Origin: Geomonas sp. RF6 | GTDB taxonomy: Bacteria; Desulfobacterota; Desulfuromonadia; Geobacterales; Geobacteraceae | Length of the DNA stretch: 64,000 bases | NCBI RefSeq assembly: GCF_021044625.1 | Contig: NZ_CP087999.1 | Location: 1,195,001 to 1,259,000, forward strand | Reading direction: 5' to 3' | In this document: in pieces, positions 1-64,000 of the stretch | Layout of the letters: each line of letters opens with the position of its first letter | Position numbering within the stretch: position 1 is the first letter of the stretch | Position numbers and translations under genes: made by a program | The notes under the pieces: model-generated | What the model saw: only the letters and a program-made list of their open reading frames with translations | Database searches by the model: none | Told to the model about the DNA's origin: nothing

Positions 1-1
1 G

Positions 2-28
2 GTGGAGCGCATCTACCGCGTCGTGTGA
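2..28 (+). CDS. C-terminal tail of a gene cut by the window edge
   Basis: An open frame runs in from the left edge and encodes VERIYRVV before a TGA at 26-28. It lies just ahead of a chemotaxis operon on the same strand, so it may be the end of another chemotaxis gene. Eight residues are too few to identify a family, and the frame could be open by chance. Confidence 0.3.
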   Translation: MERIYRVV

Positions 29-88
29 TCCCCCGGCGCCCCCTCGTGCGCGTGGCACGGCAGGGAACGCCCCCTACAGGAGCAAGGC

Positions 89-1363
89 ATGTACATCCAG
101 ATCGGGTATAAGTTCATCCTCGGCTTTCTCACCGTCGTCGCCGCCGTAGCGTTTGTTCCCGCCTGGGTGCAACGCCTCGGCTACCCCCCCGAGATCACCA
201 GCATCCTCTCCTACGTGGTGGCGCTCACACTGGGGCTCATCATGGGCTCCATCTTCACCAAGAGCTTCACGCGGAACATCTCGCTGCTGCGCGCCTCCAC
301 GGAAGCCATCAGCCAGGGTGACCTCACCAACGAGGTCGCCGTCTCCGGATCGCGCTTCCCCGACGAGACAAACGACATGGCCGCCTCGGTGAACCGGATG
401 CTGGAGAGCCTGAGAGGGCTGGTGCGCCAGATCCGCGAGACCTCCGAGCAGGTGTCCCGCTCCTCCCGCACCCTCTCCTCCTCCGCACTGGAGGTGAACG
501 GCTCGAGCGAGGAGATCGCCCAGGCGGTGGAGCAGATCTCCCGCGGCGCGGAGAGCCAGGCGGAGATGGTATCGAAGACCTCCAAGGTCATCCACGACAT
601 GGCGATCTCGGTGGACCTCGTCGCCCGCCGTGCGAAGGAGACCGCGAAGGCGGCCCGCGAGACGAGCGCCACCGCCCAGCGCGGCGGCGAGCTCGCCAGC
701 GATTCGCTGGAGCGGATGAAGAGCTTCTTTGACAGCGTCGAGCTCATCAGCATGCAGTTCATGGATCTGAACGCGAAGCTGCAGCAGGTCGGAAAGATCG
801 CGGACTTCATCGTGGACATCGCCCGGCAGACGAACCTCCTCGCGCTGAACGCCTCCATCGAGGCGGCTCGCGCCGGCGAGAACGGCAGGGGATTCGGGGT
901 CGTCGCGGAAGAGGTCAGAAAGCTCGCAGACGGCAGCGCGAAATCCGCCACGGACATCGTGGAGCTCATCGACGTCGTGAAGGTGGAGAGCCAGAGGCTG
1001 CAGGAGACGATCAACGAGAGCTCCCGCAACGTGAGGGCCGGAAAGCGCAACCTCGACACCACCGCCGCCTCATTCCAGGAGATACTGGGGGTGGTCACCG
1101 AGACGGAGAGGAAGGCAAACAGCATCGCCGACCTCTCCCAGATGCAGACCGACGGCGCGACCCGCATGGTGAGCATGGTGGACGAGATCGCGCGGGTGGC
1201 GGAGGACAACGCGGCCGCGACCGAGGAAGTCTCTGCCTCCACGGAGCAGCAGTCCGCAGCGATGCACGAGATGGTGTACGCCACAAAGGAGCTCTCGCAG
1301 CTCGCAGACGAGCTCCTGCAGTCGGTGGAGAAGTTCCGCATCGGCACCGACGGGACCGCCTGA
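89..1363 (+). CDS. Methyl-accepting chemotaxis protein without a periplasmic sensor domain
   Basis: This 424-residue transducer should relay a signal to CheA/CheW. Two hydrophobic segments lie close together (about residues 7-28 and 36-58), separated by only a few residues, so there is almost no periplasmic domain. A HAMP region follows (about 58-110), then a long helical signalling domain whose conserved hairpin tip ([29 protein letters not shown]) lies around residues 240-290. An AGGAG precedes the ATG by 8 nt. The stop overlaps the cheW start by one base (TGATG). Because no ligand-binding domain is visible, input probably comes through the membrane, the HAMP region or a partner. Family assignment is firm; the stimulus is unknown. 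Confidence 0.95.
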
Positions 1364-1812
1364 TGCCCCGGCGCTTCCTCACCTTCCATGCGGGCGGCGA
1401 GCGCTACGCCCTGGAGCTTTCCGACGTGGCGGAGGTGACGGAGCCGCGGCAGACCTTCCCGCTCCCGGTGGCGCCGGAGTACTTCGCCGGGATCTTCAAT
1501 TCCCACGGGACCCTCACCGCGGTCGTCGATCTTTCCCGCTACCTCGGGCGCGGCGGCCGTGCCGCGGAGGGGAAGTTTCTCCTGCTGGACAAAAGGCTCG
1601 CAAGCCTGGCGCTCTGGGTGGACGAGGTGGGGGCGATCGTGAGGGAGGACCCCTCCCTGTCACGGGAACCCGCCGAAGACCCTCTCCTGGAGGCGCTCCT
1701 TCAGACAGAGGACGGGGCGGTGAAGCTCATCCGGATCGAGGCTCTGCTGGCCCTCCTGGAGGAGGGGGTGGCGGCGGCCGCGCCGGAGCAGAACCACAAC
1801 CACAACAGTTGA
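1363..1812 (+). CDS. cheW: CheW-like chemotaxis adaptor
   Basis: A 149-residue cytoplasmic scaffold expected to couple the upstream receptor to the downstream CheA. It has a single CheW domain: the opening RRFLTFHAGGERYALELSDV matches the family's first beta strands, and the core GIFNSHGTLTAVVDLSRYLG matches the conserved region. The start ATG shares one base with the receptor stop, which implies translational coupling. The last ~15 residues are Ala-, Asn- and His-rich and look like a disordered tail. Confidence 0.9.
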   Translation: MPRRFLTFHAGGERYALELSDVAEVTEPRQTFPLPVAPEYFAGIFNSHGTLTAVVDLSRYLGRGGRAAEGKFLLLDKRLASLALWVDEVGAIVREDPSLSREPAEDPLLEALLQTEDGAVKLIRIEALLALLEEGVAAAAPEQNHNHNS

Positions 1813-1832
1813 ACGAATACCGGGAGGTAGCG

Positions 1833-2198
1833 GTGGCTGCCAAGGTCATGATAGTCGACGATTCACTCTTTATGAGGAAGATGCTGCGGGACATCGTGGA
1901 GAACGCGGGGTACCAGGTCGTAGCCGAAGCCGCCGACGGCGCCGAGGCTGTGGCCAAATTCTCCGAGATCCGCCCCGACCTCACCACCCTCGACATCGTC
2001 ATGCCGAACAAGACGGGGATAGAGGCGCTGCGGGAGATCATGGCGCTCGACCCCGCCGCGAAGGTGGTGATGGTCTCATCCCTCGGGCAGGAGAGCCAGA
2101 TCGCCGAGGCGAAGGCGGTCGGGGCAAAGTCCTTCGTGGTAAAGCCGTTCAGTGCCGAGGCGGTCGCCCGGGTCATCAGGGACGCCGCCGAGGGGTAA
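1833..2198 (+). CDS. cheY: CheY-type response regulator
   Basis: A single receiver domain of about 121 residues with no output domain, as in CheY. The acidic pair is D9/D10, the phospho-acceptor is D54 (TTLDIVMPNKTG), the switch serine is in MVSSLG and the conserved lysine is in VVKPF. I place the start at the GTG at 1833, which has GGGAGG five bases upstream and gives the usual CheY length. An in-frame TTG at 1809 would add eight residues and overlap the cheW stop. The expected role is to be phosphorylated by the CheA encoded next and to carry the signal to a motor or other target. Confidence 0.93.
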   Translation: MAAKVMIVDDSLFMRKMLRDIVENAGYQVVAEAADGAEAVAKFSEIRPDLTTLDIVMPNKTGIEALREIMALDPAAKVVMVSSLGQESQIAEAKAVGAKSFVVKPFSAEAVARVIRDAAEG

Positions 2199-2204
2199 CC
2201 AGCC

Positions 2205-3785
2205 ATGGACATGTCGCAGTACCGCACCCTCTTCATCACCGAGTCGCGCGAATACGTGAAGTCGATCGGTGAGATGGTGGTCGCCCTGGAAGAGGCGCCG
2301 CAGGACCGGGGGAAGATCGACGCCCTCTTCCGCGCCGCCCATTCCCTGAAAGGTATGGCCGCCTCCATGGACTACGCCCCGGTCGTTATGGTGGCGCACG
2401 CCATGGAGAACCTGATGGTGCGCGTCAGGGACGAGGGGCTGCCGTTCGACGCCGGGGTGGGGGACCTCCTCCTGGAGGGCGCCGACCTCATGGGGGGGAT
2501 GCTGCGCGACCTGGAAAAGGACAGCGAGATGCGCCCCGCCGGCGACCTCCCCCAGAGGCTCGCCGACTATACCGGCGGACCCGCTGCCCCCCCCCCCGCG
2601 CCGCAGGCGAAGGAAGAGCCCCCCCCCGAGGGCGCGGCGGAGCTCAGCACCGTGCGGGTGAGCACGGAGCTTCTGGACCGGCTCATCAACCTCACCGGCG
2701 AGCTCATCGCCAACAAGCACCGCCTCCTCACCGTGAGCGAGGAAGTCGCCTCCCCCCCCCTCTCCGAGGCGATCGGGGAGACCTCAAAGCTCCTGAGACG
2801 CCTGCACGACGACGTCATGCAGGTGCGGCTCATCCCCTTTGACGCCATCTGCGAGCGCTTCCAGCGCGCCATGCGCGACATCGCCAAGAAAAGCGGCAAG
2901 GAGGTCCACTTCGAACTGAGGGGGCGGGACATCTCCCTCGATCGCGGCATCCTGGAGCAGCTCATCGACCCCCTGAACCACCTCCTCAGAAACGCGGTGG
3001 ACCACGGGGTGGAGGGGAAAGAGGAGCGTCTCGCCGCGGGGAAGGCGGCACGCGGCGTCGTGACACTCTCGGTGCAGCGCGACCGGGAGCGGGTGGTGAT
3101 AACGGTGAGCGACGACGGCCGCGGCATCGACCCGGAGGCGTTGACCGCCAGCGCGCTGAAGAAGGGGCTCATCACGGCCGAAGAGGCGCAGCACCTCTCA
3201 CCGCGCCAGGCGCTCATGCTCTCTGTGATACCGGGATTCTCCACCGCGAAGCAGGTGACGGAACTTTCCGGGCGCGGCGTGGGGATGGACGTGGTGAACG
3301 CCTCCATCCAGAGGCTCGGCGGCACCCTCTCCATCGAATCGGAGCCGGGTGCCGGGTCGAAGATGACCCTCCTTTTGCCGATGACCATCGCCACCATCCA
3401 CGCGCTGGTGGTGACGTGCGGCGAGATGAAAGTGGCGATACCGGTGAACACCGTGCAGCGCACGGTGGAGCTGCACCGGGATGAGATCGAGACGATCGGG
3501 AAGCGCCAGGTTTTCTACCTCGGGGAGGAGCCGGTCCCCCTCCTCAGCCTGAACCGCTCGCTGGGGCTTCCGCTCGGACGCTTCCCGGACGGGATCGTCC
3601 CCCTTTTCGTGAGCGAGGCGAAGGGGCGGCGGGTGGGGCTCGTGGTGGACAGGCTCCTTGGGCAGGCCGAACTCTTCCTGAAGCCGCTGGGGAGGCCCCT
3701 CTCCAGGCTGAAAGGGGTGGCCGGCGGGGCCACGCTCGGTGACGGCGAAGTCATCACCGTACTCGACGTGGCGGATCTGTTGTAG
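2205..3785 (+). CDS. cheA: Chemotaxis histidine kinase CheA
   Basis: This 526-residue kinase autophosphorylates and passes phosphate to CheY. Domains in order: an HPt domain with the phosphorylated H46 in AAHSLKG; a Pro/Ala-rich linker (about 125-145); a dimerisation domain (LLDRLINLTGELIANKHRL); an HATPase domain with the N box HLLRNAVDHGVE near 260 and DDGRGID near 303; and a C-terminal CheW-like domain (about 395-526). No P2 CheY-binding domain is evident between HPt and dimerisation, so this is a short CheA. Six bases separate it from the cheY stop, and a GAGGGG lies before the ATG. Confidence 0.95.
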   Translation: MDMSQYRTLFITESREYVKSIGEMVVALEEAPQDRGKIDALFRAAHSLKGMAASMDYAPVVMVAHAMENLMVRVRDEGLPFDAGVGDLLLEGADLMGGMLRDLEKDSEMRPAGDLPQRLADYTGGPAAPPPAPQAKEEPPPEGAAELSTVRVSTELLDRLINLTGELIANKHRLLTVSEEVASPPLSEAIGETSKLLRRLHDDVMQVRLIPFDAICERFQRAMRDIAKKSGKEVHFELRGRDISLDRGILEQLIDPLNHLLRNAVDHGVEGKEERLAAGKAARGVVTLSVQRDRERVVITVSDDGRGIDPEALTASALKKGLITAEEAQHLSPRQALMLSVIPGFSTAKQVTELSGRGVGMDVVNASIQRLGGTLSIESEPGAGSKMTLLLPMTIATIHALVVTCGEMKVAIPVNTVQRTVELHRDEIETIGKRQVFYLGEEPVPLLSLNRSLGLPLGRFPDGIVPLFVSEAKGRRVGLVVDRLLGQAELFLKPLGRPLSRLKGVAGGATLGDGEVITVLDVADLL

Positions 3786-3813
3786 ATCGGGATACTGAAG
3801 GAGTGCCGCGGAC

Positions 3814-4404
3814 GTGAAAAGACCAGAGAAACCTTCACCGCTGGAACTCGATGCACTGGCTGAAACCGGTAACATCGGGATGGGGCACGCCGCGGTCGCG
3901 CTTTCCTCCATGATGAAGATGGAGGTCGTGCTCGAGGTCCCGAACCTCCGGATACTCGACCCGCGACTCATCGCCCCTCCCGTCGTGCCGGAGCAGGCGG
4001 TGGGGCTCTCCATGGAGATCTTCGGCGGGGTATGCGGATCCCTCCTCATTCTCCTGCCGCACCGTTACGCCCTCCAGATCCTCGGGAAGGGAGGGGGCGC
4101 CGCATCTTTCGTCGATGCGGATGTCGTCCCCCTCGTCGAGGGGGGCAGAGAGGTCGCGGCGGCCTACCTCCATGCGGTGGGGATGCTCCTCAATCTCCCC
4201 CTCTCCCCTTCGGAGCCCGTCTTCGAGTGCGCCGCAGCCGATGCCATCGCCGAGGCAGCGCTCGCGCGCGCCCTCGCCATAGATCCCCCCCTCATCATCC
4301 AGACAGTCTTCACCGTTCCCGACCTCCCGGGGGAAGGGAGGATACTCCTCATCCCCGGCGCCGCTGGGGTGGAGGCGATTCTCGGGGCGCTGGGGACGCG
4401 TTGA
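3814..4404 (+). CDS. cheC: CheC-family CheY-P phosphatase
   Basis: A 196-residue protein with the CheC/CheX/FliY phosphatase signature near its N terminus (LDALAETGNIGMGHAAVALS, containing the E-x2-N active pair). CheC normally has a second copy of this helix. Here the equivalent stretch around residue 110 reads EGGREVAAAYLHAV, so the catalytic Asn position appears to be Arg and only one site looks competent. It starts at a GTG with GGAG upstream and closes the operon. Its expected job is to dephosphorylate the CheY encoded two genes earlier. No CheD, CheR or CheB gene is visible here. Confidence 0.85.
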   Translation: MKRPEKPSPLELDALAETGNIGMGHAAVALSSMMKMEVVLEVPNLRILDPRLIAPPVVPEQAVGLSMEIFGGVCGSLLILLPHRYALQILGKGGGAASFVDADVVPLVEGGREVAAAYLHAVGMLLNLPLSPSEPVFECAAADAIAEAALARALAIDPPLIIQTVFTVPDLPGEGRILLIPGAAGVEAILGALGTR

Positions 4405-4422
4405 AAAGGGGTTGCGCCCTTT
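4405..4422 (+). terminator. Small hairpin after cheC
   Basis: AAAGGG (4405-4410) pairs with CCCTTT (4417-4422) around a six-base loop, starting at the cheC stop. The following T-run is short, so termination strength is doubtful. A very similar segment occurs at 16535-16580 (see findings). Confidence 0.35.
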
Positions 4423-4568
4423 ACTGAGTTATGGCAGAATCACCGGTCAGAATCGTGCGGTGTCAGTGCCGGGCACCCGGACCGACCGCCCTTTCCGACA
4501 GAATCAAGCAGTGCTTTACGAGGAGGCGACAGGGACCATGTCGCCTTTACACATTTTAAGGGGAGCCT

Positions 4569-5273
4569 ATGAGACGCTACGCTGTTTTGGCCCTGGCCCT
4601 GATCATCAACGCCCTCGCCGCAGCCACCTCCTTCGGGGCCGATCTGTCCCAGGTGGTGCGGGCACTCGAACAGGGGTACGGCAGCCTCAACGACCTTCAG
4701 GCCGACTTCAGCCAGAGAAGCACCCTCGCCACCATGAAGCGCGAGGAGAAGGGGGGGGGCGAGGTATTCATCAAGATGGCCCGCTCCGGCGCCATGTTCC
4801 GCTTCAACTACACGAAGCCGAAACAGCAGATCGTCTCCAACGGGAAGACGGTATGGTACTATCTCCCCGAAAACAAGCAGGTCATGGTGATGGAGGTCTC
4901 TCACCTCTTCGAGGGGGGGAACTCGGTGGCGCTCAACTACCTCACCGGGATGGGGCACATCTCCCGCGACTTCACCGCAGCCTTCGCCTCGCAGCCCCGC
5001 GACAAGAACGGGAACTACGTCCTCGATCTCACGCCGAAGAAACCGACACCGGCCATGACGAAGCTTCAGCTCACCGTGCAGGGGGAGGCGGTCGACCGCT
5101 TCGTGGCGGAAGGACGCGCCGGCGTCCCCTTCCCGATCGTCTCCAGCGTGGTGTACGACCAGATGGGGAACACCACCAGGATCGAGTTCAGCAAGGTGAA
5201 GACGAACCGCGGCGTCTCCTCGGAGAAGTTCACCTTCAAGATCCCGGCAGGGGTGGAAGTGGTGAAGAGATAG
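4569..5273 (+). CDS. lolA: Outer-membrane lipoprotein carrier protein LolA
   Basis: A 234-residue periplasmic chaperone that carries lipoproteins from the LolCDE complex to the outer membrane. The N terminus is a signal peptide (basic MRRY, then a hydrophobic stretch, likely cleaved near residue 23-24). The mature part follows the LolA pattern: the early helix LNDLQADFSQ, the strand GEVFIKMARSGAMFRFNY, and NGKTVWYYLPENKQV. AGGGG precedes the ATG. It stands alone, with a hairpin and T-run after it. Function is inferred from family; the fold signature is clear. Confidence 0.9.
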   Translation: MRRYAVLALALIINALAAATSFGADLSQVVRALEQGYGSLNDLQADFSQRSTLATMKREEKGGGEVFIKMARSGAMFRFNYTKPKQQIVSNGKTVWYYLPENKQVMVMEVSHLFEGGNSVALNYLTGMGHISRDFTAAFASQPRDKNGNYVLDLTPKKPTPAMTKLQLTVQGEAVDRFVAEGRAGVPFPIVSSVVYDQMGNTTRIEFSKVKTNRGVSSEKFTFKIPAGVEVVKR

Positions 5274-5307
5274 CATCCGCTCCGCGCGCGAGTCAGATTC
5301 CATAACA

Positions 5308-5361
5308 GGTTGAGGTTCCCGTTAAGGCGACAGTCTTAACCTCAACCTCAATTCTTTTTTT
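5308..5361 (+). terminator. Hairpin plus T-run between lolA and yajQ
   Basis: GGTTGAG (5308-5314) pairs with CTCAACC (5341-5347), and GTTAAG (5321-5326) with CTTAAC (5335-5340), leaving a small bulge. A run of seven T follows (5354-5360), ending just before the yajQ ribosome-binding site. It reads as the lolA terminator. Its position in the yajQ leader also allows attenuation. Confidence 0.6.
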
Positions 5362-5372
5362 CAGGAGGTATC

Positions 5373-5858
5373 ATGCCGTCATTCGACATCGTTTCAAAGG
5401 TGGACATGCAGGAAGTCGACAACGCCGTCAACCAGACGATCAAGGAGATCGCGCAGCGCTACGACTTCAAGGGGAGCAAGTCGGAGGTCACCATGGAGAA
5501 GGAGAGCATCAAGGTGCTGGCCGACGACGACTTCAAGCTGAAGGCGATCATTGAAATCCTGCAGTCGAAGTTCATAAAGCGGGGGATCTCCCCGAAGGCG
5601 CTGCAGATGGGGAAAGCGGAGGACGCCTCCGGCTCCATGGTGCGCCAGATCATCACGGTGCAGCAGGGGATCTCCAAGGAAAAGGCGAAGGAGATCGGCG
5701 CCGTCATAAAAGAGACGAAGCTGAAGGTGCAAAGCCAGATCCAGGACGACCAGGTGCGCGTCACCGGAAAGAACATAGACGACCTCCAGGACGTCATAAA
5801 GACCCTGAAGGGGAAGGACCTCGACATCGAGTTGCAGTTCGTCAACTTCAGGCAGTAA
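5373..5858 (+). CDS. yajQ: YajQ-family nucleotide-binding protein
   Basis: A 161-residue cytoplasmic protein of the UPF0234/YajQ family, some members of which bind cyclic di-GMP. The start [21 protein letters not shown], the [10 protein letters not shown] segment and the end [12 protein letters not shown] are family hallmarks, and the length is normal. TCAGGAGGT lies seven bases before the ATG, a strong ribosome-binding site. The family has two ferredoxin-like halves. The ligand and target here cannot be read from sequence. Confidence 0.93.
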
Positions 5859-5909
5859 ACCGTGCAACACCGGGCGGCCGACGGGCACGCCCGCCAGAAG
5901 GGGAATTAT

Positions 5910-7256
5910 TTGAGCGAAAATATCATTCAGAAAGTGAGCTTGGTAAGCCTCGGCTGCCCGAAGAACCTGGTGGACGCCGAGATCATGCTGGGCAGCCTCA
6001 CCCAGGTCGGCTACCAGGTCACCACCGACGAGAAAGAGGCGGACGTCATCATCGTCAACACCTGCTCCTTCATAAAGGAAGCGAAGCAGGAGAGCGTAGA
6101 CACCATCCTCGATCTCGCCGACCGCAAGCACGACGCTCGCTGCCAGCTCCTCATCGTCAGCGGGTGCCTCCCGCAGCGCTACCAGACGGAGCTCGCGAAG
6201 GAGCTGCCGGAGGTGGACATCTTCATCGGCACCGGCGACTACCCGCGCATCGCCGAGATCATCGCCGAGCACCGCTCCACCGGCGAGCAGCTGTGCTACA
6301 CCGGGAACCCGGAGTTCATCTACGACGACCAGCTGCCGCGCCTCCCCTCCTCCCCGTACTACACCGCGTACCTGAAGATCGCGGAAGGGTGCTCCAACCG
6401 CTGCGCCTACTGCATCATCCCGACCCTGCGCGGCGGCTTCCGCTCCCGCCCCATCGAGAGCCTGCTGGCCGAGGCACGCCAGCTTGTGGCGGGCGGGGTG
6501 AAGGAGCTGAACCTCATCGCCCAGGACATCACCGCCTACGGCAAGGACCTCCCGGAGGCCCCGACGCTGGAGGAGCTCATCAAGGAGCTTGCGGCGATGG
6601 AGGAAATCCGCTGGATCAGGCTACTGTACGCCTATCCGGACGGGGTCACCGACTCCCTCATCGAGCTCATCAAGAACGAGCCGAAGGTGTGCAAGTACAT
6701 CGACCTGCCGATCCAGCACATCAGCGACCCGGTCCTGAAGAGGATGGGTCGCAGAAGCGGGGAGGGGGAGATCCGCGAGCTCATCGCGAAGTTAAGGAGG
6801 GAGATCCCCGATCTGGCCATCCGCACCTCCCTCATCGTCGGCTTCCCCGGGGAAACGGTGGAGGACTTCAAGAAGCTCCTCAACTTCGTTGAGGAGACCC
6901 GCTTTGACCGGCTGGGGGTCTTCTGCTACTCGCGCGAGGAGGGAACCCCCGCCGCCGAGATGCCGGACCAGATATCGGAGCGGGTGAAAAGGGAGCGTCA
7001 CAAGAAATTGATGCGCACACAGGCGCGTCTTTCCTTTAAGAGGAACAGAGAACTGGTAAACTCCATCGAAGAGGTTCTTGTCGAGGGGTACAGCGAAGAG
7101 ACAGAGCTCCTGCTCAAAGGGCGCTCTTCCCGACAGGCTCCTGACATAGACGGACAGGTGTATATCACCGCCGGAAACGCCAACATCGGAGACCTTGTAA
7201 AGCTGAAAGTTACTGATTCCTCTGACTACGATCTCATCGGCGAGATCATTACATGA
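5910..7256 (+). CDS. rimO: Ribosomal protein S12 methylthiotransferase RimO
   Basis: A radical-SAM enzyme that methylthiolates the conserved Asp of ribosomal protein S12. The N-terminal MTTase domain has its three cysteines in [16 protein letters not shown] and VSGCLP. The radical-SAM cluster is the CxxxCxxC in [12 protein letters not shown], and a C-terminal TRAM domain follows (ending near [10 protein letters not shown]). CPKNLVDAE separates RimO from MiaB. I place the start at the TTG at 5910, preceded by AAGGGG six bases upstream, giving 448 residues. An upstream in-frame GTG at 5862 would add 16 unconserved residues. It is on the same strand as yajQ but has no overlap with it. Confidence 0.95.
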
Positions 7257-7259
7257 ACC

Positions 7260-7287
7260 TTGACATGCCCCCCAATTGCTGTATTAT
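7260..7287 (+). promoter_or_regulatory. Sigma-70-type promoter for the DksA-like gene
   Basis: TTGACA at 7260-7265 and TATTAT at 7282-7287 are separated by 16 bases. The site begins a few bases after the rimO stop and lies in the first copy of a tandem repeat. The second copy carries a weaker version, GTGACA-15-TATCAG. Confidence 0.65.
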
Positions 7288-7347
7288 TGCGTCGCTTTAA
7301 GGGGTGACATGCCCCCGATTCCTGTATCAGAGCGTCGCTGTATGGGG
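7261..7347 (+). repeat. Tandem duplication of the promoter segment, 44 + 43 bp
   Basis: Copy 1 is 7261-7304 and copy 2 is 7305-7347, directly abutting. Both run from TGACATGCCCCC through a GCGTCGCT core to a terminal GGGG. They differ by one C in the C-run and about ten substitutions, several in the -10 region. It reads as a promoter duplication in which the second copy has decayed. Confidence 0.75.
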
Positions 7348-7373
7348 ACAGTCAAAAACGGAGTGGATTTTAC

Positions 7374-7793
7374 ATGACAGAAAAACCGGAAGAATTGAAA
7401 TCAATGCTCCTGAAGATGAAAGAAGAGACTCTTCAGGAGATCAACAAAGCGTTGAAGTCCGGCTCGGACCTCCCCGTGAACGAGCCGAGCGGCGACATCT
7501 ACGACCAGGCCTCGAGCGAGCGGGACAGGGAGCTCGGGCTCCTTCTGGGGGACCGGGAGCGTGAGAAGCTGAGAAACATAGATGAAGCGCTGCTTCGTCT
7601 CGAAGAAGGGGAATACGGCATCTGCGAGGAGTGCGAGGAAGAGATCCCGATGGGTCGGCTGAAGATCGTCCCCTTTGCGCGTCACTGCGTGAAGTGCAAG
7701 GCCGATCTGGAGAAGCAGCAGGCCCAGACGCGACGCTTCGAAGAGGACCGCGCCTACCGGGAGATTGCGCTGGGAGAAGAAGAGGAAGCGTAG
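7374..7793 (+). CDS. DksA/TraR-family zinc-finger protein
   Basis: A 139-residue protein of the DksA family, which binds the RNA polymerase secondary channel and modulates promoters with ppGpp. The N-terminal half is a coiled coil. The C-terminal half holds a four-cysteine zinc finger, CEEC...CVKC (about residues 84-108), in the pattern YGICEECEEEIPMGRLKIVP. The tip carries a DQASSERDREL segment like the acidic DksA tip. GGAG lies 12 bases before the ATG. Several DksA-like paralogues are common in this group, so whether this is the main DksA cannot be told. Confidence 0.88.
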   Translation: MTEKPEELKSMLLKMKEETLQEINKALKSGSDLPVNEPSGDIYDQASSERDRELGLLLGDREREKLRNIDEALLRLEEGEYGICEECEEEIPMGRLKIVPFARHCVKCKADLEKQQAQTRRFEEDRAYREIALGEEEEA

Positions 7794-7813
7794 TCACCGA
7801 AAGGTCAGATACG

Positions 7814-7848
7814 AAAAAAGGGACGGCAGATATGCCGTCCCTTTTTTG
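7814..7848. terminator. Bidirectional intrinsic terminator
   Basis: GGGACGGCA (7820-7828) pairs perfectly with TGCCGTCCC (7833-7841) around a four-base loop, with A6 before and T6 after. It serves the DksA-like gene on the plus strand and the 4Fe-4S gene on the minus strand. Confidence 0.92.
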
Positions 7849-7865
7849 TTGCTCTCCCTCACGTC

Positions 7866-8861
7866 CTAGTGACTGAGGAAGGAGGCGATGTCTATAAGCC
7901 TGCGGTACTCCTCCACTCCGATGGAGGAATGCCAGTGCCCGGTGATCCTGCCGATCAGCGTCCCCCCCACAAAGAGTGCCACCACCATCACCGCGAAAGC
8001 CCTTCCACCTATCACACTTTTCCCGCCACAGCCTCGCAGTTGCAGCGCTTCGGGGACCGGGCAGCTGCTTACGCAGCGGAGGCAGCCGATACACTCCTCC
8101 GAGTGCACCCTCCCCTTGTGCATGACGTCGATGGCCGACGGACACGCTTTCGTGCACGCACCGCAGGAAACGCAGGAAGAGGCGCTCCGCTCGACCTTCA
8201 CCGGAGAAAGGTAAGACACGAGGCCGAGGAGGGCGCCGTAGGGGCAGACATAGCGGCAGAAAGGGTTCTTGAGGAAGAAGGAGAGCCCGACGAGCACCAG
8301 GACCACCACGAGGCCGGTTCCCGAGAGGTTCAGGAAGAAGTCGAGCATCTTCACGTCGGCAATCTTGTTGTAGTCGGAGGCAATGAATGCGGCGACCTGC
8401 TCTCCCGGCATGCCGAGCACGACGATGTACAGGAAGAAGACGAGCAGCAGGTACTTGAGCCCCCGGAGCACGATGTCGAGCCAGCGGGGGGGTGTGAAGG
8501 TCCGGCCGAGCCCGCGCTCGCCGCACTTCCAGGAGTACTCGCCGAGAGTCGCCACCGGGCAGATCCAGGAGCAGAACGATCTCTTGAGCAGGAGCGATAC
8601 CGCCACGATGGAGAGGAAGATCACCATGGCCGCGGGGTGGATGCTGTTGATCTCGCCGCTGGCAAGCCACCCCTTCAGGCTCACAAGGCCCGAGATCGGA
8701 AGGAACGCCTCCACTCCGTCGGGACGCGCCACGAGCGGTGTCGCGCCGCCGGAGCGGAAGTGGAGGACGAAGCGGTAAAACTGCGCCCCCAGGTAGAGGG
8801 AGAAAAAGAGAAACCCCGCCTGCACCGCCAGGCGCAGCCGCTGCACGTTCTTTTGCGTCAT
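7866..8861 (-). CDS. Membrane polyferredoxin (NapH/CcoG-like 4Fe-4S protein)
   Basis: A 331-residue inner-membrane electron-transfer protein. Five or so hydrophobic segments surround two CxxxCP motifs (CSWICPVATLGEY and CRYVCPYGALLGL), as in the NapH/MauN/CcoG group. Two classical 4Fe-4S motifs follow in a soluble domain: CVSCGACTKACP and CIGCLRCVSSCP. A last transmembrane segment lies near the C terminus. I choose the ATG at 8861, with GAGGAG seven bases upstream. A longer frame to 8954 adds 31 unlikely residues that cross a repeat. Likely role: passing electrons between the quinone pool and a partner not encoded beside it. The partner is unknown. Confidence 0.85.
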   Translation of the reverse strand: MTQKNVQRLRLAVQAGFLFFSLYLGAQFYRFVLHFRSGGATPLVARPDGVEAFLPISGLVSLKGWLASGEINSIHPAAMVIFLSIVAVSLLLKRSFCSWICPVATLGEYSWKCGERGLGRTFTPPRWLDIVLRGLKYLLLVFFLYIVVLGMPGEQVAAFIASDYNKIADVKMLDFFLNLSGTGLVVVLVLVGLSFFLKNPFCRYVCPYGALLGLVSYLSPVKVERSASSCVSCGACTKACPSAIDVMHKGRVHSEECIGCLRCVSSCPVPEALQLRGCGGKSVIGGRAFAVMVVALFVGGTLIGRITGHWHSSIGVEEYRRLIDIASFLSH

Positions 8862-8884
8862 GGAAAACTCCTCTAAGACCTGCC

Positions 8885-8907
8885 AGACCGGTCGGACCGG
8901 TCCGACT
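8885..8907. repeat. 9-mer GGTCCGACC-type tandem repeat
   Basis: Read on the minus strand, this is AGTCGGACC-GGTCCGACC-GGTCT, a short tandem and palindromic array. The same 9-mer family forms a longer array at 37023-37066. It lies 24 bases upstream of the polyferredoxin start, so it is in that gene's leader or promoter. Confidence 0.6.
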
Positions 8908-9061
8908 GCACTAGCACGCGACATTTTCTGTCGCCCTTCCGTGCTACCCTCCAATCATCAACAATGGAGGGAACGCCCATGGAACCGATGGTCTTTTGTG
9001 CAGTAGGAATAGTGCTCTACTGCGGTTATCTCACCGTAAAGGACATCATCAGCGACTTGCG

Positions 9062-9829
9062 TCAGGAAGGGATCCTCGCGAGCCCCTTGTCGAGCAGGTG
9101 GCGCGGGTGGACGTTGGAGAGCGCCTTCAGGAGGCTCTTTTTGATCTGCGGATTCTCCCGCTCCAGCGTCGCCAGCAACTCCTTCATCCGCTTCCGTTGC
9201 AAATCGGCACTCCCGCACACGGGGCAGCGGCAGCACACCACCGGGAAGCGGTTGTTGCGGGAAAACGGGATGATATCGCTTTCCGGGACGTAGACGAGGG
9301 GGCGGATGACGGTGGTGACGCCGTTGTCGGCGAGCATGCTCGGGGACATCGCCTTTAGCGAACCGACGAAGAACTGGTTCAGGAGAAGGGTCTCGATGAA
9401 ATCGTCCATGTGGTGCCCGAGCGCCAGCTTGTTGCAGCCGTACTGCTGCGCCAGGCCGTACAGGGCGCCGCGCTTCAGGCGGGCACAGATGGAACAGTAG
9501 GAAGAGTTGGGGCGGCGTTTTTCGGAGATGATCCCGTAGTGGTCGGTCTTCTCCATGTGGTAGGTGAAGCCTTCCTCCTGCAGGTGCTTTTCGATCAGAT
9601 CCGCACGGAAGCCGGGGTAGCCGGAGTCGATGTTGATCGCCACCAGCTCGTAGCGCACCGGCGCGCGCCGCCTGAGTACGTCCAGCATGTGCAGAAGGGT
9701 GTAGGAGTCCTTTCCCCCGGAGATCCCGACCGCGATCCGGTCCCCTTCGCTGATAAGGTCATAGTCCGCAATGGCGGAGCCGATGCGGTTCTTGATGCGC
9801 GTGTACAGCCGATCCTCGATAAGTGCCAA
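9062..9829 (-). CDS. ttcA: tRNA 2-thiocytidine synthase TtcA-like PP-loop protein
   Basis: A 255-residue ATP-dependent enzyme expected to thiolate C32 of certain tRNAs. The PP-loop SGGKDS is at residues 37-42. The TtcA-type cysteine pair is C112/C115 in YCSICARLKRG, and the third cluster cysteine lies in CRCPVCGSADLQR (about 200-210), so a 4Fe-4S cluster is likely. Length is slightly short for TtcA but complete. It is the last gene of a minus-strand run, 48 bases after the sirohaem protein gene. The close TtuA family also uses such motifs, but CSICARLKRG favours TtcA. Confidence 0.9.
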   Translation of the reverse strand: MALIEDRLYTRIKNRIGSAIADYDLISEGDRIAVGISGGKDSYTLLHMLDVLRRRAPVRYELVAINIDSGYPGFRADLIEKHLQEEGFTYHMEKTDHYGIISEKRRPNSSYCSICARLKRGALYGLAQQYGCNKLALGHHMDDFIETLLLNQFFVGSLKAMSPSMLADNGVTTVIRPLVYVPESDIIPFSRNNRFPVVCCRCPVCGSADLQRKRMKELLATLERENPQIKKSLLKALSNVHPRHLLDKGLARIPS

Positions 9830-9877
9830 CTGGAAAAACCCCCTTCTCGAGGACCGGCTGCTAGCCTTCCTCGTACC

Positions 9878-10567
9878 TTATACGCCGGCGGGCGCCGGCT
9901 GAGCGGAACCGAGAATCTCGGCGCGGAATGCCTCGATACCCATTTCCTCTACGATCCTCCCCAGGCGTTCCTTCCTGGAGGACTTCTTGTAGAACTCGAT
10001 GATGCGGGAGATGATGTCGAGCACCTCTTCCTGGGTCGGCACGTCGTCCACCAGCAGGTCGGCGAGGCGCGGACGGCTCCCGGCGTTTCCACCCACGAGG
10101 ATGCGCCACCCTTTGGCGGTCCCCATGACCCCGATGTCCTTTACCGCAGGCTCCGCGCAGGAGAGGATGCATCCGGAGACCCCCATCTTCATCTTGTTCG
10201 GCAGTTCCATGCCGTGGTAGATCTCGTCGATCTTGAGCCCGAGCGTGACCGAATCCTGGATGCCCCGCTTGCAGAAGGTGGTCCCCGGGCAGATCTTCAC
10301 AGAACGCACACAGAGGCCGATCGCCGCCCCCGGCTGCTGCGCGAGGTCGGCCCAGACCGCATCGAGTTCCTCTTCCTTTATGCCGACCAGTGCAATCCGC
10401 TGCGCCGAGGTCAGCTTCAGGGCCTGCACCTGGTACTTGTCCGCCACGTCACAGATCTTTCTCAGCGTTGCAGTGTCCACCAGCCCGCCCGGAATGTGCG
10501 GCGCGATGGCGTACGTCTCCTTGTCCCGCTGGAGTATCGCCCCTTTTGCCAGGATGTCCTTTTTCAT
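9878..10567 (-). CDS. Small sirohaem/4Fe-4S nitrite-sulfite reductase-like protein
   Basis: A 229-residue protein with one copy of the sulfite/nitrite reductase unit. The N-terminal ferredoxin-like half (about 1-70) is followed by the sirohaem and 4Fe-4S region, with C-x5-C in CPGTTFC and C-x3-C in SGCILSC. Full-length reductases have two such repeats, so this is a half-size, DsrAB-like or NirB-like single-domain protein. A strong AGGAGGGGGAGG lies before the ATG. It follows the methyltransferase/MTHFR gene (about 90 bases apart) and precedes ttcA, which gives a sulfur and one-carbon context. Substrate and electron donor are unknown. Confidence 0.8.
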   Translation of the reverse strand: MKKDILAKGAILQRDKETYAIAPHIPGGLVDTATLRKICDVADKYQVQALKLTSAQRIALVGIKEEELDAVWADLAQQPGAAIGLCVRSVKICPGTTFCKRGIQDSVTLGLKIDEIYHGMELPNKMKMGVSGCILSCAEPAVKDIGVMGTAKGWRILVGGNAGSRPRLADLLVDDVPTQEEVLDIISRIIEFYKKSSRKERLGRIVEEMGIEAFRAEILGSAQPAPAGV

Positions 10568-10656
10568 TGTGCCTCCCCCTCCTTTTTAGAAACATGATGT
10601 GAGTCAAAAGCGCCGGAATTGCGGCAGGATCTTCGGTTAATGAACCCGGCTGCAAG

Positions 10657-12528
10657 TCATAGCATGGAACTCTCTGGAGCGCGATTATGTATACGCCCGG
10701 CGGCCTTCGCGTCTGCCTCTCTCTCCCTGATGAAGCGGACTAGCTCCGCCACGACGTCGCACTTCCCGAAGGGGGCTATGAGGTAGAAGCCGCCGACGTG
10801 CTGCAGCGCCTCTTCGATGAGCTCCTTCGCGATCGCCAGCCCCTCGCGGACCCCCTTGTCACCGGTGAGCCCCGCCATCCTGCGCCTTATTTCCTCCGGG
10901 ATGGTGATACCGGGGACCTCGTTGTGCAGGAATTCCGCGTTTCTGCCGCTCACCAGGGGGAGTACCCCGGGGAGGATCGGGACGGAGAGATGGGAGGTGC
11001 GGTCGAGCATCTCGTACAGCCGCGAGATCTGGTAGATCGGCTGCGTCTGGGCGAAGACCGCCCCGTTTGCCACCTTCTTCTCCAGCCTCTGCACCTGCAC
11101 TTCCATCTTCTGCACGTTCGGGTTGAAGGCGGCACCGATGGTGAAGCCGGTCCCCTTCCCGATCGGGTTCCCCAGCGCGTTGACGCCGTGGTTCAGGTCG
11201 CTCAGGAGCTTTATGAGGGTAAAGGAGTTGAGGTCGAAGACCGACGAGGCGCCGGCATCCTCGCCGAGCGTCGCAGGGTCCCCCGTCACCGCGAGGATCG
11301 AGCTGATCCCCAGAAGGCTCGCCCCCATGAGGTCGGACTGCAGGCCGAGGAGGTTCCTGTCGCGGCACGTCACGTGCGCTATCGTCTCGATCCCCACCTC
11401 GCGCCGCACCAGCGCCGCCAGGGCGAGATTGCCCATGCGCACCCTCGCCAGCGGGTTCTCCGCCAGGTTGATGGCATCGGCGCCGGCCTCCTTCAGCGTC
11501 CTGCTCCCCTCCAGAATCTTCGTGCAATCGAGCCCCTTCGGGGGATCGAGCTCCACCGTCACGACGGCACGGCTCCCCCACCCGGAGAGGAATCCCTCTC
11601 CCCCTCCACGCTCGCGGCGCGCGTCGGCGCTCGGGAAGGTGACGGTGGCAACCCGCCGCTCCCCCGGCGCGAGCCCCGCCACCCGGGCCGCGATCGCCCG
11701 CACGTGGGCCGGCGTGGTGCCGCAGCAGCCGCCGACGAGGGCAGCCCCCGCCTCGACCATCTCGGCCGCCATACCTGAGAGGTATTCGGGGGTGGCGCGG
11801 TAGATGTAGCGCCCCTCGAAATATTCGGGGAAGCCGCTGTTGGGGTAGGCAGCGAGCGGGACCTCGGTCACCGCCGCGATCCTCTTCAGCGTCTTCAAAA
11901 GCTCAAGGGGACCCGCTCCGCAGTTCGCCCCCACGACATCGGCACCGGCGCGCACCACGCGAAGCGCCGCCTCCTCCGCCTCGATCCCACCCGCCAGTCG
12001 CGCCCCCTCGCCAAAGGCCAGGTTGCACACCACCGGAAGCCCCGTCTCCTTCGCCCCCTCGAGGGCCCACTCCAGCTCCTCCAGATCGTTGAAGGTCTCC
12101 AGGATAAAGAGGTCGACCCCGCCGTCGGCGAGCGCCGCCGCCTGCTCGCGGAAGGCCGCGAGCGCCTCCTCAACGCTGAGGTCCGCCTTGCCGCGCCCGA
12201 GGGGTCCGATGGAGCCTGCGACAAAGACGTCGCGCCCCGCGGTCGCCCGTCGCGCGATTATCGCCCCCTGGCGGTTTATCTCGGCCACCTTCGAGGCAAG
12301 ACCGATGGCGGAGAGCTTCGCCAGGTTCGCGCCGAAGGTGTTCGTCTCGATGACCTGCGCGCCGGCATCCAGGTACTCGCGGTGCAACTCCTCCACGAGG
12401 CTCGAGCGCACCAGGTTCAGGTGCTCGAAATTCGCCTCCAGCGCCACCCCCTTGGCGTAGAGCATGGTCCCCACCGCACCGTCGCCGACGAGGACGGTAT
12501 GGCGTACCCTGTCCAGAAACGACTTCAT
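10657..12528 (-). CDS. Bifunctional homocysteine S-methyltransferase / methylenetetrahydrofolate reductase
   Basis: A 623-residue fusion. The N-terminal half (about 1-290) is a homocysteine S-methyltransferase barrel with zinc cysteines in GANCGAG and GGCCGTTP. The C-terminal half (about 315-605) is a MetF-type reductase (VTVELDPPKGLDC, ADAINLAENP, ILAVTGDPA, FAQTQPIYQ). YitJ of Bacillus has this architecture. The protein could make 5-methyl-THF and remethylate homocysteine, or serve folate salvage. The start ATG shares one base with the stop of the pyrophosphatase gene upstream, so the two are cotranscribed. Confidence 0.92.
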   Translation of the reverse strand: MKSFLDRVRHTVLVGDGAVGTMLYAKGVALEANFEHLNLVRSSLVEELHREYLDAGAQVIETNTFGANLAKLSAIGLASKVAEINRQGAIIARRATAGRDVFVAGSIGPLGRGKADLSVEEALAAFREQAAALADGGVDLFILETFNDLEELEWALEGAKETGLPVVCNLAFGEGARLAGGIEAEEAALRVVRAGADVVGANCGAGPLELLKTLKRIAAVTEVPLAAYPNSGFPEYFEGRYIYRATPEYLSGMAAEMVEAGAALVGGCCGTTPAHVRAIAARVAGLAPGERRVATVTFPSADARRERGGGEGFLSGWGSRAVVTVELDPPKGLDCTKILEGSRTLKEAGADAINLAENPLARVRMGNLALAALVRREVGIETIAHVTCRDRNLLGLQSDLMGASLLGISSILAVTGDPATLGEDAGASSVFDLNSFTLIKLLSDLNHGVNALGNPIGKGTGFTIGAAFNPNVQKMEVQVQRLEKKVANGAVFAQTQPIYQISRLYEMLDRTSHLSVPILPGVLPLVSGRNAEFLHNEVPGITIPEEIRRRMAGLTGDKGVREGLAIAKELIEEALQHVGGFYLIAPFGKCDVVAELVRFIREREADAKAAGRIHNRAPESSML

Positions 12529-14168
12529 CAGCGTCCCCCCAGGACTTTCAGAAGATGCGGAACGAGCTGCTTCTTGCGCGACATGACCCCCTTCATCTCG
12601 AAGACCCGCGGCTCTGGCTGCGGGTACCCCATGAGGCGCAGGAGCCCCTGCCCCCCGTCCATGAGGAACATGGTGCTCTCGCTGGAGATGTCAGTCACCA
12701 TGAGCCCCGCCATGTCGAGGCTCTCCCGCTCGCGCAGGTCGGCGAGTGCGGAGGAGAGCTCCTCCTTCATGGCGCGGAACTCGTCGAGGCCGAAGACCTC
12801 CACCTGCCCCACCCCGAAGCGGGTGTCACCCTCCTCGAAGAGCTTGAAATCGGAGGAGACGATGCGGTCTGCGCTCCCGTACTGGGAAAGGGCCGCGGAG
12901 GCCGCGAAGATGTCGGCGCCGAAGGCGCTGTGGTCGAGGCAGGCAAGGCCGGAGAGCCACTGCACCGCCAGGCGGTCGCGGTCCGTCGTCGTCGGGGACT
13001 TGAGGATGACGGTGTCGGAGAGAATTCCGGCCAGGAGAAGTGCTGCGCTGTTCCCGCCGGGGGTGAGCCCGGCCGCGCGGAAAAGGTTCGCCACCAGGGT
13101 GCAGGTGCTCCCCACCGGCGCAGTCGTGAAGGGGATCGGCTGCGGGGTGCCCGCATTCCCCAGCTTGTGGTGATCTATCACCTCGAGGATCTCCACGTCC
13201 TCTGCGCCCGGCACTGCCTGCCCGAGCTCGTTGTGATCCACGAGGATGAGGGCGTAGGGGAGAGGGGCCAGAAGGGACGACTTCGTGGCCACCCCCGCGA
13301 GGGTGCCGTCCGTTTCGAGTGCGAGGACCGCACTCGCATAGAGGAGCTTCTCCTTCAGGCGCCCCAGCGGCTCGCCGACCCCGATCGACTCGAAGGAGGG
13401 CTCGGCGAGGAGCCCCACCGGAGTGGCGAGACGCGCCGCGGAAACCGCCGCCGCGGTGTCGAGCTTTGTGGAGATGACGACGACCCCCCTCTCGGCGGCG
13501 AGTGCAATGACGTCGGCGTCCACCGGGAGCCCGCCCGTCACCACCAGGAGGCGCACCCCGCGCTCGATCGCCGCAATCTGGATGGAGCGGCGGTCTCCGG
13601 TCACCACGATGAGCTTCGAGGCGGTGAACCCTTCGATGCGGGAGGCAAAGGAGCCCTCCGCCATCGCCCCGATGAAGAGGTAGAGGGTCTCCGTCACCTC
13701 GTTCGGCTCACCGCACAGGAAGGTGCCGCCGAGGCACTGGGCGAGGGAATAGAGGGAGGCGGTAACAAGCCGCAGGTTGTCGTGCCCCGTCAGGAGAACG
13801 AGCTCGGAGAGCTTCAGGAGGGAAACCACCCCCATCGGCCGCCTCTCCTCGTCGAGGACCGGCAGGACGCGGATGCCGTTCTTGTGGAAGAGCTGCAGCG
13901 CCTTTACCAGCGGCTCGCTCGCCGCCACCGTGACCGGCGTCCTCGTCACCACATCCCGCACTTTCGGGTGCACGTCGGGAAGATAGAGGGGAGCAGGGAG
14001 CCCGAGACGCTTCAGGATGTAGGAGGTCTGCGGGTTCGGCGCTCCCGCCATCGCTGCGATAACCTGCTCTTCCCCCTGCATCCGCTTCAGTTCGGCGTAG
14101 GCGATGGCGGAAGCGACGGAGTCGGTATCGGGGTTTCTGTGGCCGATCACATAGATCTGTTTTTTCAT
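12528..14168 (-). CDS. ppaC: Manganese-dependent (family II) inorganic pyrophosphatase with CBS-DRTGG regulatory insert
   Basis: A 546-residue DHH-superfamily enzyme that hydrolyses pyrophosphate. The N terminus has the metal motif IGHRNPDTDS. A first CBS domain follows (about 70-120), then a DRTGG-like region (about 180-240) and a second CBS domain. The catalytic domain resumes with LVDHNELGQA and the signature VIDHHKLGN, followed by DHHA2. CBS-type members are regulated by adenine nucleotides. I choose the ATG at 14168 (AGGA four bases upstream); an ATG four codons earlier at 14180 is possible. It overlaps the downstream MTHFR fusion by one base. Confidence 0.92.
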   Translation of the reverse strand: MKKQIYVIGHRNPDTDSVASAIAYAELKRMQGEEQVIAAMAGAPNPQTSYILKRLGLPAPLYLPDVHPKVRDVVTRTPVTVAASEPLVKALQLFHKNGIRVLPVLDEERRPMGVVSLLKLSELVLLTGHDNLRLVTASLYSLAQCLGGTFLCGEPNEVTETLYLFIGAMAEGSFASRIEGFTASKLIVVTGDRRSIQIAAIERGVRLLVVTGGLPVDADVIALAAERGVVVISTKLDTAAAVSAARLATPVGLLAEPSFESIGVGEPLGRLKEKLLYASAVLALETDGTLAGVATKSSLLAPLPYALILVDHNELGQAVPGAEDVEILEVIDHHKLGNAGTPQPIPFTTAPVGSTCTLVANLFRAAGLTPGGNSAALLLAGILSDTVILKSPTTTDRDRLAVQWLSGLACLDHSAFGADIFAASAALSQYGSADRIVSSDFKLFEEGDTRFGVGQVEVFGLDEFRAMKEELSSALADLRERESLDMAGLMVTDISSESTMFLMDGGQGLLRLMGYPQPEPRVFEMKGVMSRKKQLVPHLLKVLGGR

Positions 14169-14185
14169 GACATCCTGCATTATTT

Positions 14186-14215
14186 TTGTCGTCTTTTTAC
14201 CGACGCCCGTATAAA
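14186..14215 (+). promoter_or_regulatory. Sigma-70-like promoter for dedA
   Basis: TTGTCG at 14186-14191 and TATAAA at 14210-14215 are separated by 18 bases in the divergent gap between the pyrophosphatase gene and dedA. Confidence 0.45.
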
Positions 14216-14251
14216 ATGCCGGTTTGGCAAAAAGAAAAGGAGAAGAACTGC

Positions 14252-14854
14252 ATGCATGCTGTGGTTGATTGGCTGTTACAGACGATACTGACCTGGGGGT
14301 ACACCGGGATTTTTCTCCTGATGGCCATGGAAAGCTCCATCATCCCCATTCCGAGCGAACTGGTCATGCCCCCGGCGGGGTACTGGGCGGCCCAAGGGGA
14401 AATGAACCTCGTGATGGCCATCATCTGCGGCACCGCTGGAAGCCTGGTCGGCGCCTATGCAAACTACTTCGCCGCGCAATACCTGGGGCGCCCCCTTCTG
14501 CTGAAGTACGGCAAGTACGTCTTCATCACCGAGGAGAAGTTCGCGAAGGTGGAGGAGTTCTTCCAGCGCCACGGCGAGATTTCCACCTTCATCGGGCGGC
14601 TCCTGCCGGTGGTGCGCCACCTCATCTCCCTCCCCGCGGGGCTTGCGCGGATGAACCACCTGAAGTTCTGCCTCTATACGGTCCTCGGCGCCGGGATCTG
14701 GGTCACGGTCCTTACCGTCATCGGCTACGTCATCGGCGAGAACCAGGAGCTCATCATGCGCTACTCCCACCATGCCCTCGCGGTGGTGGTGGTTCTGAGC
14801 GCCCTTCTGATCGTTGCCTATGTGAAGCTGCAGAAAAGAAAAAACCGGAGCTAG
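14252..14854 (+). CDS. DedA-family membrane protein
   Basis: A 200-residue inner-membrane protein of the DedA/SNARE-associated family. Members have been linked to flipping of undecaprenyl phosphate or phospholipids and to proton-motive-force balance. Family motifs are visible: E-S-S-I-I-P-I-P early, the re-entrant GRLLPVVRHLISLPAGLARM in the middle, and four or five hydrophobic segments. I choose the ATG at 14252 with AAAGGAG nine bases upstream. A longer frame from 14186 adds 22 basic residues and overlaps the likely promoter. The gene stands alone, divergent from the pyrophosphatase gene. Substrate unknown. Confidence 0.88.
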   Translation: MHAVVDWLLQTILTWGYTGIFLLMAMESSIIPIPSELVMPPAGYWAAQGEMNLVMAIICGTAGSLVGAYANYFAAQYLGRPLLLKYGKYVFITEEKFAKVEEFFQRHGEISTFIGRLLPVVRHLISLPAGLARMNHLKFCLYTVLGAGIWVTVLTVIGYVIGENQELIMRYSHHALAVVVVLSALLIVAYVKLQKRKNRS

Positions 14855-14973
14855 CTGCAACCGCCTTCCGGTTTTGTCACTACCGGCTCTCCCACGCCTC
14901 ACCCTCTCCCCCTCCCTCTGAAAGGAGGGGAAAGCGCTGACAAGGTGCCCGGCACCGACCCCTTTCGAAATAT

Positions 14974-14997
14974 GCGCCCCCTCGCAGGAGGGGGCGC
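14974..14997. terminator. GC-rich hairpin between dedA and the transaldolase gene
   Basis: GCGCCCCCTC (14974-14983) pairs perfectly with GAGGGGGCGC (14988-14997) across a four-base loop. It lies between convergent genes. No long T-run follows on either side, so efficiency is uncertain. Confidence 0.55.
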
Positions 14998-15007
14998 GGG
15001 CCTTTCC

Positions 15008-15652
15008 TTACTTCGGTACTTTCTCCCAGTCTTCCAGGAACTTCTTGATGCCGGCGTCCGTCAGCGGGTGCTTGGCAAGCTGCAGCATGACGCTGTAGGG
15101 GATGGTTGCGACGTCGGCGCCGATCATTGCCGAATCGAGCACGTGGATCGGATTGCGCACGCTCGCCACGATGATCTCCGCGGTCATGTTGTAGTTGTCG
15201 AAGATCTGCCTGATCTCGCCGATGATCCCCATGCCGTCCTGGGAGATGTCGTCGAGGCGGCCGACGAAGGGGGAGACGTAGGTAGCACCCGCCTTCGCGG
15301 CGAGAAGCGCCTGCATCGGGGTGAAGATCAGGGTCACGTTCGTCTTGATCCCGCGGGAGGTCAAGGTCTTGCAGGCCTTGAGCCCTTCCGGCGTCATCGG
15401 GAGCTTGATCACGATGTTCTTGTGAATCTTTACCAGTTCCTCTGCCTCGGCGACCATGCCGTCATGGTTCAGCGAGATGACCTCCGCCGAAATGGGGCCG
15501 TCGACGATCTCGGTGATCTCCTTGATGACGTCTTCAAAGCGCCTGCCGGATTTGGCAATCAGCGACGGGTTGGTGGTGACTCCGTCCACGAGCCCGAGCT
15601 CGTTTGCTTCACGGATCTCCCGCACGTCGGCTGTATCGATAAAAAACTTCAT
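15008..15652 (-). CDS. Transaldolase / fructose-6-phosphate aldolase (short TalC type)
   Basis: A 214-residue class I aldolase of the short transaldolase group, in the non-oxidative pentose phosphate route. The Schiff-base lysine is K83 in [11 protein letters not shown]. Other hallmarks are [10 protein letters not shown] at the start, [13 protein letters not shown] and [13 protein letters not shown]. Short members are either transaldolases or fructose-6-phosphate aldolases, and sequence alone does not settle which. The ATG at 15652 overlaps the stop of the YHS-domain gene by four bases, so the two are translationally coupled. Confidence 0.9.
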
Positions 15653-15915
15653 CCCTTCCCTCCACTTTGGTTTGGTGTTGCTTTCTGTTCTATCTCTTCC
15701 CGAAACCGCTCCAGGCACGACCTGGAGCAGAAGTAATGCCTTTTGCCGTCGAGGATCCCGACGACCGCGTCCGACTCGGCAACGAAAGTGCCGCATACCG
15801 GATCGCGGTGCGTCTCAGCCGCGGCGACGCGCCCCTTTTCCGCCCTGACCTCCTTGCGCCCCCGCAACATGCGCAGGACCAGGTAGCCGAGCAAAATCCA
15901 GATCAGTATGCGCAC
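15649..15915 (-). CDS. Small membrane-anchored YHS/TRASH-domain protein
   Basis: An 88-residue protein. Residues 1-17 form a single membrane anchor followed by basic RGRKEVR. The rest is a YHS-type metal-binding domain: DPVCGTFV, then [11 protein letters not shown], with three cysteines positioned as in TRASH/YHS domains that bind soft metals. A Gly/Lys tail ends the protein. It lies between folK (9 bases away) and the transaldolase gene, overlapping the latter by four bases. Metal sensing, metal delivery or a redox role are possible; none can be chosen. Confidence 0.8.
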
Positions 15916-15924
15916 GTCGTCCTC

Positions 15925-16413
15925 CTAGAGCGCCTCAACCCGCTCGCTCCCTTTCAGTGCGGCGAGGAGTTCGGCGACGGTCTTACCCAGGACCGGGTGC
16001 ATCAGGTCGGGGGCGATGTCGGCGAGCGGTTGCAGCGCGAAGCGCCGCTCGAAGAGGCGGGGATGCGGGATGGTGAGCTCCGCGGAATCGACGACCCAGT
16101 CTCCGAAGATGAGGATGTCCAGGTCGAGGGTTCGCGGGCCCCAGTGGACCGTCGGCTCGCGCCGGAAGACCTCGGTTTCGATCCTCTTCAGGTGAGCCAG
16201 AAGCTCGAAGGGGTCAAGAGCTGTGGCAACCCGCGCCGCCGCGTTGTAGAAATTCTCCTGCGCCACCGGGCCGACCGGCTCCGTGACGTAGAAACGGGAA
16301 AGGGCGGTGACCCTGGTTCCGGGGATGCGGCCCAGTTCGGCAACAGCCGAAAGCAGCGCACCCTCGCGGTCTCCCAGGTTGCTCCCCAACCCGATGTAGG
16401 CGGATTCTTCCAT
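15925..16413 (-). CDS. folK: 2-amino-4-hydroxy-6-hydroxymethyldihydropteridine pyrophosphokinase
   Basis: A 162-residue folate enzyme (HPPK) that pyrophosphorylates 6-hydroxymethyl-dihydropterin with ATP. Recognised by AYIGLGSNLGDREG at the N terminus, SRFYVTEPVGP, FYNAAARV, and the signature WGPRTLDLDILIFGD followed by IPHPRLFERRFAL. Length is standard. It heads the minus-strand folK-YHS-transaldolase group. A stretch of T and A with no long genes lies upstream. Confidence 0.95.
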   Translation of the reverse strand: MEESAYIGLGSNLGDREGALLSAVAELGRIPGTRVTALSRFYVTEPVGPVAQENFYNAAARVATALDPFELLAHLKRIETEVFRREPTVHWGPRTLDLDILIFGDWVVDSAELTIPHPRLFERRFALQPLADIAPDLMHPVLGKTVAELLAALKGSERVEAL

Positions 16414-16566
16414 GGCTCGGCGATTAGAGCATAGATCTCTTTTTTTTTCAACCCTGCCCGCACTTTTCTCCCGCTCCCCCGACGGCGCAAATAGGCGACG
16501 GGGGACAGGTTTTTAAGGGATCGTCAACGTTGGAAGCCGGAAAAGGGGTGCACCTTTTAATAAGTT

Positions 16567-16594
16567 TTGTATGGAGATTCTTTGATGCTATAGT
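16567..16594 (+). promoter_or_regulatory. Sigma-70-like promoter for the small TPR gene
   Basis: TTGTAT (16567-16572) and TATAGT (16589-16594) are spaced by 16 bases and lie 75 bases before the ATG of the TPR gene. The same segment contains the 16535 copy of a sequence shared with 4403-4442. Confidence 0.45.
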
Positions 16595-16668
16595 GGGGGT
16601 GTTCGCAGCCCCGCCCCTTGCGGCGCCGCTGGAACTGGTACTACGCCACACAGAGAAAGGAAGTGCGC

Positions 16669-17148
16669 ATGAACGGCACGGAAGCGGGACCGCTCGGAAA
16701 GATCTCGGCGAGCGAGGGAAAGAAGCTGTATCAGGAAGGGGTTGAGGCACTGGCGGCCGGCAATCACGGCGCAGCCATAAAGTCGATGAAGGGCGCAGTC
16801 GAACTCGATCGTCGCCCCCTCTACCTGTCCCACCTCGGCCTTTGCCTCGCGCAGTACAACTCGGAGTTTTACGCCAGCGTCCTCCTCTGCCAGGAGGCGG
16901 TGAAGAAAGATCCGAAGAATTCGGTGCACTTCTTCCGGCTCGGCAAGGTCCAGCGTCTGGCCGGGCGCAAGAAAGAGGCGATCAGGATCTTCCAGCTCGG
17001 GCTGAGGATCGAGAAGAACCCCGAAATAGTGGCGGAACTGAAGGCGCTGGGGACGCGGAAAAAACCGGTCCTCCCCTTTCTGTCACGCGCCCACCCCCTC
17101 AACAAGTACCTGGGGAAGCTGCGCATGAACCTCAACAAGGGAAGGTGA
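16669..17148 (+). CDS. Small TPR-repeat protein
   Basis: A 159-residue protein with about three tetratricopeptide repeats (GVEALAAGNHGAAIKSMKGAVEL, the following helix pair, and LGKVQRLAGRKKEAIRIFQLGLRI), then a basic C terminus (RAHPLNKYLGKLRMNLNKGR). No signal peptide or membrane segment is seen, so it is probably a cytoplasmic scaffold. AAAGGAAG precedes the ATG at 16669. A longer frame to 16618 is unlikely. It is followed after four bases by yjbQ, so the two are probably cotranscribed. The partner is unknown. Confidence 0.8.
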   Translation: MNGTEAGPLGKISASEGKKLYQEGVEALAAGNHGAAIKSMKGAVELDRRPLYLSHLGLCLAQYNSEFYASVLLCQEAVKKDPKNSVHFFRLGKVQRLAGRKKEAIRIFQLGLRIEKNPEIVAELKALGTRKKPVLPFLSRAHPLNKYLGKLRMNLNKGR

Positions 17149-17152
17149 GGGG

Positions 17153-17548
17153 ATGGTTCATTATCTGAAGGTGGAATCGAAGCGCAAGAGCCAGATGATC
17201 GACATTACAGAGCGCGTGCAGCAGCTTGTGGAGAGCGCAGGGGTGCGGGAAGGGATCTGCGACGTTTTCGTGCCGCACACGACTGCGGCAGTCACCATCA
17301 ACGAAGGTGCCGACCCTGCCGTGCAGCACGACATGGTCGCCTGCCTCGACCGGCTGGTGCCGGATGCCCCGTACTTCACCCACGCGGAAGGGAATTCCGC
17401 GGCTCACGTGAAAACGACGCTGGTGGGAAGCTCCGAGAGGATCTTCATCGAAGGGGGGCGGCTCATCCTGGGGACGTGGCAGGCGATCTTCTTCTGCGAG
17501 TTCGACGGCCCGAGGAGCAGAAAAGTCGCAGTCAGCATCAGCGGGTAA
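17153..17548 (+). CDS. YjbQ-family (UPF0047) secondary thiamine-phosphate synthase-like protein
   Basis: A 131-residue protein of the YjbQ family. Hallmarks are the histidine motif PHTTAAVTINEGADP, the HAEGNSAAHVKTTLVG segment and ILGTWQAIFFCEFDGPR at the end. Some members have weak thiamine-phosphate synthase activity. It may be relevant that thiL, a thiamine gene, lies about 500 bases away on the other strand, but a repeat locus separates them and they are not cotranscribed. Four bases separate it from the upstream TPR gene. Confidence 0.85.
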   Translation: MVHYLKVESKRKSQMIDITERVQQLVESAGVREGICDVFVPHTTAAVTINEGADPAVQHDMVACLDRLVPDAPYFTHAEGNSAAHVKTTLVGSSERIFIEGGRLILGTWQAIFFCEFDGPRSRKVAVSISG

Positions 17549-17617
17549 ATGAGTCCTTCCGCGCTCTGGGAAGAGAGGCGGCGCGCGCAATCCGCGATGT
17601 CCGTGCCATCACAGGAA

Positions 17618-18018
17618 CAGGAGGCCTCCGTTCCCCCCTTCGCGAAGGCTCATCCGAGGATTCAGGGGGATCTCGGTACATTCCCACGAAGCACTGCAGA
17701 AGGCCTAACGTTCCCCCCTTTGCGAAGGGGGGGCAGGGGGGATTTAATCTTCACCTCTCCTCCAGAACCGCAGCTCGTTTATCAGTACATCTCGGTCGTC
17801 GAACCGCAGTGCTGCGGCAGTCTAAAGATCAACGACATGGGCACCACCAGTTTTGGCTTGAGACCACAGCAGTTGCGCACTTTGCAGGACCCTCCTGGCC
17901 AAGTCAAATCCCCCCTGTCCCCCCTTCGCAAAGGGGGGGACGCGAGGCCTCGTGCGCCCTTTCATTGGAACATGCTACGGCTTCCCCGGAATTGTCGGAT
18001 GAGCCTTCGCGAAGGGGG
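17618..18018. repeat. Composite repeat locus A with inverted arms
   Basis: The 490-bp gap between yjbQ and thiL holds a left arm (17618-17747) and an inverted right arm (17901-18018) around about 150 bp of unrelated sequence. Each arm has an outer palindrome CCTTCGCGAAGG (17637-17648; 18004-18015) and, about 80 bp inward, an inner one of the type CCTTTGCGAAGG (17717-17728). The inner palindrome is extended by a G-run, then GGGGGGATTT pointing to the middle. A second locus with the same arms but a different interior lies at 30373-30836. No convincing gene lies inside. Confidence 0.85.
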
Positions 18019-18039
18019 ACCGGGAGGAATTCGGTTTCT

Positions 18040-19014
18040 TCAGCCAAAGTGATCGAACCCCTTCCCGGAAACCGCGTACGGCTCCCCCCCCGGCCCCACT
18101 AGCTCTATACCCTTCCCTTCAACAATCTCCCCGATCACCGTGCAGGAAAGCCCCACTCCCTCCACAATCGCCAGCACCTCTCTCTCATGCGCAGACGGAG
18201 CGGTAAAGAGGAGCTCGTAGTCCTCGCCGCCGCTTAGTGCCAGGGAATACGGATCGTCGCCGCAGAAAGCGCGGTATTCCCCCGAAAGGGGGAGCCGGGA
18301 GAGCTCGAGGCGCGCCCCCACCGCGGAGAGGTCGCAGATATGCCCGAGGTCGGCGAGTACGCCGTCGCTCACGTCTATCATGGCGCTCACCACTCCACCC
18401 TCGGCAAGGGCCACCCCAGCTTCCACCCGCGGCGTCGGATCGAGCTGGCGCTGCACCAGTCTTCCCGACCTCTCACCTCTTCTGAGCTGGGCGAGTCCTG
18501 CCGCCGCGTCCCCGACAGTCCCCGTCACAAAGACGAGGTCCCCTGCCGCCGCTCCGCTTCTCTTCAGTATCCGCCCGGGAATCTGCTCCCCGAGAGCTGT
18601 GATGGAAATGGCGACCCCCCCCTTGCTGGAGCAGGTGTCCCCCCCAACCAGCACCGCGCCGTAGCGCTCGGCCATCTCCAGCATGCCGAATACGAAGGGG
18701 TCCATAAATTCGAGGGAAGCTTCTTTCGGAAGGGCGATGCCGAGCAGGAACTGGCGCGGGACTCCCCCCATGGAGGCGACGTCGGAGAGGTTGACGGCGA
18801 GGGATTTCCTCCCCAAGGTGCGGGGGTCGGTAAAGGAGAGGTCGAAGTGCACCCCCTCCAGGAGCATGTCCGAGGTGATGAGGGTGACGGTACCGGGGGT
18901 CGGGGCGAGCCCCGCGCAGTCATCCCCGATCCCCAAAAGAACGCCAGGGCCCGTGTGGGCCCTGGCAGCGATGCGGTCGATCAGTCCGAATTCCCCGAGA
19001 TCCTTCACCTTCAT
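18040..19014 (-). CDS. thiL: Thiamine-monophosphate kinase
   Basis: A 324-residue enzyme that phosphorylates thiamine monophosphate to the active diphosphate. It is recognised by the N-terminal [10 protein letters not shown], the metal-binding GIGDDCAGL, the [12 protein letters not shown] segment, [24 protein letters not shown] and the late [11 protein letters not shown]. The length is normal. Its ATG overlaps the lon stop by four bases, so it is translated after Lon on one mRNA. That linkage of a vitamin gene to a heat-shock operon is unusual. Confidence 0.95.
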
Positions 19015-21464
19015 CCTTTCGCTCCCGCAGTGGGGCTTTTGCGGGTCGGCGGAAGCGGGCGCTGGCGCGGCGACTTCGCCTTCGCCGGAGCCGGCGTCTT
19101 CGGCTCGCTCGGCGGCGGGTACTGCTCCAGGGCGACGGCGAGGACCTGGTCGATGCTGGAGGCACTGACGATCTTCACCTTCCTGAGGATCGTCTTCGGC
19201 ACATCCTCGAGGTCCTTCACGTTCTCCTCCGGGATGACGATGGTGCGGATCCCCAGACGCGCGGCCGCGAGGATCTTCTCCTTCAGCCCGCCGATGGGGA
19301 GGACCTTGCCGCGCAAGGTGATCTCGCCGGTCATCGCCACCTCCTTGCGCACCGGGACCTTCGTGAGGGCCGAGACGAGCGCTGTGGCCATGGTGATCCC
19401 CGCAGACGGGCCGTCTTTAGGGATGGCGCCTGCCGGGACGTGGACGTGGATGTCGAGCGAGCTGAAGGTGTCCTCAGGGAGCTTCAGCTCCGCGGCGCGC
19501 GAGCGGATGTAGGAAAGTGCCGCCTGCACGGACTCCTTCATGACATCGCCGAGCTGCCCGGTGAGGGTGAGCCCCCCTTTCCCCTTCATGGTACTCGCCT
19601 CCACGAAGAGGACTTCGCCGCCGACAGGGGTCCAGGCAAGACCGGTGACGACGCCGATCTCGTTTTTCTCCATCTCCTTCTCGCGCAGGAACTTCGGGGG
19701 GCCGAGGTACTTCGCCAGGTTACCGGCTGTGATGATGAACTTCTTCTCGGACCCCTCCGCGACCTTGCGGGCGACCTTGCGGCAGACGGTGCCGATCTCG
19801 CGCTCAAGGTTTCGAAGCCCCGCCTCCCGGGTGTACTTGGAGATGATGGCGCGCAGCGCCTCCTCCGAGAAGGTGATGATATCCTCCGTGATGCCGTTCT
19901 CCTTCGCCTGCCTCGGCACGAGGTAGCGCTTGGAGATCTCCAGCTTTTCCTCTTCGGTGTAGCCGGAGAGGGAGATCACCTCCATCCTGTCCCGCAGCGG
20001 CCCCGGCACCGTGTCGATCTGGTTCGCCGTGGCGATGAACATGACGTTTGCCAAGGAGAAGGGGAGATTGATGTAGTGGTCCGAGAAGCTGTTGTTCTGC
20101 TCCGGATCGAGAACCTCCAGAAGGGCGGACGAGGGGTCGCCGCGGAAATCGGAGCCGAGCTTGTCCAGCTCGTCCAGCATGAAGACGGGGTTGTTCGTCC
20201 CCGCCTGCTTGATCCCCTGGATGATCCGTCCGGGGAGCGCGCCGACATAGGTGCGCCGGTGCCCCCTGATCTCCGCCTCGTCGCGCACACCGCCAAGGGA
20301 GATGCGCACGAACTTGCGTCCCATGGCGCGGGCGATGGACTTCCCGAGGGAGGTCTTGCCGACCCCCGGAGGGCCGACGAAGCAGAGGATCGGACCCTTC
20401 ATCTTCTTCTTCAGCTTGCGCACCGCGAGAAACTCGAGGATGCGCTCCTTTATCTTGTCGAGGTAGTAGTGGTCCTCGTCCAGGATCTCCTTCGCCCTCT
20501 TCAGCTCCAGCGCGTCCTTGCTCGCCTTGCTCCAGGGGATCTCCACCAGCCAGTCGAGATAGGTGCGCAGCATCCCCGCCTCCGCGGCGTCCGGGTGCAT
20601 CTGCTCCAGGCGCCCCAGCTGCTTGAAGGCCTCCTTCTCCACGTTCGGGGGCATCTTCGCCCCCTCGATCCCTTTTCTCAGCTCCGCCATCTCCTCGCTT
20701 CTGGCGTCGGTCTCGCCGAGCTCCTGCTGGATGGCGCGCAGCTGCTCGCGCAGATAGTATTCCCGCTGGCTCTTCCCCATCTCCTCCTTCGCGGCGGACT
20801 GGATGCGGGCCTGCATGTTCAGGAGCTCGCTCTCCTTGTTGAGGAAGTCGTGCACCCTCTTCAGGCGCTCGAGGGGATTGGTCATCTCCAGGAGGGACTG
20901 CGCCTCATCGACCTTCAGCCCGATGTTGCTGGCGACGAGGTCGGCGAGGCTGCCGGGCTCCTGCATGTTCTCCACGATCACCATGACCTCCGGAGAAACT
21001 GCCTTCCCGAGGGCCACGATCTTTGCCAGCTCCTCCTTCACCGTCCTGATGAGCGCCTCCGCCTCGATGGTGTTCTCGGCGGCTGCCGGCTCGATGACGC
21101 GGTCGACCCGCACGGAGTAGAAAGGCTTCTCCTCCAGGTACTCGGCGACGCGCCCCTTCGTTAGCCCCTGCACCAGGATCTTCACCCGCCCGTCGGGGAG
21201 CTTCAGCATGCGCATGATCATCGCCACGGTGCCGACGCGGTAGATCGAGTCGGGGGTCGGGTCCTCCTCCCCCACCTCCTTCTGGGTGGCGAGGAAGATC
21301 ATCCTGTCCTTGGCCAGCGCATAGTCGACGGCGTTTATCGACATCTCCCTCCCCACGAAAAGGGGAAGGATCATGTAGGGATAGACAACCACGTCCCGTA
21401 CCGGGAGGAGCGGCAGAACATCCGGTATGCTCAGTTCTTCGGTTTCCTGCCTGTTTTCCGCCAT
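19011..21464 (-). CDS. lon: ATP-dependent protease Lon
   Basis: An 817-residue AAA+ serine protease that degrades damaged and regulatory proteins. Domains in order: the Lon N-terminal substrate domain ([21 protein letters not shown]), a coiled-coil linker, an AAA+ module with Walker [10 protein letters not shown] near residue 360, and a protease domain with catalytic Ser in KDGPSAG (near 687) and Lys in GGLKEK (near 729). About 40 extra residues at the C terminus are Pro/Lys/Ala-rich. The ATG at 21464 has AAGGAG upstream. A longer frame runs through hsp20 and is spurious. It lies 11 bases after hsp20 and overlaps thiL. Confidence 0.97.
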
Positions 21465-21475
21465 GTTACATCTCC

Positions 21476-21913
21476 TTACTTGATGGGAATCTCCCGGATG
21501 TGCGTCTTCTTGCTCTTGGCCCAGGGGAAGGCAACGACCAGAAGCCCCTTTGCCATAGTCGCGTTCACGTTGTCGACATCCGCCGCGGGTGAGATCTCGA
21601 CAGCCTTGCAGAAGCGCCCGTAGCGGCGCTCCAGGCAGATGTAGTTCACCCCCGGCTGCGCCTCCTGTCGCTTCATCCCCTCGATGACGAGGGTGGAGCA
21701 GCAGATGCTCAGGGAGATGTCCTTCGGGGCGCACCCCGGAAGTTCCACCTCCACGACGAAGGAGTCAGGGGTCTCATAGACGTCGACCAACGGCGGCTCC
21801 TGCTCCGAGAATCCTTCCTTCCCCTCCAGGCTCGAGAGGTACTGAAAGATCTCGTCCATCTGCTGGCGAAATAGACTCAGCCACTCCAACGGCTCCTTCG
21901 GAATTACCGCCAT
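21476..21913 (-). CDS. Small heat-shock protein, Hsp20/alpha-crystallin family
   Basis: A 145-residue holdase chaperone. The alpha-crystallin domain spans about residues 40-130 ([21 protein letters not shown] to [16 protein letters not shown]). The consensus GLL is present and the usual [14 protein letters not shown] strand is intact. I take the ATG at 21913, with GAGGGG five bases upstream. It is the first gene of hsp20-lon-thiL, so chaperone, protease and ThiL share one transcript. Two cysteines (ICCS) inside the domain are uncommon and might be redox active. Confidence 0.92.
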
Positions 21914-22022
21914 GATACCCCTCGCGCAGGGAGGCTGCACCAATTAATCCTGCAAGGTGGCAGCATCCCGAAGCAGACTGCGTACACGCAGACTTTTAAT
22001 GATAAAGGCTGGCCTGACAGTT

Positions 22023-22051
22023 GATTTAACCATCTTTAGGCTGAAAGTCAA
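22023..22051 (-). promoter_or_regulatory. Sigma-70-like promoter for hsp20-lon-thiL
   Basis: On the minus strand, TTGACT (22051-22046) and TAAATC (22028-22023) are 17 bases apart, about 110 bases upstream of the hsp20 ATG. No clear CIRCE element is visible. A sigma-32-type site was not recognised. Confidence 0.4.
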
Positions 22052-22137
22052 GGTAATCCACCCGCCGGCAGGGGCCCGGATCCGCCATCAGCACCCCTTC
22101 CACCCTCTCGGAATCACTGGGATTTTCCTCTTTGGAA

Positions 22138-22166
22138 TTGAAGTTTCCCTTCGCGCCGTGTATAAT
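22138..22166 (+). promoter_or_regulatory. Strong sigma-70-type promoter for the large TPR gene
   Basis: TTGAAG (22138-22143) and a perfect TATAAT (22161-22166) are spaced by 17 bases. The leader to the ATG at 22345 is about 170 bases. Confidence 0.65.
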
Positions 22167-22198
22167 CCCCCGTCCTGAACTCTATCGACAGAGCAAGA

Positions 22199-22222
22199 CT
22201 CCCACATGAGGGAGAATTTTTT
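22199..22222 (+). promoter_or_regulatory. Possible attenuator hairpin in the leader of the TPR gene
   Basis: CTCCC (22199-22203) pairs with GGGAG (22210-22214), followed by six T at 22217-22222. It lies about 30 bases after the predicted transcription start. The stem is only five pairs, so this is tentative. The rest of the 21914-22344 gap shows no gene. Confidence 0.3.
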
Positions 22223-22344
22223 ACAGCGCTCTTTTCATTTTATCCCCTCCCCGCACGAAGCAGGAGAAGGGGGAGCCGCCGCGACGGGATCGAAAAGAGC
22301 ATGCCCCGGACCCGCTACAAGTGCCGGAACGAAAAAGGAAATAC

Positions 22345-24345
22345 ATGCAGAAATATAAAAAAGCCCTCTTGCCGCTTCTGGCCGTGAGCCTCTTCACGAC
22401 CGGATTCGACTGGCCTTTCCCGGCCAGCGACAGCTGCCGCAACGCCAAACGCATCATCCTCGATATCCCCGCAAAGTCGAGCGATGCGAAAAGAAGAGAA
22501 GCCGAGTCGAAGGTTAAGGAACTCTGCCCCAACGGCCCTGCCGGGCACTACCTGAAGGGCCTTCAGCTGGAGCGCTCCGGAAACCCCGACGCGGCGGCTG
22601 CCGAGTACCGCGAGGCCCTCAGGCTCGATCCCGCCTTCTACGCCGCCAGCGGAAACCTCGGCCTCATCCACGTGGAGAGGGGGGCGAGCGAGGAAGCCGC
22701 CGTGGAGCTCTCCGCAGGGCTGAAGCAGGGGGATCCCCGCTACAACAAGGGGCTCGGGCGGGTGTTCAGCCAGAAGCAGCTCTACCTGCTGGCGATCTAT
22801 CACTACCAGGAGGCAGTGAACGCCTTCCCGAACGACGCGTCGATCCTTGCCGAACTCGCCGCGGCATACGTCGGTGCCGGGCAGATGCAGAACGCGGAGG
22901 ACCAGTATCGCAAGGCGCTGGTACTTGAGCCGGGGAACGGGCGAGCGCGGCTCGGGCTGGGGACCCTCCTCCTGAACAGGGGTGAGATCGACAAGGCTGT
23001 CGGTGAGCTGAAACAGGCCGAGCTCGCAGATCCCGGGAACAAGGAAGTCCACCGCCTGCTGGCGGAAGGGTACACCCGCAAGGGGGACACGAAGAGCGCC
23101 GAGTACGAGGAGGTCCTGGCCGGCATTGTGCGCCAGAAGCAGGAGTCGACCGAGGCGAAGGTGGACCATGTGCGGCTCGGAGACGAGTTTATGGCCGCGA
23201 AGGAGATCGAGAAGGCCGCCGCCGAGTACAGGCTGCGCCTCGCGGAGGCTCCGAACGACGCGGTCGCCCTGCAGCGTCTGGGGGACTGCCAGGTGGCTCA
23301 GGGGCGCGACGACGAGGCGATCGTCTCCTACCGCGAGGCTCTGCGCAACAAGGGGGACAACGCCCAGCTTCACTACAACCTCGGTCTGCTGTACGAGCGC
23401 AAGGCGCTTCTGGACGAGGCGGTGGTGGAATACCGCCAGACACTGCTGCAGACCCCGGAAAACGAAGACGCGCGCCTGCGCCTTGCCGAGATCTACACGC
23501 TGCGCGGCTCCTTTCAGCCTGCGCTCGACCAGTACAAGGAACTGGTGAAGAGAAAGCCGGCTGACGCCTCCGTGCAGCTGAAGCTCGCAAGGGCTTACCA
23601 GAACACGAAGGAGTTGGAGGCTGCTGCGGAGGCCTACGCCGCTGCGGTAAAGCTCGATCCGAACCTTCTCGACGCCCACCGCGAGCTCGCCTCGCTGCAG
23701 CGCAAGCGAAACCTGAACGACGAAGCGGCGAAGGAGTACGCCGAGGTGCTGCGCCTGAAGAAGGACGACGCCGACGCCCGCACCGCTCTCACCGCGATCT
23801 ACGTGAAGAACAAGAATTACGACGACCTCGTCACTCTTCTGAAGGAAGGGGTGCAGCTCACCCCGGACGACCCGAACGCCCACTACAAGCTCGGGCTCGT
23901 GTACGAGTTCCAGAAAAAGTACGATGAGGCGACAGAGCAGTACAAGGGGGCGGTCACCCTGAAGCCGGACCATGCGAAGGCGCTGAACGCCATGGGGCGG
24001 GTCCAGATGAAAAACGGCCGGATCGCCGAGGCAAAGGAGTCGCTGGAAGCGGCGAAGAAGGCCGACCCCGAACTGGAGGAGCCGACGGTCCTTCTGAGCA
24101 ACATAAAGGACGAGCTGACCCCGGAGCCGCGCAGCTACCGCAGGTACCGCTCCTCGAAGGGACGGCACGCGAAGTCTGAGAAGGCCGTTACCCGCAAGGG
24201 GAAGAAGGCGAAGGCCGAAGCCGCCGACGATGACGACGCCGGCAAGAAGGCAAAGGGGAAAAAGAAGGGCAAATCCGCAGGAAAAAAAGAGAAAAAGGAA
24301 AAGAAAGGGAAGAGCGGAAAGTCCGCGAAGAAGCACAAGGAGTAG
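22345..24345 (+). CDS. Large exported TPR-repeat protein with a lysine-rich tail
   Basis: A 666-residue protein. The N terminus resembles a signal peptide (MQKYKK then a hydrophobic run to about residue 20). Two cysteines lie in the first part of the mature region (DSCRNAKR, KELCPNG). From about 55 to 600 it is a solenoid of at least a dozen TPR units (for example GNPDAAAAEYREALRLDPAF and NGRIAEAKESLEAAKKADPEL). The last ~65 residues are dominated by Lys, Gly, Ser and Ala (KKAKGKKKGKSAGKKEKK). AAGGAA precedes the ATG at 22345. TPR solenoids assemble complexes. The polybasic tail could bind nucleic acid, polysaccharide or phospholipid. Function unknown. Confidence 0.85.
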   Translation: MQKYKKALLPLLAVSLFTTGFDWPFPASDSCRNAKRIILDIPAKSSDAKRREAESKVKELCPNGPAGHYLKGLQLERSGNPDAAAAEYREALRLDPAFYAASGNLGLIHVERGASEEAAVELSAGLKQGDPRYNKGLGRVFSQKQLYLLAIYHYQEAVNAFPNDASILAELAAAYVGAGQMQNAEDQYRKALVLEPGNGRARLGLGTLLLNRGEIDKAVGELKQAELADPGNKEVHRLLAEGYTRKGDTKSAEYEEVLAGIVRQKQESTEAKVDHVRLGDEFMAAKEIEKAAAEYRLRLAEAPNDAVALQRLGDCQVAQGRDDEAIVSYREALRNKGDNAQLHYNLGLLYERKALLDEAVVEYRQTLLQTPENEDARLRLAEIYTLRGSFQPALDQYKELVKRKPADASVQLKLARAYQNTKELEAAAEAYAAAVKLDPNLLDAHRELASLQRKRNLNDEAAKEYAEVLRLKKDDADARTALTAIYVKNKNYDDLVTLLKEGVQLTPDDPNAHYKLGLVYEFQKKYDEATEQYKGAVTLKPDHAKALNAMGRVQMKNGRIAEAKESLEAAKKADPELEEPTVLLSNIKDELTPEPRSYRRYRSSKGRHAKSEKAVTRKGKKAKAEAADDDDAGKKAKGKKKGKSAGKKEKKEKKGKSGKSAKKHKE

Positions 24346-24372
24346 AGTTCACTATTTATATACATGCTGAAG

Positions 24373-24401
24373 AAGGCAGCCGGGAACGGCTGCCTTTTTT
24401 T
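24373..24401 (+). terminator. Intrinsic terminator after the TPR gene
   Basis: AAGGCAGCCG (24373-24382) pairs with CGGCTGCCTT (24387-24396) around GGAA, followed by a continuous T-run to 24401. Confidence 0.9.
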
Positions 24402-24496
24402 ATCATCCACACCCTTTGTTGACGACGGTGGAGGCACGGATACACTGACATCAGGCGGTAACAACGTAGATGCTGCACAGTGAGCGGGAGTATCCA

Positions 24497-24982
24497 TTGC
24501 TCAAGAAGAGTTCGCACTTTGCCAGGTTCGCCACCTGGGCTGCCCATTCCTCAGGTCATCCCACCATATTCGTCATTGCCGTCGGCTCCATCGCTCTGTG
24601 GGCCCTCACCGGTCCCCTCTTCGGATTCAGCGACACCTGGCAGCTCATCATCAACACCAGCACTACCATCATCACCTTTCTCATGGTCTTTCTGATCCAG
24701 AACACACAGAACCGGGACTCCGCTGCAACCCAGATCAAGCTCGACGAGATCATCCGTTCACTGGGGAGCGCGAACAACGCGCTGCTAAACATGGAGGAGT
24801 TGGACGAGAAGGACCTGGAGCGGCTGCGGAAGGGATACCTGAGACTTGCAGAGGACGCACGAAGGTCGAGCCAGCGCGGGAAGAAGCCTCCAACCAGCCG
24901 CAGCGCCTCCCGAACCCCTTCAAAACCCCGTTACAGAAGGCGCCCTCGCGGCAGCCGCCATCCATCGCCTCCGACCCCGTGA
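24497..24982 (+). CDS. Low-affinity iron permease (Fet4)-like membrane protein
   Basis: About 161 residues. Two hydrophobic segments (HPTIFVIAVGSIALWALTG and LIINTSTTIITFLMVFLIQ) are followed by the signature NTQNRDSAATQIKLDEIIR, which marks the low-affinity iron permease family (PF04120). Metal transport has not been shown for most bacterial members. The tail after residue 115 is unusually rich in Arg, Ser and Pro. I favour the TTG at 24497 because GGGAG lies six bases before it. An ATG at 24470 is an alternative. Confidence 0.75.
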   Translation: MLKKSSHFARFATWAAHSSGHPTIFVIAVGSIALWALTGPLFGFSDTWQLIINTSTTIITFLMVFLIQNTQNRDSAATQIKLDEIIRSLGSANNALLNMEELDEKDLERLRKGYLRLAEDARRSSQRGKKPPTSRSASRTPSKPRYRRRPRGSRHPSPPTP

Positions 24983-25126
24983 AGGCTGCCGGGGAGCGCC
25001 CGCCGCCCCGGTGGGGCCTCCGTTTCGTTCCTGCGTAGACTTTTTCTCATTCCCGTATACTTTGATATTGCCTGCAGCTTAAAGTTGGGCTAATGTTTAC
25101 CGCATATTCGTATTGAGGAGGGTGCC

Positions 25127-25372
25127 ATGCCAATCAACGAGATCCACGATCTGCGGAAAAGCGTGCAAGACCTGGCGAAGCAGGTGGAAGTCCTTCAGGG
25201 ACAAAACGCCGCGCTTCTGACGCTGCTCGCAGCGCAGTCGTTCTCGCCCCTTCCGTCGTCCGAAGCACTTCAGGAGACGGCACAGAAGCTGACGGGAAAC
25301 GCCACCGCAAACCTTACGGCGATGCGGACCATCAAGTTGTTCGGGGAAGTCCCCAGCCTCTTCCCGAAGTAG
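25127..25372 (+). CDS. Small coiled-coil hypothetical protein
   Basis: An 81-residue protein with no recognised family. The N-terminal ~38 residues have heptad-like hydrophobic spacing (LRKSVQDLAKQVEVLQGQNAALLTLL), suggesting a short coiled coil. The rest is Thr/Ala-rich and ends EVPSLFPK. A clear GAGGAGG lies before the ATG and codon use resembles neighbouring genes, so it is probably real. It stands alone between the Fet4-like gene and a palindrome-rich gap. Confidence 0.6.
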   Translation: MPINEIHDLRKSVQDLAKQVEVLQGQNAALLTLLAAQSFSPLPSSEALQETAQKLTGNATANLTAMRTIKLFGEVPSLFPK

Positions 25373-25552
25373 TTCAAAAAGGCGCCCCGATTACACCGGC
25401 TCTTCCCTGAGCCGGCTTGCCCCCCCTTTCCGGCACGCTCTCGTGAAGTGGCGTGAACCGTATCAGGCCCTATTGTCTTCGTCTGAGATCATCCCCCACC
25501 GCGTTAAACCGTTTTCCCTTCTCCACACCCTTTTATTTCAGACCCTTAGCGT

Positions 25553-25572
25553 CACTTCGGCACGCCGAAGTG
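25553..25572. repeat. Palindromic repeat copy 1
   Basis: CACTTCGG and CCGAAGTG surround a CACG centre. It is an imperfect copy of the palindrome also found at 25609-25630 and 63199-63216. The surrounding 25373-25719 gap holds these two palindromes and a terminator, and no gene that I can support. Confidence 0.7.
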
Positions 25573-25608
25573 CTCTTAACCTCGCCACCGGGAGAGTAGA
25601 GGGGGCAT

Positions 25609-25630
25609 CGACTTCGGCATGCCGAAGTCG
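25609..25630. repeat. Palindromic repeat copy 2
   Basis: A perfect 22-bp palindrome centred on GGCATGCC with ACTTC arms, 37 bases after copy 1. Its size suits either a dimeric regulator site or a mobile REP-like unit. Confidence 0.75.
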
Positions 25631-25664
25631 GCGACACTCGTAGGGGGAGAAGCTCAAAAAGATA

Positions 25665-25697
25665 AAGGCCGGGAACAATCCCCGGCCTTCCTCTTTT
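25665..25697. terminator. Intrinsic terminator for rlpA
   Basis: AAGGCCGGG (25665-25673) pairs with CCCGGCCTT (25681-25689). A T-rich run follows on the plus side, and on the minus side TTTATCTTTTT follows, so it ends rlpA transcription and blocks the opposite direction. Confidence 0.8.
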
Positions 25698-25719
25698 TTC
25701 GCCCATTGTGTATTTAATT

Positions 25720-26175
25720 TCAGGATTCCCCTTCAGCGAGCAGCGAGATGGCCACGTTGGCCCTGCCTGCTCCGAGAAACCCAAGCTTTCTTGCCGCGGC
25801 GCGTGACAGATCGATAAACGGAACTGACATCTTGCGGCAACGGTCGTTGATAACGACGGTGACTTCTTTGTTGTTGGCGAGATTGGTAACCCGCACCCTA
25901 GTACCCAGGGGGAGATTGTGGTGAGCCGCAGTCATTTCTTCCGGATCATGACGTGCTCCGGAACTGGTCCGTCTCCCGTTGTACCGTTTGGCGTAGTAGG
26001 TCGCAAGACCAATCAGCCGCTTTACTACTGACTTTTTTTCCTCTTTTTCTACTTTCGGCTCTGCTTCTTTTTCAACTTTTTCAGCAGCCAGCAGGGGAAG
26101 CGTGTGGATCGGGAGAAGCAGCAGAGAGATGATGCCAATAACGGCCATCTTGCCGCTTCGCTCGGGTGATGCCAT
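25720..26175 (-). CDS. rlpA: RlpA-like septal peptidoglycan protein
   Basis: A 151-residue exported protein with a double-psi beta-barrel domain like that of RlpA, which in some bacteria is a lytic transglycosylase acting on denuded glycan. After a signal peptide (hydrophobic to about residue 27) comes an acidic/lysine linker (EKVEKEAEPKVEKEEKK), then GLATYYAKRYNGRRTSSG, the conserved TAAHHNLPLGTRVRVTN, and VVINDRC. No SPOR domain is present, so septal targeting would need another feature. The ATG at 26175 has AGGAGG five bases upstream. It lies about 105 bases after the PAS protein gene. Confidence 0.85.
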   Translation of the reverse strand: MASPERSGKMAVIGIISLLLLPIHTLPLLAAEKVEKEAEPKVEKEEKKSVVKRLIGLATYYAKRYNGRRTSSGARHDPEEMTAAHHNLPLGTRVRVTNLANNKEVTVVINDRCRKMSVPFIDLSRAAARKLGFLGAGRANVAISLLAEGES

Positions 26176-26280
26176 GCGCACCTCCTTTGTTGGGCGAGGT
26201 AGTTCTTATAACAACGAGACCGCCCAAAGTCAAGGCAAAATACCGCAACTCGCCGGTATCATACTGTTTTTGCGACGTTT

Positions 26281-28458
26281 TCACAGCGCGATTTTTGACC
26301 CGGCCACCCGGATTTCAGGCGTTTTTCTGCCGATTTTGGTGGTGTCGTTGATGATAATGACCTGTCGCAGGGCGCCGTCCACATCATTCATGCTGAACGA
26401 ATAGGAGTGCAGCACGAACCACCTGCCGCTTCCGGCGTGGTAGATCTCGGTCCCCGGTGCGGCAAGGTGGGGGGCCATCCCCTGCGTTTCCAGGAAGGCG
26501 GACCACTCGGTCCCCACGATGTCGCGATGCGGCTTGCCGGAAAAGGTCTCCACGGCCCTGTTGAAGCGCCTGATCTTCCCGGAGCCGTCGGCGAGGATGA
26601 ACATGTCGTCGACACAGTCCATCGTCTCCTCCCACTCCCGCCTGATGCTCTCCATCTGCTGGAAGAGACTCTTCAGCTCCTCGTGCTTCATGAAGAGCTT
26701 CGCCTCGCTTTCGTGCAGTTCCTTCTCCAGCTGCCTCTGCTCCGTGACGTCGCGGGAGATGGCGATGAGGCACCCCTCTCCGCGGTACTCGATGATGTCC
26801 GCGGACCAGAGGAGCTGGCGGATTTCCCCCGATTTCATGCGGAAGCGCACGTCGAGGTTGCGCACGTGGCCGTACCGGTTCAGGATCTTCAGCATGGCGA
26901 TGCGTGCTTCCGGCTCCGCCCACAGCTGCAGCTCGCTCGAGGTGTGACCGATCAGCTCCTCTGCGCTGTACCCCGTCGTCTTCAGGAATGCCTCGTTGAC
27001 GTCGATGTAGGCGCAGTCCTCCGCTCTCATGATGGCAATAGGATCGGGGCTGGCGCGGAAGGCCTTGGAGAATTTCTCCTCGGAGATGCGCAGCGCCTCC
27101 TCCGCCTCCTTGCGCCACGTCACGTCCTGGTCGGTACCGATGATGCGCAGGGGGTTCCCGAGGCGGTCGTAGCTCACCTCCCCCCTGCAGGCTATCGTGC
27201 GGGTCTCGCCGGTGGGAAGAACGATCCGGTAGTCCAGCTCCAGAGGCGTCTTGTCGTACAGGGCCGCATTCATCGCCTTTATCACGAGTTCCCTGTCCTG
27301 CGGATGGACCGCCTGGAGGCGCCCCTCGTAGGTCGGTGCGATCTCGCCGGAGGGGAGACCGTAGATGCGAAACATCTCCTCCGACCAGGTCAGCTCGTCG
27401 AGCACGACATCCCACTCCCAGTTCCCCATATGAGCGATGCGCTGGGCGACCGCCAGTGCCGCCCGGCTCTCGCGCAGCGCCTTTTCCACCCTCTTTTGCC
27501 CGGTGATGTCGAGGAGAGAGACGACTGTCTCCTCTGAGCCGGCGATGGAGGACCAGTTGCCGGCGACTGTCTTCTCCACCCCCCCCTTGTCCAGGAGGGC
27601 CAGTTCGAAGCTCCGCGGCAGCGCACCCTCGAGGGCGGCGCAAGGGAGCTGCAGGGCGGGTTCGGGGACGAGGTCGTTCCAGGAGAGTCGCCCCTCGAGC
27701 TCCTCCTTGCCGTAGCCGGTCACCTCCTCAAAGCCGCGGTTCACCATGCGGATCACCCCCCCTGCATGGACAATCGCCATGGCAGTGCCGGTATTGTCAA
27801 AGATGGCGCGGTACCGTTCCTCGGAGTTCCTCACGAGCTCTTCGGAGCGGCGGCGCGTGGTGACATCGCGGGTGACGTAGAGGGCGCCGGAAGTACCGAG
27901 GCCGGGGTCGCCGATGGGGTAGGTCGCCACCTCCTCGTACACCAGCTCCCCGTCATCGCCGGGGTATGCAAGGTCGCAGGTGGCAGGCTCGCCGGTGATG
28001 GCGGTCTCCTCGAGGGGGGCGAGAGCGTCCGCCGGGAGGCGGCGCATGCTGATGAGGTCGTAGAGGCTTTGGCCGAGGGCGTCGTCCTCGGTAAGGGCGT
28101 GCCTTTTGAGAAAGAGGGTGTTGACTGCGGTGACTTTGACGTCCCGGGAGTCGATGAGGCAGATGGCATCGGTGGCGGATTCGAAGAGGACGCGGGAGAG
28201 CTCGTCGGCCCGGCGCTTCACCCGTTCCGTATGCCGCAGCCACTGCGCGCGCCACCGGGCGAAGAGGAAAACGCAGCCAACGAGGACGGAGACCACGGTG
28301 CGCATCCACAGTTCCCGGGGGGTCGCGGCAAAGCTGAAGCCGGAGGAGTAGCGCTCCGGAAAAAGGAGTCCGTCCAGGAGCGCGTCCATTGCCCAAAAGA
28401 AGGCGCAGAGTGCCACCGCACTCAGGACGTGTCGTTTCTGGATCCGCCGCTCATCCAT
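26281..28458 (-). CDS. Membrane PAS-repeat sensor with no output domain
   Basis: About 725 residues. Two transmembrane segments lie near the N terminus (ALCAFFWAMDALLDGLLF; VVSVLVGCVFLFA). At least four and probably five PAS/PAC units follow (SEERYRAIFDNTGTAMAIV; a PAS_3 type with GNWEWDVVLDELTWSEEMFRIYG; SEEKFSKAFRASPDPIAIM; a final unit with FILADGSGKIRRFNRAVE). The protein stops after the last PAS with NDTTKIGRK..., with no kinase, GGDEF, EAL or MCP domain, and rlpA follows at once. GGAGG lies nine bases before the ATG at 28458; an ATG at 28485 is possible. It may signal by protein contact or be a truncated kinase. Confidence 0.85.
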   Translation of the reverse strand: MDERRIQKRHVLSAVALCAFFWAMDALLDGLLFPERYSSGFSFAATPRELWMRTVVSVLVGCVFLFARWRAQWLRHTERVKRRADELSRVLFESATDAICLIDSRDVKVTAVNTLFLKRHALTEDDALGQSLYDLISMRRLPADALAPLEETAITGEPATCDLAYPGDDGELVYEEVATYPIGDPGLGTSGALYVTRDVTTRRRSEELVRNSEERYRAIFDNTGTAMAIVHAGGVIRMVNRGFEEVTGYGKEELEGRLSWNDLVPEPALQLPCAALEGALPRSFELALLDKGGVEKTVAGNWSSIAGSEETVVSLLDITGQKRVEKALRESRAALAVAQRIAHMGNWEWDVVLDELTWSEEMFRIYGLPSGEIAPTYEGRLQAVHPQDRELVIKAMNAALYDKTPLELDYRIVLPTGETRTIACRGEVSYDRLGNPLRIIGTDQDVTWRKEAEEALRISEEKFSKAFRASPDPIAIMRAEDCAYIDVNEAFLKTTGYSAEELIGHTSSELQLWAEPEARIAMLKILNRYGHVRNLDVRFRMKSGEIRQLLWSADIIEYRGEGCLIAISRDVTEQRQLEKELHESEAKLFMKHEELKSLFQQMESIRREWEETMDCVDDMFILADGSGKIRRFNRAVETFSGKPHRDIVGTEWSAFLETQGMAPHLAAPGTEIYHAGSGRWFVLHSYSFSMNDVDGALRQVIIINDTTKIGRKTPEIRVAGSKIAL

Positions 28459-28550
28459 CTGGGAAAACCTCCGCAGGTCCCGCATCGGGAATTACCTGAC
28501 GATTTGTATCGGACAAAACGGAAATGTCGTTAGGGTTTTTTCCTCCTCCC

Positions 28551-29441
28551 CTACTCGATAAAAAGAGAAGCGCTCCTTCCGGGGATGATCCCCTCAGCTG
28601 CAGCCCGCCGCAGGAGAAAGGCTACCGCTTCTTCCCCCTCCCTTCCGAGATCGACGCTGAAACGGTTCACATAGAGAGCTATATGCGCGGAGCAAACCTC
28701 CTCGCTCATCTCCTGCGAGTGGGCCCGGATATACGGCCTTGCCCCGTCGGGGTGTGCGGTGGCGTGACGAACGCTCTCCGCGATGCCGCGCTCGAGGGCG
28801 AGGAGGGTATCGCGCCCGAGTGAGCGCCGGGCGATGATCCCCCCGAGAGGAATCGGGTACCCGGTATCCTCTTCCCACCATTGCCCGAGGTCGAGAAGCT
28901 GCTGCAGCCCGTACCCCTGGTAGGTGAAGCGCGACTCGTGGATGATCACCCCGGCAGCGACGGAGCCGTCGGCGACCGCTCCCATGATCTTCTCGAAGGG
29001 GAGGTAGACGAGGTTTTCAAGGGACGGGTCGTACAGCCGCAAAAGGAGTGCCGCGGTGGTAAACTCCCCCGGGAGCGCTACCGGCTTCTCCCTCAACGAT
29101 GAAAGCTCGACTCCCGGTTTCGCCACCACCAGCGGGCCGCACCCCCGCCCGAGAGCCCCGCCGGAGCGGAGAAGGAGGTAGTCGTCCAGCACGTGCCCGA
29201 GAAGATGATAGGAGACCTTGGAGACGTCGAGGGTCGAAGCGAGCGCGAGGCGGTTCAGCGTCTCCACGTCCTCGAGTCGCTCCCTGAAGGCGAGCCCGCA
29301 CTCTATCTCCTGGTGAACGAGAGCATGGAAGATGAAGGTGTCATTGGGGCAGGGAGAGTACCCGAGGGTGAGGATGCGGCGCCCTTCCCCTTTTGTTTCA
29401 TCTGATGCGTTGCCGGGTGCGCCGGCTGGTGAGTCACTCAT
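28551..29441 (-). CDS. mqnD: 1,4-dihydroxy-6-naphthoate synthase (futalosine pathway)
   Basis: A 296-residue enzyme that opens cyclic dehypoxanthine futalosine to 1,4-dihydroxy-6-naphthoate, a menaquinone precursor. The signature GYSPCPNDTFIFHAL is intact, as are STLDVSKVSYH and the GGIIARRSLG segment; the fold is a periplasmic-binding-protein type. About 20 variable residues precede the domain. It follows mqnB on the same strand (66 bases apart). Menaquinone is the main quinone of anaerobic respiration in this group. Confidence 0.93.
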   Translation of the reverse strand: MSDSPAGAPGNASDETKGEGRRILTLGYSPCPNDTFIFHALVHQEIECGLAFRERLEDVETLNRLALASTLDVSKVSYHLLGHVLDDYLLLRSGGALGRGCGPLVVAKPGVELSSLREKPVALPGEFTTAALLLRLYDPSLENLVYLPFEKIMGAVADGSVAAGVIIHESRFTYQGYGLQQLLDLGQWWEEDTGYPIPLGGIIARRSLGRDTLLALERGIAESVRHATAHPDGARPYIRAHSQEMSEEVCSAHIALYVNRFSVDLGREGEEAVAFLLRRAAAEGIIPGRSASLFIE

Positions 29442-29507
29442 CGACTGATCCTTCCTGTCAAAGCTGGAGTATATATATATATTCTTCCCCTGCGGAGTCA
29501 GGTCGCG

Positions 29508-30227
29508 TCACTGTCGCAGGAAGCGGAGGAGAAAGTGCTGTGCCGCCGCGACAGCCCCCTTCAGGTCCCAGCGAGAGAGATCCCTGTCCTCAACCATGTT
29601 GCTGATGCCCCGAACCTCCAGGAGGTCGACGCCGTACGCCGTCGCCACCTGTGCCACGGCAGCACCTTCCATGTTTTCGCAGATCGTGCCGGGGAAGCGG
29701 CGCAGGATCTCGTCGCCGCGGCAAGCGGTGCCGCTGCAGGTCGATACGGTCACGAACGGGCCGAGGAGGGACCGCGTCCCCCCGCGCCCCGCAACGTCCA
29801 CGGCTCGGGCTGCCACCTCGGGTGAGAGGGGAAAGGTGTTGAAGATGCGCGCCCCCTTCCCCTCGTATACCGGTATCCCTATCAGTTCGAGCCCCTGCCA
29901 ACCCAGCGGGGTCTCCACCCCCTCGTCCCCGAAGGAGTCGGAAGAAGCTATCGCGAGATCTCCTATCCCGAGACCGCTCCCGGCGAAGGCACCGGCACAC
30001 CCGGTGTTGACAAGGAGCTTCGGCTCGAAGCGCTCGAGGAGGAGGGTCGTGGCACTCGCCGCATTGACCTTCCCCATCCCGGTGACGGCGATGAGGAGAT
30101 CGACGTCGCCGAAGCTCCCGCGGTAGGCCCGCAGATGTCCCGCATCCGGAGTCGGCACAGCGCCGATCGCCTCGAGAAGGAGGGAGAGTTCAAGGAGGGT
30201 GGAGGCTGTGACGATGATCTGCTTCAA
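29508..30227 (-). CDS. mqnB: Futalosine hydrolase
   Basis: A 239-residue nucleosidase of the PNP/MTAN fold that releases hypoxanthine from futalosine. It is recognised by VTGMGKVNAASATTLLLE, NTGCAGAFAGSGLGIGDLAIAS and the active-site segment ICENMEGAAVAQVA. I choose the TTG at 30227, with GGAGAG upstream. This gives a start at LKQIIVTAS, and the 21 extra residues of a longer frame look non-coding. Together with mqnD it covers two steps of the futalosine route. Confidence 0.92.
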   Translation of the reverse strand: MKQIIVTASTLLELSLLLEAIGAVPTPDAGHLRAYRGSFGDVDLLIAVTGMGKVNAASATTLLLERFEPKLLVNTGCAGAFAGSGLGIGDLAIASSDSFGDEGVETPLGWQGLELIGIPVYEGKGARIFNTFPLSPEVAARAVDVAGRGGTRSLLGPFVTVSTCSGTACRGDEILRRFPGTICENMEGAAVAQVATAYGVDLLEVRGISNMVEDRDLSRWDLKGAVAAAQHFLLRFLRQ

Positions 30228-30372
30228 GGGGTCTCTCCGTGCTGCGGTTCTGGGATGACGGAGTGTAGCACAGCGACAGGAGGCAAACAACAGTGAGGAG
30301 AGCCCTGACTTCGGCTGGAACCGCCTGAGCCACGCCCCTTTCCCAATGGTCTTCCGCGCTGGGAGTTATTGC

Positions 30373-30836
30373 GACGAAGTACTGCAGGAGACCTGACCTT
30401 CCCCCATTTGCGAAGGTTCATCCGGGAATTCCGGGGAGTAGCGTGGGTGCACCACGAAGCACTGCAGGAGCCTACGTTCCCCCCTTTGCGAAGGGGGGGC
30501 AGGGGGGATTTGACTTTGTCAGACCACAGGGCATCAGTAGAAGCCGGCATATGCTGAGAAACTGCTGTGTCCTCATCTACCTTGCAACAAGCCTTTTTCT
30601 GTCCAGTTCAGCTGGCAAGAACGAGGTGGCAGCCAGCGCCTTCAGAATGTCCGAAAGGTGATGGCAGCCGTGACTCGTTTTTGGAAACGGTTGTGGAGGT
30701 AATAGGCCAACAAGAGCCAAATCCCCCCTGTCCCCCCTTCGCAAAGGGGGGGACGCGAGGCCTCTTGCGCCGCTCCATTAAGATACACTACGGCTTCCCC
30801 AGAATTTCCTGAAGAACCTTCGCAAAGGGGGGAACG
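30373..30836. repeat. Composite repeat locus B with inverted arms
   Basis: It has the same architecture as locus A at 17618-18018. The left arm (30373-30518) has two 80-bp-spaced copies of the unit CGAAG-ACTGCAGGAG-CCT-CCCCC-TTTGCGAAGG. The right arm (about 30716-30836) is its inverted counterpart, starting AAATCCCCCC and ending at TTCGCAAAGGGG. The interior of about 200 bp differs from locus A and shows no supported gene. It occupies most of the 970-bp gap between mqnB and gspC. Confidence 0.85.
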
Positions 30837-30915
30837 TACTAGCCTCGCCTCTCCTTTGAGTGGCGGCAAACCTCTGGTTCCCCGAGATGCACCGTCCCGA
30901 AAGGAGTGCGTAAGG

Positions 30916-30933
30916 GTGTCGTATATTTGACCC
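30916..30933. promoter_or_regulatory. Upstream copy of a GTGTC-N8-GAC palindrome
   Basis: GTGTCGTATATTTGACCC, a two-mismatch copy of the site at 31099-31116, lying 183 bp upstream of it in the same orientation. Confidence 0.45.
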
Positions 30934-31098
30934 CTTGCGGCGTCACTGTCTCCTTCCTTGACCACCTCCCATCCCCGTCCTGGACCGGTGCGGGCACGGG
31001 AAGCAGGAAAATGTTGACCGGAGGAAGAAAGAGGGGGGAATCCGCATGCTGGCCCGCTTATTGCTACTAAGGCCTGTCCTGCGGCGACCCCTCTTCAG

Positions 31099-31116
31099 GT
31101 GTCATATATTTGACAC
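31099..31116. promoter_or_regulatory. Candidate operator palindrome before the type II secretion operon
   Basis: GTGTCATATATTTGACAC is a perfect inverted repeat (GTGTCA / TGACAC) with a six-base AT spacer. It ends 13 bases before the predicted -35 box of gspC. Size and position suit a dimeric activator or repressor. The regulator is not identified. Confidence 0.55.
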
Positions 31117-31129
31117 AAAGCGCCCTTTT

Positions 31130-31158
31130 TTGTTGCATATGCATTTTGTATTTAATAT
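31130..31158 (+). promoter_or_regulatory. Sigma-70-like promoter for the gsp operon
   Basis: TTGTTG (31130-31135) and TAATAT (31153-31158) are 17 bases apart, and the region is markedly AT-rich compared with its surroundings. The gspC ATG is at 31197. Confidence 0.55.
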
Positions 31159-31196
31159 ATTCACACAGTTTTAGCGACGTTAGCAAAGGGGCTCTC

Positions 31197-32093
31197 ATGC
31201 CGCGGTGGATTCTTCCCCTCAACATAGTCATCTCCCTCCTGATCGTGGCGGTGCTCGCGCTGATTGCCGCAGACGTCCTCAGCTTCAAGATCTCCTCCCT
31301 CTACCCCAAGAGCGGGCGCACCGGAGCCGTGGCGGTGCAGGCGACCTCGGCAGCCGCTCCGGAGGATCTGCTGAGCTTCGCGCCGATCGTTGAGAAGGGG
31401 CTTTTCGGGAAGGGAACGGAGGGGAAACTGAGCGCCGCGCAGCAGCCGCAAGGTGCGGCGGGGCAGGCAGCCGCCCCCCCTCCCGCCGCCAACGTCTCCG
31501 ACCTCACCCTCCTCGGCACGGTCGTCGGCTCCCTGCGGGAGTCCTTCGCCCTCATAGCGAAGGGGAGCACGAAGGAGGAGCGGGTCTTCCGCATCGGAGA
31601 AATCGTCTTTTCCGCGGGGCCCCTGGTCTCGGTGAAAAAGGAGGTCGCGGAGATCCTGGTTGGAGGAAGGCGGGTACCGATCGTCACCCCGATGGCGATA
31701 GCTGCCAATCCGGAGGGGCAAAAACCTGCCCCCCCGCCGCAGCCTGGCGGCGGCCTCGCCGCTCAGACCGGCGCCGGGAGCTACGTCGTCGACCAGCGCG
31801 CCCTCAATGCCGCTCTCGACAACATCGGCACGGCGATGACCGACGCGCGGCTCCTGCCGAGCATGAAGGACGGGAAGGTGGAGGGTTTCCGCGCCACCGA
31901 AGTGAAGCCGCAGGGGATATTCGGCACGATCGGGATCAGAAACGGCGACATCCTGCTGCGCATGAACGACTTCCCCATCGACTCCCCTGAGAAGGCGATT
32001 CAGTCCCTTGCCTCCCTGAAGGGGCAGAGCAGGATCAAGCTCGACCTCATCAGGGACGGGCAGCCGACTACCTTCAGCTACGACATCAGATAG
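31197..32093 (+). CDS. gspC: Type II secretion protein GspC (inner-membrane clamp)
   Basis: A 298-residue bitopic protein linking the inner-membrane platform to the secretin. A single membrane segment (about residues 4-27) is followed by a Gln/Ala/Pro-rich stretch, a homology region (NVSDLTLLGTVVGSLRESFALIAKG, then RVFRIGEIV), and a C-terminal PDZ domain (about 220-298; GIFGTIGIRNGDILLRMNDF). The homology region binds the GspD N0 domain. AAGGGG precedes the ATG. It is first in the operon, 150 bases ahead of gspD. Confidence 0.92.
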   Translation: MPRWILPLNIVISLLIVAVLALIAADVLSFKISSLYPKSGRTGAVAVQATSAAAPEDLLSFAPIVEKGLFGKGTEGKLSAAQQPQGAAGQAAAPPPAANVSDLTLLGTVVGSLRESFALIAKGSTKEERVFRIGEIVFSAGPLVSVKKEVAEILVGGRRVPIVTPMAIAANPEGQKPAPPPQPGGGLAAQTGAGSYVVDQRALNAALDNIGTAMTDARLLPSMKDGKVEGFRATEVKPQGIFGTIGIRNGDILLRMNDFPIDSPEKAIQSLASLKGQSRIKLDLIRDGQPTTFSYDIR

Positions 32094-32243
32094 CGCTGTC
32101 CCTCCCCCGCGCTCCCGCTGCAAAACCGGTCCCGGCCTCAGTGACGCCGGAAGCGCCGCATCGTGGAGGCGCCGGCACACCGGGCAGCACCGAATAAAGA
32201 CAGTGACCTGCAGTACCCCCGCTGAACCTCAAGGAGGTTTTCG

Positions 32244-34172
32244 TTGAAAAGAAGAATTGCTCCTCTCATTGCGCTGACCCTCTTCCTCCTTACCGCCCCG
32301 ACGCTCGTCTTCGCGAAGGGGGTCGTCCTCAACTTCACCGACGTGGACATCGCCACCATGGTGAAGTTCGTGAGCGACCTCACCGGGAAGAACTTCATCA
32401 TGGACGACCGGGTGAAGGGGAAGATCTCCATCTTCTCCCCGGCAAAGCTCACCAACGAGGAGGCATACAACGTCTTCACCTCCGTCCTGGAACTGAAGGG
32501 GTTCACCGTCGTCCCGGCCGGAAAGGTCCTGAAGATCGTCCCCACCTCCGTGGCAAAGCAGTCGGGGATGAAGGTCCTCACCGACCGCGAGCGCGGCGTG
32601 GTGAACGAGGGGTACGTGGCGCGGGTGGTGACGCTGGAGAGTATCGCCCCGCAGGATGCGGTCTCCTTCCTGCAGCCGCTGATCTCCAAGGACGCCTACA
32701 TCTCCGCCTTCGGGCCGGCGAACAAGATACTCCTCGTGGACTCGGCGCTGAACATCCAGAAGCTTTTGGGGATACTGAAGCAGGTCGACACCGACCAGAC
32801 GAGGGAGGGGGCTGAGCTCGTATTCCTGAAGAATGCCGCTGCGGAAAACGTGGCGGCGATGGTGCGCGACTGGCTCGCCGGGAAAGACAAGACCACTCCG
32901 AGGGCGGGACAGCCGGCGGCCGCGCAGCCGAGCGGCGCCGGGATCGTCGTTCCCGACACGAGGCTCAACGCCATCATCATCTTCGGCAGCGACAGGGACA
33001 AGGCGGACGTGAAGAAGTTCATCACCCTCATCGACGTCGTCCCCCCGACCTCCAGCAGCAAGGTGAACGTCTACTATCTGGAGAACGCCGAGGCGACCGA
33101 GGTGGCAAAAGTCATGGACGGCGTCCTGAAGGGGACATCCGGCGCACCTGCGGCCGGGACCCCGGCGGCGGCCGCCTCCGCGGCGGCGCAGCAGACCCTT
33201 TTCGAAGGGGGGAGGATCACCATCACTCCGGACAAGGCGACGAACTCCCTCGTCATCATGGCCTCCCCCAACGACTACCAAAACCTGATCGGGGTGATCC
33301 AGAAGCTCGACAAGAGGCGCCGCCAGGTCTTCGTGCAGGCGGTGATCGCCGAAGTCTCGCTGGACAAGCTGAAGGAAGCGGGGGTGGAACTCGCGGCGCT
33401 GGGCTTTGGCAAGAACAGTGTAATAACCGGTGCCGGTACCGTAGACCCCTTCGGAGTCCTCAACAAGACCGACGCGAGCCAGCAAAGTGTCATCAATCTG
33501 CTGACGGCCCTCGCCCTACCCGCAGCAGGAGGCCCTAGCAACATCCAGGTCGCCGGAGTGATTAGGGCCCTTGCCTCCAACGGCGCGGTAAACGTCCTCT
33601 CCACCCCGACCATCATGACCTCCGACAACAAGGAGGCGGAAATCTTCGTAGGCGAGAACGTCCCCTTCATCACCGGGACGAACCTCTCCTCCACCGGCCT
33701 CTCCCAGCAGTCGGTGGAAAGGAAGGACACCGGTATCACCCTGAAGATCACCCCGCAGATCAGCGAGGGCGAATACGTCAAGCTCGACATCTACCAAGAG
33801 ATCTCCGCGGTGAAGGACCCCCTCAACAAGGGGGCCGCAGCCGACATCACCACCACCAAGCGCGCCGCGAAGACCGCGGTGGTGGTGCGCGACAAGGATA
33901 CGGTGGTGATCGGCGGGCTGATCCAGGACAGCGATAACACCACCGTCAGGAAGGTGCCGCTGCTCGGCGACATCCCGGTTCTGGGGTGGCTCTTCAAGAC
34001 AAAGTCCACCCAACGGCAAAAGACGAACCTGATGATCCTCCTCACCCCGCGTATCATCCGCGGCACCGACGAGATGGTGGAAGTCACCAAGTCGCAGCAG
34101 ATGAAGTTCGACAACGTCATCAAGAACGACACACCCTTCAACCTGAACCAGCAGCTCAGCCAGAAGCCGTAG
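32244..34172 (+). CDS. gspD: Type II secretion outer-membrane secretin GspD
   Basis: A 642-residue secretin forming the outer-membrane gate. A signal peptide (RRIAPLIALTLFLLTAPTLVFA) precedes N0 (VVLNFTDVDIATMVKFVSDLTGKNFIMDD), N1-N3 repeats with Gln/Ala/Pro-rich linkers, and the secretin core (about 370-600), including VLSTPTIMTSDNKEAEIFVGENVPF and VVIGGLIQDS. The start is a TTG six bases after a perfect AAGGAGG. After the core, about 40 residues remain, with no obvious long pilotin-binding domain. It follows gspC and precedes gspE by about 90 bases. Confidence 0.95.
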   Translation: MKRRIAPLIALTLFLLTAPTLVFAKGVVLNFTDVDIATMVKFVSDLTGKNFIMDDRVKGKISIFSPAKLTNEEAYNVFTSVLELKGFTVVPAGKVLKIVPTSVAKQSGMKVLTDRERGVVNEGYVARVVTLESIAPQDAVSFLQPLISKDAYISAFGPANKILLVDSALNIQKLLGILKQVDTDQTREGAELVFLKNAAAENVAAMVRDWLAGKDKTTPRAGQPAAAQPSGAGIVVPDTRLNAIIIFGSDRDKADVKKFITLIDVVPPTSSSKVNVYYLENAEATEVAKVMDGVLKGTSGAPAAGTPAAAASAAAQQTLFEGGRITITPDKATNSLVIMASPNDYQNLIGVIQKLDKRRRQVFVQAVIAEVSLDKLKEAGVELAALGFGKNSVITGAGTVDPFGVLNKTDASQQSVINLLTALALPAAGGPSNIQVAGVIRALASNGAVNVLSTPTIMTSDNKEAEIFVGENVPFITGTNLSSTGLSQQSVERKDTGITLKITPQISEGEYVKLDIYQEISAVKDPLNKGAAADITTTKRAAKTAVVVRDKDTVVIGGLIQDSDNTTVRKVPLLGDIPVLGWLFKTKSTQRQKTNLMILLTPRIIRGTDEMVEVTKSQQMKFDNVIKNDTPFNLNQQLSQKP

Positions 34173-34261
34173 AGCGTGAAAGCAGGACGATCCGCTACCT
34201 CCTCTTGAAGGAGCGCGGGAACTCGCACGACACCCACACAAAAAGCAGAACCGGAAAAGAC

Positions 34262-35824
34262 ATGGCAGAAACAATGGACATAGAGAGGATCGCGAGCCGC
34301 CTGGGGATACCGTTCCAGGCGGAGGTCGACGACACCGCGGTGGACGCGGCGCTGGTAAGCCGCCTCCCCCTTACCTTTGCGCGCAACAACCTCCTTCTGC
34401 CGGTAAAGGCGGAGGAAGGTCGCGTGCTCGCCGCCAGCGCCGACCCTGCCAATCTCCTCGCGCTCGATGAGCTTGCCGGCCTCTTCGGCGCGCCGGTGGA
34501 CGTCGTCGCCGTCCCCCGCCCCGCGCTCCTCGACGCCATCAACCGGCTTTATTCCAAGCTCTCCGGCTCCGCACAGGAAGTGGTGGAGGAGCTCGAAGGG
34601 GAGGATCTCTCCACCGTCGCAGGTTCCTTCAACGAGCCGCGCGACCTCATGGAGCTCACCGACGAGGCGCCGGTCATCCGCCTGCTCAACTCCATCCTCT
34701 TCCAGGCGGTGAAGGAGCGCTCCAGCGACATCCATATCGAGCCGTTCGAGCGGGAGCTGGAGGTGCGCTTCCGTATCGACGGCCTCTTGTACAAGATGCT
34801 CGCTCCCCCGAAGGTCATCCAGGAGGCGCTCACCTCCCGCGTGAAGATAATGGCGGGACTGAACATCGCCGAGAAGCGCCTGCCGCAGGACGGCCGCTTC
34901 CGCGTGAAGGTCGCCGGGCGCGACGTGGACATCCGCGTCTCCATCATCCCCACCTTTTTCGGGGAGCGCGTGGTCCTGAGGCTCCTGGACAAGCAGCGCG
35001 GCATCCTCTCGCTGCGGGAGATCGGCCTCTCGGAGGTCACCGACGCCGCGATGGAGCGCCTTTTGAAGCGCACCAGCGGAATCATTCTGGTAACCGGCCC
35101 CACCGGCAGCGGCAAGACGACGACGCTCTACGCGGCGCTCAACATGATCAACTCGCCGGAGAAGAACATCATCACCATCGAGGACCCGATCGAGTACCAG
35201 CTGAAGGGTGTCGGTCAGATCCAGGTGAATCCGAAGATCGAGCTCACCTTCGCCAGCGGGCTGCGCTCCATCCTCAGGCAGGACCCGGACATCATCATGG
35301 TGGGGGAGATCCGCGACGCAGAGACCGCCGAGATCGCCATGCAGTCCGCGCTCACCGGCCACCTCGTCCTCTCCACGCTGCACACAAACGACGCGGCGAC
35401 CGCCGTGACGCGTCTCATCGACATGGGGATCGAGCCGTTCATGGTGGCATCGTCCCTCTCCGCCGTCCTCGCGCAGCGCCTGGTGCGGGTCATCTGCCCG
35501 CACTGCAAGGAGTCGTACAAGCCGGAGCGCTCCTATGCCGGGATCGAGCTGCCGGACCGCCTCTACCGCGGGCGCGGCTGCGACAAGTGCTTCGGGCTCG
35601 GCACCGTGGGACGGATGGGTATCTACGAGCTCCTGCTGGTGGACAGCGAGATGGTCTCCATGATCATCCGGCAGACGCCGGCGGGGACGATAAAGGAGTA
35701 CGCCATCTCCAAAGGGATGAAGACCCTGCGGGAAGACGGACTGGCAAAGGCCTTTGCAGGCGTCACCACCATCGAGGAGGTCCTGAGGGTAACCCAGGAA
35801 GACTATGCCGACCTTTCGCTATAG
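34262..35824 (+). CDS. gspE: Type II secretion ATPase GspE
   Basis: A 520-residue cytoplasmic hexameric ATPase that powers pseudopilus assembly. The N1 domain (about 1-130) contacts GspL. The ATPase core has Walker A GPTGSGKTT near residue 280, Asp-box residues, Walker B IIMVGEIRD, and the His box LVLSTLHTNDA. A four-cysteine zinc motif follows: CPHC at 415-418 and CDKC at 440-443. The ATG at 34262 follows GGAAAAG. A longer frame (to 33986) overlaps gspD and is not real. Its 3' end overlaps gspF by 20 bases. Confidence 0.96.
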   Translation: MAETMDIERIASRLGIPFQAEVDDTAVDAALVSRLPLTFARNNLLLPVKAEEGRVLAASADPANLLALDELAGLFGAPVDVVAVPRPALLDAINRLYSKLSGSAQEVVEELEGEDLSTVAGSFNEPRDLMELTDEAPVIRLLNSILFQAVKERSSDIHIEPFERELEVRFRIDGLLYKMLAPPKVIQEALTSRVKIMAGLNIAEKRLPQDGRFRVKVAGRDVDIRVSIIPTFFGERVVLRLLDKQRGILSLREIGLSEVTDAAMERLLKRTSGIILVTGPTGSGKTTTLYAALNMINSPEKNIITIEDPIEYQLKGVGQIQVNPKIELTFASGLRSILRQDPDIIMVGEIRDAETAEIAMQSALTGHLVLSTLHTNDAATAVTRLIDMGIEPFMVASSLSAVLAQRLVRVICPHCKESYKPERSYAGIELPDRLYRGRGCDKCFGLGTVGRMGIYELLLVDSEMVSMIIRQTPAGTIKEYAISKGMKTLREDGLAKAFAGVTTIEEVLRVTQEDYADLSL

Positions 35825-37007
35825 CGCCTTCAAGTCGGGTGGCGGCGAAGTCTCCGGCACCGTCGACGCAGCGTCCCTGAACGAGGCGCGCCAGAAGCTG
35901 AAGCAGGACGGGCTCTTTCCGAAGGAGATCGCACCTGCGGAGGAGAAGGGGGGAGGACGCAGGGGGCGCTCCCGCGTCGCGGTTCCCGAGCTCTCCCTCG
36001 CCACCAGAAGGCTCGCCACCCTTCTCGGCTCCGCCGTCCCCGTGTACGAGGCGGTGACGACGCTGTGGGAGCAGGAGCGCCCGGGCGAGCTGAAGAAGGT
36101 TCTCGGCAGGGTGCGGGACCGGCTCGCCGAAGGAAGCGGCCTTGCGCAGGCGCTCGCTGCAGAGCCGAAGGTATTTTCCGAGGGGTATGTGGGGATGGTG
36201 GCGGCCGGCGAGGCCAGCGGCGCGCTGGAAGGGGTGCTGGAGCGGCTCGCCGAGTTCCTGGAGGGGCAGGCGGAGGTGCGCAGCCGCATTACCACCGCGC
36301 TCGCCTACCCGAGCCTCATGGTCGTCGTCGGCGGCGGTGTGATGCTCTTTCTCCTCGCCTTCGTGGTGCCGAAGATTGTCACCGTCTTCCAGGAGAGCAA
36401 GGCGACCCTCCCCCTGATAACGGTCCTCCTCATAAAGGTGAGCACCACATTGCGAAAGGCGTGGTGGGTTCTCGCCATTGCCGCCGTCGCAGCGGTCGCC
36501 GGGATGAAGAAGCTCATGCGGGAGGAGGCGATGATCAGGCGTCGCGACCGCGTCCTCCTGAAGACGCCGCTGGTCGGCCCGCTCCTGCAGCGTCTTGTCC
36601 TCTCCCGCGTCTCCAAGGTGCTGGGGCTCCTCCTGGCAAGCGGCGTCTCCATCGTGAGGGCGCTGGAGATAACCGGGGAGGCGGTGGTGAACCGCGAGTA
36701 CCGGGCCGTTCTCCTGGAGGCAAAGGAGAGCCTCATCCAGGGGGGGAGCCTCTCCGGAGCATTGCGCGGCAGCGCCCTTTTCCCGCCGCTCCTGGTGCAC
36801 ATGACCTCCGTCGGGGAGAAGAGCGGGGAGCTGGACCGGATGCTCATGAAGGCGGGGGAAGCGTTTGAGAAGGAGTTCAACTCGGCGGTGACCCGCTCCA
36901 TGGCGCTCCTGGAGCCTCTCCTGGTCCTCGGGATGGGGGTGTGCGTCGGCGTCGTCGTCCTCGCGGTCCTGCTGCCGATATTCCAGCTGAACCAGCTGGT
37001 GAAGTAG
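35805..37007 (+). CDS. gspF: Type II secretion platform protein GspF
   Basis: A 400-residue polytopic inner-membrane protein that forms the assembly platform with GspE, GspL and GspM. Recognised by PTFRYSAFKSGGGEVSGTVDA at the N terminus, the two repeats of the T2SSF domain (about 65-190 and 270-390) with LATRRLATLLGSAVPVYEAV and LSRVSKVLGLLLASGVSIVRALEI, and three hydrophobic segments. Its start lies inside the end of gspE, which implies translational coupling. Confidence 0.95.
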   Translation: MPTFRYSAFKSGGGEVSGTVDAASLNEARQKLKQDGLFPKEIAPAEEKGGGRRGRSRVAVPELSLATRRLATLLGSAVPVYEAVTTLWEQERPGELKKVLGRVRDRLAEGSGLAQALAAEPKVFSEGYVGMVAAGEASGALEGVLERLAEFLEGQAEVRSRITTALAYPSLMVVVGGGVMLFLLAFVVPKIVTVFQESKATLPLITVLLIKVSTTLRKAWWVLAIAAVAAVAGMKKLMREEAMIRRRDRVLLKTPLVGPLLQRLVLSRVSKVLGLLLASGVSIVRALEITGEAVVNREYRAVLLEAKESLIQGGSLSGALRGSALFPPLLVHMTSVGEKSGELDRMLMKAGEAFEKEFNSAVTRSMALLEPLLVLGMGVCVGVVVLAVLLPIFQLNQLVK

Positions 37008-37022
37008 CGAGCCACACTCTTT

Positions 37023-37066
37023 AGTCGGACAGGTCTGACACGTCCGACTGGTCTGACCGGTCCGAC
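37023..37066. repeat. 9-mer tandem repeat array between gspF and gspG
   Basis: Five consecutive 9-base units of the type GGTCYGACN (AGTCGGACA, GGTCTGACA, CGTCCGACT, GGTCTGACC, GGTCCGACA) fill 37023-37066, just upstream of gspG. The same 9-mer occurs at 8885-8907. Confidence 0.75.
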
Positions 37067-37091
37067 AATAAAAAACACAGGAGCATCAACA

Positions 37092-37532
37092 ATGAAGAGA
37101 TTGCGCAGCAATGCCGGCTTTACCCTTATCGAGATCATGGTGGTCATCGTTATCCTGAGCCTTCTCGCGGTCCTCGTCGGACCGAAGATCATCGGGCGCA
37201 GCGACGACGCGAAGGTCGCCGACGCGAAGGTGCAGATCAAGAACATCGAGACCGCCCTGAAGCTCTACAAGCTCGACAGCGGCAACTTCCCCAGCACCGA
37301 GCAGGGGCTCGCGGCGCTGGTGACGAAGCCGACCACCGGGAAGATCCCCAACAACTACAAGGCGGAGGGGTACCTGGAAAACAAGAACGTGCCGAAAGAC
37401 CCGTGGGGTAACGACTACGTCTACCTCTCCCCCGGCGAGCACGGCGACTACGACCTCTACTCCTTCGGCGCCGACGGTGCCCGCGGCGGTGAGGAGAAAA
37501 ACGCCGACATCGAGAGCTGGAACATGCACTAG
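37092..37532 (+). CDS. gspG: Type II secretion major pseudopilin GspG
   Basis: A 146-residue pseudopilin. The leader MKRLRSNAG is cleaved before F10 by the prepilin peptidase, giving the methylated FTLIEIMVVIVI helix with E5 of the mature form. The C-terminal globular part has the GspG-type calcium loop (YKAEGYLENKNVPKDPWGNDYVYLSPGEHGDYDLYSFGADG). An AGGAGCATCAACA spacer precedes the ATG. The 84-base gap before it, which carries the 9-mer array, is larger than elsewhere in the second half of this operon. Confidence 0.97.
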   Translation: MKRLRSNAGFTLIEIMVVIVILSLLAVLVGPKIIGRSDDAKVADAKVQIKNIETALKLYKLDSGNFPSTEQGLAALVTKPTTGKIPNNYKAEGYLENKNVPKDPWGNDYVYLSPGEHGDYDLYSFGADGARGGEEKNADIESWNMH

Positions 37533-37629
37533 CAGCAGTATTTCCTCCGGGAAGAATCTCGCTCCGGAGAACAGGCTCTGACACGCTCGGGGCAGACGGT
37601 TCCCCACGAGCCAGAAGATACTTTGTGCA

Positions 37630-37667
37630 GCCGGATCAGGCGCCGCCGATCGCGCACCTGATCCGGC
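37630..37667 (+). promoter_or_regulatory. Stable hairpin between gspG and gspH
   Basis: GCCGGATCAGG (37630-37640) pairs perfectly with CCTGATCCGGC (37657-37667) across a 16-base loop, and no T-run follows. It may stabilise gspG mRNA or reduce read-through, which would help GspG exceed the minor pseudopilins. It ends 28 bases before the likely gspH start. Confidence 0.5.
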
Positions 37668-37695
37668 CTTCACGCGCCTCAGGCAGGGAAAGATT

Positions 37696-38220
37696 CTGAG
37701 AGAAGAAACCCCGAAAAACGGCTTCACCCTCATAGAGGTCGTGGTAGTCCTCGCCATCATCGCCTTCGCGGCGGCTATCGTGGTGCCGCGACTCCCCGCC
37801 CCCGAAGGGACGAGACTCAAGAGCTCCGCCCGCAACCTCGCCACCGCCATCAGGTTCCTGAACGACCAGGCGATCATCACCAAAGGGGTGTACCGGCTCA
37901 CCTTCAACATGGCGGAAAACAGCGCCTCCATCGCGAAGCTCTCCCCTTCCGGCGAGGTACTCCCCCCCGACGACCAGCTCATGAACCGAAAGCTCATCGA
38001 GGAGGGGATCTCCATCGAGGACGTCACCGACCCGAAGCTCGGCCGGGTGTCGGAGGGGGAGGTCACGGTCACCTTCGGCCCCCGCGGCAACCAGGAGTGC
38101 CTCACCGCCCACCTCAGGGGGGGGAGCGAGCACTATACCGTCATCGCCTACCCCGGGGGGAGCAAGGTGCAGGTGCAGGAGGGTTACCAAGAAGTGGCCA
38201 CCGGGGAGGAGAGGAAATGA
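37696..38220 (+). CDS. gspH: Type II secretion minor pseudopilin GspH, with a non-canonical start codon
   Basis: The frame encodes REETPKNG-FTLIEVVVVLAII, a clear pseudopilin leader and helix, then a globular GspH domain to about residue 174. No in-frame ATG, GTG or TTG lies between the upstream stop at 37579 and the pilin motif. The best candidates are CTG at 37696 or ATT at 37693, just after AGGCAGGGAAAG. CTG gives an eight-residue leader of normal size. A GTG at 37741 lies inside the membrane helix and would remove the leader. The stop overlaps gspI by four bases. A sequence error is possible but less likely. Confidence 0.8.
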   Translation: MREETPKNGFTLIEVVVVLAIIAFAAAIVVPRLPAPEGTRLKSSARNLATAIRFLNDQAIITKGVYRLTFNMAENSASIAKLSPSGEVLPPDDQLMNRKLIEEGISIEDVTDPKLGRVSEGEVTVTFGPRGNQECLTAHLRGGSEHYTVIAYPGGSKVQVQEGYQEVATGEERK

Positions 38221-38552
38221 AAGGGTTCACCCTCCTCGAGGTGATGATCGCGCTCGCCATCGCCGCCGGCGTTCTCCTCACCGTCATCTCTTCCGTCAAC
38301 TACCATCTCTCCATCGTGGGGGACGACCGGGAGGAGACCGTGGCGGCGCTCGTCGGGCGCGCGAAGCTGGAAGATCCCGATTTCGTAAAGATCTCCGAGA
38401 AGAAGGGGACCTTCGCCCCGGAACACCCGGAACTCTCCTGGGAGCGGGAGACGACGCCGACGGAGCTTCCGACGGTGAGCCGCACCGTCCTCACGGTGAG
38501 CTGGCAGGACGGCAAGAAGAGGCTTTCCCTTGTGCAATTTACGTCAAAATAA
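38217..38552 (+). CDS. gspI: Type II secretion minor pseudopilin GspI
   Basis: A 111-residue minor pseudopilin of the tip complex (GspH-I-J-K). The leader is very short, MKG, followed by FTLLEVMIALAIAAG with the conserved E5. The globular domain ends in TVSWQDGKKRLSLVQF, as in GspI. The ATG overlaps the gspH stop (ATGA). The gene ends inside gspJ, overlapping it by 23 bases. Confidence 0.9.
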   Translation: MKGFTLLEVMIALAIAAGVLLTVISSVNYHLSIVGDDREETVAALVGRAKLEDPDFVKISEKKGTFAPEHPELSWERETTPTELPTVSRTVLTVSWQDGKKRLSLVQFTSK

Positions 38553-39132
38553 GGGCTTCACCCTCATCGAGCTGATGATCGCGCTGGTGCTCCTCGTCAT
38601 CCTCACCGGAGCGCTGTACGGCACCTACTTCTCCGTCATGCGCGCGCGGGAAAAGGGGGGGGAACGGGTCGAGGAGCGCCGGGAGCTGTCGACGACGCTC
38701 GGGAAGCTGCACCAGGAGATCGCCTCCGCCCTCTACGCAAGCGGCGACAAGCGCCTCCACTTCGTGGTGGAGGACCGGGACGCCTTCGGAAAGCCGACCT
38801 CCCTCTTGCAGTTCACCACCATCACCCCTCCCCGGGTGGACCCCGCCCCCGCCTCCGATCTCGCGGTGGTGCGCTATTCGGTGCAGGAGAAGGAGGGGAT
38901 TCTCTCCCTCATGCGGGAGTCGAAGGACCTCTACCTCGACGTGAAGCCCCTCCTCTACCCGATCATGGACACTGTCGAGGGGTTCTCGGTGGAGTGCTAC
39001 GACGGCGGTAAGTGGGTGAAGAGCTGGGATACGGAGCTGAACAGGCGGATCCCCGACAAGGTGCGGGTCACCATCACCCTGAAAGGGGGGGAGGTCTTCA
39101 GCACGATCGCCTCGCCGGGGGTGAAGCAATGA
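38530..39132 (+). CDS. gspJ: Type II secretion minor pseudopilin GspJ
   Basis: A 200-residue minor pseudopilin. It starts at a TTG inside gspI, giving the leader MCNLRQNKG followed by FTLIELMIALVLLVILTG. The C-terminal domain is longer than that of GspI, with the KVRVTITL strand typical of GspJ near the end. No other in-frame start fits. It overlaps gspI by 23 bases and gspK by four, so translation is coupled along the minor pseudopilin genes. Confidence 0.88.
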   Translation: MCNLRQNKGFTLIELMIALVLLVILTGALYGTYFSVMRAREKGGERVEERRELSTTLGKLHQEIASALYASGDKRLHFVVEDRDAFGKPTSLLQFTTITPPRVDPAPASDLAVVRYSVQEKEGILSLMRESKDLYLDVKPLLYPIMDTVEGFSVECYDGGKWVKSWDTELNRRIPDKVRVTITLKGGEVFSTIASPGVKQ

Positions 39133-40058
39133 AAAACGAACGCGGCTTCGCCCTCGTCATCGCCCTCATGGTGACGGCGCTCTTGACGGCGCTCCTGGTG
39201 GAATTCGTCAGCGAGGTGTACGTCGACACCTCCCACAGCCACAATTTCGTCGCCTCCCAGCAGGCGGGGATTCTCGCTGCATCGGGGGTCCCCCTCGCGG
39301 TGAAGCTCCTGCAGTTCGACCTCCCCACCCACAACGGCTACAGCTCCCTTCTCGACCTGTGGGCGAAGCCGATCAGCTACGATGCGGGGGCAGGCACGAT
39401 CACGGTCACCATCGAGGAAGAGAGCGGCAAGATGAACATCAACACCGCCACCTCCCCGAACGGGATGTCGAACCAGTACACCCAGATGGCGATCCGCCTC
39501 TTCAAGAAGGCAGGAGTCTCCCCCGACCTCACCGATGCCGTCATGGACTGGGCCGACGAAAACGACACCCCCTCCCCCAACGGCGCGGAGAGCAGCTACT
39601 ACCGAACGCTCAAGCCGGCGTACGGTGCGAAGAACGCGCGCCTCGACACGGTAGAGGAACTGGCGCTGCTGAAGGGGTTCACCCCGGAGGTCCTCACGAA
39701 GCTCCGCCCGCTGGTGACGGTGTACGGCGAGTCGATGAGCGGGGAGAGCACGACGCGGGTCAATATAAATACGGCGCCGAAAGAGGTCCTCGCCGCCCTC
39801 GACGAGAACATCTCAGACAGCCTCGTGGAGAACATCCTCGACTTCAGGAAGAAGCAGGCGATCAAGGCGGAGAATCTGAGCAGCATACCGGGGGCGGAAA
39901 AGCTCACGCCGGAGGCGCGCATGAACATCACCTACAGCGGCAGCGTGTACCGGATTCATGCCGAAGCGAAGGTCGGAGAAAGCGTAGGGGTAACGGAAGC
40001 GGTCGTCCGGCTGCGTTCAGGAACGCAGCCGGTTTTTCTATACTGGAGAGAATATTGA
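39129..40058 (+). CDS. gspK: Type II secretion minor pseudopilin GspK (tip protein)
   Basis: A 309-residue pseudopilin that caps the pseudopilus. The leader MKNERG precedes FALVIALMVTALL, and the mature fifth residue is not Glu, as is usual for GspK. The large inserted domain carries MNINTATSPNG and the GspK-type helix-hairpin-helix-like VNINTAPKEVLAAL. The ATG at 39129 shares four bases with the gspJ stop. A frame extension to 39012 is inside gspJ and not real. Its stop shares a base with the gspL start. Confidence 0.93.
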   Translation: MKNERGFALVIALMVTALLTALLVEFVSEVYVDTSHSHNFVASQQAGILAASGVPLAVKLLQFDLPTHNGYSSLLDLWAKPISYDAGAGTITVTIEEESGKMNINTATSPNGMSNQYTQMAIRLFKKAGVSPDLTDAVMDWADENDTPSPNGAESSYYRTLKPAYGAKNARLDTVEELALLKGFTPEVLTKLRPLVTVYGESMSGESTTRVNINTAPKEVLAALDENISDSLVENILDFRKKQAIKAENLSSIPGAEKLTPEARMNITYSGSVYRIHAEAKVGESVGVTEAVVRLRSGTQPVFLYWREY

Positions 40059-41332
40059 TGGATCTTTTCGTCGTCGAACTGAAAAGGGACGAGGTCATCC
40101 TCGCCACCTTCCGCAGGAACCGCGGAGCCGTCACCTTTGTGGAGGCGCAGCGACACCCGAACGGGGAGGATGACCTTGCCGCGGTGCTGAGAAGCGTCCC
40201 TCCCGGCACCGAGCGGCGCGTCATACTGGCGCTCCCCCCCACGGAGCTCTTCATGAGGGAGCTCGAGCTCCCCCTCACCGACAGGGGGAAGGTGCGCGAA
40301 CTCCTGCCGCTGGAGCTGAAAGGGGAGACCGCGCTCGACACCGACGAGCTCGTCTTCGACGCGCTCCCGCTGGAGCCGGGGAAATTCCTGGCGGTGTGGG
40401 GAAGAGCGAAGGATCTCGCGGAAAAGGTAGCGCTGCTGAAAGATGCGGGGCTGGAGCCGGAGATCATCACCGCCTCCCTCTTCCACTGGGACACCCTCGC
40501 CCCCGCCGCCGGAACGGTGGCGGTCGCCGACGGCGAGGCCCTCGCCGCTTTCTCCGACAGGACCCCCATATTCTTCCGTGCCCTCCCTCCCCATGCCGGG
40601 GACGAAGAGGTGCAAAGAACGGTCGCCGCGCTGGAGATCGGTAAGGGGGTCGAGGTGGAGCGGGTCGTGCGCATCTCGCACGCCTTCGGAGGGGAGAGCG
40701 CAGAGGTAAGCGCCGAACTCGCCGGAGCGTTCGGGGACGACGCCCACGCGGCACGCGACCTTGCCGGTGCCTATGCAGTCGCCGCGGCGGTCGCCGCCGG
40801 GAAGGCGGTCGATCTGCGCCGCGGCCCCCTCTCCTACACCGCGGGAACCGAGAAGCTGCGCAGGAGGCTGCGCATACCGCTCGTCCTCCTCGGAGTCCTC
40901 ATCGTGCTCGCCTTCGTGGAGAGCGGGGTGCGCTACCGGCTGGTGTACAAGGATGTGGTCTCCCTCGACTCCTCCATAAAGGGGATCTACCGCGCCGTCT
41001 TTCCGACCCGGAAGAAGCCGGTCGACGAGGTCGCCGAGCTCCGCTCCGAGATCAGGAGGCTCGAAGGGGCGAAGACCTCCAGCAACGTCCTCACCGTCCT
41101 CAATCAGCTCGCGGAGGCGAAGGGGGACGACGTCACGGGGCTGTACGAGATCGAGGTGGACGGCAACGAAGTGCGCGCGAAAGGGGACGCCCGCTCCTTC
41201 CAGGGGACGGCGGACTTCAAGAGCCGCGCCGCGAAGTTCTTCGACGGCGGCGAGGTCACCGACAACAAGTCCCGCCCCGACGGCTCTGTGACCTTTGCCT
41301 ACCACGGCACCTGGAAGGGGGTGGCACGATGA
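40058..41332 (+). CDS. gspL: Type II secretion protein GspL (PilM/PilN-like)
   Basis: A 424-residue bitopic platform protein that recruits GspE. The N-terminal cytoplasmic part has an actin-like PilM fold (MDLFVVELKRDEVILATF, VILALPPTELFMRELELPLTD). A membrane segment near residue 285 (IPLVLLGVLIVLAFVESG) leads to a periplasmic ferredoxin-like domain (LTVLNQLAEAKGDDV to SVTFAYHG). The ATG at 40058 overlaps the gspK stop by one base and follows GGAGAG. A long frame from 39359 is a shadow of gspK. Confidence 0.93.
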   Translation: MDLFVVELKRDEVILATFRRNRGAVTFVEAQRHPNGEDDLAAVLRSVPPGTERRVILALPPTELFMRELELPLTDRGKVRELLPLELKGETALDTDELVFDALPLEPGKFLAVWGRAKDLAEKVALLKDAGLEPEIITASLFHWDTLAPAAGTVAVADGEALAAFSDRTPIFFRALPPHAGDEEVQRTVAALEIGKGVEVERVVRISHAFGGESAEVSAELAGAFGDDAHAARDLAGAYAVAAAVAAGKAVDLRRGPLSYTAGTEKLRRRLRIPLVLLGVLIVLAFVESGVRYRLVYKDVVSLDSSIKGIYRAVFPTRKKPVDEVAELRSEIRRLEGAKTSSNVLTVLNQLAEAKGDDVTGLYEIEVDGNEVRAKGDARSFQGTADFKSRAAKFFDGGEVTDNKSRPDGSVTFAYHGTWKGVAR

Positions 41333-41868
41333 AGCAGATTACGGATCTCCTGCAGCGCATGGACAGGACGACGCGGCTGACGCTCGGCATCGCCCTCGCC
41401 GTCGCCCTCGTCGCGGCGATCGGGCTCTCCGCCCTGAACGGCCGCATAAAGACGCTGGAAAAGAAACGGGTAAGCCGGGAGGCGGACTTAAAAGAGATGA
41501 TGACCCTGAAGGTACGCTATCTGGAGGCGAGTGCGGTCTCGCAGCGCCTCTCCAACCGCCTGGCCGCCACGAAAGCGGACGACTCTCCGGCAAAGATCGT
41601 GGAAGAGATAGGGATCAAGGGGAAGGGGAGCCAGGTGAAGCCGGTGAAGGGAGAGGAGATACCGGGATACGTGGAGGACGCCGCCGAGGTGAAGATCGAG
41701 GGGCTCACCTCCAACGAGGCGGTGAACCTCCTGTACCGCCTGGAGAAGGGGACCCGCCCGGTGGCGGTGAAGAAGGCCCTCATAAAGCAGCGATTCGACG
41801 ATCAATCGAAGGTCGATGTCGGCCTCACCGTGGCGCTCATCAAGCCTGCCCCGCAGGGTAGCCGATGA
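41329..41868 (+). CDS. gspM: Type II secretion protein GspM
   Basis: A 179-residue bitopic protein that partners GspL. A short cytoplasmic N terminus leads to one membrane segment (LGIALAVALVAAIGLSAL), then a coiled coil (NGRIKTLEKKRVSREADLKEMM), and a periplasmic ferredoxin-like domain (VEDAAEVKIEGLTSNEAVNLLYRLEKG). Sequence conservation in GspM is low, so position and topology carry much of the call. It overlaps gspL and gspN by four bases each. Confidence 0.88.
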   Translation: MKQITDLLQRMDRTTRLTLGIALAVALVAAIGLSALNGRIKTLEKKRVSREADLKEMMTLKVRYLEASAVSQRLSNRLAATKADDSPAKIVEEIGIKGKGSQVKPVKGEEIPGYVEDAAEVKIEGLTSNEAVNLLYRLEKGTRPVAVKKALIKQRFDDQSKVDVGLTVALIKPAPQGSR

Positions 41869-42704
41869 AAAGGCGCGCCCTTCTCATCGCGTGCGGCGTT
41901 CCCGCCGCTCTCCTCCTCTTTTTCCTCCTCACCCTCTGGTTCATCCCGAATGACGCCATCAAAGGGGTGCTGGTGCGTGTGGCGGAAAATGGCGGCTACA
42001 CCCTCGACTGCCCGAAGCTCTCCAAGGCGTTCCCGATCGGAGTGAAGGCGCCCGCGCTGTCGCTCTCCTCCGGTAAGGGTGAAGTGCTGCGACTGAAGGA
42101 CACGCGGGTCGCGCTGCGGGTCCTGCCGCTTTTGGCCGGGAAGATCCGTTTCGGATATGAGGCGGGGATCGGAGCTGCGGGGAGGATCGAAGGGGACTTC
42201 GACGCCGGAAGGCGCCGCCAGCTGAGCTTCACCGCGAAAGGTGTGCGGCTGGAAGATATTCCCTTTTTCAGCACCGTCGCCTCGGCGCGCGTGAAGGGGG
42301 AGCTCAGGGGGGACGGGACGCTCGTGCAGAAAGGTGCCGGCATGGCGGGAGGAATCCAGCTGCAGGTGCGGGGGGCCGAGCTCGCGGGGGTGAAGATCGC
42401 GCAGACCCCCCTTCCCGATGCTGCGTACCGCGACGTGCGCGGCGCCCTCGCCATCGATGGAGGACGCGCCACGCTGAAGAGCTTCACCCTGGACGGCGAC
42501 GGGATCTACGTGAGGTTGAAGGGGGACGCGGTACTCGCCCAGCCGGTGGGGCTCTCTCCCCTCAACCTGACGGTGGAGATGATGCCGAAGCCCTCCTTTC
42601 TGGAGCGGCAGAAGTTCGTCTTTCTCCTCCTCATGAAGTACCAGACCTCCCCCGGCGCCTACACCATCCCGGTCCGCGGCTCCCTCGCCCACCCGAGCAT
42701 CTAG
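41865..42704 (+). CDS. gspN: Type II secretion-associated protein GspN
   Basis: A 279-residue protein. A membrane anchor (ALLIACGVPAALLLFFLLTLWF) precedes a periplasmic beta-rich region of the AsmA/TamB-like GspN kind (LRLKDTRVALRVLPLLAGKIRFGYEA, IEGDFDAGRRRQLSFTAKGV). GspN is optional in model systems and its role is unclear. It is the last gene of the operon, overlapping gspM by four bases. A GC-rich hairpin follows it. Confidence 0.85.
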   Translation: MKRRALLIACGVPAALLLFFLLTLWFIPNDAIKGVLVRVAENGGYTLDCPKLSKAFPIGVKAPALSLSSGKGEVLRLKDTRVALRVLPLLAGKIRFGYEAGIGAAGRIEGDFDAGRRRQLSFTAKGVRLEDIPFFSTVASARVKGELRGDGTLVQKGAGMAGGIQLQVRGAELAGVKIAQTPLPDAAYRDVRGALAIDGGRATLKSFTLDGDGIYVRLKGDAVLAQPVGLSPLNLTVEMMPKPSFLERQKFVFLLLMKYQTSPGAYTIPVRGSLAHPSI

Positions 42705-42714
42705 CGCTTCGGCA

Positions 42715-42736
42715 CCCTCCCCCGCAGGGGGGAGGG
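42715..42736 (+). terminator. Hairpin after gspN
   Basis: CCCTCCCCC (42715-42723) pairs with GGGGGAGGG (42728-42736), followed by ACCTTCTTTA. The weak T-run suggests moderate termination. The rest of the gap to 42876 shows no gene. Confidence 0.6.
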
Positions 42737-42876
42737 ACCTTCTTTAGACGATCCGCGCAATCTCTGCACCACCCCCGCCATCGCTGCATACTATCTCACC
42801 GATAACAGATTCCTTTCTGCGCAGTGAAGGGGTCGTTGCAGCAGCACGAAAATACGTCGATTTTTACAGGCAACTG

Positions 42877-42906
42877 TTGACAATGCACCTCAAGACGTTA
42901 TATAAA
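42877..42906 (+). promoter_or_regulatory. Strong sigma-70-type promoter for the 12-haem cytochrome
   Basis: A consensus TTGACA at 42877-42882 is followed by TATATAAA at 42899-42906 (16 or 18 bases, depending on register). A GATAATGAT half-site at 42913-42921 lies at the predicted start region. The gene has its own promoter and does not depend on gsp read-through. Confidence 0.7.
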
Positions 42907-42949
42907 CCCGTGATAATGATTACTGTGTTTTATTCCTAAGGAGGGGGCA

Positions 42950-43837
42950 ATGAGAGTAGCAAAGTTAACCAAGTTTTTTTCTGCATTTTTCCTGTTCTGC
43001 TGTATCGGGACAGCATGGGCAGCTGAACCGGCGGCGCCGGCAGCAACCACTCTTAGCAACGCCGACTGCGTGAAGTGCCACGAGCAGCCGGTGAAGGACA
43101 TCACCGCGAACGGCGGGAAGCACAAGACCGAGGTCACCTGCCAGGACTGCCACAACGGTCACCCCCCCAAAGTGAAGAAGCCGATCCCGGCATGCAGCCA
43201 GTGCCACTCCGGCAAACCCCACTACGAGCTCAAAGGGTGCAACGCTTGCCACTCCAACCCGCACACCCCGAAGGCGATCAAGTTCGGCAACAACGTCACC
43301 GACCCGTGCCTCACCTGCCATAAGCCGCAGATGGAGCAGCTGAAGGCGTTCCCGAGCAAGCACAGCAAGCTCGCCTGCTCCTTCTGCCACAACGTTCACG
43401 GCAGGATCCCCCCCTGCACCCAGTGCCACAAGCCGCACTCCGCGGACATGACCCAGAAGGACTGCAAGGCCTGCCACAGCGCCCACAAGCCGGCGGTGGT
43501 GACGTACAACGCACAGACCCCGAACAAGTTCTGCGCGGCCTGCCACTCCAAGGCGGCGAACCTCCTCGCCTCCAGCCCGGCGAAGCACAACAAGCTCGCT
43601 TGCGTGTACTGCCATCAGGCGAAGCACAAGATGGTTCCGGCCTGCACCAGCTGCCACGGCACTCCGCACCCGGCGGCGATGATGGCGAAGTTCCCGAAAT
43701 GCAGCGACTGCCACAGCATCGCTCATGACCTGAACCGCTGGAGCACCACCGGCGCACCGGCTAAACCGGCGGCACCGGCAGCGCCGGCCAAAGGCGAGGC
43801 AGCCCCTGCCCCCAAGAAGGCGCCTGCCAAGAAGTAA
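42950..43837 (+). CDS. Twelve-haem c-type cytochrome
   Basis: A 295-residue exported cytochrome. The signal peptide ends at AWA (residue 24). Twelve CxxCH motifs follow (CVKCH, CQDCH, CSQCH, CNACH, CLTCH, CSFCH, CTQCH, CKACH, CAACH, CVYCH, CTSCH, CSDCH), one haem per roughly 18 residues, which suggests a haem wire. The last ~40 residues are Ala/Pro/Lys repeats (APAKPAAPAAPAKGE). No lipobox is seen, so it is probably periplasmic or secreted. AGGAGGGGG precedes the ATG. The gene lies directly downstream of the secretion operon. It probably moves electrons towards extracellular acceptors, but partner and acceptor are unknown. Confidence 0.93.
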   Translation: MRVAKLTKFFSAFFLFCCIGTAWAAEPAAPAATTLSNADCVKCHEQPVKDITANGGKHKTEVTCQDCHNGHPPKVKKPIPACSQCHSGKPHYELKGCNACHSNPHTPKAIKFGNNVTDPCLTCHKPQMEQLKAFPSKHSKLACSFCHNVHGRIPPCTQCHKPHSADMTQKDCKACHSAHKPAVVTYNAQTPNKFCAACHSKAANLLASSPAKHNKLACVYCHQAKHKMVPACTSCHGTPHPAAMMAKFPKCSDCHSIAHDLNRWSTTGAPAKPAAPAAPAKGEAAPAPKKAPAKK

Positions 43838-43852
43838 TCGGTAACAAAAAGG

Positions 43853-43883
43853 GAGAAGGCCGGCTCACAAGGCCGGCCTTCTC
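43853..43883 (+). terminator. Long hairpin after the cytochrome gene
   Basis: GAGAAGGCCGGC (43853-43864) pairs perfectly with GCCGGCCTTCTC (43872-43883) over a seven-base loop. Only a weak T-rich stretch follows. Confidence 0.75.
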
Positions 43884-43982
43884 TTATCCCCTTGCCGCAG
43901 CCGGCGAGGTAAAAGCAAAGCTCCATTGCCCATCTCTTCAGCAGCTACTCGTACGAACTGCCGCCTGTGCAGGGAGGTTTCG

Positions 43983-44372
43983 ATGCTTTTACTGGGAATT
44001 GCCTCAGCGGTGACAGCAGTAACACTTGTTGTCCTCACCTCGTTTCTTATCCCCACTCTCATGGAAATGAAGAAAGCCGCGGCTGCTCTGCGCAGCGTCG
44101 CGGAGAAGACCGAGGCACAGCTGGAGCCGCTCCTCATGGAGGCGCGCTCCGCGGTCGCCGAAGTCCGCATCGTCACCGCTTCCGTTGCGGCCAATGCAGA
44201 CGGCGTGAGCCTCCTCATGGAGGAGTTGGGAGAGACCGGGGAGCACATCAGAGCGATCAACAGAGTGGTGGGGGTGGTCTCCACCCTGGTGGCCGGTTCC
44301 TCCGCATGGATGACCGGCGCACGTGTTGCGGGAAGGTTCATTGCTGATAAACTTATTAGAAAAAGGGGGTAA
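43983..44372 (+). CDS. DUF948-like membrane-anchored protein
   Basis: A 129-residue protein with an N-terminal membrane anchor (LLLGIASAVTAVTLVVLTSFLI), a helical stalk (MEMKKAAAALRSVAEKTEAQLEPLLMEA), and a C-terminal hydrophobic patch (VVGVVSTLVAGSSAWM), as in the DUF948 family. GGGAGG lies before the ATG at 43983. A longer frame from 43926 lacks a ribosome-binding site. Six bases separate it from the ytxH-like gene; the two families often occur together. A membrane or stress role is likely but unproven. Confidence 0.78.
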   Translation: MLLLGIASAVTAVTLVVLTSFLIPTLMEMKKAAAALRSVAEKTEAQLEPLLMEARSAVAEVRIVTASVAANADGVSLLMEELGETGEHIRAINRVVGVVSTLVAGSSAWMTGARVAGRFIADKLIRKRG

Positions 44373-44377
44373 CTGCC

Positions 44378-44689
44378 ATGTCAGAAGATAGTGGTGTTGG
44401 GACAGGAACAGTTCTGCTTTCGTTTCTCGCGGGCGCAGCTGTCGGCGTAGGGGCCGCCCTCCTCTTTGCTCCGAAAACCGGCGAGGAGATGCGCGGACAG
44501 ATCAGAGACCTGACCGACGATGCCGTCGGCAAGATCAAGGACTACGCGAGCGACGCACAGACCAGGATCCGCTCCAGCTATGAAGAGGGGAGGGACAAGG
44601 TCATGGAGAAGAAGAGCATCATCTCCTCCGCGATCGAAGCAGGTAAGGAAGCAATGGAGCGCGAAAAGGAAAAACAGAAGGTGATGTAA
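44378..44689 (+). CDS. YtxH-domain protein
   Basis: A 103-residue protein: a glycine-rich membrane segment (VLLSFLAGAAVGVGAALLFAPKTGEEMR, the YtxH hallmark), then an amphipathic helix and a basic C terminus. YtxH proteins are linked to general stress in Bacillus. In other phyla the function is unknown. It is paired with the upstream DUF948-like gene and ends at a strong terminator. Confidence 0.85.
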   Translation: MSEDSGVGTGTVLLSFLAGAAVGVGAALLFAPKTGEEMRGQIRDLTDDAVGKIKDYASDAQTRIRSSYEEGRDKVMEKKSIISSAIEAGKEAMEREKEKQKVM

Positions 44690-44699
44690 GATCACCACC

Positions 44700-44727
44700 A
44701 AAAGCCCACCCCCCGGTGGGCTTTTTT
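44700..44727 (+). terminator. Intrinsic terminator after the ytxH-like gene
   Basis: AAAAGCCCACC (44700-44710) pairs with GGTGGGCTTTT (44715-44725) around CCCC, with six T at 44722-44727. Confidence 0.92.
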
Positions 44728-44829
44728 CTTGCCGCTGCAATACCCGCCGAGCAGCCAAAGACCCCACTGACATTCGATCACTCCGGCCGGCGGCGTTTCG
44801 GCCGGGAGCACAGAAAGAGAGCCCTCCCC

Positions 44830-46173
44830 ATGCGTCTTGGCCAGGACGAAATCATCTTCTCCCGCAAGTGGCTGTGGCAGACCGACCCCGAGACGCTCGG
44901 AGGGTACCGGGGAAAGCTCCTGCGCGCCGTGCAGGTCGTCGTCTTCATCATGCAGAACTTCCTCACCAACAGCGCGCCGCTGAGGGCCGCCGCCCTCACC
45001 TTCACGACCCTGCTCTCCATCGTCCCCCTCCTTGCCCTCACCTTCGCCGTCCTGAAGGGGCTCGGGGCACAGAACAAGCTCGCCCCCGTGATCCTGCGCC
45101 AGGTCGCCGCAGGCTCGGAGGTCGTCGTCACCCGCATCGTCACCTACATAAACAACACCAATGCAGGGTCGATCGGCGCCATCGGCCTCCTCATGCTCCT
45201 CTTTACCGCCGTCTCCACACTCGGCAGCGTGGAGGACTCCTTCGACACGATCTGGGGCGTGCCGGAGACCCGCTCCTTCTACCGGAAATTCAGCGACTAC
45301 CTGAGCGTCCTCGTCAGCGCCCCCCTTCTCGTCCTTGCCGCCACCAGCATCACCAGCACCTTGCAGAACAAGGCGGTGGTGCGCTGGCTCCTCGAGTCGA
45401 CCTACTTCGGAGACATCTACCTCCAGCTCCTGCGCCTCGTTCCGTACGTGAGCGTGTGGGCCGCCTTCTTCCTCCTGTACATCTTCATCCCCAACACGAA
45501 GGTGCGCGTCGGCTCCGCCCTCTTTGGCGCCGTCCTCGCCGGCACGATCTGGGAGGGTGCCCAGTGGGCCTACATCCACTTCCAGATCGGGGTGGCGAAC
45601 TACAACGCCATCTACGGGACGCTGGCGGCGCTCCCCATCGTGATGATCTGGCTCTACACGAGCTGGCTCATCGTCCTTTTCGGGATGGAGGTGGTGGCGG
45701 TGCACCAGCAGCGCACCACTTTCCGGCGGGAGCTCCTCGGGCACCAGGTCAACCAGTCGTTCAGGGAGCTGCTAGCGCTGGCGGTGCTGCGCAGGATTGG
45801 GGAGTCCTTCCACCACGGTCAGTTGCGCTGGGGGGAGCAGCAGCTGTCCCTCTCCCTGGGGATACCGCTGCGCATCCTGCGGCCGACACTGAACCAGCTT
45901 TCCGAGGCGGGTTTCATCGTCTCCACCAGCGCCCCGGGGGAGCCGTACCAACCTGCACGGGAGCTCGACCAGATCGTCCTTGCGGAAGTCATCCTCTCCC
46001 TGAAGAGCCAGGGGGCGTGCTGCCTCCTTCCCGGAGAAGAGGCGGCCGCAGGCCTTCTGGAGCGGGGGGAGGAGGCACTCAGGGAGGCGTTCAAGGGGAC
46101 GACGCTGAAGGAGCTGGTCCTCGAAAACGAGGCGGCTGCCGTCGTTGACAAAGGGGGATCAGTTGACATATAG
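44830..46173 (+). CDS. YihY/BrkB-family membrane protein with a C-terminal winged-helix-like tail
   Basis: A 447-residue protein. Residues ~35-300 form the YihY domain with about six membrane segments (ALTFTTLLSIVPLLALTFAVLKG; FIPNTKVRVGSALFGAVLAGTIWEGAQWAY; IYGTLAALPIVMIWLYTSWLIVLFG). The following ~130 residues are cytoplasmic and resemble a winged helix (LSLSLGIPLRILRPTLNQLSEAGFIVS). This tail is typical of long YihY proteins in proteobacteria. The family was once called RNase BN in error. True function is unknown, possibly envelope or transport. The ATG at 44830 has only a weak GAGAG upstream. Confidence 0.85.
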   Translation: MRLGQDEIIFSRKWLWQTDPETLGGYRGKLLRAVQVVVFIMQNFLTNSAPLRAAALTFTTLLSIVPLLALTFAVLKGLGAQNKLAPVILRQVAAGSEVVVTRIVTYINNTNAGSIGAIGLLMLLFTAVSTLGSVEDSFDTIWGVPETRSFYRKFSDYLSVLVSAPLLVLAATSITSTLQNKAVVRWLLESTYFGDIYLQLLRLVPYVSVWAAFFLLYIFIPNTKVRVGSALFGAVLAGTIWEGAQWAYIHFQIGVANYNAIYGTLAALPIVMIWLYTSWLIVLFGMEVVAVHQQRTTFRRELLGHQVNQSFRELLALAVLRRIGESFHHGQLRWGEQQLSLSLGIPLRILRPTLNQLSEAGFIVSTSAPGEPYQPARELDQIVLAEVILSLKSQGACCLLPGEEAAAGLLERGEEALREAFKGTTLKELVLENEAAAVVDKGGSVDI

Positions 46174-46206
46174 TGTCGTGATCCCACCCCCAAAAGCAGC
46201 AGGTTC

Positions 46207-47544
46207 ATGCAAGATTTTAAGAACATACACAAAAAGAAACGACGCCGGCACGGCAGGCGGAAAGGGGAGGAAGCGCGCAACGCTTTCAAGGCGGTCCTCG
46301 AAACCCCTCCCCCCCGCAAGAACAGGCTCAAGATCGTGCTTCCGGTCCTGGCCCTCGCTCTCGCCAGCTATCCACTCTTCGGACTCCTGAACTCCGCCCG
46401 CACGGCGAAAACCACCACAGCCCCCCATACCACGTCCTCACCGGCCGCCGTCCTCACGAAAGCGGACAACTGGAGCTCCTTCAAGCTGGCAGCCGAGGTC
46501 TTCCCGAGCGCGAAGCAGGAGGCAAACGAGTTTGCCGCCCCCCTGCCGCAAGGGGGGAAGATCGTGTACGCCATCAACGAGCGGCTGCAAAGCCGCGTGG
46601 CGAAGGTCATGCAGGACTTCAAGGTGCCGTACGCCGCGCTGGTGGCGATCGAGCCGAAGACGGGGAAGATCCTCGCCGTCGTCTCCCACTCCACCGCGCA
46701 ACCGGCTTGGGAGAAGGATGCCTGCTACCGGCTCTACCCGATGGCCTCCCTTTTCAAGATCGTCACCGCCTCCGCGGCGCTGGAGGACAAGAAGGTCACC
46801 GCCGACACCCCCTTTGCCTTCAACGGGCGCCTCACCTCCGAGAGCCCGAAGCACTGGCGGTCGACCGGTCGCCGCAGCCCGCAGATGCCGCTGGCGCAGG
46901 CGATGGGGAAGTCGGTGAATCCGGTCTTTGGCAGACTTGCCGGCGACATCGTGGGGCGTGACGCGCTGATAAGCTGCGCCCAGAAGTACGGCTTCAACCA
47001 GGAGATCTACCCCGGCTGCCCCGTGATCCCGAGCACTGCGCCCCCTCCGGACTCCCTCGACCAGCTCATGCTGACCGGCGCCGGTCTGAACCACGACGTG
47101 AAGGTCTCGCCGCTGCACGCCGCCTCTCTCATGGCGGCCGTCGCAAACGGCGGGGTCATGATGGCCCCGAGCCTCGCGCAGCAGGTCGTCGACGCGAAGG
47201 GGGGGACCCTCTTCAAGCAGCAGCCGTTCGAGCTGCGCCGCGTGGTGACGCCGCAGACCGCCTCGGAGCTCGCCCGCATGCTCTCCACCACCACGGTGAC
47301 CGGGACCTCGAGAAAGGCGTTCCACGACCGCAGGGGGCGCCCGATGCTCGCCTCCCTGAAGGTCGCGGCGAAGACCGGTTCCATCGACGGGACCGACCCC
47401 GCCGGCCACTACAGCTGGTTCACCGCCTACGCCCCGATGGAGGATCCACAGATCGCCATCGCGGCGCTCGTCATCAACGAGGCGAAGTGGAAGATAAAGG
47501 CACCGTTTCTCGGGGAGCAGGCGCTCGAGGCGTTCTTCAAGTAG
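46207..47544 (+). CDS. Penicillin-binding protein with a transpeptidase domain
   Basis: A 445-residue membrane-anchored enzyme. A basic N terminus (KKKRRRHGRRKGEE) and one transmembrane segment (about 43-62) precede a short linker, then a transpeptidase domain (about 120-440). The active-site motifs are complete: S181-LFK, S236-V-N and K389-T-G. There is no glycosyltransferase domain and no large class B N-terminal module, so this is a short PBP. It probably cross-links septal or sidewall peptidoglycan. The gene follows the YihY gene by 33 bases. Confidence 0.88.
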   Translation: MQDFKNIHKKKRRRHGRRKGEEARNAFKAVLETPPPRKNRLKIVLPVLALALASYPLFGLLNSARTAKTTTAPHTTSSPAAVLTKADNWSSFKLAAEVFPSAKQEANEFAAPLPQGGKIVYAINERLQSRVAKVMQDFKVPYAALVAIEPKTGKILAVVSHSTAQPAWEKDACYRLYPMASLFKIVTASAALEDKKVTADTPFAFNGRLTSESPKHWRSTGRRSPQMPLAQAMGKSVNPVFGRLAGDIVGRDALISCAQKYGFNQEIYPGCPVIPSTAPPPDSLDQLMLTGAGLNHDVKVSPLHAASLMAAVANGGVMMAPSLAQQVVDAKGGTLFKQQPFELRRVVTPQTASELARMLSTTTVTGTSRKAFHDRRGRPMLASLKVAAKTGSIDGTDPAGHYSWFTAYAPMEDPQIAIAALVINEAKWKIKAPFLGEQALEAFFK

Positions 47545-47552
47545 GGGTAAGT

Positions 47553-47801
47553 GTGGAGTGTCTGCGCTGCGGGACGTGCTGCGTGGCGCCGGACATCTCG
47601 GCGCTCGGGAAGAGGATCGGAGAGCGGTGTCCCCACCTTTCCGACGATCTGACCTGCGCCGACTACGGGAACCGCCCCGCCGTGTGCCGCGGCTACCGCC
47701 CCGACGAGATCTGCAGAATGATCTGTGCGGAAACGCTGGAGGAACGGGTGGAAAAGTACCTCGCCCTTTTCGGGGCTACTGCGGAAAGGTCTTCAGGGTG
47801 A
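47553..47801 (+). CDS. YkgJ-like cysteine-cluster protein
   Basis: An 82-residue protein with the CxxCC cluster of the YkgJ/UPF0153 family: CLRCGTCC at the N terminus, then CPHL, CADYGNRPAVCRGY and CRMIC. The cysteines probably bind iron-sulfur or zinc. I choose the GTG at 47553, placed after AGGGG and nine bases after the PBP stop. The 3' end overlaps the convergent lpxH end by 26 bases. Function unknown. Confidence 0.8.
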   Translation: MECLRCGTCCVAPDISALGKRIGERCPHLSDDLTCADYGNRPAVCRGYRPDEICRMICAETLEERVEKYLALFGATAERSSG

Positions 47802-48492
47802 ACTCCCCGTCGAGCCACTCGCAGTAGGAGAACTGGGTGATCCAGTCCCCGAGCGACACGACGACCCGCTCCCCTTCCCGCTCCAGGTACGGCAGGTGGA
47901 AGTGGCCGGTAACGACGGCGTCGCACCCCTTCCCGAAGCATCCCCTGGCAAAGGAGAGGGTGATAGCGCGCCGGTCCCACCTGACGCGGCGGACCTTGTG
48001 CCTCTTCCCGCTGAGCCTGGAGAGGATGGCGGCGACCGCGCCCGCTAAGCCGCGGGGAAAGAGGGGGAGGAGGACGCCGGCGAGCCGGCTGTGCAGCAGG
48101 AGGCGAAAGGCCCGGTAGCGATAGTCCCTCCTGTTGATCTGGTCGCCGTGGCAAAGATAGACCTGCTGGCTGCCGATCGTTACGATCGCGCCGCGCCGGT
48201 GCACTTCGGCCTGCAGCTCCTCCCGGAAGAAGCGGGTGAGGTGGAAATCGTGGTTCCCCTCGAAGTAGACGAGGCGCACACCGCGCCCGCGCACCCTCTT
48301 CAGGGAGTCGACGACCTCCCGGTAGTGCCGGTACACGGGGGTCGGGGAGCCGACCCAGAACTCGAAGAGGTCCCCGAGGATGTAGAGCGTGTCGGTGTCC
48401 GGGGGGAGGGTATCCAGGAAGCGGAGCAGGGAGCGGTAATTCGCGTCCCCCGGTTGCTTCAGGTGGGCATCGGCGATAAAAATGTTGCGCAT
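47776..48492 (-). CDS. lpxH: UDP-2,3-diacylglucosamine diphosphatase LpxH
   Basis: A 238-residue calcineurin-like phosphoesterase that cleaves UDP-2,3-diacylglucosamine to lipid X in lipid A synthesis. Metal ligands are visible: D and H in IADAHL, GDLFEFW, GNHD, YLCHGD and VVTGHFH. The start MRNIFIAD is chosen by homology at 48492, although no good ribosome-binding site is visible. A frame to 48645 would add 51 residues of low plausibility. Convergent with the ykgJ-like gene (26-bp overlap) and divergent from the UPF0158 gene. Confidence 0.88.
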   Translation of the reverse strand: MRNIFIADAHLKQPGDANYRSLLRFLDTLPPDTDTLYILGDLFEFWVGSPTPVYRHYREVVDSLKRVRGRGVRLVYFEGNHDFHLTRFFREELQAEVHRRGAIVTIGSQQVYLCHGDQINRRDYRYRAFRLLLHSRLAGVLLPLFPRGLAGAVAAILSRLSGKRHKVRRVRWDRRAITLSFARGCFGKGCDAVVTGHFHLPYLEREGERVVVSLGDWITQFSYCEWLDGEFTLKTFPQ

Positions 48493-48596
48493 GGGGCACA
48501 ATATATACAAAACTATGGGTGAGGTCCAGTGGGTTCCCCCGCTGGAGGGTGGCGGCACCTCCCTTCGTGCCCACCTCCCCTGACGAGGTTGACTGC

Positions 48597-49025
48597 ATGG
48601 CCATGCGAAGTGTGGAGATAGTCTGGGACGAACTGATGGAAGCATTCGAGAACCCCGACCCGGAACTGACCTACTTTCTGGACCGTGAGACCGGAGAAGT
48701 CTTCTCCGTTCCCGCCGACTACGACGACGAAACGTTCTGGGAGGAGATGGCGGCGGCGGACGAGCGCTACCTCGAAATACCCGCCTTCGACTACGCGCAG
48801 GAGCGCCAGATGGTGCACGGCTTCATCCAGGGGGTCAGCAACGCGGCGCTGAAGGCGATGCTCGTGCGCGCCTTCGTCGGGAAGAGCGCCTACGGGCGCC
48901 TGAGCGAGATCCTTTCCTTCTATCCCGAAGAGCAGGAGCGCTTCGAGGCGGTGCGGGAGCAGGTCATCACCGGGCGCGCCGGAGAGTGGCTGGAGGAGCA
49001 CGACATCTTCCCCCCCGACCGGTAG
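48597..49025 (+). CDS. UPF0158 family protein
   Basis: A 142-residue acidic protein: an N-terminal helix (IVWDELMEAFENPDPELTYFLDRETGEVF), then a pattern of aromatic and acidic residues and HGFIQGV, matching UPF0158. Function unknown in all members. GAGG lies eight bases before the ATG at 48597. A longer frame from 48519 has no support. Confidence 0.82.
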   Translation: MAMRSVEIVWDELMEAFENPDPELTYFLDRETGEVFSVPADYDDETFWEEMAAADERYLEIPAFDYAQERQMVHGFIQGVSNAALKAMLVRAFVGKSAYGRLSEILSFYPEEQERFEAVREQVITGRAGEWLEEHDIFPPDR

Positions 49026-49130
49026 ACCGCCCCTCGCACCGTACGCCGGGCCCAACCGACCCGCACGGCGCTTCTTTCCTCGCCCCTTTTCCTTTCCGGG
49101 CGCGGCCACATCCCATAACCAGAGGCACCC

Positions 49131-50180
49131 ATGCTTGCACAAAGAAACGCCGCGAACCGGACCGTGGTGATACTCCTCGTCGCAGCCGCACTCTTCGCCG
49201 CCGGTCACGCCCTGAGCCACACCGCGTCCTGCTTTCTCCTCTCCTTCGTCATCGCCTATCTGCTCGACCCCTTCGTGGTATGGCTCGAGCATCGCAGGGT
49301 GCGCAGGCCCGCGGCGATCGTGACGCTTTACGTCCTCCTCGCCATCCTTTCCGTATTCGTCCTCTCCTATCTCGTCCCCTACGCGATTGTGCGGGGACAG
49401 GCGCTCATCCCGAGCATACCGACCTACCTGGAGAAGGCGAAGAACCTTGGGCTCGAGCTGCAGGGACAGGTGCAACCGCTGTACGGCGCGGAGTGGCGCT
49501 GGGCCGCGGACAAGGCGGTGGAGTGGCTGGACAACGTCTTCAGGAGCGTGGGAAGCGGCGTCTCCTCCGCGGCGGCGAGCGTCGTCTTCAACCTCTTCAA
49601 CCTGGTGCTCGCCCCGATCCTCGTCTTTTTCATGCTGTACTACAAAAAGGACATAAAGGAGGAGATCGCGGCGTGGCTGCCGGTGCGCCACCGCGGCACC
49701 CTCCTGTCGCTGGGGAGAGAGATCAACGACAGTATCGGCGGCTTTTTGAAGGGGCAGATCATCGTCTCCGCCATCGTGGCGATCCTGGTGAGCGGCACCC
49801 TCGCCCTCATGGAGGTGGACTACGCGATCTTCAACGGGATCTTCGCAGGGGTCGCCTCCGTCCTCCCCTTCATCGGCGTCGTCATCGCCACCATCCCCCC
49901 CCTCTTCTTCGCCTACCTGAAGTTCCAGAGCGGGCTCGCGCTGGTAAAGGTGCTTGCGGCCTTTGCCGCGATCTACTTTCTGGAGGGGTACCTGGTAAAG
50001 CCCCTCGTCTTTCGCAGCTCCATGGACCTGAACCCCCTTCTCACCATCATCATGGTCATGGCGCTCGGCGAACTCATAGGTTTCTGGGGGATACTCCTCG
50101 CCATACCTGTCGCAGCCGCGGCGAGGATCATCGCGGTGCACGCCGAGCGCGGGGATTTCAGGCAGGAGGAATCTCTGTAG
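49131..50180 (+). CDS. AI-2E family transporter (PerM/TqsA-like)
   Basis: A 349-residue polytopic inner-membrane protein with about eight hydrophobic segments and the family pattern SFVIAYLLDPFVVWLEHRRVRRPAAI near the N terminus and PFIGVVIATIPP in the middle. AI-2 export is shown for TqsA, but many members move other molecules or act in sodium exchange. Substrate cannot be inferred here. The upstream ribosome-binding site is poor. The next gene encodes a rhodanese. Confidence 0.88.
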   Translation: MLAQRNAANRTVVILLVAAALFAAGHALSHTASCFLLSFVIAYLLDPFVVWLEHRRVRRPAAIVTLYVLLAILSVFVLSYLVPYAIVRGQALIPSIPTYLEKAKNLGLELQGQVQPLYGAEWRWAADKAVEWLDNVFRSVGSGVSSAAASVVFNLFNLVLAPILVFFMLYYKKDIKEEIAAWLPVRHRGTLLSLGREINDSIGGFLKGQIIVSAIVAILVSGTLALMEVDYAIFNGIFAGVASVLPFIGVVIATIPPLFFAYLKFQSGLALVKVLAAFAAIYFLEGYLVKPLVFRSSMDLNPLLTIIMVMALGELIGFWGILLAIPVAAAARIIAVHAERGDFRQEESL

Positions 50181-50226
50181 CCCCGCTGCCGGAACGGGCG
50201 CACTTTCGCTTCGAAAGGAGTCACCG

Positions 50227-50748
50227 ATGAAAAAAGCCTCGAGTCGGTTGATGACCGACGTACTTCTCGTCTTCGTCGTTGCAGCAGTCCTCGGGCTCTC
50301 CTGGAATCACACACTTCTCCTGAAGGCGTGGCGCGGAGAGGCAACCTCCGCCCCCCCTGCCGCGGAAACGCAGGAGGTCCCGGGGCCGGCTGCGCAAGAG
50401 GCTGTCCCGCTGCCGCTCGGTCTCATGCAGGTGAAGGAGCTGTACGACGCAAAGGAAGCGGTCATCATCGACGCCCGCGACATGCAGAGTTACGAGGCCG
50501 GCCACATAAAGGGCGCGGTCTCCCTCCCCCTCGGGGAGGCGTCGAAGGGGGCGCCCCCCTCCTTCCAGGCTGAGGTCCCCACCGCGAAGGAGCTCATCGT
50601 CTACTGCAACGGGTTTTCCTGCCACGACAGCATGGATCTCGCCAATCTCCTCATCAAGTGGGGATACCGGACCGTGTACGTGTACGAGGGTGGGTATCCC
50701 GAGTGGTACGGCGCGGGGTATCCCATTTCTCAGGGGAGGAAACCATGA
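50227..50748 (+). CDS. Membrane-anchored rhodanese-domain protein
   Basis: A 173-residue protein. An N-terminal anchor (VLLVFVVAAVLGLSW) and an Ala/Pro/Glu linker place a single rhodanese domain in the periplasm (about 65-173). The catalytic cysteine is C127 in YCNGFSCHDS; C132 nearby gives a C-x4-C pair that is unusual for plain rhodanese and could act in redox. Its stop overlaps the start of the next gene (ATGA), encoding a MauE/DoxX-like protein. Sulfur transfer or disulfide chemistry is likely. Confidence 0.85.
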   Translation: MKKASSRLMTDVLLVFVVAAVLGLSWNHTLLLKAWRGEATSAPPAAETQEVPGPAAQEAVPLPLGLMQVKELYDAKEAVIIDARDMQSYEAGHIKGAVSLPLGEASKGAPPSFQAEVPTAKELIVYCNGFSCHDSMDLANLLIKWGYRTVYVYEGGYPEWYGAGYPISQGRKP

Positions 50749-51191
50749 TCGCGAGAGTGAAGGAGTATCTGCCGCTGGTGGTACGGGTCATTCTCGGCGG
50801 GGTGTTCATCTACGCGGGGGTGCTGAAGATCGCCGATCCGGTCGCTTTTGCGGGGAACGTCGCCGCCTACAAGCTTGTGCCGTACTTCTGGAGCTACCTT
50901 ACCGCCGCGATTCTCCCCTGGGTGGAGGTAATTTCCGGTGCCCTCCTCGTCTGCGGCTTCCGCCCGAAGGCGGGGGCGGTCGTCATCGCGCTGCTGAACG
51001 CGGTCTTCATCGTGGCGCTCGCCTCGGCTATCGTGCGGGGGCTGGACATCGATTGCGGCTGCTTCAGGCAGGGGGGGGGGGAGAAGACCTCCCCGTGGAT
51101 TGCGCTGGGGAGAGACGTGGTGTTTATCTGCATGGCCCTCTATATCGTAAGGACCAGCGGGGAGGAGCGCCGCGGCGTAAAACGCGCCTGA
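50745..51191 (+). CDS. MauE/DoxX-family redox membrane protein
   Basis: A 148-residue inner-membrane protein with four hydrophobic segments (VVRVILGGVFIYAGVLKI, LTAAILPWVEVISGALLVC, GAVVIALLNAVFIVALASAI, DVVFICMALYIV). A conserved cysteine pair is C104/C106 in DIDCGCFRQG. MauE and DoxX-like proteins support disulfide or thiol redox reactions. The four-base overlap with the rhodanese gene suggests that the two form one system. The cysteine pair probably lies at the periplasmic face. Confidence 0.83.
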   Translation: MIARVKEYLPLVVRVILGGVFIYAGVLKIADPVAFAGNVAAYKLVPYFWSYLTAAILPWVEVISGALLVCGFRPKAGAVVIALLNAVFIVALASAIVRGLDIDCGCFRQGGGEKTSPWIALGRDVVFICMALYIVRTSGEERRGVKRA

Positions 51192-51217
51192 CACCCTTTT
51201 TGAAGGGGAAACCTCAT

Positions 51218-52567
51218 CTACTCCGGGAGGGAGAAGGAGAAGACGGCTCCCTCCCCCGGCTTACCCTCCCCTTTCACTTCGCCGCCGTGCCGCTGGATGA
51301 CGCGCTGCACCGTGGCGAGGCCGACGCCGCTTCCCTGGATCCCGCGGGAGTTCTGCAGCCGCTTGAACGGTTTGAAAAGTTGCCCCGCCTCTTCCATGCT
51401 GAACCCCGCGCCGTTGTCGCGCACGTAGTAGAGACGCTTTCCCTCCTCCTCGCGCACCCCGAAAACGATCGCAGGCTCGCGTACCCCGCCGGTGTACTTC
51501 CAGGCGTTCCCCAGGAGGTTTTCCAGGCAGATCTTCAGAAGCTGCCGGTCTCCGCGGACAGTGATCCCCGGCTCAATGTCGATCCGGGCCTGGCGCTCCG
51601 GCGCGTGCTGCTGCAGGTGCAAAGCGGTCTCCAGGGCGATGGCGCTGAGATCGACCTCGCCAAGCTCCAGCTCCTTGTGCGACACCTGTGACAGGGTGAG
51701 CATCGCCTCTATAAGCTCGTCCATGCCGCGGCACGACTCCGCCACGCTCTGCACCAGAAACCTCGACTCCGCATCCGGGCACGATTCCGCCAGTATCTGC
51801 TGTGCCGTGCTGATACGGGTGATGTAGGTGCGCAGGTCGTGGGAGAGGGAGTAATTGAAGGCTTCCAGGTCGCGGTTGGCGGAGGCGAGCTCCCGGGCGT
51901 GCTGCTCGAGCTCCTCGTTCATCCTCTTTATCTCCCGCTCGGCCCGTACCCGCTCCGTCACGTCGCGCACCGCCTCGATCCCCGCTACGACCTTCCCGTG
52001 TCCGTCCCTGAGAGGGGTGCAGATCATCTCCAGGTACCCCTGCCCGTGCAGAGTCTTTCTGCTCAGCTCGCACTTGTGGGTCAACCCGTCTTTCATGCAG
52101 CTCGCGATGTGGCAACTCGGGCAGGGAGTGGTGCGCTGCTGGTACGCCTCGTAGCAGATATCCCCTTCGTGCGAACCGAGAAGCTCCTTGTGCGCCTCGT
52201 TCTGGTACAGGATGCGGTAGTCGGGGTCCTGGATGCTGATGGCATCCCCCACCGCCTGCAGAATGGCATCGGAGCGAGCCTTCTCGTTCTTCGCGCTCAG
52301 GAGTGCCTCCTCCAGGAGTTCCCCCTGGAGCTGAAAGCTCTTCATGATCTTGGCGAGGTACAAGAGGAAGAGAAATTGTGCGCCGAAGTAAAGGCAGCGC
52401 ATGGCAAAGTCGTTGCCGGAAGGGTGCAGCAACTCGTGGAGGAATGCTTTATTCCTGACGCCGGCATCGAGGAGAGTGTCGGCGAACCAGGAAGCAGCCA
52501 TGACGGCGAGGCCGACGGCAATGATGCGTGCCTCTTTCGATTTTTGGGCAAAAATTCGAGCCGTCAT
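51218..52567 (-). CDS. Membrane PAS-domain histidine kinase
   Basis: A 449-residue sensor kinase. Two membrane segments (about 14-31 and 55-73) are followed by a PAS domain (about 100-205) containing the cysteine set C149-PSC152-H...C157. A HisKA segment carries the phosphorylated H243 in YSLSHDLRTYI. The HATPase domain has NLLGNAWKYT, DNGAGFSM and GSGVGLATV. No receiver is attached and no response regulator is next to it. I choose the ATG at 52567 (GGAGG upstream, ten-base gap). A frame to 52801 would cross the plsY promoter. Signal unknown. Confidence 0.9.
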   Translation of the reverse strand: MTARIFAQKSKEARIIAVGLAVMAASWFADTLLDAGVRNKAFLHELLHPSGNDFAMRCLYFGAQFLFLLYLAKIMKSFQLQGELLEEALLSAKNEKARSDAILQAVGDAISIQDPDYRILYQNEAHKELLGSHEGDICYEAYQQRTTPCPSCHIASCMKDGLTHKCELSRKTLHGQGYLEMICTPLRDGHGKVVAGIEAVRDVTERVRAEREIKRMNEELEQHARELASANRDLEAFNYSLSHDLRTYITRISTAQQILAESCPDAESRFLVQSVAESCRGMDELIEAMLTLSQVSHKELELGEVDLSAIALETALHLQQHAPERQARIDIEPGITVRGDRQLLKICLENLLGNAWKYTGGVREPAIVFGVREEEGKRLYYVRDNGAGFSMEEAGQLFKPFKRLQNSRGIQGSGVGLATVQRVIQRHGGEVKGEGKPGEGAVFSFSLPE

Positions 52568-52717
52568 GTAGCGCCGGCCTCCGATAACCGCGGGTGCAGT
52601 AATGTCACCTGATTTGGTGGGGAATGACAGAACCGCATAATGCACCAAAAGAGGAGAAGAAGGCAATAATATTAATCTAATAAAAGGTATACCCCCGCCG
52701 CCTGCCCCCCCCGTAAC

Positions 52718-52746
52718 TTGCGGTTTCCGGTGAAATACGCTAGTAT
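52718..52746 (+). promoter_or_regulatory. Sigma-70-like promoter for plsY
   Basis: TTGCGG (52718-52723) and TAGTAT (52741-52746) are 17 bases apart, 40 bases before the plsY start codon. Confidence 0.5.
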
Positions 52747-52785
52747 GCCGTTCGATTTCGCACCGCACCCCAGGGAGGCACCCTT

Positions 52786-53367
52786 TTGAAAGAAACCGCA
52801 CTGCTCATTGCCGCTTATCTCATCGGTTCGATCCCCACCGGGCTTTTGCTGGCGAAGGCCTGGGGGGTGGACATACGGGCCACCGGGAGCGGCAACATCG
52901 GCGCCACGAACGTGTACCGCACGGTCGGCAGGAAGCTCGGCATCCTCACCCTCCTCGGCGACTGCCTCAAAGGACTTCTCCCGGTACTGGTGGCACAGTG
53001 GCTCGGATTTCCGCTGGCGATCGTTGCCGCAGTCGCGCTCGCCGCTTTCCTCGGTCACGTCTACACCGTCTTTCTCGGGTTCAAGGGTGGCAAGGGGGTG
53101 GCGACCGCACTCGGCGTCTTCCTCGGGATCTCCCCCCTTTCCATACTCTGTGCCTTTGCGGTCTTTGCACTCGTCCTCTACCGCTCGAGCTACGTCTCCC
53201 TTGCCTCCATAACGGCGGCTGCCGTGGTGCCGATCATAATCACCATTGCGGAAGGAAAGATCGAAGTCATCGCCATGTCGGTAGTCGTCGCGGCAATCGT
53301 CATATACCGGCACAAGGAGAATATCAGGAGACTGCGCGCTGGAACGGAGAACCGTTTCCGCGCATAG
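52786..53367 (+). CDS. plsY: Acyl-phosphate:glycerol-3-phosphate acyltransferase
   Basis: A 193-residue inner-membrane enzyme that acylates glycerol-3-phosphate in phospholipid synthesis. The family motifs are visible: RATGSGNIGATNVYRTVG, LGHVYTVFLGFKGGKGVATALG and the last TM-loop. Five or so hydrophobic segments are present. The start is a TTG at 52786, seven bases after GGGAGG. It is a single gene between divergent and convergent neighbours. Confidence 0.93.
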   Translation: MKETALLIAAYLIGSIPTGLLLAKAWGVDIRATGSGNIGATNVYRTVGRKLGILTLLGDCLKGLLPVLVAQWLGFPLAIVAAVALAAFLGHVYTVFLGFKGGKGVATALGVFLGISPLSILCAFAVFALVLYRSSYVSLASITAAAVVPIIITIAEGKIEVIAMSVVVAAIVIYRHKENIRRLRAGTENRFRA

Positions 53368-53438
53368 GGGGGTGGCGCCGGCACGTAAAGTCGTTGCCGT
53401 GCCCCGCCTGAGGGGAAGGAAGGTCGCTACGGACGAAA

Positions 53439-53469
53439 AAAGGGGCTCTCCCGGATGGGATGCCCCTTT
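53439..53469. terminator. Shared terminator of plsY and rpoH
   Basis: AAAGGGGC (53439-53446) pairs with GCCCCTTT (53462-53469) over a 15-base loop, with A-rich sequence before it and T after it. It sits between the convergent plsY and rpoH genes. Confidence 0.6.
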
Positions 53470-53493
53470 CTTGCGCCTGCTGTGTAAGTATCT

Positions 53494-54363
53494 TTAGGCC
53501 CCCTGCGCCACCACAAGTGGGGTCAGGAGACGTTTCATCTTTTTCAGTGCCCCTTCCTCGATCTGCCGGACACGTTCTCTCGATATGGAGAAGTGGTCGG
53601 CGATCTCCTGCAGCGTCATGGGGGTATCGGAGCTCACCCTGTTCTCGATGACGTAGCGCTCCTTCTCGTTCAGCCCCTGAAGGGCGGCCGCCACGCTCTG
53701 CTCCAGAAGAGCCACGTCCTGGCGCTCGGCCAGCATCTCCTCCTGGTTTTGCCGCTGGTCCGGGAGGGTCTCGAGGAAAGTCCCCGCCTCGCCGTCGAAC
53801 ATCTCCAGGTCGAGGGAAAGCTCCCCTTTCAGCCGCTGGTCCATCTCCTGCGCCTCGCCGTCCTTCACATCGAGGGAGAGCGCCGCAGCATGAAGGTCTT
53901 CCTCGCCGGTCATGCTCCGGATCGCCTGCTTCGCCTGGTTCAGCTTGAAGAAGAGCTTGCGCTGTGCCTGGGTGGTGCCGATCTTCAGGAGGCTCCAGGC
54001 GGACATGACGTAGTTCTGGATGTACGCCCTGATCCACCAGACGGCATAGGAGACGAGCCGCACCCCTTTGGCCGGATCGAACTTGCGCACGGCCATCATG
54101 AGGCCGATGTTCCCCTCCTGGATGAGGTCGAGCATCTTCAGCCCGTAGGAACGGTACTCACCGGCGATCTTCACCACGAAGCGCAGGTTCGAGGTGATGA
54201 GGGTATGCGCCGCCTCCAGATCCCCTTCGTTGCGGAACCGTTCCGCCAGGGTCGTCTCCTCCTCCGCCGAGAGCAACGGAAACCGGTTGATCTCCGCCAG
54301 ATAGAGGGTGAGATTATCGACAGGGACCGGCATCGAGTAGTTAAGGACTGCTGCTTCTCTCAT
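53494..54363 (-). CDS. rpoH: Heat-shock sigma factor RpoH (sigma-32)
   Basis: A 289-residue group 3 sigma factor. Region 2 (DLIQEGNIGLMMAVRKFDPAKGVRLVSYAVWWIRAYIQ) and region 4 (MTLQEIADHFSISRERVRQIEEGALKKM) are intact. The RpoH box (QRKLFFKLNQ, about residues 130-139) separates it from RpoD and RpoS. I choose the ATG at 54363 with GGGAG nine bases upstream; the frame extends to 54447 but covers the CIRCE operator. Expected targets include the Hsp20-Lon and ClpB genes in this window. Transcription is probably repressed by HrcA through the CIRCE site. Confidence 0.93.
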   Translation of the reverse strand: MREAAVLNYSMPVPVDNLTLYLAEINRFPLLSAEEETTLAERFRNEGDLEAAHTLITSNLRFVVKIAGEYRSYGLKMLDLIQEGNIGLMMAVRKFDPAKGVRLVSYAVWWIRAYIQNYVMSAWSLLKIGTTQAQRKLFFKLNQAKQAIRSMTGEEDLHAAALSLDVKDGEAQEMDQRLKGELSLDLEMFDGEAGTFLETLPDQRQNQEEMLAERQDVALLEQSVAAALQGLNEKERYVIENRVSSDTPMTLQEIADHFSISRERVRQIEEGALKKMKRLLTPLVVAQGA

Positions 54364-54390
54364 ACAAGTCATCTCCCGCTTTCTGGAACT

Positions 54391-54417
54391 TTGGCACTCT
54401 TTTCTGCCGAGTGCTAA
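54391..54417 (-). promoter_or_regulatory. CIRCE operator (HrcA site) at rpoH
   Basis: On the minus strand it reads TTAGCACTC, nine bases, GAGTGCCAA. This is the CIRCE consensus TTAGCACTC-N9-GAGTGCTAA with a single mismatch. It begins one base after the -10 box of the rpoH promoter and ends 27 bases before the ATG, so HrcA binding would block initiation. Confidence 0.9.
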
Positions 54418-54418
54418 T

Positions 54419-54447
54419 AATATAACAAAGGGGTCCCCAAAAATCAA
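54419..54447 (-). promoter_or_regulatory. rpoH promoter
   Basis: On the minus strand, TTGATT (54447-54442) and TATATT (54424-54419) are 17 bases apart, immediately before the CIRCE site. Confidence 0.7.
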
Positions 54448-54488
54448 CCCGGTGCGGGCAGATTATCTTCTGTTGCCAAAGGGTTAAA

Positions 54489-54517
54489 TTGCTTGCCCCT
54501 GCGGGGGGGAGTATGGT
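54489..54517 (+). promoter_or_regulatory. Sigma-70-like promoter for ilvE
   Basis: TTGCTT (54489-54494) and TATGGT (54512-54517) are 17 bases apart and divergent from the rpoH promoter. A GC-rich block lies between the two boxes. Confidence 0.4.
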
Positions 54518-54574
54518 AAACGAAGTGGTTATTAACCGACGCTTGGCGCCGAAATACCGAGGGGGTGTGCGCAG

Positions 54575-55648
54575 ATGGAGATTCAGGTACTGCCACTTAG
54601 TGAAGCCGACAAGAAGCCGAAGTTCACCGACGAGACGAATCTCGTTTTTGGCCGGACCTTTACCGACCGCATGCTCCTTATCGAATGGAAAGCAGGCACA
54701 GGGTGGGGCGACGCCAGGATAAAGAAGTACGAGCCGTTCGTCCTCGAGCCCGCGGCGCTCGTCTTTCACTATGCGCAGGAGATCTTCGAAGGGCTGAAGG
54801 CGTACCGCTGGGAGGATGGCTCGATCGCACTGTTCCGTCCCGAGATGAACGCCCGCCGCTTCAACCACTCCGCCGACAGGCTGTGCATGCCGGAGATGCC
54901 GGAGGAGCTCTTCCTGAAGGGGATCGAGCAGCTGGTCTCTCTCGAGCGCGACTGGGTGCCGGGCGCCGTTGGCACCTCCCTGTACATCCGCCCCGCCATG
55001 ATCGCGGTGGAGCCGGTCGTCGGCGTGAAGCCTTCCGACCACTACTACTTCTTCGTCATACTCTCCCCGGTCGGCGCCTACTACCCGAAAGGGTTCAAGC
55101 CGGTGCGCATCATGGTGGAGGACGAGTACGTCCGCGCCGCTCCCGGCGGCACCGGTGAGGCCAAAACGGGGGGCAACTACGCCAGCTCGCTGAAGGCGGG
55201 GCTGAAGGCGAAGAAGAAGGGATTCGACCAGGTGCTCTGGCTGGATGGCGTGGAGAAGCGCTATGTCGAGGAAGTCGGCGCCATGAACATGTTCTTTGCC
55301 TACGGCAACAAGGTGGTCACCGCCCCGATCGGCGGCACGATCCTCAACGGCGTCACCAGGGACTCCGTCTTGCAGCTTTCCCGCTCCCTCGGCTTCGAGG
55401 TGGAGGAGCGCAAGATCGACATCCACGACCTCATGAGGGACATCGAAAGCGGAAAGGTCACCGAGGCTTTCGGCAGCGGCACCGCCGCGGTCATCACCCC
55501 GGTGGGGGAACTCTGCTACAAGGACGACTGTCTGGAAATCGGTGGCGGCGGAGTCGGGGCGCTTACTCAAAAACTGTACGACACCCTCACCGGTATTCAG
55601 TGGGGGAAGGTAGCGGACACCTTCGGATGGATCAAAAAGATCAGCTAG
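54575..55648 (+). CDS. ilvE: Branched-chain amino acid aminotransferase
   Basis: A 357-residue fold-type IV PLP enzyme for the last step of Leu, Ile and Val synthesis. PLP-lysine is K207 in GGNYASSLKAG, preceded by family segments HYAQEIFEGLKAYR, and RYVEEVGAMNMFFAY follows. The long type, with the DDTLEIG-like end, is typical. A 22-base overlap with the following small gene (its start lies in the end of ilvE) suggests coupling. The ATG at 54575 follows a weak ribosome-binding site. Confidence 0.94.
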   Translation: MEIQVLPLSEADKKPKFTDETNLVFGRTFTDRMLLIEWKAGTGWGDARIKKYEPFVLEPAALVFHYAQEIFEGLKAYRWEDGSIALFRPEMNARRFNHSADRLCMPEMPEELFLKGIEQLVSLERDWVPGAVGTSLYIRPAMIAVEPVVGVKPSDHYYFFVILSPVGAYYPKGFKPVRIMVEDEYVRAAPGGTGEAKTGGNYASSLKAGLKAKKKGFDQVLWLDGVEKRYVEEVGAMNMFFAYGNKVVTAPIGGTILNGVTRDSVLQLSRSLGFEVEERKIDIHDLMRDIESGKVTEAFGSGTAAVITPVGELCYKDDCLEIGGGGVGALTQKLYDTLTGIQWGKVADTFGWIKKIS

Positions 55649-55866
55649 TCCCGGACGAATTGTGCGGGGAACAGGGAAAGACGCCCCGCGCAAAGGGCGC
55701 GAAGAAGATTGCCGTCAAGGACGCCAATCCCCTGTGCCTGTCGTGCCGGCGCTCCTGCAAGCAGGAGCGCAGCGCCCTCATAGCCTCCTGTCCGAGGTAC
55801 TACCCGGGCCCTAAGCTGAAGCGTGAGGACTGGAAGCAACTGGCGCTGCCGATAGAGAAGGAATAA
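55627..55866 (+). CDS. Small cysteine-rich protein overlapping ilvE
   Basis: A 79-residue basic protein. The centre carries C-x2-C-x3-C plus a further Cys (LCLSCRRSCKQERSALIASCP), a pattern suggesting a zinc or iron-sulfur knuckle, flanked by a Lys/Arg-rich arm (KTPRAKGAKK). The C terminus reads REDWKQLALPIEKE. It starts inside ilvE (overlap 22 bases) in a different frame, and a terminator follows. No named family recognised. Its real start could lie elsewhere in the frame. Confidence 0.65.
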   Translation: MDQKDQLVPDELCGEQGKTPRAKGAKKIAVKDANPLCLSCRRSCKQERSALIASCPRYYPGPKLKREDWKQLALPIEKE

Positions 55867-55892
55867 CCTGGATAAAATAGATATGAGCACTG

Positions 55893-55920
55893 AAAGGCGC
55901 CCCCTGTGGGCGCCTTTTTT
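55893..55920 (+). terminator. Intrinsic terminator after ilvE and the small gene
   Basis: AAAGGCGCCC (55893-55902) pairs with GGGCGCCTTT (55908-55917) around CCTGT, and the T-run continues to 55920. Confidence 0.92.
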
Positions 55921-55947
55921 AGTTCATCCGGGCTTCCTTGTAGTCCA

Positions 55948-56048
55948 TGTAGGCCGGGATAAGCCGAAAGGCGTTCCCGGCGGTCCACAGCAGACGCAGA
56001 CGCAGCGCCAGCGCATGCCGGAATCGCTAGCGCTTATTCCGGCCTACA
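55948..56048. repeat. REPIN-like palindromic element, copy 1
   Basis: A 101-bp element opening TGTAGGCCGGGATAAGC and closing with the inverted partner CTTATTCCGGCCTACA. Its arms are two REP-like sequences in inverted orientation. Three relatives lie at 59812, 59957 and 61421. It sits upstream of clpB. Confidence 0.85.
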
Positions 56049-56140
56049 AAGTCAGCCCCCCCAACACGCCCATCTCCCCCCGCGTCTCACCTTCCCCCCC
56101 CTTTCGGATCTCCCTGCGCATGGCCGTGCCGGACCGTGCC

Positions 56141-56169
56141 TTGACAGGCACTGGGGGGGTACCTATATT
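56141..56169 (+). promoter_or_regulatory. Promoter for clpB
   Basis: TTGACA (56141-56146) and TATATT (56164-56169) are 17 bases apart. The wider CCTTGACA and ACCTATAT also loosely resemble a sigma-32 pair (CTTGAA / CCCCATNT), so RpoH control is possible but not shown. Confidence 0.55.
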
Positions 56170-56196
56170 TCCGGAAAGATAATAAAGGAGATAAAA

Positions 56197-58791
<2,595 letters not shown>

Positions 58792-58887
58792 GGGTCCCCG
58801 TTGTTCTCGCCGCCGCTTTATGGTATCGTGCATGCCGAAAACGGCACCAGGAGCGCCGCCAGGCGCCACAACGAAAGGGGAATCTTC

Positions 58888-59697
58888 ATGAAGCAGGCAG
58901 TTAAGACCATAGCCATTCTTTTTGCTCTTTCTCTACCGCTCGCAGCGCACGCTGCGGTAGACGAGGATGCGGCGAAAAAAGAGAAGACCATCCAGGAGAT
59001 CCAGAACTCGATGTCCAAAAGCCACATGGGTTCCATGATGAGCGGAGGGGGCACCGGCGCCACGGCCGCAGCAGGAAAGGTCGTGGAGACATTTGAGGGA
59101 GGGGGATACCGCTACGTCAATCTCGAGAACGGCAAGAAGAAGGCGTGGGTAGCTTTTCCGTCCGCAACTGTCGCAGTCGGGGAAGAGCTCTCCTTTAGCG
59201 GCTGCTCCGAGATGTCGAACTTCACGAGCAAGAGCCTGAAGCGCACCTTCGACAAAGTCCTCTTCTGCGGCGGTCCCGAGCAGAAGGGGAAGGTAAAGAC
59301 GGCGAAAGCCGAGGCGGTAAAGGGGAAGAAATCGCCCGGTAGCGCAGGGGCGGCAGCGGCTACAGAGAAGGTATCGGTTGAAAAGGCAGCGGGCCCGAAT
59401 GCCTATACCGTTGCAGAAGTCTTTGCCAAGAGCGCGGCTCTGAACGGCAAAAAGGTACAGGTAAGAGGGAAGGTAGTGAAGGTTGCCACCGGCATCATGA
59501 ACCGGAACTGGATCCACCTGCAGGACGGCACAGGCGACGCGAAGAAAAAGACGAACGACCTGGTGGTGACCAGCAAGGAGCAGGCGGAAGAGGGAGACGT
59601 GATCACCATCTCCGGCACCGTCGCCAAGGACAAGGACTTCGGCAGCGGCTACAAGTACGCGGTCATAGTCGAACAGGCGACAGTGAAAAAACAGTAG
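58888..59697 (+). CDS. Exported protein with two OB-fold-like domains
   Basis: A 269-residue protein with a signal peptide (cleaved near AHA, residue 22). The first half holds a Met/Gly-rich stretch and an OB-like domain (GKVVETFEGGGYRYVNLENGKKKAWVAFP). A Lys/Ala linker leads to a second OB-fold-like domain (about 185-265; GKKVQVRGKVVKVATGIMNRNWIHLQDGTG). In other exported proteins such folds bind small anions or nucleic acids. AAGGGG precedes the ATG at 58888. A frame extension to 58801 is within the intergenic gap. Function unknown. Confidence 0.75.
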   Translation: MKQAVKTIAILFALSLPLAAHAAVDEDAAKKEKTIQEIQNSMSKSHMGSMMSGGGTGATAAAGKVVETFEGGGYRYVNLENGKKKAWVAFPSATVAVGEELSFSGCSEMSNFTSKSLKRTFDKVLFCGGPEQKGKVKTAKAEAVKGKKSPGSAGAAAATEKVSVEKAAGPNAYTVAEVFAKSAALNGKKVQVRGKVVKVATGIMNRNWIHLQDGTGDAKKKTNDLVVTSKEQAEEGDVITISGTVAKDKDFGSGYKYAVIVEQATVKKQ

Positions 59698-59704
59698 GAT
59701 CGAC

Positions 59705-59740
59705 AAAGGCCTCCCGCGAAAGCGGGAGGCCTTTTTTTCA
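59705..59740 (+). terminator. Strong intrinsic terminator
   Basis: AAAGGCCTCCCGC (59705-59717) pairs with GCGGGAGGCCTTT (59722-59734) around GAAA, then a T-run. Confidence 0.95.
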
Positions 59741-59811
59741 CCTTTCACCCCATCCCCACCCTGTCCCTCCCCTCCCTATGATGGGGCTTGGCCACCTGTT
59801 CTGGTTGCAGT

Positions 59812-59907
59812 CGTAGGCCGGTATAAGCCGCAGGCGTTCCCGGCGTCAGCGCGAGCCGATATGCTGCCGAGGGCTGCCGGAAACGCTGCGCTTATTCCGG
59901 CCTACAT
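59812..59907. repeat. REPIN-like element, copy 2
   Basis: A 96-bp element in the same orientation as copies 1 and 3. The half-element motif GTAGGCCGGTATAAGCCGCA at the left is answered by an inverted half (CTTATTCCGGCCTACA) at the right. The 59740-60146 gap holds copies 2 and 3 and no gene I can support. Confidence 0.85.
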
Positions 59908-59956
59908 AGTGACGTCAGGGGCGGCGGACGCTGGGTGAACATTTTCTTCTGGTACC

Positions 59957-60053
59957 TGTAGGCCTGGATAAGCCAAGGGCGTTCCCGGCGTCGGCGTGAG
60001 CCGATACACGCTGCCGAGGTCTGCCGGAAACGCTGCGCTTATTCCGGCCTACA
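59957..60053. repeat. REPIN-like element, copy 3
   Basis: A 97-bp element, the same orientation as copy 2, 50 bp downstream of it and nearly identical to it in the right half. With copy 4 it flanks the M48 protease gene. Confidence 0.85.
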
Positions 60054-60146
60054 TGTCACCTACCTGTGCCAGGACAAGGTCTTGATCGACCTTTTCCTGC
60101 TACAGTAAGAGAGAGGCTCTGTTGCGGCTCCTGGAGAGGACGGCAG

Positions 60147-61418
60147 ATGGACGACATGAAAGGCGTACTCATAACCCTTTTCCTGCTGCGCTTCGCGGCC
60201 ACCTTCCTGCTGCGCGAGCTGAACCTGCGCCACCTCAGAAAGCACGGCGCGACCATTCCGAAAGTCTTTGCCGGACAGGTGGACGGCGAGGCGCTGGCGA
60301 AGGCATCGCGCTATACGGTGGAGCAGAGCCGCCTCGGGCTCGTGGAAGCTGTCTTTGACAGCGCGCTCCTCCTCCTTTTTCTCTTCACTCCGCTTCTACC
60401 GCTCTACGACCGGTGGATAGCTTCTCTCTCCCCGTCCTTCGTGGTGCAGGGAATTCTCTTCATGCTGGTCCTCACACTCGCCCAGACCGTGCTGGAAATA
60501 CCATTCTCCCTCTACGGCACCTTTCAGATCGAAAGGCGATATGGCTTCAACACCATGACACCGCGCCTGTGGATTGCCGACTTCATCAAGTCGCTCCTCA
60601 TCTCGGCCCTCCTCCTGGCGATCATGGTGGGTGGCGCCCTCCTTCTCGTGCAGCACTGGCCCAACCTGTGGTGGCTGGTCGTCTGGCTCTTCTTCTTCGC
60701 CTTCACCATCACCATGATGTACCTCTTTCCCTACATCATCGAGCCCCTCTTTTCCAAGGTGGAGCCGCTAAAGGACGCGGAGCTCGACGCGGAGATCCAC
60801 GCATTGGTGGAGAAGGCGGGTCTGCGGGTAAAGGCTGTGCTGCAAAAGGACGCCTCGCGCCGTACCCTCCATTCCAACGCCTACTTCACCGGCATCGGCC
60901 GCACGAAGCGGATCGTCCTGTACGACACTCTGCTAAAGCAGATGGACCGGAACGAGATCCTCGCGATACTCGCGCACGAGGTGGGGCATTGGAAAAAAGG
61001 GCACCTCCTGAAGCGGCTGGTGCTTACGGAAGTAGGGGCGCTGGCGGCTCTCTACCTGAGCTACCGCCTGCTTGCCTGGGGGGGACTCCCTCCCCTTTTC
61101 GGCCTGTCGGACGCCTCGTTTGTGGCACAGTTCCTCATGGTCGGCTTTCTCGGCAGCCTCGCCGGATTTCCGATCACCCCTCTCTCGTCGTGGCTCTCCC
61201 GGCGCGACGAGTGGGAAGCGGATCGCTACGCAGTCGAGCTCTCCGGGCTCCCCGGCGCTCTCGCGAGCTCTCTCGTGAAGCTTTCCAGGGAAAACCTCTC
61301 CAATCTCCATCCCCACCCCTTGTATGCAGCCTTCTACTACAGCCATCCTCCGGTGGTCCAGCGCGTGGAGAAGCTGCTGGAGCAGACGGGGGTTCCAGGT
61401 CGGGAAACCGCGCACTGA
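60147..61418 (+). CDS. M48-family (CAAX protease/Ste24-like) membrane metalloprotease
   Basis: A 423-residue polytopic zinc protease. The catalytic motif HEVGH is at 277-281 and the third ligand is E357 in EWEADRYAV. About six or seven hydrophobic segments are present. The N-terminal half matches CAAX-prenyl protease 1/Ste24 (VFAGQVDGEALAKASRYT, IERRYGFNTMTPRLW). In bacteria such enzymes are thought to act in membrane-protein quality control. The ATG at 60147 follows GGAGAGGA. REPIN-like elements flank the gene. Confidence 0.92.
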   Translation: MDDMKGVLITLFLLRFAATFLLRELNLRHLRKHGATIPKVFAGQVDGEALAKASRYTVEQSRLGLVEAVFDSALLLLFLFTPLLPLYDRWIASLSPSFVVQGILFMLVLTLAQTVLEIPFSLYGTFQIERRYGFNTMTPRLWIADFIKSLLISALLLAIMVGGALLLVQHWPNLWWLVVWLFFFAFTITMMYLFPYIIEPLFSKVEPLKDAELDAEIHALVEKAGLRVKAVLQKDASRRTLHSNAYFTGIGRTKRIVLYDTLLKQMDRNEILAILAHEVGHWKKGHLLKRLVLTEVGALAALYLSYRLLAWGGLPPLFGLSDASFVAQFLMVGFLGSLAGFPITPLSSWLSRRDEWEADRYAVELSGLPGALASSLVKLSRENLSNLHPHPLYAAFYYSHPPVVQRVEKLLEQTGVPGRETAH

Positions 61419-61420
61419 AA

Positions 61421-61517
61421 TGTAGGCCGGAATAAGCGCTGCGTTTCCGGCAGCTTTCGTCCAACGTACATCGGCTGTGCCGACGCCGGGAACGCCTGCG
61501 GCTTATCCCGGCCTACA
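61421..61517. repeat. REPIN-like element, copy 4 (inverted)
   Basis: A 97-bp element in the opposite orientation to copies 2 and 3: it opens with TGTAGGCCGGAATAAGCGCT and closes with GCTTATCCCGGCCTACA. It lies three bases after the M48 protease stop. Confidence 0.85.
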
Positions 61518-61638
61518 ACTACGACTCCCCCCGCACACACCTTTCCAACATATCTGTGAACCGTTGCCTGAAGCAGGTTGCCGTGGTACCTTAGTAAAGC
61601 TTAAAATTCCACCAGCAGCGACAGGAGGATCGCTCCCC

Positions 61639-63147
61639 ATGCACCTGAAGATTCTTATGACTGCTTCCGAAGCGGTTCCTTTCGCCAAGGAGGGAGGGCT
61701 CGCCGATGTGGTCGGCGCACTCCCGAAGTTCCTGCACGCACTGGGGCATGACGTCAGGGTGGTGATGCCGCGCTACTACAAGGTGGACAGGGAGAAGTTC
61801 CAGCTCCGGCAGATGCCCGGCACGCTGGTGGTGCCGATGGGGATCATCGGTCACATGTACTGCGGCGTCCTCGAAGGGAAAATGCCGGGGAGCGAGGTGC
61901 CGATCTACTTCCTCGAGCACGAGCAGTTCTATGGCCGCGAAGGGCTGTACGAGATGGACAACAAAGGGTATATCGACAACGACAACCGCTTCGTCTTCCT
62001 GTCCAAGGGGAGCCTCGAGCTGTGCAAGATGATCGACTTTCATCCCGACATTGTCCACGCGCACGACTGGCATACCGCTGCGGTGCCCTTCCTGATGAAC
62101 ACGAACTACCGGAACGATCCGTACCTTCGCGAGGCCGCCTCCGTCCTGACAGTCCACAACATGCAGCACCAGGGGAACTTCTACGAGGGGGTGATCGAGG
62201 TCCTCGGAGTCGGGTGGGAGCACTTCACTTTCCTTGGGCTGGAGATGGACGACCAGGTCAACCTTCTGAAGGGGGGGCTCTACAATGCCACCGTGCTGAA
62301 CACGGTGAGCGAGGGGTACGCTCGTGAAATGCAGACGCCGGAGTACGGTTGGGGGCTTGAAGAGGTGGTACGAGAGCGTTCGGGTGATCTTTTCGGGATA
62401 CTGAACGGCGTCGACTACACCGAATGGAACCCCGAAAGGGACGATCACATCGCAGCGACATACAGCGACAGCGATCTGCGCGGAAAGGCCCTGTGCAAGA
62501 GGGAACTGCAGCAGATCTTCGGGCTCCCGGAGAGGGACGACGTGCCCCTCCTCGGCATGGTTTCGCGCCTCGTAAAGCAGAAGGGGATTGATGTGCTGGC
62601 CGAGGCGATACCAAGGATCCTCGGCCTCGACGTGCAATTCGTGCTGCTCGGTGCGGGGGAGCCGTGGGCCCACTTCTACTTCGGCGACATCGCGGCGAAA
62701 AACAGGGCGCGCTTTGCCTGCCGGATCGGGTACGACAACGCGCTCGCGCACAAGATCGAGGCCGGGTGCGACTTCTTCGTGATGCCATCCGCTTTCGAGC
62801 CGTGCGGCCTCAACCAGATGTACAGCATGCGCTACGGCACCCTGCCGATCGTGCGCGCCACCGGCGGGCTGGACGACAGCGTGGAGAACTTCAGCGAAGC
62901 CGACATCACCGGAACCGGCTTCAAGTTCTGGAACTTGAACGCCGGGGCACTCTTCGACACCATCGGCTGGGCCGTCCACACCTGGTACCACAACAAACCG
63001 GCTATCGAGGCCTTGCGAAAGAACGCGATGCAGCAGCGCTTCACTTGGGAGGAAGCGGCCCGGAAATATGAGGGCCTTTACCTGGATGCGCTGCGACGCC
63101 GGCTCGGAAGCCAGCGGTTACAGACGCTGGAGCGGGAAAGGGTATAG
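61639..63147 (+). CDS. glgA: Glycogen (starch) synthase
   Basis: A 502-residue GT5 glycosyltransferase that elongates glycogen from ADP-glucose. The sugar-nucleotide motif K17-E-G-G-L is intact, as are PDIVHAHDWHTAAVP and the C-terminal EPCGLNQMYSMRYGTLPIV. The GGAGG lies ten bases before the ATG at 61639. A longer frame from 61477 passes through repeat copy 4. It stands alone, with no glgB, glgC or glgP nearby. Confidence 0.95.
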   Translation: MHLKILMTASEAVPFAKEGGLADVVGALPKFLHALGHDVRVVMPRYYKVDREKFQLRQMPGTLVVPMGIIGHMYCGVLEGKMPGSEVPIYFLEHEQFYGREGLYEMDNKGYIDNDNRFVFLSKGSLELCKMIDFHPDIVHAHDWHTAAVPFLMNTNYRNDPYLREAASVLTVHNMQHQGNFYEGVIEVLGVGWEHFTFLGLEMDDQVNLLKGGLYNATVLNTVSEGYAREMQTPEYGWGLEEVVRERSGDLFGILNGVDYTEWNPERDDHIAATYSDSDLRGKALCKRELQQIFGLPERDDVPLLGMVSRLVKQKGIDVLAEAIPRILGLDVQFVLLGAGEPWAHFYFGDIAAKNRARFACRIGYDNALAHKIEAGCDFFVMPSAFEPCGLNQMYSMRYGTLPIVRATGGLDDSVENFSEADITGTGFKFWNLNAGALFDTIGWAVHTWYHNKPAIEALRKNAMQQRFTWEEAARKYEGLYLDALRRRLGSQRLQTLERERV

Positions 63148-63198
63148 CGATCGGTCCCCTTCTGGTGCTACCGCACAGTCGGGGAAGACCTCAGCGGC

Positions 63199-63216
63199 AC
63201 TTCGGCATGCCGAAGT
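63199..63216. repeat. Palindromic repeat copy 3
   Basis: ACTTCGGCATGCCGAAGT, a perfect 18-bp palindrome, is the same core as the copy at 25609-25630. It lies between glgA and the DUF1003 gene. Confidence 0.75.
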
Positions 63217-63227
63217 CACCAGCGCAG

Positions 63228-63827
63228 CTACTTGCGAGGTTCGGCGACGCGGGCTAGCTCAACCGGGACGGCGCAGCTGCCGTTGGAGAGATCCTCCTCC
63301 GCCTTTATCATCTTGTCGAGGACACGCTCAGGTGCCACGTCTTTGGCAAGCTCCTGCAATTCCGGATTCTTCGCCTCTTCGATCCCCATCTTCTCGGCAA
63401 TCTCCGTTACGAGCGAAATAAGCCTCGTCACCTCGTGCTCCGCAAGAAGACTTACGTGCAGGTCCAGGTCCGCTCTGCGGTCGCTCGCCGACTGCATCCG
63501 GTTCTGGCTGATCAGCACGAAGGTGGAAAGAAAGATCGCCTCGACGGAAGCGGCCATGGCGAGGACGACGAAGCTCGGATCGAAGCGCGGTATCCTCGGG
63601 ATCCAGCCAAGATTTATGGCGATCCACGAGCCGAAGATCATCAGGTGCAGGTAGACGAAGAGCATGCTCCCGGTAAACCTGGTGATGCCGTCGGCGATCC
63701 TATCTTCTACGGTCTTTCTCGCATCTTCTGACTGCCGCCGCGTAATGAGAGCTGCTATGTTCCGGTCGACGACAGCGCCCATGCCATCGGTGCTTGCCTT
63801 CTTCCCCTTGCGTGTTACTCCTGCCAT
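63228..63827 (-). CDS. DUF1003 membrane protein
   Basis: About 199 residues. Two membrane segments (MLFVYLHLMIFGSWIAINLGW and FVVLAMAASVEAIFLSTFVLIS) and the motif QNRMQSASDRRADLDLHVSLLAEHEVTRLI are DUF1003 hallmarks. A helical tail follows. I choose the ATG at 63827 with GGAG nine bases upstream. Alternatives at 63902 and 63989 have worse ribosome-binding sites, and the residues they add look non-coding. The gene lies at the right edge of the window, and the last 130 bp upstream show nothing further. Function unknown. Confidence 0.82.
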   Translation of the reverse strand: MAGVTRKGKKASTDGMGAVVDRNIAALITRRQSEDARKTVEDRIADGITRFTGSMLFVYLHLMIFGSWIAINLGWIPRIPRFDPSFVVLAMAASVEAIFLSTFVLISQNRMQSASDRRADLDLHVSLLAEHEVTRLISLVTEIAEKMGIEEAKNPELQELAKDVAPERVLDKMIKAEEDLSNGSCAVPVELARVAEPRK

Positions 63828-64000
63828 AGGTATTTTCTCCGCGACTCCCCCTCCGGTTGTCTTTTCATTTTCTTCCTCTATGGAAAGTATCTGCTTCTCC
63901 ATTTCCGATGTCAAAAGTGCGAAAGCTCCATCAAAGGGACAAAGCCCTTTACATCGGGTGGGTAAAGAGCTAGGTTTACGCCAAAACATTCAGCACGCGC

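Follow-up and report, generated by a model that had tools for sequence, protein, structure and literature searches.

Introduction

Control of the bacterial heat-shock response is usually described as either repressor-based, relying on HrcA and its operator CIRCE, or sigma-factor-based, relying on RpoH. HrcA needs GroEL for activity and is inactive once GroEL is occupied by unfolded protein. In Bacillus subtilis, the class I regulon comprises hrcA-grpE-dnaK and groESL, which are preceded by the CIRCE consensus TTAGCACTC-N9-GAGTGCTAA. Escherichia coli has no hrcA and transcribes rpoH from several promoters, one of which is sigma-E dependent. RpoH of Geobacter sulfurreducens was reportedly the subject of an experimental study by Ueki and Lovley in 2007 (cited in PMC2725144), and Permina and Gelfand are said to have treated the heat-shock regulons of beta-, gamma- and epsilon-proteobacteria in 2003.

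The closest described system is that of G. sulfurreducens, for which a perfect CIRCE at position -51 of rpoH appears in Table 8 and in the text of Rodionov et al. 2004 (PMC545781), in addition to CIRCE elements at hrcA-grpE-dnaK-dnaJ and groESL. No CIRCE is listed there at rpoH of G. metallireducens or of Desulfuromonas species. A full-text literature search, with the specialist papers of 2003 and 2007 outside its scope, returned HrcA control of rpoH elsewhere only in Rodionov et al. 2004. Thus, HrcA control of rpoH is a prediction already made in 2004 for a relative, and Geomonas sp. RF6, analysed here, adds a member.

Results and discussion

A CIRCE element adjoins the rpoH promoter of Geomonas sp. 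RF6

We analysed a stretch of 64,000 nt from Geomonas sp. RF6 (contig NZ_CP087999.1; order Geobacterales, hereafter the order), which we refer to as the window. The following features surround the start of rpoH:

54447-54442, minus strand: -35 box TTGATT, read from the sequence; first bases of the conserved TTGATTTTT motif
54424-54419, minus strand: -10 box TATATT, read from the sequence; follows the -35 box after a 17-base spacer
54417-54391, minus strand: predicted CIRCE operator TTAGCACTC-GGCAGAAAA-GAGTGCCAA (the middle part is the N9 spacer), from a pattern scan; probable HrcA site
53494..54363, minus strand: rpoH, heat-shock sigma factor of 289 aa (NCBIfam TIGR02392, 345 bits versus a cut-off of 323.1)
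54575..55648, plus strand: branched-chain amino acid aminotransferase, divergent neighbour (PRK13357, 508 bits versus a cut-off of 307)

A single base (54418) lies between CIRCE and the -10 box of this sigma-70-type promoter. The operator agrees with the TTAGCACTC-N9-GAGTGCTAA consensus at 17 of 18 positions and has the correct 9-base spacer, the sole mismatch being a T to C exchange in the right arm. It starts 54 bases and ends 27 bases upstream of the rpoH start codon (ATG, 54363-54361; use of an alternative in-frame ATG, at 54372, would lengthen the protein by three residues) and spans approximately -5 to +21 of the predicted transcript. Since the aminotransferase gene starts 158 bases from the operator, it is not an obvious CIRCE target. 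Scanning of the 64 kb with up to three mismatches yielded only this one CIRCE, against 0.01 expected from dinucleotide shuffles, and the combination TTGATTTTT-N14-TATATT likewise occurs once in the window and in none of 100 shuffles. These data confirm that the CIRCE at rpoH is real: the preliminary description, which had placed a CIRCE with one mismatch within one base of a TTGATT-17-TATATT promoter and had recognised no second CIRCE in the window, was right in coordinates, spacing and mismatch count as well as in the uniqueness of the site.

The predicted HrcA regulon comprises four CIRCE sites

The closed genome of 5.26 Mb was searched for CIRCE by pattern matching with up to three mismatches, using the reversed pattern as control. 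Exactly four sites were obtained, as compared to none for the control, and the genome has a single intact copy of hrcA, which scores 230 bits with PF01628 (cut-off 22.2); the proposed genome-wide search for hrcA and CIRCE could have revealed an absent repressor, and found one hrcA instead. The four sites are:

CIRCE at hrcA-grpE: perfect; downstream genes confirmed by Pfam
CIRCE at the first groESL operon: perfect; downstream genes confirmed by Pfam
CIRCE at the second groESL operon: one mismatch; downstream genes confirmed by Pfam
CIRCE at rpoH: one mismatch; the fourth site of the genome

Pfam confirmation covered hrcA, GrpE and the two GroES-GroEL pairs; dnaK lies beyond the stretch examined. 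As there are only four sites and all of them are located at chaperone genes or rpoH, the latter appears as part of a minimal, clean HrcA regulon. Operator, gene and the partner operons hrcA-grpE-dnaK-dnaJ and groESL are alike in G. sulfurreducens, and the distance to the gene is similar (-51 versus 54 bases before the ATG). However, the G. sulfurreducens operator is perfect, whereas Geomonas sp. RF6 has one mismatch and two CIRCE-bearing groESL operons. Compared to B. subtilis, with which it has the consensus and the targets hrcA-grpE-dnaK and groESL in common, the Geomonas regulon adds the gene for a heat-shock sigma factor that is absent from B. subtilis.

CIRCE at rpoH is conserved nearly throughout the order

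Upstream regions of rpoH were taken from genomes of the order with a clear RpoH match, giving 119 upstreams from 105 genomes; seven genomes without a strong RpoH match were left out of CIRCE scoring. CIRCE with up to three mismatches is present in 118 of the 119 upstreams, 31 times in perfect form, and the lone exception belongs to a third rpoH copy (G100:C57). Every genome with an inspected rpoH (105/105) carries the element, and both copies do so where the gene is duplicated. In 107 of the 118 upstreams the element follows the -10 box at a distance of 0-2 bases, and 16 of the 18 consensus positions hardly vary, whereas the spacer is unconstrained. In control searches of 551-base regions, the best match of the reversed pattern had 6-9 mismatches in 148 of 149 cases and 4 in the remaining one, and permuted consensus patterns mostly gave 6-9 mismatches. 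The relatives are phylogenetically linked, so that these counts are not independent of one another. Of 112 genomes of the order, 111 have the repressor gene hrcA. As compared to the listing of 2004, CIRCE at rpoH now extends nearly throughout the order.

Two rpoH genes are present in G007, G017, G057, G063, G077-G080, G089, G097, G099 and G102, and three in G100. The rpoH upstreams are near-identical across families in G007, G063 and G102, which suggests that rpoH was transferred between families together with its operator. G040, a single-contig genome of 4.3 Mb from the same family as Geomonas sp. RF6, lacks a strong RpoH match (the best has E 3.9e-25) despite carrying hrcA and three perfect CIRCE sites; here, rpoH may be lost, broken, or located outside the sequence searched.

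Beyond the order, CIRCE at rpoH accompanies hrcA

CIRCE at rpoH also occurs in other Desulfuromonadales-type genomes. In samples that lean to the RpoH proteins most like the query and hence provide no census, the element was detected in 12 of 46 upstreams from Desulfobacterota outside the order, in all 50 from Burkholderiales and, for the class Gammaproteobacteria as defined by GTDB, in 42 of 50. Mismatch counts outside the order are bimodal, that is three or fewer, or six or more. Among the sampled Gammaproteobacteria, 40 of the 42 genomes that carry CIRCE at rpoH also encode hrcA, as compared to one of the eight that lack the element (Fisher p 3e-6, with genomes taken as independent of phylogeny). 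G306 and G322 have the element but no hrcA match, their assemblies being possibly incomplete, and G344 has hrcA but an rpoH without CIRCE. Among Desulfobacterota outside the order, hrcA accompanies the element in 12 of 12 genomes and is also present in 11 of the 18 without it, one of which (G409) offers only 110 bases of upstream sequence. Thus, hrcA nearly always accompanies CIRCE at rpoH, but outside Gammaproteobacteria presence of hrcA does not guarantee the site. On a tree of 99 RpoH proteins, whose bootstrap is not settled, CIRCE presence needs 5 changes versus 16.8 in shuffles, indicating that the element is inherited in clades.

One operator accompanies two predicted promoter classes

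Geobacterales have a sigma-70-like rpoH promoter: TTGA is found at -35 in 104 of 118 upstreams and GAAC in two, and the -10 box TATATT is succeeded by the operator. In contrast, a sigma-E-like GGAACTT box precedes rpoH in the sampled Burkholderiales and other Gammaproteobacteria (L185-L264, L294-L313); E. coli rpoH, too, is known to have a sigma-E promoter. Among the 92 CIRCE-positive upstreams of these two groups, the distance from GAAC to CIRCE is 15 or 16 bases in 59 and lies within 11-16 bases in 65, and 49 match the sigma-E promoter pattern [GT]GAAC-N17-19-TCNNA. Judged by sequence, which also defines the promoter class, the -10 element of the sigma-E-like promoter would fall inside CIRCE in Gammaproteobacteria, an arrangement that sets the sampled members apart from hrcA-less E. 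coli.

The rpoH operator varies mainly on its promoter side

Over the 118 rpoH operators of the order, the left arm accumulates 87 mismatches as compared to 18 in the right arm. One family (f4) has TTAGCAGTC as the left arm at 59 of its 65 sites. The exact pattern TTAGCAGTC-N9-GAGTGCTAA has 52 matches in 48 genomes, 51 of them at rpoH operators, and the only site of this type away from an inspected rpoH is G111:C30:71798-71824. None of 20 hrcA operators of f4 genomes (L334-L353) contains TTAGCAGTC, and the CAC core is kept in 19 of them. In Geomonas and its near relatives, the rpoH operator has TTAGCGCTC, and the same genomes contain two perfect CIRCE sites elsewhere. Because TTAGCAGTC and TTAGCGCTC are confined to rpoH operators by lineage and mismatches are in excess in the left arm, at least two lineages must have altered the rpoH operator on the side facing the promoter and retained the altered form. 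These changes could represent tuning towards weaker repression, but might just as well reflect a constraint imposed by the initiation region. In any case, since the rpoH operator is imperfect in Geomonas sp. RF6 and many relatives, repression may be weak.

HrcA as a predicted repressor of rpoH, and competing explanations

We consider it very likely that the CIRCE at rpoH is a genuine HrcA operator, through which HrcA, together with GroEL, represses rpoH until heat releases repression. HrcA control of rpoH is supported by the single hrcA gene, the four-site regulon, the near-universal presence of the site in the order and the loss of the site with loss of hrcA in Gammaproteobacteria; the steps of binding, GroEL titration and repression are modelled on HrcA-GroE of B. 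subtilis. At normal temperature, HrcA folded by GroEL would bind CIRCE one base past the rpoH -10 box and, occupying about -5 to +21, would block initiation or promoter escape by RNA polymerase. Upon heat shock, unfolded proteins would titrate GroEL and HrcA would lose its activity, allowing rpoH to be transcribed along with groESL and hrcA-grpE-dnaK. HrcA would in this way provide an added transcriptional, chaperone-sensing input into RpoH synthesis, and the HrcA system probably controls the heat-shock sigma factor system in Geomonas sp. RF6.

Effects of CIRCE on transcript stability have been reported from other bacteria, and mRNA structure is known to control rpoH in E. coli. Located where the transcript is expected to begin, the repeat might act mainly as an mRNA hairpin affecting rpoH stability or translation, with HrcA binding playing a minor role. 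However, transcription starting ~7 bases past the -10 box would leave most of the left arm untranscribed, and the TTAGCAGTC left arm of family f4 breaks a stem pair that no right-arm change compensates in 59 of 65 sites. Presence of CIRCE moreover tracks hrcA. The hairpin reading, which we regard as improbable, was rejected because the predicted leader folds no better than shuffled sequences (z 0.95).

We see very little chance that the site is a relic, that is an inherited CIRCE no longer relevant for rpoH expression. The single mismatch in Geomonas sp. RF6, the one to three mismatches in many relatives and the uneven load of the two arms (87 versus 18 over 118 sites) would fit such decay, but the recurrent left-arm variants are common to clades and look more like tuning. 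Moreover, a relic would hardly persist in all 105 genomes whose rpoH was inspected, as well as in both copies of duplicated genes, with 16 of 18 positions nearly invariant next to a free spacer, and be lost where hrcA is lost. Finally, a chance palindrome, in favour of which nothing was counted, is practically out of the question, given that 0.01 sites would be expected in the window and that the element recurs in the same place relative to the promoter across the order, and is refuted by this conservation.

If HrcA indeed represses rpoH, the repressor-based and the sigma-factor-based systems would form one cascade with GroEL as shared sensor. The distribution of the site suggests that this wiring is common and old, in which case the E. 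coli picture, with RpoH controlled mainly at the post-transcriptional level, would be atypical of Proteobacteria that keep hrcA. With a slight preference, we favour the view that hrcA-bearing Gammaproteobacteria (including the former Betaproteobacteria) and Desulfuromonadia-type bacteria repress rpoH through HrcA by default, on two promoter classes, and that model organisms lacking hrcA, such as E. coli, are exceptions that lost this layer together with hrcA. The breadth of the arrangement, the sigma-E-like promoter beneath CIRCE in Gammaproteobacteria and the lineage-specific half-site changes confined to rpoH had no match in the literature searched; part of the breadth may already be known.

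Promoters of other heat-shock genes

The preliminary description had further assumed that RpoH drives ClpB, Lon and Hsp20 encoded in the window. The former two are encoded there:

56197-58791: ClpB
19011-21734: Lon

Motif and Pfam searches, confined to selected reading frames of the window, did not reveal Hsp20. The sigma-32 consensus CTTGAAA-N11-16-CCCCAT, which is of the E. coli type and may not fit RpoH of Geomonas sp. RF6, has no exact match anywhere in the window, and under relaxed scoring no candidate at clpB, lon, hrcA, groESL or rpoH exceeded background. That is, the best matches upstream of clpB and lon reach 10 and 9 (or 8) of 13 positions, and among 400 random windows 274 reach 9-11 and 56 reach 10-11. 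The clpB upstream region contains a good sigma-70-type promoter (TTGACA/TATATT). Of the proposed two-tier hierarchy, the upper tier, HrcA control of rpoH, is backed by genome comparison, whereas control of ClpB, Lon and Hsp20 by RpoH is not supported by the sequence; it may still be true, as the E. coli-type consensus may misfit this RpoH.

A CTTGATTTTT-like -35 region is common to the rpoH promoter (54419-54447) and both groESL promoters (L007 and L008, upstream of groES) and may be a promoter trait that HrcA targets share; the hrcA promoter differs from these in having TTGACA at -35.
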